Assembly: GCA_025716815.1 (NCBI GenBank)
Contig: JAIXMN010000070.1
Span: 1 to 36,328, forward strand
Reading direction: 5' to 3'
DNA: 36,328 nucleotides
DNA from: Dichotomocladium elegans
Taxonomy: Eukaryota > Mucoromycota > Mucoromycetes > Mucorales > Lichtheimiaceae
Part shown: positions 1 to 36,328 of the stretch, piece by piece
Layout of the letters: each line of letters starts with the position of its first letter
Numbering within the stretch: position 1 is the stretch's first letter
Position numbers and translations under genes: made by a program
The notes under the pieces: model-generated
What the model saw: only the letters and a program-made list of their open reading frames with translations
What the model was told of the DNA's origin: nothing
The model's database searches: none

Positions 1-1835
1 ATTCCACACTGCTTCAATAAGCTGAAAGCTCTGTTAGCTGAGCGTACCCTCTTGCGATACCCAGATCTCTCATTACCGTTTTACGTGGCTACTGATGCAT
101 CCAACTACGGGATTGGCGCCGTCCTCTTTCAAATGAACGATGGTGTGAAGCAATATGTATCGTTTATGGCTCGCTCTCTCAGCAAATCCGAACGCAACTA
201 TTCAACAACCAAACGAGAGCTGCTAGCAGTTGTATATGCGCTACAGAAGTTTCATCAGTATCTATGGGGAAATCCATTCACCCTATACACCGATCATAAA
301 GCGCTGACATACCTACATACCCAGAAGATTGCTAATCCTATGATGATTAACTGGTTAGATACTCTTCTCGATTATTCCTTCCAAGTGATTCATCTACCAG
401 GTATTGAGAATGTGCTGCCCGATAACCTTTCTCGCTTGTTCGCCCCTGCCGAACAGCTGGAGGGGGGTGATGTTCCTATTATACGGTCAGCAAAGAAAAA
501 TCCGTCCAACAAACGTGTATTCGTCGTCAAGCCTTTCGAATTTCCACAAGATACGATGTGTCCACCTGAGGCCGAACGTCCAGCATTGTTGGAAAAGGCA
601 CACTTAACGGGTGGTCATGAAGGAGCAGAGCATATTGTGCGATCGCTGCATGCCGATGGTGTCCACTGGGCAAACTTGTTCCAAGATGCGGTAGAGCACT
701 TGACTTGATTAACTTTCACCGCACTTCATGCAAAGGAAACAATTACATTATCGTCTTTGTTGATGTGTGCACACGCTTTTGTATACTGCGCGCACTACCA
801 GACAAGGCGGCCGATACCATCATTGAAGTTTTCAAGTCTGTATTCTGCGATTTCGGACTACCCAAGATTATTCAGTCAGATAACGGAAGCGAATTCAAGA
901 ACTTCAAGATGAAGACCTTTGTTGAGAATCTGGGAATTGACCACCGACTTACTACACCTTATCACCCACGCGCTAATGGTGTTGCCGAACGATGGGTGCA
1001 AACCACGCTGAGTGTCATTCGCAAGAAACTACAAGGTGCCGGTAAAGACTGGGATTTCTACGTTCCCAGTACACAGCTGGAAATCAACAGCCGCATTTCT
1101 GAGAGGTTGGGTTCCTCCCCATTCTCCCTCATGTTCGCGCGACGAATTAACGAGCTGAAAGACTACCGCGACAAGAATGCTGTTGAAAAACGCGCGTCCA
1201 CACACGAGGAATTAATGGAGCGTGCCGCGTATATGCACGATGTCGTCTTTCCTACCTTGAAACGAAAAGTGGAAGAGCATGGAGATAAACAGAAGAAAAA
1301 ATTTGACGAAAAACATCACTTGACAGACTTCCCAGAAAGGAGTCATGTGATGGTCCGTGTACAGAACCGGAAAAGCAAGCTAGCTCCGATCTTTGAAGGA
1401 CCTTATACCGTGCTACGCAAAACACAAGGAGGATCATATGTGTTGCAAGACGAAACGGGAGCATTAATGCCTCGCGACTATTCACCCTCTGAGATGAAAC
1501 TGATCAATCAAGACGAAGTTGTCCCTCAAGATGAATTATATGAAGTACAGGCCATCATTGCACACAAAGGAAAGCCAGGAAACCGTCAATATCGCGTACG
1601 ATGGAAGGGTTATGGACCTGAAGATGATCAATGGTTGACACCCGACAAATTCACCGATCCTGGATTCATCATCGAATACTGGCATAGACTGGGACAAGAT
1701 GAAAAGAATGCTGATGTACCACCCGAAATTGAGTCATCGCACAAAAAGGATAAAGTACCCAGCAAGAAACGATCACGATCTGACTATAACAAGACCGACA
1801 AGAATTTGAGAAGAAGTCAGAGACGACGATCTTAA
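1..1835 (+). pseudogene. Chromo-1 pol fragment: RNase H, integrase, chromodomain (frameshifted)
   Basis: The reading frame is open from the first base and encodes the end of the RT, RNase H (TDASNYGIGAVLFQ; TDHKALTYL) and the start of the integrase linker. It stops at 708. A second frame from about 697 resumes with the integrase catalytic core (VFVDVCTRF; QSDNGSEFKNF; NGVAERWVQ, the D-D-E residues) and ends in a chromodomain around 1530-1680 (YRVRWKGYGPEDDQWL) and a basic tail. Comparison with the complete copy at 3484-8373 shows about 100 bp missing near 694, which removes the CxxC half of the HHCC zinc finger and shifts the frame. The protein therefore cannot be functional as written. Integrase normally inserts the cDNA; the chromodomain is thought to guide it to marked chromatin. 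Confidence 0.9.
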
Positions 1836-1896
1836 TTTACTCAATATCCCGCAATCGACCATACTCCTTACAATTCCTTCACGATTGTCCCAATCT

Positions 1897-1905
1897 GGAG
1901 GGGGG
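1897..1905 (+). promoter_or_regulatory. Polypurine tract of Chromo-1
   Basis: GGAGGGGGG lies three bases before the TG that opens the 3' LTR, the expected place for the plus-strand DNA primer. The same tract precedes the LTR of Chromo-2. Confidence 0.8.
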
Positions 1906-1908
1906 TAA

Positions 1909-2363
1909 TGTCGCATAGGTGATTGCAAGAGCACCAATGAAGTGAATATCCATGGCAATGATGTAAAGAACTGGAACAACCGCAATACAGAAACACGACT
2001 CAGCCAAGGGAAACACGATCATACATAGCCACTAGATCCATATCCACAGTCTTTTCTCCTCTATTTTTTCCCACTGGGTTTTTTGAGGTTTTACCGACGT
2101 GAGGATGGCCTGGGATTCAGCTACAGGAACGAACGAAAAGTTTTTCTATGACTTGTCAAGTACCGCACCCCAACAACTCCTCTTATGGAAATTTCCAGGA
2201 CAATTGACCCATGTCAATCGGGCGGAATCTATTTTATCCATAACAATATATAAACAACTATGTAGTGTAGGAGTAAACAGACAGAAGAATTTTTCTTTCT
2301 ATTAAAAACACCTCCAAGAGTCTCATTGTACTTTTACAGTCTCTACAAACCTTATTTACCACA
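1909..2363 (+). repeat. 3' LTR of Chromo-1 (455 bp)
   Basis: The repeat begins TGTCGCATAGG after the polypurine tract and ends ACCACA where the Gyp-1 integrase frame resumes. It contains a TATA-like stretch (ATATATAAAC near 2250). Start, end and a central block (about 2043-2107) match the Chromo-2 LTR, while the rest is unrelated in sequence and length (455 versus 394 bp). Confidence 0.85.
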
Positions 2364-2909
2364 GTTGGGTACTGCCATGGCAATTGGCCACCTCGTCAAA
2401 TAATCCACCACCACCAACAAGTATCTATTCCCTCGAACTGTGGGTTCCAACGTAGGTCCAACTGCGTCACACCCTACCATATAAAATGGTTCTTCTGGAA
2501 CATGTATAGGCTTAGCTAAGCCGTATCGCTTTCTCGCTGGCCTCTTTCGTAACTGGCAAATGCGACATGTCTTGACTATCTCTTGTACTCGTCGACTTAG
2601 ACCAGGCGCCATATACTGCATTTGTACCTTCCTCCAAGTGTTGCGTGCGCCTAAATGGCCCTCCTCGTGTACTCGCTCAATGACTTCATTAACATTACCC
2701 TCGTGGAGAAGCTCCGCGCCAAGCTGGCCCACCACGCCACTCCTTCTGAAAACGTGTCCGCGGTGAGTGGTATATTTCCTTGCTTGGTCTCGGATACGTC
2801 TCTTGTCCGTCTCGGTAGCTCCTCTAGGATAAGTTTTGGACGACAAGTAGTGGAACAAGGCGAGATACTTGGGGTACTCCATTCGAGAGAATGCAAGTTG
2901 CGTAAGGTA
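2364..2909 (-). pseudogene. Gyp-1 integrase, N-terminal part (truncated)
   Basis: The frame encodes an integrase zinc-binding domain with the HHCC pattern (H in ERVHEEGHLG, then CRICQ) and the start of the catalytic core (GCDAVGPTLEPTV; LLVVVDYLTRWPIAMAVPN), holding the first catalytic Asp. It ends abruptly at 2364 where the Chromo-1 LTR begins; the second Asp and the Glu are missing. The first ATG is at 2882, but the same frame is open and plausibly coding a little upstream (LTQLAFSR), so the start is not settled. It is separated from the RNase H frame ending at 8906 by about 260 bp of ancestral spacer, which is unusual because gypsy pol is normally one frame. Confidence 0.8.
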
Positions 2910-3013
2910 CGCCCCTCCAAAAAAATAATGAGAAGGAAAGTCTAGGTTATATCCGATGTATTTCTTTTTTTCTTTGTCTAAACCTAAGGTTGTTTATATA
3001 TAGGGGCATAATG
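2910..3013 (-). other. Gyp-1 RNase H-integrase spacer, integrase side
   Basis: No gene is visible. On the minus strand it contains a strong TATA-like box (TATATATAAAC near 2992-3003) about 110 nt before the first integrase ATG. It continues, once Chromo-2 is removed, into 8782-8905. Confidence 0.5.
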
Positions 3014-3018
3014 TTGTC
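3014..3018. repeat. Target-site duplication of Chromo-2 (left)
   Basis: TTGTC here is repeated at 8777-8781, directly flanking the two LTRs. Five bases is the usual duplication for Ty3/gypsy integration. Confidence 0.9.
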
Positions 3019-3412
3019 TGTGGTGTTTTAGTTGTTTTTTATGGTGGACAGTGAATACGATGAGACTCGTGGATGTCTTTTATTCGAATGAAATCGGAAT
3101 TAAGATCCTCCATCGCTACACATTTATCTACTATTTATATGATTTATGGCAGAGGTCCTAATTAGGTCAACTAGCTACTCCGTCTTGCACGGGTACTCGG
3201 AGATGGTAGCACTATTACAGATAAGGTGCTTGTGTGTGTATCGGTGACCTCTATCATACGTTATATGTCCTTGTTCCTTTCAGACTATCCTCACGTCGGT
3301 AAAACCTCATAAAAACCCAGTGGGAGAAAAATAGAGGGAAAAAGACTGTGGAAATGGATCTGGTTATAACGCGGCGTCATGGATCCTTCAATCCGTAATC
3401 ACCTATGCGACA
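3019..3412 (-). repeat. 3' LTR of Chromo-2
   Basis: In window orientation it runs TGTGGTG...GCGACA; on the element's strand TGTCGC...CACCACA. It carries a TATA-like box (CATATAAATAG) and AATAAA downstream of it. It matches 8383-8776 except for one base. Confidence 0.95.
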
Positions 3413-3415
3413 TTA

Positions 3416-3424
3416 CCCCCCTCC
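3416..3424 (-). promoter_or_regulatory. Polypurine tract of Chromo-2
   Basis: On the minus strand GGAGGGGGG followed by TAA lies immediately before the LTR, the expected plus-strand primer. Confidence 0.8.
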
Positions 3425-3483
3425 AGATTGGAACAATCGGAAAATAGGAAGAGAGCATGGTCGATTACGTGATATTGACTGGA

Positions 3484-6400
3484 TTATAGCCGTCTTCTTT
3501 GGCTTCTCCTTGGTGGAGGATTGTGATCGGCATTGTCGGATCGGGATCGTTTCTTGCGGGGTGAACTGTCCTTTTTAGGCGATAGCGTATTGGAAGGAAC
3601 TGCATCAGCCTTTGATTCATCTTTTCCTAGTCGGTGCCAGTATTCGATGATAAAGCCAGGATCGGTGAACTTATCGGGTGTTAGCCATTGGTCGTCTTCA
3701 GCGCCATAGCCTTTCCATTGTACTAAGTATTGTCGTTTTCCTGGTTGTCCTTTGTGCGCAACTATAGCTTGTACTTCGTATAATTCGTCTTGAGGGATAA
3801 CTTCGTCTTGGTTAATAAGTTTCATCTCAGAGGGCGAATAGTCTCTAGGCATTAAAGCTCCTGTTTCATCTTGCAGCACGTAGGATCCTCCTTGTGTCTT
3901 GCGCAGTACTGTGTAAGGTCCTTCAAAAATGGGGGCCAGTTTGCTTCTTCGGTTCTGGACTCGCACCATCACGTGGCTCCGTTCCGGAAAATCAATCAAA
4001 TGATATTTTTGGTCGAACTTTTTCTTTTGTTTACCGCCGTGTTCTTCCGTTCTTTGTTTCAAGGCAGGAAAGACAACGTCATGCATATACGCGGCACGTT
4101 CCATAAGTTCTTGGTGTGTCGACGCTCTGTTCTCAACGGCACCATTACGTCGATAGTCCTTCATCTCATTAATTCGTCGAGCGAACATTAGTGAGAATGG
4201 CGAAGAACCTAACCTCTCGGAGATATGGCTATTGATTTCCAGTTGTGTGCTGGGAACGTAGAAGTCCCAGTCTTTACCTGCGCCTTCAATTTTCTTGCGG
4301 ATGACACTCAGAGTCGTTTGTACCCAACGTTCGGCAATCCCATTAGCGCGCGGGTGGTACGGTGTAGTAAGTCGATGGTCGATTCCTAGGCTGTCAATAA
4401 ATTTCTTCATCTTGAAGTTCTTGAATTCGCTTCCATTGTCTGATTGTATGATCTTAGGTAAACCGAAATCGCAGAATACAGATTTGAAGACTTCAACGAT
4501 AGTATCAGCTGACTTGTCTGGTAATGCTCGCAGTATACAAAAGCGTGTGCATACATCGACAAAGACGATGATATAATTGTTGCCTTTGTTCGAAGTGCGG
4601 TGAAAATTGATCAAGTCAACTGCCCAGTGATCGCCTGGTAAGTAAGCATAAATTGGTCTCAAGGGATTGAAGCCTCGTTTGCCAATATTGTAGCGTTGAC
4701 ATTGAACACACGATTTGACATACTCTACGGCGTCTTGGAATAAATTCGTCCAGTGGATACCATCGGCATGTAATGATCGTACAATGTGTTCCGCTCCTTC
4801 GTGACCACCTGTCAAGTGTGCTTTCTCTAGCAAGGCAGGACGTTCCGTGTCTGGTGGACACATTGTATCTTGTGGGGACTCATATGCTTTGACCAGGAAT
4901 ACTCGTTTGTTGGGCGTGTTTTTCTTTGCCGATCGAATTATGGCTGCATTACCCCCCTCCAGCTGTTCGTCAGGGGCGAACAAGCGCGAAAGGTTATCTG
5001 GCAGCACATTCTCAATACCAGGCAAGTGTACAACGCGGAAATTGTAGTCGAGCAAAGTGTCTAACCAATTGATCATCATCGGATTAGCAATCTTCTGGGT
5101 GTGCAAGTAAGTAAGAGCCTTGTGGTCCGTATACAGAGTAAAAGGATTTCCCCATAAGTACTGGTGAAATTTCTGGAGTGCATAGATGATGGCTAGCAAC
5201 TCTCGCTTCGTCGTGGAATAATTGCGTTCGGACTTGCTTAAAGAGCGAGCCATAAACGATACATACTGCTTCTGGCCATCTTTCATCTGGAAGAGGACGG
5301 CACCAATCCCATAGTTCGAAGCGTCGGTAGCCACATAGAACGGTAATGAGAGATCTGGGTATCGCAAGAGGGTACATTCAGCTAACAGAGCTTTCAGCTT
5401 TTTAAAGCATTTGTTATGCTCGTCAGTCCAGAGTTGATTCAGGGATCCAGCGGAACGTAACGCATCGAGTGGCGCACTGATCTCGGAAACCTTTGGAATA
5501 TGGTCGCGGAAATAATTGATAATACCCATAAAACGCATTACATCCTTGCCCGTCCGTGGTATAGGCCACTGTAGGACATTGGTAAGTTTTCGTTCATCAG
5601 GGGTAATACCACTCTGCGAGATACAGAATCCAAGTAAATAAACCGATCGTTGTGCAAAATGGCATTTCGCGGGGTTGAGGAGCAGGTTGACATCAGTCAG
5701 CGCTTGGATAGCAAGCTGAACATGACGGGTGTGTTCGGCCATCGTTCGAGAATGGACCACAATATCGTCGACGAAGGTTTGTACAAATGGCATATCTTTG
5801 TAAATGGATGACATCACTCTTTGGAACTTGGAAGATATCGGCTTCAAACCGAATGGACAACCTTGGAACATGTACTGGATTCCATTATGAGTGAATGTGG
5901 TCTTGTGCTGGTCTGCTTCATTGATCCGGAAACGATGAAATGCGCTCTTGAGATCTAATGTTGTGAATACAGCAGAACCACCCAAAGACGAAAAAATCTC
6001 CTTAATCAATGGCAAAGGGTATCGATCGTCAGGAATATACTTATTGATGTGGCGTGGATCAAGACATGGACGCTTTCCAGTCTTGTTACCATACTCATCC
6101 TTTTTGTCTGCCAAGGTGAGAGGACTGTTCCAGTTGGAATTCACAGCAGCTTTGACAATAATACCATCCGCCAGCCAACTTTTGACAGCATCGTCAACGA
6201 TGGGACGCATGGAATAAGGTAATGGATATTGTCTCTGATACGCGGATACACCTTCTGGAGTGTCGATGTAGATGACTGATTCGGGTACGGTGCAAAATGC
6301 ATTCTTCGGGATATTCGCATTGGCCTTTATATAGAGCTCTAACGCCTGTTTGAAAGCAATATATTCAGCAGGTGTACCAGCAGGAGAGTCGTTCGGCTCG

Positions 6401-8197
6401 GCCTTTTCTTCTTGTGGCACGACATTTTCATCCCTGCTTTCATCGGTGTGATCGTCATCATCCCATCTTGTCGCAACGCCTGTCAAAGCGATACCAAGTC
6501 TTGGTAGTAAGTCCAATCCTATTATGACATCAGTGTCATCTTCGAGGTCCATGACTTCAAATGCATGCTTGATAATGCGCTGATTGTAGCGTATAATGAG
6601 AGGTTCGGTGATACCCATACGTGGTAAACGATCGTTCTTTCCCGCATATGAAATAAATCCAGAAGCTTTTTCTATAACCCAATTGTTTTTCAAACAAATT
6701 CTTTTATTGACAACTGAAATCTCTGCTCCGGTGTCCAGCAGACCCAAGAGACGCTTATTCTGGATAAGGATAGGTGAAGTCAGTCGCAAAGAATTGTTTT
6801 GGGTATGCAACGTATATAAACGTATTTGCTTACCGGAGGAATGCTTTGCCAGCTCTAGACTGGCATCAGCGTCGAGATCCATGTCCTCGAGGACGTCGTC
6901 GGCGGGGTGACGCTTGTCGGCCTCCTGCCGAGAGGGGCGCGAACTGGTATTGGTGGTGGTGGTATTGGCGGCAACGGAGCAGTCTTGACGCGCGAGGCGG
7001 TTGAGCCGCTTCTGCTCACGTTGTGCCTTCTTGGCCTTGACGTACTCGTCGCAACGGTGGTCGGGATCCCAGTCTTGTTTGCAGTAAATGCAGCGGCGTT
7101 CTTTAAGTGCACGCTGCAGTGCGGTCGGCTCCTTCTTCGGCTTCGGTGCAGGCTTCATTGAAGGCTTGGGTGAAGGCCTGGGCGAAGACCGGCGCGTGTG
7201 GTGCTCAGAACGTTCAAGACGTTCATGGCGCCAATTGCGCGGCTCGCGGCGGGAGTGACGGACGTGTGGGGCAGATTCCCACTGGTGCCGGTTCACAGCA
7301 GGGTGTTCACGTTGTACACGTGAAACACTATGTCGAGTGCGGTTCTCAGTCGCCTGGATCAGCACCCCCGTCCGAATGACCTCTTCGGTATTTTGGGGGT
7401 TGCGAGGGCCATGCTGACCATGCCACGCAACTCGGACATCCTGCTGGAAGTCAGGTTCCAGCGAGAAAAGGAAACGCAACGCCATGTTCTCGTCGTCCTT
7501 GAGACCGGCTTGCTTGATCGCCTCCTGGTACTCGTCTCCGTAATCCAGGATGGACACACCGCGGGGCATCATCATCGAGAAAACTTTCGTGGCGGCGGAC
7601 ATCGAACGGCTGGTACCCTCGAATCGTTCGGCGAAAACTTCACGTACCTGGGACCAGTTGTACCCCCTGTTTGCGACATAGGAATCGAACCAGTTGGCCA
7701 GGTGAGTCGGCATGGCAAGCGCCAACCAACGCTGCCAGTCGCGATCGACCTCCACCTCTCCAGCTTCTAGGATGAGCTGGAAGCGGCGAAGGAATTCCTC
7801 CACGGAGCTGAACGCCTTCTTCGTCGTGTCGGTCATTGTGATACCAGGCACCTGGAACAAGGGGATGTCGCCGATGTTGACACGGCCACCCCTCGAGGGA
7901 ACGGACCGGATGCTGCTTTCGTCCTCAGTCGGAGCTGAGGAAAGAGAGAAGCTCGGTTCCACCGAGGATGCAGCTGGCTTTGTTGGTTCAAGACCAGCAT
8001 CAGCCGCAGACTGCAGCGCGACAAAGACCGTCTTCTGATCGTTCAACAGACGACAAGTGAGTTCGATCTTCCTCGAAATCTCGGCGAAAGCGTCGGCGTC
8101 GTCGTTCTCGAGTGCTTGTGCTTGCCGCAAGCACAACTCCTTCAAATCGTCGCCTTTCTTCGCCATGAGCTGGGCGACGGCCTCCACAGCACTAGTT

Positions 8198-8232
<35 letters not shown>

Positions 8233-8373
8233 GCCGGGGTTGGGGTACTCGCCCATGCTCACGTCGAAATCGGTGGCAAGGGACGAGTTGTTGACCGCAG
8301 GTGCGCTGGTCGCGTTGGCAATGGCGCCCTGGGAGTCGTTGGTGTAGATGTTGGTAGCTTGCTGAGGGTTCAT
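3484..8373 (-). CDS. Chromo-2 Gag-Pol polyprotein with chromodomain (1629 aa)
   Basis: One continuous frame carries, in order: Gag with a poly-Thr run near residues 48-60 and a zinc-knuckle-like CIYC...HRC near 430; aspartic protease (LLDTGAEISVVN, about 540); reverse transcriptase (TTLDLKSAFHRFRI; catalytic FVDD near 866); RNase H (TDASNYG, about 1015); integrase HHCC finger (HLTGGHEGAEH...CVQCQ, about 1210-1240); integrase core with D-D-E (VDLINFH; SDNGSEF; NGIAERW); and a chromodomain near 1530-1580 (QYLVQWKGYGAEDDQWL) with a basic tail. The protein would be cut into structural and enzymatic parts that copy and integrate the element. The ATG lies only 9 nt after the 5' LTR. No Gag/Pol frameshift exists, so Gag excess must arise otherwise. 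All catalytic motifs look intact. Confidence 0.95.
8198..8232. repeat. (GTC)n microsatellite in gag
   Basis: About 12 units of GTC (ACG on the coding strand) encode the poly-Thr run near the Gag N terminus. Such tracts vary in length between copies and stay in frame. Confidence 0.9.
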
Positions 8374-8377
8374 CGTA
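8370..8377 (-). promoter_or_regulatory. Possible self-priming site of Chromo-2
   Basis: No tRNA primer site (TGG...) follows the 5' LTR. The leader-start sequence TACGATGA, overlapping the ATG, is perfectly complementary over 8 nt to TCATCGTA inside the LTR (minus strand, 8420-8427). Tf1-type elements prime reverse transcription with the 5' end of their own RNA, so this could be the primer pairing. The TATA box would put the RNA start further upstream, so this is a weak call. Confidence 0.3.
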
Positions 8378-8382
8378 AAAAA

Positions 8383-8776
8383 TGTGGTGTTTTAGTTGTT
8401 TTTTATGGTGGACAGTGAATACGATGAGACTCGTGGATGTCTTTTATTCGAATGAAATCGGAATTAAGATCCTCCATCGCTACACATTTATCTACTATTT
8501 ATATGATTTATGGCAGAGGTCCTAATTAGGTCAACTAGCTACTCCGTCTTGCACGGGTACTCGGAGATGGTAGCACTATTACAGATAAGGTGCTTGTGTG
8601 TGTATCGGTGACCTCTATCATACGTTATATGTCCTTGTTCCTTTCAGACCATCCTCACGTCGGTAAAACCTCATAAAAACCCAGTGGGAGAAAAATAGAG
8701 GGAAAAAGACTGTGGAAATGGATCTGGTTATAACGCGGCGTCATGGATCCTTCAATCCGTAATCACCTATGCGACA
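8383..8776 (-). repeat. 5' LTR of Chromo-2
   Basis: 394 bp, matching the 3' LTR (3019-3412) except one C/T difference. It is flanked outside by the TTGTC duplication and inside by a 9-nt leader before the Gag-Pol ATG. Confidence 0.95.
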
Positions 8777-8781
8777 TTGTC
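8777..8781. repeat. Target-site duplication of Chromo-2 (right)
   Basis: TTGTC, identical to 3014-3018. Removing Chromo-2 and one copy restores Gyp-1. Confidence 0.9.
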
Positions 8782-8905
8782 ATAGTCGTTAACGTTAGCG
8801 TGTTTGTCATATTGACGTGTAATGAACGATTTCTGTTAAAAAGGAACGGCGCTACTAAATTCGCTTGAGTTTAAAAGAGCGGAAGGGTACTTGATTGCTT
8901 GTGGA
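8782..8905 (-). other. Gyp-1 RNase H-integrase spacer, RNase H side
   Basis: This non-coding stretch follows the stop of the Gyp-1 RT/RNase H frame. It carries several stops in all minus-strand frames and no recognised domain. With 2883-3013 it forms a spacer of about 260 bp. Confidence 0.6.
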
Positions 8906-11503
8906 CTAATACTGGGGGTGATCCACTAGTCTTGAAAGTGCGTCGGCGGGATTCTTGTGTCCCGGATGGTGTATGACTTGAAAATCGTATTCCATAAGTG
9001 CAGCTGCCCAACGTTGCAATTTGGGCGACGGCTTCTTGTTGGCTAAAATAAAGGTCAGAGCCGCGTTGTCCGTTCGCAATATGAAAGGTCGACCTGCCAA
9101 GTAATGTCGGAACTTGTAAACGGCCCACACTACTGCTAACGCCTCTTGGTGGATTGCTGAGTATCGCAATTCGGGACCGCGCAAGATTCTCGACTCGTAT
9201 GCGATCACGGTCTCGCTCTCCTCCGAGCCGTCGGGTGATTGAGATAATATCGCTCCCAGTGCGATACCCGAAGCATCTGTCGTTAACATTTGTACCTGTT
9301 CTCTGTCTGGATATGCAAGAAGTGGTGGACTCGCCAACTGCTCCTTGATTCGCCTGAACGATCGTTCTTGTTCGTCTTCCCAAACGAAACTAGTATTCTT
9401 GCGTAAGAGTTTAGTGATGGGTGCCACTATATCTGCGTAATCGGCAATAAAACGCTTGTAATAGGCCACCATGCCTAACCATGCTCGTACTTGGTCGATG
9501 TTACGAGGGGCTGGTAGATGTTCAATTTTCTCGGTGTTTCTTGGCGACGGTAAAAGACCTTGATCCGTCAAGGTGTGTCCTAGGTAATTGCATTCGTTCC
9601 GAGCGAAAGAACATTTGGCTCTCTTCAACCGAAGATTCGCCGCGTCGCATGCCTTGAACACTAATTCCAAATGACGAATGTGTTCCTCGAGGGTTCGGCT
9701 GAACACCACAACATCGTCTATGAAGCAATATACGAATTCGCCCAGATAGTCGCGGAAAATGATATTTGCACACCGTTGAAAGGTTTGACCTGCAGCACAT
9801 AATCCGAACGGCATGGTCTGAAAGACATATGTGCCCAAGTTGGTCACAAAACCGGTCTTCTCCACCGCGTCGTCCGCCATTGGTACCTGCCAATATCCAC
9901 TGGCTGCATCTAGTGTGGTGAACCAACGGGCACCTCCCATTGATCCCAGTATGCTGTCAATATGTGGAAGCGGGTATGCGTCTTTGATCGTGCGTTTATT
10001 GAGATTACGAAAGTCGACCACCAGTCGTAAGGTTCCGTCTGCCTTTTTTACGAAGAAACAAGGTGATGTCCAATGTCCCTTGGAGGGACGGATGATTCCT
10101 AGGTCGAGCATCTCCCTTAATTGTTGGCGTAGGTGCCCCTCCTCTTCCCATGATAGGCGATATGGTTTGGCCCGAAACGCCTCCTCCGAAGTCACCGGGA
10201 TTTCGTGTTTGATCCCAATGTCAATGCGACCCAAACCGCTGACCTCGACGAAACACCTTTCGTATTCTTGCACCAGCTGTGCAATCTCATTAGGCACCTC
10301 GGTACTCACCTCTTCTGGGTTCTCCAAAGCCTCAACTTCCTCCGCGTAAGTTCGCACCAAGTCCTTCGATACGGCTACGTCATCCATAATCTCCTCGGTT
10401 TTGGGTTCATTAGTCACAGATACCGCAAAGATGGGGTGGTTGATTGTTGTGTCGTCACCATAGATCTCCTTGGGGCCTGGATCGGCAACGTCTTGTCTGT
10501 GAAGTGTCGTGCTACCACGCCCATGCCCGGTAGGTATGACAATAGTACCATCAGTATGGTCCAGGCGGATACCATGTGCCTTGAACCATGTCATGCCGAG
10601 CAGACAAATGGGACGATCAGCATCAAAAACGCACATATGGTCTGGCCTTAATTTTCCTGCTGCGCGTATAGGTACATTTGCCACGATCTCGCTGTGTGGT
10701 CCAGCGACCTGTCCGAGAGCTGAGAGCTGGATGGTGTCACCCGTCGTTTCTTTGAGGTCAAGAAGTTCGGCCAAGGAACGACTTATCACTGAAACGCTGG
10801 CTCCGGTGTCGAAAACAGCCTCGATACATTCACCGTTGATCACGATGGGGTCGCGCAGTGGTCTGCTGGATTGAATTTTACCAAAGTCGTAAGGGTGGTG
10901 AATTTCCGTGTCGTCTGAATCATATGATTCGTCCGATATTTCTGAATCTGCTCTGGCCAAGTCGGACTCCAAGGATGTGCTACTTGTCTCCGACCACGAT
11001 TCCCAGGATTCGTCGTCTGAATCCTCCACGGAGACCGTGTTTAGCTGTGCCGAGGCGGTACTTTGGTTATGTATCTTGGGACGCCGTCCATAAAGGTAGC
11101 GCAGCCCATCCCTCACATCGCGATACGCTTCCTTATCAAGTGTGATCCAATCGGCCATTGAGAGTCCAGCATCGATGTCACCCAGGCGACGCCAAATATC
11201 CCGTTTCGGTAATTTTACTGGGAGATGACGGGGTGGCTGGCGTCTTTTCTTTTTCTTTATACCTTCTTCCTCGTCGACCTGCATTGTGTGTTGCGTTTCG
11301 GTCGAGGGGCCAACAGGCTCTTTCCCTTTGTTTCGCTTTTTTACTGGACCTGAGTGGTTCAATGCTGCCCTTTCTTGGTCGCGCTTCTCGGCATTGTTGA
11401 CCTCAACTGCCTCGACAGTCTGCACCGGTACCTTCTGTTCCAGTTTTGGAGGAATCTTCTTGTCGTGGACGCCAGCTACCTCCCTTACTGGCGCCCATTG
11501 CCT
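8906..11503 (-). CDS. Gyp-1 Pol: protease, reverse transcriptase, RNase H
   Basis: This frame lies -1 to gag and is open through the end of gag, so it is read by frameshifting at 11503-11509; I start it at the first codon after the slip. It encodes an acidic linker, aspartic protease (AVFDTGASVSVISRS), reverse transcriptase (VVDFRNLNKRTIKDAYPLP; FTTLDAASGYWQVPM; catalytic FIDD in YCFIDDVVVFSR) and RNase H (TTDASGIALGAILSQ; RTDNAALTFIL), then stops after ALSRLVDHPQY. Gypsy Pol normally continues into integrase; here integrase is in a separate downstream piece. There are no internal stops, so this part of the old element is still open despite two nested insertions. Confidence 0.9.
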   Translation of the reverse strand, partial: RQWAPVREVAGVHDKKIPPKLEQKVPVQTVEAVEVNNAEKRDQERAALNHSGPVKKRNKGKEPVGPSTETQHTMQVDEEEGIKKKKRRQPPRHLPVKLPKRDIWRRLGDIDAGLSMADWITLDKEAYRDVRDGLRYLYGRRPKIHNQSTASAQLNTVSVEDSDDESWESWSETSSTSLESDLARADSEISDESYDSDDTEIHHPYDFGKIQSSRPLRDPIVINGECIEAVFDTGASVSVISRSLAELLDLKETTGDTIQLSALGQVAGPHSEIVANVPIRAAGKLRPDHMCVFDADRPICLLGMTWFKAHGIRLDHTDGTIVIPTGHGRGSTTLHRQDVADPGPKEIYGDDTTINHPIFAVSVTNEPKTEEIMDDVAVSKDLVRTYAEEVEALENPEEVSTEVPNEIAQLVQEYERCFVEVSGLGRIDIGIKHEIPVTSEEAFRAKPYRLSWEEEGHLRQQLREMLDLGIIRPSKGHWTSPCFFVKKADGTLRLVVDFRNLNKRTIKDAYPLPHIDSILGSMGGARWFTTLDAASGYWQVPMADDAVEKTGFVTNLGTYVFQTMPFGLCAAGQTFQRCANIIFRDYLGEFVYCFIDDVVVFSRTLEEHIRHLELVFKACDAANLRLKRAKCSFARNECNYLGHTLTDQGLLPSPRNTEKIEHLPAPRNIDQVRAWLGMVAYYKRFIADYADIVAPITKLLRKNTSFVWEDEQERSFRRIKEQLASPPLLAYPDREQVQMLTTDASGIALGAILSQSPDGSEESETVIAYESRILRGPELRYSAIHQEALAVVWAVYKFRHYLAGRPFILRTDNAALTFILANKKPSPKLQRWAAALMEYDFQVIHHPGHKNPADALSRLVDHPQY

Positions 11504-11509
11504 TTTCCC
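11448..11509 (-). promoter_or_regulatory. Gyp-1 gag-pol -1 ribosomal frameshift signal
   Basis: On the minus strand the slippery heptamer G GGA AAA (11503-11509, in the gag frame) is followed by a 6-nt spacer (11497-11502). Then comes a 9-bp stem, GGGCGCCAG (11488-11496) with CTGGCGTCC (11467-11475), including one G-U pair. Its 12-nt loop contains the gag stop TAA. Loop bases GGAGG (11479-11483) can pair with CCTCC (11448-11452), so an H-type pseudoknot is possible. Slip here places ribosomes exactly in the pol frame. Confidence 0.85.
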
Positions 11510-12321
11510 TGGCTGGCAATGTTCTTGTCCCTTGTTGTACAGCTATTCGCGGCATGACCTGGTTCACTGCACGCGAAACACTTGAACTGTCCGCGGGGCT
11601 TATTACCACCTGCGTTGTCGACCAGGTTTACCTTGAGCATTCTCATGCCCTCGACAAGTTCGCTTAGCGTCGAGCCAATAGACTCGGAACTCGTGCTCGC
11701 CGAGCTTGAGTTATGTGTTGAGTGGGCATCCTGGGAAGAGTAGCGATTCTTGGATATTTCGTCAGGGTTGTATCGACTGTACTTGACGAACACCATTTCG
11801 ATTTTACGCGCCTCCCTAACCACGTCTTCCCACTTCCTGGGCAGCCCACACTTCTCCAATTCGAACGCGACATCGGGTCTGATGGCTTGCATAAAGTAGC
11901 ACACAAAGAGATGCTCCTCATCCACATGCACTAAACCAAAGAGTTCTTGTAATGACAAAGCCACATCGTCAACGGTCTCGTTATCGCCTTGTCGGCGTCC
12001 TTGAATGGCGTCCCACCACTCGTCTTCTAATGCAGCAGCGAAACGTCCCACGAAGAGTCTTTTAAAATACTCCCACGTGTGGACCTTCTCCTCGACGCTT
12101 TCCCACCATAGCTCGGCTCGTCCGGCAAAATGTGATGAGGCCACCGCGAGTGTCTCACCGTCTTCCAATGCTAGTCCATGCCGGATGCGCTCTATGCGTC
12201 TCAACCAAGTCATTGGGTTTTGGCGATCGTTACCCGAGAACTCACCAGGATCGGAAAGGAACTTGGCGATGGTTCTTGGATTGCTTGAAAATTCTTGTAC
12301 GGATCGTGCTTGAGTAGCCAT
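11485..12321 (-). CDS. Gyp-1 Gag with CCHC zinc knuckle
   Basis: The frame encodes a retrotransposon Gag capsid region (NPMTWLRRIERIRHGL; HFAGRAELWWESV; DEWWDAIQGRRQGDNETVDDV), a Ser-rich linker and one nucleic-acid-binding zinc knuckle (CFACSEPGHAANSC) near the C terminus. I chose the ATG at 12321 (MATQARSV) because an in-frame ATG eight codons upstream (12345) overlaps the likely primer-binding site; the upstream one cannot be excluded. Gag forms the particle in which the element RNA is reverse-transcribed. It ends 18 nt past the frameshift heptamer, giving a Gag-only product when no slip occurs. Confidence 0.9.
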   Translation of the reverse strand: MATQARSVQEFSSNPRTIAKFLSDPGEFSGNDRQNPMTWLRRIERIRHGLALEDGETLAVASSHFAGRAELWWESVEEKVHTWEYFKRLFVGRFAAALEDEWWDAIQGRRQGDNETVDDVALSLQELFGLVHVDEEHLFVCYFMQAIRPDVAFELEKCGLPRKWEDVVREARKIEMVFVKYSRYNPDEISKNRYSSQDAHSTHNSSSASTSSESIGSTLSELVEGMRMLKVNLVDNAGGNKPRGQFKCFACSEPGHAANSCTTRDKNIASQGKGNGRQ

Positions 12322-12330
12322 TTCCGGTCG

Positions 12331-12344
12331 CTCTGGGGTCACCA
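12331..12344 (-). promoter_or_regulatory. Candidate tRNA primer-binding site of Gyp-1
   Basis: TGGTGACCCCAGAG begins 6 nt inside the 5' LTR. It starts with TGG, the complement of a tRNA CCA end. Which tRNA would match cannot be told from the window. Confidence 0.5.
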
Positions 12345-12350
12345 TTATTA

Positions 12351-13093
12351 TGACACGTCAGTACAGTATATATATAAAGAAAGCTCCAGGTACAGTTTAC
12401 TTGAAAGGTAAACCAAAACAAAAGGGGTACATAAAATGAAAAGAAGGGTAATGAGATATACAGAAATTATCCGCTCGTAGAATCGGGTTCTTTGATTGCG
12501 TCGACCGACTCCAAAAATCGATACACTCAAAGAAGAGGTTTCCAAAAGGTATGTGTAATCAAACAAAATAAAGACTGATTCCTCTACTTCAATACAGAGT
12601 GAATCTCAAAAGGGGTTCTGAAGGTGGGTGAAATGAATATTCCAATAAAAGTTCTTCCTCTTGGTGAAAGAGAAGACCTCGTTCTAGCTTCTCTCCTCGC
12701 TGTCTAAATACTCGTTGCTTCTAAGCTAAAAGAATGATTTTGACTAAATAAATTGGATAATAAAGAGTGGTCATAGAGGGCATATAAAACATAGGCTTAA
12801 GCTAAACGTTAACGGAGAAGGTTCCAATGAAAATATACTAAGCACCATGATAAAGAAGGGACTAAAATGGCGCGCGGAATGATAGATAGTGTGAGCATAA
12901 AATGATGCTAATGATTTAGCGAAATAACTGATCAACGTCCGAAAAGGAAAGGAAAGGAAGTCAGAAACGAGAAGAATTTGATCAGACCGGAAAAAGGGTC
13001 ACGTGATGAAGGTCGAGGGGTCGTTTCATAGCGAACGTTCCATTCTTGAAAACGGAAAGTGGTCGGCCAGAAGAGAATCGCCACACCGTGTCA
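12351..13093 (-). repeat. 5' LTR of Gyp-1 (743 bp)
   Basis: The edges form a perfect 7-bp inverted repeat, TGACACG at 12351 and CGTGTCA ending at 13093, with TG...CA termini. A primer site and gag follow on the minus strand. There is no second copy in the window for direct comparison, so the borders rest on the termini and on 13093 abutting the LINE target duplication. The LTR is non-coding; long AT tracts and a TATATATATA stretch near its inner end are visible. Its outer edge lies 9 bp before the start of the tRNA-Ser sequence at 13103. Confidence 0.75.
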
Positions 13094-13117
13094 GAAGTGT
13101 GTGGAGAGATGGCCGAG
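13094..13117 (+). repeat. Left target-site duplication of tLINE-a (partial tRNA-Ser copy)
   Basis: These 24 bases match 18607-18630 at 20 positions; five bases in the middle (GAGAG versus ACAAC) hold the differences. The last nine, ATGGCCGAG, are tRNA-Ser nucleotides 7-15. This is the stump of the original tRNA-Ser 5' end and its upstream flank. Confidence 0.8.
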
Positions 13118-13479
13118 ATGAAACTTGGTTTATTTGTGAGGCATAAAGGACCGTGCTCAATGGAGCTTATGTCCGCCCCGAGGTGCAGGAAGAGAAGGCT
13201 ATGAAAAACCCCATGGGGGAGCAGGGGAAAAAGGTAGAGAGACTATAGGCGGCTGGACAATGACAATGTGGACTCGGATCGGGCGCGGCATAACCGGAAG
13301 GCTAAGCGGGTTAGTAGCGGAGATAAATATATGAATCTTTTTTTTTTTTTCTTTTGTGGCATACGCCTTTTGCTGTTTTTTTCTTCTTCTTTCCGTCGTC
13401 TTTTTTTTTGAATAATAATATGGTGTAAAATATAAGAGCTAAACTAATGGATAAGTATACAACGGGCACACGCGACGCC
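13118..13479 (-). other. 3' UTR of tLINE-a
   Basis: No gene. The outer ~215 bp are nearly identical to the tLINE-b 3' UTR, which suggests an RNA signal for reverse transcriptase binding; long A/T homopolymers (13337-13410) differ between copies. AATAAA (sense strand, 13129-13134) lies about 11 nt before the 3' end, yet no poly(A) was inserted. Confidence 0.7.
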
Positions 13480-16400
13480 TCAGAAATCGAACTCAAGGAG
13501 AACCATCTCTGCAGCAGCCGGTGGCAGGGGAAGAGGTGCATGAGGCAAAGGCAAAGGCGGGGGTGTGAGCCAAGCCAGGAGCTGGAATCCATTGTCGCTA
13601 TCATCGTCCGTGTGTGACTCGTGTGGGTGGCACACACGATCGATGTCGGAGAGGACTTGGAGCAGCGCGGGCCAACGAGTGTGCCAGAAAAGAAGGTGGG
13701 CAGCAGAACGAGGGCGACGACGAGGGAGGCGGTTGAGGAGATGGTCGATGGGGTTGGGGGAGGCATCCATCGGCACATCGAGGCGGGAGGCGACAGAAAG
13801 GCAATCGATGAGGTGATGACGGCTGGTGCGTGTTTCACCACATTGACAAGCAATAGGTTTCCCAGGCAACCAGCCCATGCGCCAGCGCACTAGGCGACTG
13901 CGCTCACGAGACGTCATTGGCAGGAAAAAGATGGGATCCACACCAAGGTCGGGGCGAGCAGCCGAGAGAAGGACACCGGAGTGAGGGTCGGCTCGGCGAT
14001 CATGCAGGCCATCGAGGCGGAAGCGCTTGATGGTCGCCTTCAAAGCCTTGCTATCAGCGTTTTCCGGGGGCGGAGGGAGCTGGTTCCAGATGGCGTTCGA
14101 GGTGGTGAGTCGGCGCCACAGGTGGCGGCGATCATGCATGAGGCGAGGGCGGAGGACAGTGAGCAATGCCTTTTGTGGCAAGAAATGAGCGCGGATTAGG
14201 AACTTTGCGCCGAGGATCGCGACGCGTTCCGCCATCGTAGGCAGCCCAGCCATGTGTCGGAACACAATGATGGAAGACGTTTTATGGCCCCCAAAGAGGC
14301 GACGGAGGCATTGGTCTTGGCCGCGTTCAAGGATCTGCAGGTCTTTCTTGAGAAATGGAGTAATGGCAAGGCCATACTCCATTTTCGGTCTGATGAACTG
14401 CTGGTAGAGGCGGACAGAAAGGAGACGAGGAAACCCAGAAGGGCTACAGCCAATCGAACTAAGTGTGCGCATGGCGGCGACGGCAGAGCTCACGTTGTGC
14501 TGGACCAGCATGGTGGGGTCGATCTGGCAACGAGAATTGAACGGCACGCCAAGGTACCGAAACGACGGAGCAACGGGGATATCTTGGCCATAGAGTTGGA
14601 GGGGCGGGCCACTGCCAGGGTTGAGGACAACGCATTTGGCAGGGTTCCAACGGTACCCAAGGGAGTGGGAGTGTTCTTCTGCACGAGCCAATAGGAGAGG
14701 CATGGTGTCGGCATCAGCAATGAGGGCGACATCATCGGCATACAGCAGGCAATTGATCCACTGTCCACCAACCAACCGGGAAGCCGGCCGAGGAGCCACA
14801 AAGTCAGAGTCCGAGTCCGAGTCTATATCTAAAAGTGCGCGGAGATGAGAAGGTAGGGAGTTAATATAGAGCGAATATAAGTGGGGGGAGAGGATTGAGC
14901 CCTGCAAAACACCTGTGGGAGGGCAGAATTGCGTAGAGCGAGCGCCGGAAAGGAGAACTTCGATTGATACATCGTCAAAAAGACTCTGTAATAAGCCGAG
15001 CAGGGCAGGAGGCGCCTGTGGCTCGAGGGCGCGCCAGATGACGGCCCGGTCGACAGTGTCGTAAGCACTCTTGATGTCCAGGAAGACTAGCACTGGGAGA
15101 CGACCTGTGTAGGCGCGATGGCGAAGGACAAGCTCATGCAGACATAGCGCTTGATCCAGGGCGCTGCGTTGGGGTCTGAACCCACCCTGGGCTATGTCTA
15201 ATGGCAGTGACGCAGCGTGGAGCACATCACGCAGGCAGATTTCCATGACCTTTCGCAAGACCGAAGTCAAGCTAATCGGCCGGAAATTGCCTGGATCCGT
15301 GGGCGAGCCTTTCTTGTAAATCGGAACCACCTGGGCAACTCGCCATGCGGCAGGGGTAGACGACCAGCGCCAACACAACTTAAAGAGGGCGGTGAGGGCG
15401 GGGACTAGGAGACCAGAGATGGGTGTCAACATCTCGGCACGCAGATGGTCAACGCCAGGCGCCTTCCGGCGCGCGACGACTTCCATTGCGTCCTTCACGG
15501 ATGCCTCGTCAAATGGGCACGAATCATCCACCGAATGTGGACCAGGCGGTCGAGGGGGCGGGGCAGCACGGACACGAGGGAGATAGTCTCCAGCATACAC
15601 TGTCGTGAGATGCTGGGCCATCCGGTTCGCGGCAACAGTAGGGCCAGCAGGGTCGGTGAATGTCGGGTGATGGGTGCGACGTTGGCGGATGCGTTTTATG
15701 GAGGCAGTTGTGTTGGAGAACTCGTCGCTAGCCAGTTTGGTGCAGAATTCACGCCATGTTTGCCGGCGCCGTCGTTGTAGCAAGGAACGAAACTGTGAGG
15801 CAGCCTCAGCGTGTCGACCATGCCAGTAGAGGCGGTGAACACCAATCGCTTGCCGGCGGCGGCGGTGACAGAGCTCACGTTCTTGAAACGCGGCTTCAAG
15901 TTGATCGGTCCAAAACCAGTCCTTGATCGTGTGGCGGTGGGAGCGTCGCCCGACAGAGTCGTCGAGAGCCTGGTGAATCGCTCCAGTAAGCGATTCAGCA
16001 AGAGTATCGAGGTCGGGTTGCACCTCATCATCGGCCAGAGCAGCAGCAATGCGCTCGTGGACTGGCGAAATATGGTCAGCGAATCGGTCCTGATATTGAT
16101 GGCAAGGGTCGGGGTCGGCCAGTTTGCTCAGACGCCAAAGAAGACGAGGGTGTGCGATGCGGTTGGGTGGCTGTGCAAGTTGGAACGAGAGGTGAACAGG
16201 TCGATGATCAGAGCCGAGGTCTAAATCATGGTCAATATGGAGCTGCGGCTCGAGCAGCTCATCGGTACTACAGAAAAGGTCAATGATGCTGGCTTCGTCT
16301 TGGTCTACACGGTGTGCAGCGTAAGTTGGCTGTCCGAAAGCAAGGCGAGAGTTCCAGCAGATGATGCCCTGCTCACTAAACCAGTCGGCAAGGAGAGCAC

Positions 16401-16872
16401 CACGAGCATTGGTGCGAGAGTCACCCAGGAATCGGGCGGATCGTCCATTAAAGTCGCCGCAGATAATTGTGTTGGTGGTACTATGATGAGCATTGAGGGG
16501 GAGGGAGGAGAGGATATCTAAAGCTGCGGAAGTGGAAAGGGAATGGGATGGGGGAAGGTACAGGCAATGGATGAGGGTATCAGCTATTTGACAGGAAAGG
16601 ACGTGAGGGGAGGAAGAGGGGAGGACATGAATAGGATATGGGCAGTCGGGGTGGACAAGCAGAGCTATGCCCATCCGACCGCGATGTGAGTTAGGGACAG
16701 GTAATGCATATGTGTGATATTGATCCCATGCTGTTGGATAGCGATGGGGAGAGAGGAGCCATGTTTCGGTGATAAAAATGAGCGTAGAATTAGAAAACTT
16801 ACCTATAATAGGCGAGATGGCCTGCTTGGCAAGACCATTCGCATTCCAAAGAGTGATAGTGATATCACACAT
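13480..16872 (-). CDS. tLINE-a ORF2: APE endonuclease-reverse transcriptase (1130 aa)
   Basis: The intact frame starts with an apurinic-type endonuclease: TLWNANGL (Asn), FITETW (Glu), GDFNGRSARFLGDSR (about 140) and GSDHRPVHL (about 220). A reverse transcriptase follows (VVPIYKKGSPTDPGNFRPI; FLDIKSAYDTVDR near 595; GVLQGSILSP; catalytic YADD near 710). The C terminus carries a CxC...H...C cysteine motif (CQCGETRTSRHHLIDC, about 1010). By family knowledge the endonuclease nicks the target and the RT copies element RNA from the nick. Both copies enter at one tRNA-Ser position, so this endonuclease is the likely source of specificity. ATG overlaps the ORF1 stop as TAATG. It is the only complete LINE enzyme in the window. 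Confidence 0.95.
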   Translation of the reverse strand: MCDITITLWNANGLAKQAISPIIGKFSNSTLIFITETWLLSPHRYPTAWDQYHTYALPVPNSHRGRMGIALLVHPDCPYPIHVLPSSSPHVLSCQIADTLIHCLYLPPSHSLSTSAALDILSSLPLNAHHSTTNTIICGDFNGRSARFLGDSRTNARGALLADWFSEQGIICWNSRLAFGQPTYAAHRVDQDEASIIDLFCSTDELLEPQLHIDHDLDLGSDHRPVHLSFQLAQPPNRIAHPRLLWRLSKLADPDPCHQYQDRFADHISPVHERIAAALADDEVQPDLDTLAESLTGAIHQALDDSVGRRSHRHTIKDWFWTDQLEAAFQERELCHRRRRQAIGVHRLYWHGRHAEAASQFRSLLQRRRRQTWREFCTKLASDEFSNTTASIKRIRQRRTHHPTFTDPAGPTVAANRMAQHLTTVYAGDYLPRVRAAPPPRPPGPHSVDDSCPFDEASVKDAMEVVARRKAPGVDHLRAEMLTPISGLLVPALTALFKLCWRWSSTPAAWRVAQVVPIYKKGSPTDPGNFRPISLTSVLRKVMEICLRDVLHAASLPLDIAQGGFRPQRSALDQALCLHELVLRHRAYTGRLPVLVFLDIKSAYDTVDRAVIWRALEPQAPPALLGLLQSLFDDVSIEVLLSGARSTQFCPPTGVLQGSILSPHLYSLYINSLPSHLRALLDIDSDSDSDFVAPRPASRLVGGQWINCLLYADDVALIADADTMPLLLARAEEHSHSLGYRWNPAKCVVLNPGSGPPLQLYGQDIPVAPSFRYLGVPFNSRCQIDPTMLVQHNVSSAVAAMRTLSSIGCSPSGFPRLLSVRLYQQFIRPKMEYGLAITPFLKKDLQILERGQDQCLRRLFGGHKTSSIIVFRHMAGLPTMAERVAILGAKFLIRAHFLPQKALLTVLRPRLMHDRRHLWRRLTTSNAIWNQLPPPPENADSKALKATIKRFRLDGLHDRRADPHSGVLLSAARPDLGVDPIFFLPMTSRERSRLVRWRMGWLPGKPIACQCGETRTSRHHLIDCLSVASRLDVPMDASPNPIDHLLNRLPRRRPRSAAHLLFWHTRWPALLQVLSDIDRVCHPHESHTDDDSDNGFQLLAWLTPPPLPLPHAPLPLPPAAAEMVLLEFDF

Positions 16873-16874
16873 TA
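16870..16874 (-). promoter_or_regulatory. TAATG stop-start junction, tLINE-a
   Basis: The ORF1 stop TAA and ORF2 start ATG share one A. The same pentamer joins the ORFs in tLINE-b. In the SART1 non-LTR element UAAUG is an established translational coupling signal; the same role here is inference. Confidence 0.75.
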
Positions 16875-18606
16875 TTGATCAATATGTGTGGGAGCAGATC
16901 CAGAGGGAGAAGGTGTGTGTGATGGTGATTCCATCTCCTCGTCGTCGATTTCGTCAGCGACTGGGGGCTGCTGCATGCCGGAAAGGGCGAGGATGGCGTC
17001 GTGTTCAGCGGTGGTTGGTGTGCGAGCTGGTCGAGGAGGGCAGACACTGTGGAACTCCTCGAGGGAGAGCATCCCAGCGCGGAAGAAATGGCGAGCAACA
17101 GAAAACTTGACGGGGGCACGGACGAAGGTAATCGCTTTCACGATACGGTCGTGGTAGAGCTCAGCACATTTCGCCTTGCGTTGATCGTCGGTCCAATCTT
17201 GGAATGCGGGATCCAAGAGCGTTGTGGGGTCGAGAGGGTCGAAGGTGGTAAGGGAGACACCCTTGCCGGCAAGCATGGTCGTAATCTCCGTAACGAAATC
17301 GTTGTGGACCAAGAGAGCAGCGACCTGGCGGGTGGGGAAGTGGATATCAAGCACCCGTCCATTATCCACATGCAGAGTTCGTAGAATTTGTCGCATGTTA
17401 GTGATGGTCATACGATGACGACAAGGGACGTATATAAACTGATATCCCTGGTTCTCAGGGACCGCAGTGAGGCGGCGGGCAGCTGCATTCACTGCTCGGT
17501 TGGATGTCGGCGGGTGCGGCGTTGGCGGGGTGCCCGTCGGGCAGCAGCAGCGTAGCTGCGAGCGCTCGTGGCTTGCGACTGGGTGGCATTGGGCGGGGCA
17601 TGTTGCGATGCATAAATGGATGCATCCCGCGTGGAGGGCGACGTCGTAGCAGGAGACGTGGCTGTTGCTGCTGATGGGGATGGTCCTGGGGAGCGGCTGC
17701 TGGCGCGGAGGGCTGCAATGGTAGCCTGGGAGTCCTTAAGAGCTTGTTCAAGGCTCTCAATGCGTTTGAGAAGCCGAGTGTTTTCAGCCGCAACTGTGGC
17801 GAGATCTGAGAGGCCCTTTTCAGCTGCTGTAAGGCGAGCAAGGATCTCCCGGATGCAGTCAGGCATATTTGGATCAGTATGTAGAAACATACCTGGAGGC
17901 AGCTCGGTGTCTATGGTAGTTGTGGTTGTCGGCTGCGCGGGTTCCTTGTGGGGTTTGGGATGGATCGTTTTGTCCCTGGGTGCCACGTGGTTTGCCACTG
18001 TAATTGCAGCAGTGACCTGGGTGTGCAAAAATTCCGAGTTGCATGATCTACAGTGGAACATTGGCGCGGGGGGCTCGTAGGCCGAGTTCGTTTTAGCAGA
18101 CATGTTTATCGATCCAATGTCTGCACAGGCCGAGTTGGGGCATACAATCGACGTTTTTGCACAGGAAAAGTCGAGGCGGAACTGGCGCAGGAAGGCAGGG
18201 GAGATTGCGGGCTTCGAATTGCCAGGGGCAGAACGTCGAGGGCCAGATGAGCTCAATTCCTTTTTTTGAGCACCCATCTCTGTAGTTGAATTGACGGGCG
18301 GGGTGATGGTAGACCGGATGTTAGAGATGCGGTTCTTTTTAAAGGTAGGGATGTAAGATGGGCGGTCTGGGGTGCGTGATTGGCGACGCTTGGTGCTAAT
18401 GATTGAGATGGGGGTTAGCAATGGAGATGGGGAGCTGGTCCGTTGGCCGATTTCGACGGGGATTTCGACGGGTGGGCCTTTAGTTAATGCAGGCGAGTGT
18501 TCCTGCGTGCTTTGTTGTGTGTTTTTTGTAGAAGGTTGTTGTATTTTGTAAGGGTAGAGGAAAACTTCTTTGTGTAACCAACCAGAAAAAGTATTGGAGA
18601 GCGAAA
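16872..18606 (-). pseudogene. tLINE-a ORF1 protein, frameshifted
   Basis: Two overlapping frames (about 17489-18560 and 16872-17492) together correspond to the ORF1 of tLINE-b. Aligning the copies shows one base missing in tLINE-a at about 17500-17530, so the first frame stops after RRTRRHPTEQ. Near 18560 tLINE-a has one extra base relative to tLINE-b, which moves the frame of its 5' end. The product would have a basic N terminus, a zinc-ribbon-like pair (CPNSAC...CRSC), a coiled coil and a C-terminal RNA-binding-like region. ORF1 proteins bind the element RNA. As it stands, this copy cannot make a complete one. Confidence 0.85.
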
Positions 18607-18630
18607 GAAGTGTGTGACAACATGGCCGAG
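18607..18630 (+). repeat. Right duplication of tLINE-a / left duplication of tLINE-b
   Basis: The 24 bases close tLINE-a; their last 15 (18616-18630, GACAACATGGCCGAG) are the first 15 bases of the tRNA-Ser gene and also form the left duplication of tLINE-b. The next base is the 3' end of tLINE-b. Confidence 0.9.
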
Positions 18631-18988
18631 ATGAAACTTGGTTTATTTGTGAGGCATAAAGGACCGTGCTCAATGGAGCTAATGTCCGCCCCGAGGTGCA
18701 GGAAGAGAAGCTATGAAAAACCCCATGGGGGAGCAGGGGAAAAAGGTAGAAAGACTATAGGCGGCTGGACAATGACAGTGTGGTCTCGGATCAGGCACGG
18801 CATAACCGGAAGGCTAAGCGGGTTAGTAGCGGAGATAAATATATATATTTTTTTTTTTTTTTGTGGCATTCGCCTTTTTTTTTTTTTTCTTCTTCTTCTT
18901 TTCCGTCTTCTTTTTTTCGAGTAATAATATGGGATAAATATATAAAGCTAAACTAAGGGATAAGTATACAACGGGCACACGCGACGCC
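18631..18988 (-). other. 3' UTR of tLINE-b
   Basis: No gene. It matches the tLINE-a 3' UTR closely apart from homopolymer lengths near 18845-18920, and ends with the same CCAAGTTTCAT preceded by AATAAA on the sense strand. Confidence 0.7.
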
Positions 18989-21900
18989 TCAGAAATCGAA
19001 CTCAAGGAGAACCATCTCTTCAGCAGCCGGTGGCAGGGGAAGAGGTGCATGAGGCAAAGGCAAAGGCGGGGGTGTGAGCCAAGCCAGGAGCTGGAATCCA
19101 TTGTCGCTATCATCGTCCGTGTGTGACTCGTGTGGGTGGCACACACGATCGATGTCGGAGAGGACTTGGAGCAGCGCAGGCCAACGAGTGTGCCAGAAAA
19201 GAAGGTGGGCAGCAGAACGAGGGCGACGGCGAGGGAGGCGGTTGAGGAGATGGTCGATGGGGTTGGGGGAGCATCCATCGGCACATCGAGGCGGGAGGCG
19301 ACAGAGAGGCAATCGATGAGGTGATGACGGCTGGTGCGTGTTTCACCGCATTGACAAGCAATGGTTTCCCAGGCAACCAGCCCATGCGCCAGCGCACCAG
19401 GCGGCTCCGGTCACGAGACGTCATCGGGAGGTAGAGATTGGGTCTATCCCAAGATCGGGGCGGGCGCCGAGAGAAGGACACCAGAGTGGGGATCGGCACG
19501 GCGATCCTGCAAACCATCTATACGGAATGTTTGATGCTGCCTTCAAAGTCTTGCTATCGTATCTTCTTTAGGCGAGGGGAGCTGCTTCCAATGGCATTCA
19601 CATCAGTGAGGCGGCGCCATATATGTCGGCGATCGTGGAGCAGACGGGGACGGAGAACAGACAACAATGCCTTCGGGGCAGAAATGTGCACGGAGGATGA
19701 ACTTTGCGCCGAGGATTTCAACGCGTTCCGCATGTAGGCAGCCCGCCATGTGCCTGAACACAATGGTGGAGGAGGTCCGTGCCCGCCAAAGAGGCGGCGA
19801 AGCATTGGTCCTGGCCACGTTCAAGAGCTGTAGGTCTTTTTTGAGGAAAGGGTATGGCAAGGCCATACTCCATTTTGGCCTAATAAATTGTTGATAGAGG
19901 CGGACCGAGAGGAAGCGGGAAATCCAGAAGGGCTGCAGCCATTGAATTAAGCGTACGCATGGCTGCACAGCAGAGCTCACTTGTGCTGGACCAGCATCGT
20001 GGGTCGATCTGGCAGCGAGAATTGAAGGGTACACCAAGATACCTGAAGGACGACGCAACTGGGATATCCTGGCCATAGAGTTGGAGAGATGGGCCACTGC
20101 CAGGGTTGAGAACAACGCATTTGGCAGGATTCCATCGGTAGCCGAAGGTATGTGAATGGTCTTCTGCGCGGACAGTAGGAGAGGCATGGCGTCGGGTCAG
20201 CAATGAGAGCGACATCATCGGCGTACAATAGGCAGTTAATCCATTGCCACCAACTAACCGGAAAGCCGGCCGAGGAGCCACAAAGTCAGAGTCCGAGTCC
20301 GAATCTATATCTAAAAGGGCGCGGAGATAAGAAGGCAGCGAGTTAATGTAGAGCGAGTAGAGATGGGGGAAAGAATTGAGCCCTGCAAAACACCTGTGGA
20401 AGGACGGAATTGGGAAGAGCGAGCGCCGGAAAGAAGGACCTCGATGGCCACATCGTCGAAAAGGCTTTGCAGAATGCCGAGAAGAGCAGGAGAGGCCTGT
20501 GGTTCAAGAGCACGCCATATGATAGCCCGATCAACGGTATCATAGGCACTTTTTATGTCTAAAAGACCAAGACCGGGAGGCGGCCGGTGTATGCACGATG
20601 GCGAAGGACAAGTTCGTGTAGACAGAGCGCTTGATCCAGGGCACTGCGACGGGGTCTAAACCCACCCTGGGCGATGTCTAATGGCGGCGACGCAGTGTGG
20701 AGCACATCACGCAGGCATATTTCCATAACCTTTCGCAGGACCGAAGTCAAGCTAATCGGCCGGAAATTGCCTGGATCCGTGGGCGAGCCTTTCTTGTATA
20801 TTGGGACCACCTGGGCAACTCGCCATGCGGCAGGTGTAGACGACCAGCGCCAGCACAACTGAAAAAGGCCAGTGAGGGCGGGGGCCAAGATATTCGAAAT
20901 GGGGAGCAACATCTCGGCACGCAGATGATCAACGCCAGGCGCCTTTCGTCGCGCCACGAGTTCCATTGCGGTCTTTACGGAGGCTTCATCGAATGGACAA
21001 GAATCATCCATTGGATGTGGGCCTTGGGGTCGAGGGGGCGGGGCTGCACGGACACGAGGGAGGTAGTCCCCAGCATACACTGTCGTCAGGTGTTGTAGCA
21101 TCCGGTTTGCGGCAACAGCCGGACCAGCAGGGTCGGTGAATGTTGGATGGTGGGTGCGACTTTGGCGGATGCGCTTTACAGAAGCGGTGGTGGTGGAAAA
21201 GTCATCGCTGGCCATCTTGTTACAGAATTCACGCCATGTTTGCCTGCGCCGGCGTTGCAACAAGGATCGAAACTGTGTGACAGCCTCGGCATGTCGGCCA
21301 TGCCAGTAGAGGCGATGAATACCGATCGCCTGGCGACGCCGACGGTGGCAGAGCTCGCGTTCTTGAAACGCAGCTTCGAGCTGATCGGTCCGAACCAGTC
21401 CTTAAGAAAGCGACGGTGGGAGCGTCGACCAACGGAGTCGTCCAGTGCCTGATGAATTGCCTCAGTAATCGATTCAGCAAGGGTATCCAGGTCGGGTTGC
21501 ACTTCGTCATCAGCCAAGGCAATGAGGATGTGTTCGTGGGTCGTCGAGATGTGGTCAGCAAATCGATCCTGGTATTGGCGGCGAGGGTCGGGGTCGGCCA
21601 ATTTGCTCAGACGCCAAAGAAGGCGGGGGTGGGCGATGCGGGTTGGTGGCTGTGCGATCTGGAACGAAAGGTGGACAGGGCGATGGTCAGAGCCGAGGTC
21701 TAAGTCCTGGTCAATATGGAGCTGCGGCTCGAGCAGCTCATCAATGCTACAAAAAAGGTCAATCACACTGGCTTCGTCTTGGTCTACCCGGTGTGAAACG
21801 TAAGTTGGCTGTCCAAAAGCAAGGCGGGCGTTCCAACAAATGATGCCTTGCTCGCCAAACCAGTCGGCAAGGAGGGCACCACGAGCATTGGTGCGAGAGT

Positions 21901-22350
21901 CACCCAGTAAACGAGCGGATCGTCCATTGAGGTCGCCACAGATGATCGTGTTGGCAATGCTATGGTGAGGATTGAGGGGGAGGGAGGAGAGGAGATCTAG
22001 GCGGTAGAATTGGAAAAGGAAGAAGATGGGGGGAGGTACAGGCAATGGATGAGGGTATCGGCTATTTGGCAGGAGAGGACGTGAGGTGAGGATGAAGGAA
22101 GGACATGAATAGCGTGTGGGCAGTCGGGGTGGACAAGCAGAGCTATGCCCATCTGACCGCGATGCGAATTGGGGACAGGTAGTGCATATGTGTGATGTTG
22201 ATCCCATGCTGTTAGATAGCGATGGGGAGAGAGGAGCCATGTTTCTGTAATAAAAAGGAGTGTAGAGTTAGGGAACTTACCTATAATAGGCGAGATGGCC
22301 TGCTTGGCGAGACCATTCGCATTCCAAAGAGTGATAGTGATATCACACAT
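18989..22350 (-). pseudogene. tLINE-b ORF2 endonuclease-RT, degraded
   Basis: The sequence parallels the intact ORF2 of tLINE-a from MCDITITLWNANGLAKQ (start at 22350) to the C terminus at 18989, but is broken into at least seven frame segments: endonuclease N part (21997-22350), endonuclease C part (about 21395-22010), RT N part (20559-21263, ending inside the catalytic LDIKSAYD block), short pieces carrying YADD near 20220, and the C-terminal Cys/His end (18989-19312). Most breaks are single-base losses against tLINE-a, dense between about 19.4 and 20.6 kb. In the endonuclease the GDFNG motif reads GDLNG. No functional protein can be made. Confidence 0.9.
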
Positions 22351-22352
22351 TA
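22348..22352 (-). promoter_or_regulatory. TAATG stop-start junction, tLINE-b
   Basis: The ORF1 stop and ORF2 start overlap by one base exactly as in tLINE-a. Confidence 0.75.
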
Positions 22353-24083
22353 TTGAACGAGATTGGTAGGTGCAGAGCTAGAAGGCGAGGGGTTGTAGGA
22401 TGCGGAATCCATTTCTTCATCGCGAACTTCACTATCAAGGGTGGAATGGTGCATGTCGGTTAGGGCGAGAATCGCATCCTGTTCGTCTTCGGTGGCTTGG
22501 CGCTTCAGTGGAGGGGGGCAGAACTCGTGGAACTCTGGAAGAGTGAGGATACCGTTGTGTAGAAAATACCGGGCGACCGAGAATTTCACTGGGGCGCGGA
22601 TGAAGGCGAGAGCCTTCAGCACGCGTTCATGGTAGAGTTCGGCGCATTTCGCCTTGCGTTGCTCTTCCGACCAGTCTTGGAAGGCAGGATCGAGAAGGGA
22701 TGATGGCGCAAGGGGGTCAAAAGAAGTCAGGGATACGCCTTTACCGGCAAGGAGAGATGTGAGCTCTTCGACAAAGTGATTGTGCACAAGGAGGGCTGCG
22801 ACCTGACGAGAGGGAAAATGGATATCGAGTACACGGCCATTATCCACTTTCAGGACCCGGAGGATTTGACGCATGTTTGTGATCGTCATTCGGTGTCGAC
22901 ATGGGACATACACGTATTGGTAGCCCTGGTTGTCCGGGATGGCGGTGAGGCGTCGCGCGGCTGCTTTAACAGCACGTTTGGATGGCGGTTGTTGGCGCTG
23001 GTGGCGAGGTGCTCGGCGAGCAGCTGCTGCGTAGCTGTTAGGACTCGTTTCCGGACTTCGGGCAGGATTTAGTGGGGCGTGTTGTGATGCATAGATGGAG
23101 ACATCGGCGGTAGGCTGCGCCACGGGCAGTGGCGCAGTTGTGGGCGCAGGTGGGGGACTGTTAGCACGAAGGGCTGCAATAGTGGCCTGTGAATCTGCAA
23201 GAGCTTGTTCCAGGCTCTCGATGCGCTTGAGGAGTCGAGTGTTCTCAGCTGCGACCGTGGCAAGGTTTGAAAGGCCCTTTTCAGCCGCCGTGAGGCGGGC
23301 AAGGATCTCACGGATACAATCCGGCATGTTAGGGTCGGTATGTAAGAACATACCTGGAGGCAACTCGGTGTCGTCGGGTTGGACTGTGTCCATGTTGGTG
23401 GGGATAGACATGGCAGTGGGCGTGGCGGCGGGTTGCACAGATTGCTTTAGGATTCTTTTAGCGGGTTTTTTGTTTTTTTCTTGTGTAGAGTGGTTGGCCA
23501 GAGTGATAGCAGCAGTGACCTGCGTGTGTATAAACTCAGAGCTGCATGATCCACAATGGAACATTGGTGCAGCTGGTTCATAGGCCGGGTTCGTTTTGGC
23601 AGACATATTGATCGTTCCGATGTCTGCGCAGGCCGAGTTGGGGCACACGATCGACGTTTTTGCGCTGGAGAAGTCAAGGCGGAGCTGCCGAATAAAGGCG
23701 GTGGAAATAGCGGGCTTTAAACTACCCGAGGCAGCCCGCTTCGAACCAGATGAGCCCAAATCCTTTTTCTGAGCACCCATTTCAGGGGTATTGATGGCAG
23801 GTTGAGCGATGGTGGACCTGATGCTAGAGATGCGGTTCTTTTTGAAGGTAGGGATGTGAGACGGGCGGTCTGGGATGTGGGATTGACGGCGTTTGGTGCT
23901 GATGGTCGAGATGGGAATTGGCAATTGAGATGCGGGACTGGTCAATCTGCCGATTTCGACGGGGATTTCGACGGTATGAGTGTTAGATAATGCAGGCAAC
24001 TGTTCCTGCGCTGTTTGTTGTGTGTTTTTGCTAGTAGGTTGTTGTATTTTAGAGGAAGAGAGAAAACTTCTTTGTGTAACCAA
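22350..24083 (-). CDS. tLINE-b ORF1: zinc-ribbon, coiled-coil RNA-binding-type protein (577 codons open)
   Basis: The open frame has a Ser/Thr/Pro-rich basic N terminus, a zinc-ribbon-like motif (CPNSAC near 148 with CGSCSSEF near 180), a heptad-like coiled coil (LARLTAAEKGL...ENTRLLKRIESLEQAL, about 255-310), a basic Ala/Arg linker, and a C-terminal region (GYQYVYVPCRHRMTITNMRQIL...VAALLVHNHFVEEL, about 385-460) that could be an RRM-like fold. I call it ORF1 from position, RNA-binding features and its TAATG junction to ORF2. There is no ATG at the open-frame start (TTG at 24083); the first internal Met is in EMGAQKK, about 125 codons in. Yet the 125 codons before it are alike in both copies (VEIPVEIG; IPTFKKNRIS), so they are probably translated from a non-AUG or upstream start. 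Confidence 0.85.
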   Translation of the reverse strand: MVTQRSFLSSSKIQQPTSKNTQQTAQEQLPALSNTHTVEIPVEIGRLTSPASQLPIPISTISTKRRQSHIPDRPSHIPTFKKNRISSIRSTIAQPAINTPEMGAQKKDLGSSGSKRAASGSLKPAISTAFIRQLRLDFSSAKTSIVCPNSACADIGTINMSAKTNPAYEPAAPMFHCGSCSSEFIHTQVTAAITLANHSTQEKNKKPAKRILKQSVQPAATPTAMSIPTNMDTVQPDDTELPPGMFLHTDPNMPDCIREILARLTAAEKGLSNLATVAAENTRLLKRIESLEQALADSQATIAALRANSPPPAPTTAPLPVAQPTADVSIYASQHAPLNPARSPETSPNSYAAAARRAPRHQRQQPPSKRAVKAAARRLTAIPDNQGYQYVYVPCRHRMTITNMRQILRVLKVDNGRVLDIHFPSRQVAALLVHNHFVEELTSLLAGKGVSLTSFDPLAPSSLLDPAFQDWSEEQRKAKCAELYHERVLKALAFIRAPVKFSVARYFLHNGILTLPEFHEFCPPPLKRQATEDEQDAILALTDMHHSTLDSEVRDEEMDSASYNPSPSSSAPTNLVQ

Positions 24084-24108
24084 CTAAAAAATGTGTTGGG
24101 AAGCGAAA

Positions 24109-24191
24109 GACAACATGGCCGAGTGGTCTAAGGCGTGAGACTAGAAATCTCATGGGCTCTGCCCGCGCAGGTTCAAATCCTGCTGTTGTCG
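24109..24191 (+). tRNA. tRNA-Ser (anticodon AGA), intact
   Basis: The 83 bases fold as a class II tRNA. The acceptor is GACAACA with TGTTGTC (7 perfect pairs) and discriminator G. The D arm is GCC/GGC. The anticodon stem is TGAGA/TCTCA with loop CTAGAAA (anticodon AGA). A long variable arm (TGGGCTCTGCCCGC) is followed by T arm GCAGG TTCAAAT CCTGC. The internal A box (TGGCCGAGTGG) and B box (GGTTCAAATCC) match the Pol III consensus and there is no intron. It reads UCU Ser codons. The first 15 bases double as the right target duplication of tLINE-b, so the gene was rebuilt rather than destroyed by LINE insertion. All DNA upstream of base 1 is LINE. Confidence 0.97.
24124..24134 (+). other. tRNA-Ser sequence just past the LINE nick site
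   Basis: The nick inferred from both LINE copies falls between 24123 and 24124, in the middle of the A box (TGGCCGAG^TGG). The right half of the A box is present only once in the window, here. Confidence 0.7.
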
Positions 24192-24224
24192 TCTTTATCT
24201 TTTGCTTGAATTCGGTAGAAAGAC
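24192..24224 (+). terminator. Pol III terminator and 3' flank of tRNA-Ser
   Basis: TTTT at 24200-24203, nine bases past the gene, is a usual Pol III stop, preceded by TTT at 24194. The flank ends in AGAC (24221-24224), the target duplication of Gyp-2. Confidence 0.75.
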
Positions 24225-24601
24225 TGTCGTCATACAACGCTTCCTGACCGCTATGCTGTGACGCTTCTTTTACCGCGACATCTATTGCAGACCTGATTTG
24301 GCGGAGTTTCCCTTTTTAGTCTTGTCATACCATGACCATCGTTCGAACACGTAGTCGCTTCTCGTCAGCCCACGTAAACCTCAAACGTAGTCTAACTTCC
24401 GTCGAACACGTATTCATTCCTCATCATGCCACGTAGCCTTTTGTCTTGTAATCAGCATTACCACAATAGTTAGAGAACATATAAATATCCCCTTCCCTGG
24501 TAAACAATAAACATCATCATCCTCCCCGAGGTCTATCCTATATTATAATCGTCCCAAGCGCGTCACCACTGGCTACGGATATATCCGCCAAAAGGACGAC
24601 A
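24225..24601 (+). repeat. 5' LTR of Gyp-2
   Basis: 377 bp, TG...CA, with a TATA-like box (CATATAAATATCC near 24478) and AATAAA about 30 bp later. It matches 29173-29549 except one base. Confidence 0.95.
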
Positions 24602-24603
24602 AT

Positions 24604-24613
24604 TGGTAGCTGA
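24604..24613 (+). promoter_or_regulatory. Primer-binding site of Gyp-2
   Basis: TGGTAGCTGA starts two bases after the 5' LTR. TGGTAGC is the usual complement of an initiator tRNA-Met 3' end; the match past TGGTAGC cannot be checked here. It touches the gag ATG at 24613. Confidence 0.65.
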
Positions 24614-25677
24614 TGAATAATAACCCCAAGGTCAACCCGGATTATAGTACAGCTGCATTCAACACTTTCCGCGATCCACTGCTAAATAACGACTCGGACG
24701 AAGAAACACAACCTACTGTACCAGCCATCTTTCAAGATTTAAACGCTATTGTAGAAAACACAAGCATGACGGGCAGTACTAGTGAACAAACGATGCAAGT
24801 AATGCTGGAAGCCTTAACACAGCTTCTCAAGAAGAACGAATCACGAGGGTTCTCACCACGGGTACGCGAACCGGATACCTACAATGGCGATCGTTCCCTA
24901 GATGCTGTCCAGAGTTGGTTACGCTCAGTCGAACGGTACCTTAGCATGTCAAACATGGAGGAGTACCAATACTCCGATTATGCGAAGACACTGCTGCGTG
25001 GTGATGCAGAACGATGGTGGCAACATCAAGAGCAATTCGGTCAAGACCTGGCCGACTGGGCCGATTTCAAGAGACGCATGACTACAACTTTCAGCCCAGT
25101 TAATGCCTCACAGCTTGCCCGTGACCGATTGGCGGCCCTGGTACAAACGGGATCCGTGTCCTCATATGTATCGCAGTTCCAGAGCATCTGCGTTGCCTTG
25201 CCATCCATGAGCGACGATGAAGTGTTGGACCGTTTTGTTCGTGGACTACAACGCGGTGTCCGTTTGCATGTTCGTACCCAGCTCCCAACGACCTCAACTG
25301 ACGCCATCCGTATTGCTTTGGCATATGAGAGCGCCCAACTTGCCGAATTTGATCCAACCATCCAGACGCAGCAAGTATACGGCCAGCCCGTAACCCAGTA
25401 TGGCCAAAGCCCGACGGTTCCGGAGTACTTGCGAAGCAACGGCGTAGCACCTATGGACTTGGACGCCATTCAATCCCGCCAAGGTAGCAACAATCAGTGG
25501 CGCCGGTCGGTCCGCGCTCGCCCCAATCAGCGAGGACGAGGGTCCCGCGGTTTTATCGACACAAGGAAGTGCTATAATTGTGGTGGGGCAGGGCATCTAG
25601 CACGCGAATGTCCTTCAGCAGCACCAGAACATCGCCAGAACTCGAATCACCCAAAAGGCCCAGCGCGGGAGGATTGA
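24613..25677 (+). CDS. Gyp-2 Gag with CCHC zinc knuckle (354 aa)
   Basis: The product has an acidic N terminus, a retrotransposon Gag capsid region (YNGDRSLDAVQSWLRSVERYLSM; LLRGDAERWWQHQEQF; FKRRMTTTFSPVNASQLARDRLAAL), an Arg/Gly-rich stretch and one zinc knuckle near residues 320-333 (CYNCGGAGHLAREC). Gag packages element RNA into particles. The start is the first ATG after the primer site. The gene ends in TGA at 25675-25677, about 20 nt past the slippery heptamer, in the loop of the predicted frameshift stem. Confidence 0.95.
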   Translation: MNNNPKVNPDYSTAAFNTFRDPLLNNDSDEETQPTVPAIFQDLNAIVENTSMTGSTSEQTMQVMLEALTQLLKKNESRGFSPRVREPDTYNGDRSLDAVQSWLRSVERYLSMSNMEEYQYSDYAKTLLRGDAERWWQHQEQFGQDLADWADFKRRMTTTFSPVNASQLARDRLAALVQTGSVSSYVSQFQSICVALPSMSDDEVLDRFVRGLQRGVRLHVRTQLPTTSTDAIRIALAYESAQLAEFDPTIQTQQVYGQPVTQYGQSPTVPEYLRSNGVAPMDLDAIQSRQGSNNQWRRSVRARPNQRGRGSRGFIDTRKCYNCGGAGHLARECPSAAPEHRQNSNHPKGPARED

Positions 25678-25717
25678 AGGGAGCCCTTCCGCGCAACCAA
25701 GTCTATCAACAATCCCT
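25650..25717 (+). promoter_or_regulatory. Gyp-2 gag-pol -1 ribosomal frameshift signal
   Basis: The heptamer C CCA AAA (25650-25656, in the gag frame) is followed by a 6-nt spacer (GGCCCA). Then comes a 10-bp stem, GCGCGGGAGG (25663-25672) with CCTTCCGCGC (25685-25694), with one G-U pair and a 12-nt loop holding the gag stop. Loop AGGGA (25678-25682) can pair with TCCCT (25713-25717) as a pseudoknot. Slipping back one base enters the pol frame directly. Confidence 0.85.
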
Positions 25718-28700
25718 AAATGTTATAAATACTGGGACCACCGACTCCACCCACAAGGACTCCGCAAAGGACGCGCAAATCGAGATATCGGAAAACCAAG
25801 ATCAAGAACCTTCGGAGCTACAATGTCAACTGGAGACGGACAAACAGTATTTAGAATCGTTAATGTCAATAAAGACCACTGACTTACCAATGTATTCAAT
25901 GACATGTGCCAATCGCTCAGTCGAGGTCCTTATCGACTCAGGCGCTACTGGGTCCTACGTCGCTCCTCATGTTGCATCCAATCTGCCCACACGGCGTGTA
26001 CCTGGTCGACAAGTTGAAACCGCAGGAGGGCACATTTTTGACATTTCCACACAAGTAACATTGCCCCTCGATGCACAAGGGTACAAACACACCATCGATG
26101 CTTACGTTCTCGACACTAAGTTTGACATCATCCTGGGACGTGATTGGCTTAAAATGGTGAATCCTCTGCCCGATTGGGATCTTGACACCTGGCGTATCAA
26201 TACAGAAGATAACACGTTCGTTCTACGACCTCAGCATCGACGAGAGGTCCCTGAGCTCGCATATTTAATATCAGATCGACAAGTGCAGCGCTGGGAGCAG
26301 GATCGTCGTGTCGCTGAAATGTCTCTATGTTATGTTCGCCCTACTCGAAAGGAACCCTTCACCCCCAGTAACGACAAGTTTGCATCATTGATAACCGAGT
26401 TCCAGGATGTGTTTCGGGACAAGCTTCCAGGACTTCCTCCTGACCGCGATGTAGAACACGTCATCGACACGGGCGATGCCGCTCCATTGTCACGACCACC
26501 TTTCAAGATGAGTCCGTTGGAGTTAGCCGAGTTACGGAAACAGCTGAACGAGCTATTGGACCTCCGCTTGATCCGGCCGAGCGTCTCATCATGGGGAGCA
26601 CCGGTGTTATTTGTCTGTAAGAAGAACGGTGAGATGCGAATGTGCGTCGACTACCGTGCCATCAATCGAGTAACAAAACGCAACACACATCCTCTGCCCC
26701 GTATTGACGAATGCCTTGAACAGCTGGGAGGTGCCCAGTATTTTAGCAGCATCGACCTAAAGAGCGGGTATCATCAAGTCCGTATCCGCGAGGAAGATAT
26801 CCCAAAGACGGCGTTCAATACTCGGTACGGTTCATACGAATTCCTGGTGTTACCTTTCGGCCTGACGAATGCACCGCCTACTTTTCAAAAACTGATGAAC
26901 TCAGTACTGAAGGATTACCTGGACAACTTCGCCATGGTCTATTTGGATGACATCCTTATCTACAGCAAGTCAGCTGACGAGCACTACAATCATGTTCGTA
27001 TGGTTTTGGAACGTCTCCGCAGTGCCAACCTGATTGCCAATCTAAAGAAGTGCGAATTCAACAAGACCACGCTCGAATTTGTTGGTTTCCAGGTGACGGC
27101 CCGTGGTATCTTGCCATCCCCAAATAAGGTCAAAGCGATACAAGACTGGCCCCAGCCGACAAACGTACAAGAAGTCCGCCAATTTATTGGACTCGCGTCA
27201 CATTACCGACGATTTATTCGGAACTTTGCAGCGATTGCAGCACCTATGACAGACTTGACTAAAGGTACTGGTATGAAAAAGAGAGAGATCACTTGGACTT
27301 CAGAGTGCCAGCAAGCGTTTGAAGAAATTAAGGCCCGCATGTGTGACGCACCTCTTCTTGCACCTCCGAATACGAATCTGCCGTTTGTGATCGAGACTGA
27401 TGCCTCTGATTTTGGAGTCGGCGCCGTACTCCTTCAAGAAGGACCCGATGGTATCTTGCACCCGCTCGCGTTCGAATCAAAGAAACTGTCTGCAGCCGAG
27501 CGCAACTATCCGGCACAAGAACGGGAGCTACTGGCCATTCTTCATGCACTTCGAACCTGGCGGTGTTTCATCGAAGGGCGAAGTTACACAGTTCATACCG
27601 ACCACATGCCTCTCAAGTATTACCGAACGCAGAGCAAACCTACCCCGCGTCTCACTAGGTGGATTGCTGAATTGGAGCTTTACGATCCGCATATCGTATA
27701 TAAACCGGGTAAAGAAAACCACGTTCCGGACCTATTGTCGCGACGTGACGGACCAGCATGCGTAACTACCGAAAATGACCTTGAGCCCGACTATTTATAT
27801 GCCGTCAAATCCATTCAGGAATCAGATTGGCCTAAATTCTATGCCCTACCGGAAGAACAATGGCCTTCTATATACCGCGATTTACTCACGAAACATAGGA
27901 ATAAGTTTATCGCACGCAATGGCCAAGTGTACCGCATTATTAAGTCCAGCAAGGATACCCAAGAAGTTCGCTACGTTTTGTTCGCTCGTCGCGCAGACCT
28001 TGTACAACAGTTTCATTCGTCCTTTGGCCACGCTGGAAACACGACAATGTATGACCTATTCCGAAAACGATGGTGGTGGCCCGATATGCGTACCGATATC
28101 CAGGAGTGGCTTGCCTCGTGCCCACAATGCCAGCTGGCTGCTAATGCCAATCGTCATGTGCACCATGCGCCAATGAAACCACTCGAAGTGCCCCCTGCTT
28201 TTGCCCGCTGGCATCTTGACTTCATCGGTGAGCTTCCTACAACTGCGTCTGGGAATAGATGGATTCTCGTAGCTGTTGATTACATGACCAACTGGACAAT
28301 CGCTCGCGCTGTTCCCGACGCCACTGGAGAAGCCATTGCAAACTTTATATACGAGGAAATTGTGATGCGTTTCGGGTGCCCCACTGAAATTCTCACCGAT
28401 CGCGGCGCTAATTTCATGTCCAAAGTCCTCAGTAACTATCTTGGCCGTATCAAGGTTAACCATTCTTTCACCTCGGCTTTCCACCCTCGGACGAACGGTA
28501 AAGTGGAACGCACCAACAGCATCCTGAAGCAAATGTTGCGTAAGTACGTCCATGGCCATATTTCTCAATGGGACCGATATCTGGAGCCTGCCTTATTTGC
28601 TTGCCGCATCCGCAAACATCGCACCACGGGGTTCAGCCCTTTTTTCTTAGTGTATGGACAAGAACCAATTTTACCCGGCGATCCTCTACACCCATTCCTT

Positions 28701-29195
28701 GCTGAGGTCCCTTCGACTACCGAGACGACTGTATCCACGACACATCGGGTTCCCGAAGTTCGACAACTACAAGAAGCCCGTCAACTGGCCACGCGCCGTC
28801 TCAACGATAACGCTGCTAAGGACAAAGCCCGCTGGGATTCCCTGATTACCCCGCAAAAATTTAATGTTGGCGACCATGTTTTGATGCGGCATGAGAACAA
28901 GCTCAGTCTAGAGTATAACTGGAAAGGCCCATTCATCGTTACTGCCTGCAATTACGACACCAACATATACAAGATAAAAGACATGAACGGCCAAGTTTAC
29001 ACCTCGTGGGTTCATACTGACCGCCTCCGACCGATCCATGTTAACTCTTCTGTCTCCTCCGACCCCTGGTATGATCCTACTGCCGCTCGCGCAGCTGAAC
29101 GTCGCCACCTCCACGCAGCCGCCCAATTATCCTTGTTGTTCGAGGACGACCAACACTTTGGAGAGGGGGTATTGTCGTCATACAACGCTTCCTGA
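25656..29195 (+). CDS. Gyp-2 Pol: protease, RT, RNase H, integrase
   Basis: The frame is open upstream of the slip site; I give the part read after frameshifting. Domains: aspartic protease (VLIDSGATGSYVAP, about 92); reverse transcriptase (CVDYRAINRVTKRNTHPLPRI; SSIDLKSGYHQVRI; catalytic YLDD near 429); RNase H (IETDASDFGVGAVLLQE, about 580; HTDHMPLKYY); integrase HHCC (FHSSFGHAGNTTMYD...CPQCQL, about 786-825); integrase core D-D-E (WHLDFIGEL; LTDRGANF; NGKVERTN, about 850-950); and a GPY/F-type module (EYNWKGPFIV). There is no chromodomain. The last 23 nt of the gene lie in the 3' LTR. Every catalytic motif is present. Confidence 0.95.
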   Translation, partial: RPSAGGLKGALPRNQVYQQSLNVINTGTTDSTHKDSAKDAQIEISENQDQEPSELQCQLETDKQYLESLMSIKTTDLPMYSMTCANRSVEVLIDSGATGSYVAPHVASNLPTRRVPGRQVETAGGHIFDISTQVTLPLDAQGYKHTIDAYVLDTKFDIILGRDWLKMVNPLPDWDLDTWRINTEDNTFVLRPQHRREVPELAYLISDRQVQRWEQDRRVAEMSLCYVRPTRKEPFTPSNDKFASLITEFQDVFRDKLPGLPPDRDVEHVIDTGDAAPLSRPPFKMSPLELAELRKQLNELLDLRLIRPSVSSWGAPVLFVCKKNGEMRMCVDYRAINRVTKRNTHPLPRIDECLEQLGGAQYFSSIDLKSGYHQVRIREEDIPKTAFNTRYGSYEFLVLPFGLTNAPPTFQKLMNSVLKDYLDNFAMVYLDDILIYSKSADEHYNHVRMVLERLRSANLIANLKKCEFNKTTLEFVGFQVTARGILPSPNKVKAIQDWPQPTNVQEVRQFIGLASHYRRFIRNFAAIAAPMTDLTKGTGMKKREITWTSECQQAFEEIKARMCDAPLLAPPNTNLPFVIETDASDFGVGAVLLQEGPDGILHPLAFESKKLSAAERNYPAQERELLAILHALRTWRCFIEGRSYTVHTDHMPLKYYRTQSKPTPRLTRWIAELELYDPHIVYKPGKENHVPDLLSRRDGPACVTTENDLEPDYLYAVKSIQESDWPKFYALPEEQWPSIYRDLLTKHRNKFIARNGQVYRIIKSSKDTQEVRYVLFARRADLVQQFHSSFGHAGNTTMYDLFRKRWWWPDMRTDIQEWLASCPQCQLAANANRHVHHAPMKPLEVPPAFARWHLDFIGELPTTASGNRWILVAVDYMTNWTIARAVPDATGEAIANFIYEEIVMRFGCPTEILTDRGANFMSKVLSNYLGRIKVNHSFTSAFHPRTNGKVERTNSILKQMLRKYVHGHISQWDRYLEPALFACRIRKHRTTGFSPFFLVYGQEPILPGDPLHPFLAEVPSTTETTVSTTHRVPEVRQLQEARQLATRRLNDNAAKDKARWDSLITPQKFNVGDHVLMRHENKLSLEYNWKGPFIVTACNYDTNIYKIKDMNGQVYTSWVHTDRLRPIHVNSSVSSDPWYDPTAARAAERRHLHAAAQLSLLFEDDQHFGEGVLSSYNAS
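29160..29169 (+). promoter_or_regulatory. Polypurine tract of Gyp-2
   Basis: GGAGAGGGGG lies three bases before the 3' LTR and within the end of pol. Confidence 0.8.
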
Positions 29196-29549
29196 CCGCT
29201 ATGCTGTGACGCTTCTTTTACCGCGACATCTATTGCAGACCTGATTTGGCGGAGTTTCCCTTTTTAGTCTTGTCATACCATGACCATCGTTCGAACACGT
29301 AGTCGCTTCTCGTCAGCCCACGTAAACCTCAAATGTAGTCTAACTTCCGTCGAACACGTATTCATTCCTCATCATGCCACGTAGCCTTTTGTCTTGTAAT
29401 CAGCATTACCACAATAGTTAGAGAACATATAAATATCCCCTTCCCTGGTAAACAATAAACATCATCATCCTCCCCGAGGTCTATCCTATATTATAATCGT
29501 CCCAAGCGCGTCACCACTGGCTACGGATATATCCGCCAAAAGGACGACA
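29173..29549 (+). repeat. 3' LTR of Gyp-2
   Basis: 377 bp, identical to 24225-24601 except one T for C. It is followed by AGAC, the target duplication. Confidence 0.95.
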
Positions 29550-29562
29550 AGACTGTAGTGTG

Positions 29563-29887
29563 TGTGTCGTAGGACAGTCAGATCAATTATTTTAACCACC
29601 GGCTGCACGATCATTACCAGGGAGCGTAGCACTTTTGGAAACAAAGTCCGAATGACAATGGTTGCTAAACATGAGTCATCGGTAGCCATCTTGACAGCAT
29701 TGTAGTCATTTTCGTAGTGATCAATACAGTATAAATAATGGGACAGTTGTTTTAATAAAGAGGATCATCTATCGGACGGTACAAGTATCTGTGTGGTTCT
29801 ATCTCTCCGTGGTTATCTCTTCGTGGTTATTCTCTCAGTGGACGTCGTCTCTTCTCCGTGGTATCCAAGTTTTAATAAAAGACGACA
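29563..29887 (+). repeat. Solo LTR related to Gyp-2/Gyp-3
   Basis: The 325-bp sequence begins TGTCGTAGG and ends AAGACGACA. It shares blocks with the Gyp-3 LTR (AGTATAAATA; AATAAAG; CTGTGTGGT; CGTGGTTAT; GGACGTCGTCT). No primer site, polypurine tract or coding region adjoins it. TGTG precedes it (29559-29562) and follows it (29888-29891), a possible 4-bp duplication. Confidence 0.7.
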
Positions 29888-29889
29888 TG

Positions 29890-29943
29890 TGTCGTCTTTT
29901 TGAATCCACAGAGGATGATAGACGACGTCCGAGAGGAAGATAG
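29890..29943 (-). repeat. Gyp-3 3' LTR, distal piece
   Basis: On the minus strand it ends AAAAAGACGACA, like the solo LTR, and joins the rest of the LTR at 34256 once the MULE and one 9-bp repeat are removed. It lies two bases from the end of the solo LTR, tail to tail. Confidence 0.75.
29935..29943. repeat. 9-bp target-site duplication of MULE (left)
   Basis: GGAAGATAG, repeated at 34247-34255. Nine-base duplications are typical of Mutator-like elements. Confidence 0.9.
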
Positions 29944-30913
29944 GAACATCATTATGGGCCCCCTACCCTCAGGGCTCCCCCCCAAGAAATTTTTGAATTT
30001 ATAAGCCCGCAGGTTTGCTAGTCAGCCATTCACTTTGCCGCGAAATTTTTCTCTGTTGGCCTTCACTGCTGCAACTGTCTACCACAATCTGCTCAAATCT
30101 CTGCTTCTTGCATCGTGATCCTTTGACTCATTATTTCACGAAACAGACAACATCACCTGGCTGAAGCATGCCATTTGATCCTTGAATTCCCCTGTGCCAA
30201 ATCATTCAGTCCAAACGCAATTCTCTGCTTTTCTCGCCGCAAAAAAAAAAACTGATGCAGCCTTCCGCATTTTCCTTAACAATTATGGCGCACTTCAACA
30301 TACGTCATCCCTCTTGGAAAGAAAAAAAACGCGACATCTTTTTGATTGTGCAGTTTTTTTCACTAATTCGTTTACTAATCTCAAATGTGTACTCGGGCAG
30401 CGCATTTGTGTTTCATCGTTTAGCGGTAAGTTGCAGGCGATTCAGGGTGGTTTGGGATTTTGGCAAAAAAAGAAACAGCTTAGATGTTCCGTCCATTTTG
30501 CAGACATTTGCTCCAATCTTGTGTTGAACAGATGTTTGTATGCTTTAGAGACATTACGCAATGCTTCGACTTCCGCTCTCCTCCCCCCTTTCTTTGCTTA
30601 CTGACTCTACAAGAGAGTTCAAGTACTGCGCGGTTTTCTAATGGAAAGGGTAGTATACACGAAATGCACAACAGTTTCGCCATCGATTAGGAAATTGTCT
30701 TGCTGCATTAACAATAAGTCAATCACAATCAGCAGCAAAGTGAATCATCACCGCATTTCGTAACAACATCTCTCTGAACAATATGCCAAAACTATACGCC
30801 GAGGAATAATGGAACGTCAGACCTACCAGCAACTTGTGCGGCTAGAACCAGTCAGCAGCGCAAACGCTTGGAATGACTGAACAGCGTGACAATTAGGAGG
30901 TGATGTGCTGAGA
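29944..30913 (+). repeat. MULE left terminal inverted repeat (~970 bp)
   Basis: It matches the reverse complement of 33273-34246. Open frames of 60-140 codons inside it occur as mirror copies in the other repeat, depend on A-run length, and have no recognisable domain, so I do not call a gene. Confidence 0.9.
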
Positions 30914-30996
30914 GGAACTGGTTAAAGAACACCGAGGAATAAAAGGCTGTTTTGAAGTATATAAGGATCGGGAGAAATGTATGGATTGTTGCCTCT

Positions 30997-33108
30997 TTAA
31001 TTTTGGCGGCGAAGTTTCATATGGTGACCAATCTTTGACACACGGTTCAGTTCTGCCTCTAGACGAAGTGCTGCTTGTAAAAGCATTTCGCCATCTTCGT
31101 CATCAGCAACGTACGATCGCTTTAAAGTATTGCTCATGCGAGCGAATACAGCTTTCACTCTATTGTCGATTGACTCATGAGCTTCAGCTTCGTCGTCCCC
31201 AGGCGCCGACCTTTGGTTCCCTGGAAAGACTGTCGTGTTCACCGCCAAGACAGCTTCATCGGGTTTCATCGAATGTGTAGGACAGTGCCGAACCACTAAG
31301 TACATGTGCTTACATGCCCTTTTTTTACGATCATACGCCGGACATGTGCAAGCACTGACATGTGTATTCTCGCAATACACCTTTCGTTAAGGGAACAAAT
31401 TAGTTTGTCGAAGGTGGAAAATCAATGATGTGTGTACCTCGTAGAATTTCTCTGCGTTTGTAAAAGAACGCACGCGGAAGCCTTCACCGTTGCTAAGAGG
31501 CACCACAAAAGATGGAACTTCGCTCTCAGGAATGAGGCTGGCAATCCTCACAAGTGCTCGCTCATCCCGCTGCATTTTGTTTTTAGTGCCGACAAGGTTC
31601 GTCAGTCTCCTAATCTCCCACTGGATGTCAAAGTCAATCTCATCAACAAGAAGGAAGACAAGACCATCTAGTCTGCGATTCTGCTTTCGACGCATATAAA
31701 TCGTCTTAAGCTGGTTATGCCAACTTTCAACGTAGTTGTTTGTCTCCATGTTTGTGAAGACATCGGGCTGATGGCATGCTGCCCATCGTTGTACTTGTTG
31801 CGGTTGAAGCCAATTGCGAGTGAAGTACAACAGGAAATCATTCTGTTCGGAATACGTCGTCTTAAAGCATTCAAGCCGCGTTTGAAAAGATATCACGTCA
31901 TTCTCATACATGAGTTCTTTCAGATCGCTTATGACACCTTCCTCGATGTCTTTTTTCGTCTCGGCGTCAGTAGCTACAACTTTTGCGCGGATGTTATTCA
32001 TCCATGCACGTAAAACGTGCCAATTGCAATACTGTATGTTGCAGTCGTTGCCCCACACGGACCGAATTGCATTGCCCTCTGGAAAACTGCAATCAATTGT
32101 CACCTTCTTAGGTCTCATCCCAATATTTGCGAGCGACTGAAGCCAGGCTGCAACTGGCCGAGATGTGAGGTCGTTCGTCAAATAATAAGCAACTGGGACA
32201 CCACGACCAGCAGCTTCGTGGAGGATGATAAGAGTGTAAAGGACTGTGTTCGGATAAGCAGTTACATCATGTGTGGCGTCCATGCTAAAGTATTTCGCTT
32301 TCTTCAACAGATCGCACTGCCACTTCGAACAAAACCCAAACGATATGTCGCGCTCATTGATGGTTTCAACGAAGACGCTATGTCCACCGCTCCGTAATTC
32401 GGACATCCATTTCCTCGTTGATTCAAAATCATCACCGCTCTTACGCGTACGTTCCTTCAACATCTGGTGATATTCATTATAAACATCAACAGTGTGGAGG
32501 TAGGCAGCTCGTTTGTTTTGCGGCGTGTCGATAAATTGGCGCCGGAGAGCATTGCGTACTTCTCGGACAGAATATCCCTTCTGTAGCTCCTCTCTGATCA
32601 TATTCCTGACTTCATCAGTATTTGGGAGATAGGCGACATCTTCAATACTCCCGGGAATATGATTGGTATGCCCATTCCGATATTTCAGATGAACATTTTC
32701 AGGATCAGAAGGGTAGCAAGTGGCGAGAAGTGTAGCTGTGCATCCGACTTTCTTGGAATCAGCCTGATTCAGTCTAAGCTGGCCACTTTCACCACCAGGC
32801 ACACGTTCTAAATGAGGTCGTGGTTTACCAGCCCGATGGCACTCGAATTTCTTGGACCACAACACCGATTGCGAAGTCAATCGTTTCTTTTCCACTATAA
32901 ACATTATGAACATCGCGTTCACATCTAGATCGGCGACATTACCATTGGGTTTAACACTCCAACGCTTTGACACCCAAAGTTCACCAGACTCTAGTGCTGA
33001 GTCCTTCAAGGTTTGTTCCCAGTTGTGAATGCTGACAATGCGTGTACTGGTAGTTGCGCGCACAGGAACAACGATGGTCGATGGCGTGTTATCTGAAAGT
33101 GCTGACAT
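30997..33108 (-). CDS. MULE transposase, two exons (31438-33108 and 30997-31380)
   Basis: Exon 1 carries the catalytic core: D in YFSMDATHD (residue about 277), D in VTIDCSFPEGN (about 339), a CxxH pair (CNWHVLRAW, about 352) and E in NNYVESWHN (about 461). Exon 2 carries a SWIM zinc finger (CTCPAYDRKKRACKH) directly after the splice, then a charged tail. Without splicing the frame stops at 31387; removing 57 nt joins FYE to VYCENTHVSACTC in frame. The total is about 685 residues, usual for MULE transposases, which cut at the inverted repeats and reinsert with 9-bp duplications. I place the start at the ATG of MSALSDNT (33108); upstream in-frame codons have only a TTG. Confidence 0.9.
31381..31437 (-). 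other. 57-nt intron in MULE transposase gene
   Basis: On the minus strand it runs GTACAC...AACGAAAG with a branch-like CTAAT about 20 nt before the acceptor, and holds an in-frame TAA. The length is a multiple of three, and splicing gives a continuous transposase with its SWIM finger. It is inferred from sequence only. Confidence 0.75.
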
Positions 33109-33272
33109 TTGAATGAGCAATGAAGGAAAAGAAAGTACATCGTCTAAAAACTTTTTTATTTATTTATTCACAATTTCGGATATTCTGTGAAAGTGCATAT
33201 CATCCCTGAGCAGTTTTCAGCTCATACTCGACTTCACTATTATGTGCACATCAGCAATGCTCCTGTCAATAA

Positions 33273-34246
33273 TCTCAGCACATCACCTCCTAATTGTCAC
33301 GCTGTTCAGTCATTCCAAGCGTTTGCGCTGCTGACTGGTTCTAGCTGCACAAGTTGCTGGTAGGTCTGAGGTTCCATTATTCCTTGGCGTATAGTTTTGG
33401 CATATTGTTTAGAGAGATGTTGTTACGAAATGCGGTGATGATTCACTTTGCTGCTGATTGTGATTGACTTATTGTTAATGCAGCAAGACAATTTCCTAAT
33501 CGATGGCGAAACTGTTGTGCATTTCGTGTATACTACCCTTTCCATTAGAAAACCGCGCAGTACTTGAACTCTCTTGTAGAGTCAGTAAGCAAAAAAAGGG
33601 GGGAGGAGAGCGGAAGTCGAAGCATTGCGTAATGTCTCTAAAGCATACAAACATCTGTTCAACACAAGATTGGAGCAAATGTCTGCAAAATGGACGGAAC
33701 ATCTAAGCTGTTTCTTTTTCTGCCAAAATCCCAAACCGCCCTGAATCGCCTGCAACTTACCGCTAAACGATGAAACACAAATGCGCTGCCCGAGTACACA
33801 TTTGAGATTAGTAAACGAATTAGTGAAAAAAACTGCACAATCAAAAAGATGTCGCGTTTTTTTTTCTTTCCAAGAGGGATGACGTATGTTGAAGTGCGCC
33901 ATAATTGTTAAGGAAAATGCGGAAGGCTGCATCAGTTTTTTTTTTTTGCGGCGAGAAAAGCAGAGAATTGCGTTTGGACTGAATGATTTGGCACAGGGGA
34001 ATTCAAGGATCAAATGGCATGCTCCAGCCAGGTGATGTTGTCTGTTTCGTGAAATAATGAGTCAAAGGATCACGATGCAAGAAGCAGAGATTTGAGCAGA
34101 TTGTGGTAGACAGTTGCAGCAGTGAAGGCCAACAGAGAAAAATTTCGCGGCAAAGTGAATGGCTGACTAGCAAACCTGCGGGCTTATAAATTCAAAAATT
34201 TCTTGGGGGGGGGAGCCCTGAGGGTAAGGGGCCCATAATGATGTTC
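33273..34246 (-). repeat. MULE right terminal inverted repeat (~974 bp)
   Basis: Reverse complement of 29944-30913 with a few substitutions and different G and T run lengths (for example near 34204-34213). It would hold the transposase promoter; the start codon lies 165 bp inside it. Confidence 0.9.
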
Positions 34247-34255
34247 GGAAGATAG
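34247..34255. repeat. 9-bp target-site duplication of MULE (right)
   Basis: GGAAGATAG, identical to 29935-29943. Confidence 0.9.
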
Positions 34256-34512
34256 TAAGACCACAAAGGAGTATAACCACGAAGGAATGAGACCACACAG
34301 GAATATAATGAGGATGGCGAGGATCTTAGATGCCCTTTATTCTATGTGATGGTCCACTATTTATACTGTTGGACGTGGCTAAGTATATCAAGATGGCTAA
34401 GTAATATGGATGTGGCGAAGTAATGATGGAGGGCGCAGCGTAAAAGAGATAAGGTGATACAATCATACAAAAGACAATACTGATCAAGAAGATCTGATAT
34501 GTTGCTACGACA
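34256..34512 (-). repeat. Gyp-3 3' LTR, proximal piece
   Basis: On the minus strand it begins TGTCGTAGCAAC after the polypurine tract and contains AGTATAAATAG and AATAAAG. It is interrupted by the MULE and resumes at 29943. Confidence 0.85.
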
Positions 34513-36328
34513 TTACCTCCCCCCCAGAATGTTGGTCGACCTCGACCAATTGCGTAGCGGGACGATCAATCTTGCAAGAAACAACGGGATCGTACCAAGG
34601 GGTGGTTGGTGGGCGTTTTGCATGGGTTGGGCGTAAGCGATCGGTATGAACCCAAGAGCCGTAAACTTGATTATTCATATCCTTGATCTGATAGGTATCC
34701 GAGTCGAGATTACGTTTGATGATAGTATAAGGTCCTTTCCAATTGTACTCGAGACTCAGTTTGTTTTCGTGTCGCATTAGTACGAGGTCGCCGATGTTAA
34801 AGACTTGATGAAGCATAATAGCATCCCAAATGGTCTTGTCACGTTGAGCATTTGCACGCAATCTTTCAGCGGCAGCGGCGCGTTCTTGACTTAAACGTAA
34901 TAATGAAGGTTTTCGATTGTTAAAAATCTCCTTGGGATCTTCGGTTGGCTCTTGTAATACAATGGGTCGTAATATATCACCAGGTAGACGTGGTTCAACA
35001 CCATACACCATAAAGTAAGGACTGACATTGGTTGTGCGATGTTTGCGAATGTTGCATGCAAAGACTGCTGGCTCCAAAAAGTTGTTCCATCGATATATAG
35101 CACCATTTGTGTACTTGCGGATCATTTGTTTCAATATTCCATTAGTACGTTCAACCTTGCCGTTTGTACGAGGATGGAATGCCGATGTGTATTTGTGATG
35201 AATTTTGGCGCGACCAAGATAAAAGTTGAGTACTTGAGACATAAAATTGGCACCACGATCACTTAGAACTTCGTTCGGACAACCAAACTTCATAACGATT
35301 TCCTCAAAGACAAAGTCTGCAATTGTTTGACCAGTAGCAAGAGGGACAGCACGAGCGATAGTCCAATTGGTGGCATAATCGACAGCAACCAGAATCCACT
35401 TGTTACCTTTCATTGTAGTAGGCAATTCACCGATAAAGTCAAGATGCCATCGAGAAAAAGCCGAAGGTACGTCCAAGGGACGCATTGGTGCATGATGTTT
35501 ACCACGATCAGCATTCGCTGCCAACTGACACTGAGGACAAGAGCGCAACCAATCTTGAATGTCATCCTTCATACCAGGCCACCACCAGCGTTTCTTGAGG
35601 ATATCGTACACTGTTTCTCTTCCAGCATGACCAAAGCTAGTGTGAAATTCTTGTATAATATCCGCTCTTCTTGCGAACAAAGCAAATCGAATTTCGTGCG
35701 TGGAACCACCCTGTCGCATTATTCGGAAAACTTTGTCACCATGTACGGCAAACTTCTCGCGATGTTTCACCAAGAGGTCTTTGTATGCTTGTGGCCATTT
35801 GCTCTCCTCTCTGACATAGAACTTTGGCCAATCCGATTCTTCAATCGACTTGAGTGCATATAAGTATTCTGGTTCCAAAGATGCTTCGTTTGAGTGACAA
35901 TTGGGGCCATCCCTCCTTGATAACAAATCAGGTACATGGTTATCGGCACCACGCTTGTAATGAATCTCGGGGTCATATAACTCCAGTTCTGCAATCCAGC
36001 GAATAAGACGCGGTGGTGGTGGTTTCGTACAACTGCGGAAGTATTGAAGAGGATGATGATCTGTGCGTACGATGTAACGCCGACCTTCCACAAAACAACG
36101 CCAAGAACGTAATGCGTGCAAAATACCTAGTAGCTCCCTTTCTTGAGCAGGATAGTTTCGTTCGGCAGGTGACAACTTCTTTGACTCAAAAGCAATGGGA
36201 TGCATTTGGCCATCCTTCCCTTCTTGCAGCAATACCGCACCAACTCCAAAATCCGAAGCATCTGTCTCGATCTCATATGGTAAGTCCGGATCAGGCGGTG
36301 ACAAAACAGGAGCGGATGTCATGCAGTC
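34505..36328 (-). CDS. Gyp-3 Pol C-terminal part: RNase H, integrase (partial)
   Basis: The frame is open from the window edge (no start expected) to TAG at 34505, eight bases inside the LTR. It encodes RNase H (IETDASDFGVGAVLLQEG; RTDHHPLQYF), integrase zinc finger (FHTSFGHAGRETVYD...CPQCQL), integrase core with D-D-E (WHLDFIGELPTT; LSDRGANFMSQV; NGKVERTNG) and the GPY/F-type module (EYNWKGPYTII). It aligns along its length with Gyp-2 Pol but is clearly diverged, especially near the C terminus. No stop or frameshift is seen in this part. Confidence 0.92.
   Translation of the reverse strand, partial: DCMTSAPVLSPPDPDLPYEIETDASDFGVGAVLLQEGKDGQMHPIAFESKKLSPAERNYPAQERELLGILHALRSWRCFVEGRRYIVRTDHHPLQYFRSCTKPPPPRLIRWIAELELYDPEIHYKRGADNHVPDLLSRRDGPNCHSNEASLEPEYLYALKSIEESDWPKFYVREESKWPQAYKDLLVKHREKFAVHGDKVFRIMRQGGSTHEIRFALFARRADIIQEFHTSFGHAGRETVYDILKKRWWWPGMKDDIQDWLRSCPQCQLAANADRGKHHAPMRPLDVPSAFSRWHLDFIGELPTTMKGNKWILVAVDYATNWTIARAVPLATGQTIADFVFEEIVMKFGCPNEVLSDRGANFMSQVLNFYLGRAKIHHKYTSAFHPRTNGKVERTNGILKQMIRKYTNGAIYRWNNFLEPAVFACNIRKHRTTNVSPYFMVYGVEPRLPGDILRPIVLQEPTEDPKEIFNNRKPSLLRLSQERAAAAERLRANAQRDKTIWDAIMLHQVFNIGDLVLMRHENKLSLEYNWKGPYTIIKRNLDSDTYQIKDMNNQVYGSWVHTDRLRPTHAKRPPTTPWYDPVVSCKIDRPATQLVEVDQHSGGEVMS
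34516..34525 (-). promoter_or_regulatory. Polypurine tract of Gyp-3
   Basis: GGGGGGGAGG on the minus strand lies three bases before the LTR, inside the end of pol. Confidence 0.75.

Follow-up and report, generated by a model that had tools for sequence, protein, structure and literature searches.

The tRNA-specific LINEs of the NeSL/LIN type carry a restriction-like endonuclease. In the available text on these elements, the ones named as tRNA gene-specific near the NeSL clade are NeSL-1_TV (tRNA-Pro), LIN15_SM (tRNA-Arg), and LIN25_SM (tRNA-Glu) (PMC4640811). The dictyostelid TRE and NLTR LINEs, as far as the accessible portions of their descriptions go, settle at tRNA genes but outside the gene: TRE5 44-54 bp upstream, NLTR-A 2-6 bp upstream, and TRE3 downstream (PMC5911963, PMC5006619). 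The zebrafish LINE Dewa targets the spacer of tRNA-Leu repeats and not the gene, while the Dada DNA transposons insert inside tRNA genes, with the duplicated TAGCTC in Perkinsus being part of box A (PMC3706591, available sections). Grem-LINE1 of Mucor is a pericentric element with an AP endonuclease, a reverse transcriptase, and a zf-RVT domain according to the portion of its description at hand, and the word tRNA is absent from the main text of that paper (PMC7377519). In Rhizopus, where LINEs account for 3.78% of the assembly, Ty3-type LTR elements are often found together with tRNA genes (PMC2699053, in excerpt). LINEs that target tRNA genes are thus already known; a gene-sparing, APE-type version that cuts box A of many isotypes and leaves the gene restored was not found in the accessible portions of the literature searched.

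The window analyzed here is a stretch of 36,328 nucleotides from Dichotomocladium elegans (contig JAIXMN010000070.1). Its minus strand carries two LINEs, each about 5.5 kb long: e1, which is full length (13118-18615), and e2 (18631-24108), with 81.7% DNA identity to e1 end to end. As the preliminary description stated, both 3′ ends lie on the base after GGCCGAG, at 13118 and 18631. The 5′ end of e2 directly adjoins a whole tRNA-Ser(AGA) gene on the plus strand (24109-24191; ARAGORN; Rfam RF00005, 61.6 bits). The first 15 nucleotides of this gene (24109-24123) recur on the plus strand at 18616-18630, where this tRNA-Ser head is joined to the e2 3′ end, and the 15-bp target duplication reported earlier is exact. 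Overlooked at that time was that the duplication spans the whole tRNA head, such that a whole tRNA gene is left beside the element and not a broken one. The 3′ end of e1 is joined to a 15-base head of tRNA-Leu(AAG) (13103-13117, plus strand) with 0 mismatches to the Leu head; the whole tRNA-Leu(AAG) gene is present at locus L062.

The ORF2 of e1 (13480-16872, minus strand) is open, encodes 1130 aa, and comprises, by Pfam, an APE-like endonuclease and a reverse transcriptase. The reverse transcriptase matches PF00078 with an E value of 7.9e-23 and is related to the LINE-1 ORF2 protein (E 6.9e-11). The endonuclease matches PF14529 above its cut-off (E 7.1e-15), with PF03372 below cut-off, and no endonuclease family besides the APE-like type occurs among the Pfam matches of e1 ORF2. 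Searched alone by sequence, the endonuclease part matched no solved endonuclease, only antibody chains with E values of 0.16 or worse. The ORF1 region of e1 (16872-18112, minus strand) consists of two overlapping reading frames. In e2, an ORF1-like open reading frame of 577 aa (22350-24083, minus strand) has no Pfam family above its cut-off, and ORF2 (18992-22033, minus strand) is broken into two matched pieces, 18992-20371 and 21380-22033, the first with 6 internal stops. In a self-comparison of the window, neither e1 nor e2 has paired terminal repeats. On the basis of a LINE-type reverse transcriptase, an APE-like domain, a target duplication at clean copies, and no terminal repeats, the family of e1 and e2 is classed as an APE-type non-LTR retrotransposon. 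A search with the ORF2 protein gave at least 47 matches at 39-100% identity in the 39.4-Mb genome (41 of 241 candidates scored), and its named relatives come from Mucor, Rhizopus, Phycomyces, Circinella, and Gilbertella, which are Mucorales, and from others, in line with a Mucorales host. No copies were found in the viral contigs searched as other hosts.

These traits both join the family to the described systems and set it apart from them. TRE5/TRE3 and NLTR-A/NLTR-B are likewise APE-type LINEs at tRNA genes, and TRE5 lies upstream in the opposite orientation, as here, in the available parts of the sources (PMC5911963, PMC5006619). The ORF2 described here has an APE-like domain, unlike the restriction-like endonuclease of the NeSL/LIN elements. 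These are also tRNA-specific LINEs, and the accessible text names one isotype for each of them, whereas one clade here covers twelve (PMC4640811). Dada relies on a DDE transposase, in contrast to the reverse transcriptase of the present family (PMC3706591, available sections). Compared by its partial description, Grem-LINE1 is alike in its AP endonuclease and reverse transcriptase, while its zf-RVT domain was not found in e1 by Pfam (PMC7377519).

The preliminary description held that its proposal would fall if most copies lay at unrelated sequence or if their 3′ junctions were scattered, and the genome-wide examination found neither. A 27-base pattern of the 3′ end of the window's family (family A; ≤3 mismatches) gave 10 matches in the 39.4-Mb genome and 0 when read backwards (genome search counts here and below are among the matches listed). 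All 10 copies stand directly behind …CCGAG, and nine of them carry a tRNA head there, 8 Ser-type and 1 Leu, although several of these head matches are loose (L004 with 3 mismatches, L012 with 2). The exception, L009, has the flank GTCAGTTTGTCCGAG, to which no matching tRNA was seen in the genome; it may belong to a tRNA gene that escaped notice. Once the 3′ edges of 19 ORF2-matched loci had been retrieved, four further 3′-end patterns, with 14, 6, 8, and 12 hits (no reversed control), extended the survey to families B-E. Together with three ORF2-found copies that the patterns missed, the 50 pattern hits of families A-E provided 53 junctions for scoring against the heads of tRNA genes seen in the genome, with ≤3 mismatches allowed over 14 bases. 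TRNA heads are present at 49 of the 53 junctions, compared with 219 of 200,000 random positions in the retrieved sequence, which is itself rich in tRNA loci. In addition to the nine of family A, these comprise 8/8 in family B (Asn, Ile), 7/8 in family C (Ile, Lys, Tyr, Phe, Thr), 12/12 in family D (Glu, Asp), and 13/15 in family E (Val). The other misses are L113 in family C, for which a guessed position of the 5′ edge (L177) yielded nothing informative, and L101 and L107 in family E, both of which end in ATGTA; L107 immediately adjoins the beginning of a tRNA-Pro gene. The earlier view of tRNA-Ser as the sole target has to be widened: the window's family also occupies tRNA-Leu, and its sister families occupy ten other isotypes.

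Many copies are tandem or duplicated, and the 53 junctions are therefore not independent events; the eleven isotypes across five families are the better measure. Family I was encountered only behind other LINE 5′ ends and, being biased for this reason, was excluded from the count, although all 5 of its junctions lie in tRNA heads (Asn, Met, Lys), with Met as the twelfth isotype. Families F, G, and H and the copy C59:148116, in which other sequence replaces the usual 3′ end, also stand outside the count. Related LINEs are thus found at one fixed position in the tRNA genes for twelve amino acids. Since a head sits at the 3′ edge of most copies, it could be taken for a terminal sequence carried by the element and not a piece of the target. 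This reading is extremely improbable and was rejected because the head tracks the neighboring gene (Ser/Ser, Phe/Phe, Thr/Thr) while the element ends stay constant; moreover, family E keeps its duplication length outside tRNA.

In tRNA numbering, the join of families A-E falls either directly behind the invariant A14 or one base later, behind R15. In family B, position 15 shows A at Ile, where the Ile gene itself has G, and in family I it shows G at Asn and Lys(CTT), where the genes themselves have A. The base at this position thus follows the element and not the gene, which places the join after A14 in both families; in families A, D, and E, the two placements are indistinguishable. A join at A14/R15 is in the middle of box A. 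The bases that precede it are GGCCGA in nearly all of family A, RGCTCA in family C, and GTGTA in family E, and each family keeps to a few isotypes with common bases just before the join. The target of Dewa, another LINE associated with tRNA-Leu, is a spacer as opposed to the in-gene target here (PMC3706591, available sections). Unlike the TRE and NLTR elements, going by the accessible parts of their descriptions, the LINEs described here have their 3′ join inside box A at one base, A14/R15, and their 5′ edge abuts the tRNA only through the duplication of the head (PMC5911963, PMC5006619).

A 20-base pattern of the 5′ end typical of families B, C, and D has 53 genomic hits. Next to the 5′ end stands a whole tRNA gene in 29 of them (Asn, Asp, Glu, Ile, Lys, Met, Phe, Thr, or Tyr), a head cut by another LINE in 24, and anything else in 0. 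The tRNA start called by ARAGORN is offset from the LINE 5′ end by 0 in 26 of the 29, by 1 in two, and by 6 in one. Clean target duplications are 13-15 bp across families and, in tRNA targets, run from nucleotide 1 to 14/15. They measure 15 bp at e2, C34, C41, and C44 and 14, 13, and 14 bp in two copies of family F and one of family G, respectively. Outside tRNA heads, the family-E copy at C55:212297 has a 15-bp duplication, with no tRNA in the retrieved right flank and a tRNA-Ile about 0.36 kb to the left, and the family-E copy beside tRNA-Pro (L107/L178) has one of 13 bp. Copies with a LINE on both sides, namely those of family B at C35 (50 shared bases) and C55 (33) and of family C at C80 (16), are uninformative for the duplication, and unequal heads flank e1 and C101, with 9 shared bases each. 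The variable other edge that the preliminary description derived from duplications of 24 and 15 bp, and explained by a loose second nick, does not agree with these lengths. Variation instead concerns how much of the element is present on its 5′ side: the final 9 bases that other copies possess there are missing from e2, and four family-A copies (L053, L057, L059, L061) are 5′-truncated or interrupted.

The stagger is therefore about 14-15 bp whatever the target. As this length equals tRNA nucleotides 1 to 14/15, the head is duplicated on insertion, and an entire gene then stands directly against the element. Judged from the sequence, these elements probably cut into the promoter of the tRNA gene itself and still leave the gene functional. 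In Dada, the duplications are 6-7 bp, in contrast to the 13-15 bp from nucleotide 1 observed here (PMC3706591, available sections), and a duplication of that size leaves the tRNA gene split.

The 24-bp duplication formerly assigned to e1 (13094-13117 and 18607-18630) could not be upheld. The two stretches differ at 4 of 24 positions and share, next to the join, only the last 9 bases before it. Both include the nine bases GAAGTGTGT, which are best read as the element's own 5′ terminus since, in the clean copy C34 (L054) with a non-LINE left flank, they are present at the 5′ end and absent from the left flank. Copies next to tRNA-Leu and tRNA-Ser have them at their 5′ ends as well, and, read on the plus strand, they form the 5′ terminus of e1 at 18607-18615 (element on the minus strand). 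The same nine bases at 13094-13102 (minus strand) are putatively what remains of a LINE inserted earlier, a 5′ terminus without the rest of the copy. Inside this LINE 5′ terminus lies a stretch at 12351-13093 (minus strand; TGACACG…CGTGTCA) that adjoins gypsy-type pol reading frames and that, from its ends and neighbors, would be an LTR. At three further tRNA-Ser genes (L174-L176), GAAGTGTG occurs behind LTR-like ends with the remainder of the LINE absent; our reading is that these are LINE stubs cut by LTR insertions, but GAAGTGTG could alternatively be a flank common to Ser genes.

Once GAAGTGTGT is assigned to the element, the flanks of e1 are unequal: GGAGAGATGGCCGAG, the tRNA-Leu(AAG) head, on the left and GACAACATGGCCGAG, the tRNA-Ser head, on the right. 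This arrangement is probably not the outcome of one insertion but of mis-assembly or of recombination inside the repeat, given that other, close copies of this 5.5-kb repeat exist elsewhere and that e1 sits in a 36-kb contig and is flanked by heads that match two different genes. A similar mismatch of heads at C101, in a contig of 1.3 Mb, argues that this is not merely an artifact of short contigs. The two cases together point to recombination between copies or, for the short contig of e1, mis-assembly.

A constant 3′ join combined with a short, fixed duplication is expected of target-primed reverse transcription, which is established for LINEs. For the window family, the Ser/Leu-type junctions very likely arose in this manner from a nick in box A. 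The preliminary description had placed a sequence-specific first nick on the non-template strand of the tRNA gene. A 3′ junction that is constant to the base within box A fits this proposal, with the nick itself being deduced from the junction. The ORF2 endonuclease would nick the non-template strand at A14/R15 (the strand and the order of events being part of the model), and cDNA synthesis would be primed from the 3′ hydroxyl at this nick. The cut in the second strand would fall some 14-15 bp further upstream, between positions -1 and +1 of the tRNA, such that the duplicated head rebuilds the gene and its internal promoter on the 5′ side. The rebuilt tRNA gene could then be hit again, giving rise to tandem arrays.

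How the endonuclease would find this base is a separate matter. The family-specific bases before the nick argue for direct sequence recognition, as read from the junctions. The motif is nevertheless too common to explain the precision alone, and targeting probably depends in addition on a more extended contact with the DNA or on tethering to the Pol III machinery; the shortness of the motifs and the copy of family E beside tRNA-Pro speak for this. A stronger version follows the proposals made for TRE5-A and Ty3: tethering to the Pol III transcription complex would direct the element, and the geometry of that complex, not sequence recognition by the endonuclease, would set the base. This version could account for twelve isotypes being hit at one homologous position and for the non-head copy of family E (L107/L178) directly at the tRNA-Pro gene start. 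We consider it doubtful, as the isotypes within a family have common bases before the join, both family-E misses end in ATGTA, and C55:212297 has its 15-bp duplication with no tRNA in the retrieved right flank, the tRNA-Ile being about 0.36 kb to the left. Sequence recognition and a Pol III tether may act together.

A similar offset appears at a second kind of target. Families F and G enter a dispersed sequence resembling HDV-type ribozymes 13-14 nt in, with a 13-14 bp duplication. At one G site, RF00094 aligns over the full model with 34.3 bits (E 0.096), below the gathering score of 50, and two F sites have no RF00094 match in the Rfam search. By eye, the F sites exhibit the pairings GGGATA/TATCCC and AGCAGCC/GGCTGCT and the loop TTCACGC, and the F-type motif has 48 genomic matches at ≤3 mismatches (no reversed control). 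The target of F and G thus looks like a putative HDV-like self-cleaving ribozyme. A reverse transcriptase tree of 49 rows, four of them very long-branched, unites B, C, and D in one clade (100/100) and groups E with F, G, and two unnamed relatives (97/86), which makes the ribozyme families relatives of the tRNA families. On balance, we lean toward the view that the entire LINE clade targets a set position near the beginning of genes for small structured RNAs, at A14/R15 of twelve tRNA isotypes and 13-14 nt into HDV-like ribozymes, where the stagger would duplicate the first 13-15 nt and each insertion would rebuild an intact RNA gene and a fresh, stackable target, making the landing site self-renewing and gene-sparing. 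A ribozyme at the LINE's own 5′ end was considered separately and rejected: when six loci, among them three that carry F or G 5′ ends, were searched with Rfam, the three resulting matches were weak and below the gathering score, and the HDV-like one overlaps the target.

If the proposed insertion mode is true, a transposon cuts the promoter of an essential gene yet leaves the gene whole through the length of its duplication alone. The endonucleases across tRNA isotypes and ribozyme-like targets would then constitute a natural series for shifts in LINE specificity and a lead for insertion at safe multicopy sites. Some LINEs recorded just upstream of tRNA genes may really cut inside them, which suggests checking those records.

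The 5′ ends of families B, C, and D contain a TATA box about 40-47 bp upstream of the tRNA, a feature not seen in the ends of A or E. One idea is that the LINE 5′ end supplies this TATA box to the tRNA.

In the sister LINE families F (loci L066, L067, L077, L094, L095, and L097) and G (L073, L074, and L096), the insertion point lies 13-14 nt inside a dispersed sequence with a resemblance to HDV-like self-cleaving ribozymes. The F-type motif has 48 matches in the genome, and at one G site the Rfam HDV-like ribozyme model RF00094 gives a weak match (E 0.096). On contig C34, the distance between the end of an ORF2 piece (205293-208316) and an F-type ribozyme motif (208324-208347) is 8 bases, which suggests that the piece is a 5′-truncated LINE copy at the same kind of ribozyme-like target.

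One family-E copy (L107/L178; contig C1 near 1990900 and 1996499) lies outside a tRNA head; a tRNA-Pro(AGG) gene starts directly beside it, the insertion site being CATGTA and the duplication 13 bp. The tandem copies of family H on contig C97 (L075, L076, L092, and L093) have junctions, such as GTGTAGTATAG joined to ACAAA, that look like tRNA heads, but no tRNA gene matching them was found.

The 5′ terminus common to LINE families B, C, and D lies directly upstream of the tRNA in 6 of the 30 tRNA loci listed (L025, L026, L027, L028, L046, and L048). In most of these six, GTATATAAAG or a near form occurs ~40-47 bp before the tRNA, a position at which a Pol III TATA box could work.

LTR-like elements also occur by tRNA genes, at 12351-13093 of the window, at about 6385-7120 of locus L058, in L042, L043, and L045, and at the edges of L056 and L057. 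Their ends lie either inside a LINE 5′ terminus adjoining a tRNA head or upstream of a tRNA gene, no more than about 10 bp away, as expected for Ty3-like targeting. Just downstream of the tRNA-Ser gene of the window, two copies of a 378-bp direct repeat (24225-24602 and 29173-29550; 99.7% identical) enclose gypsy-type reading frames.
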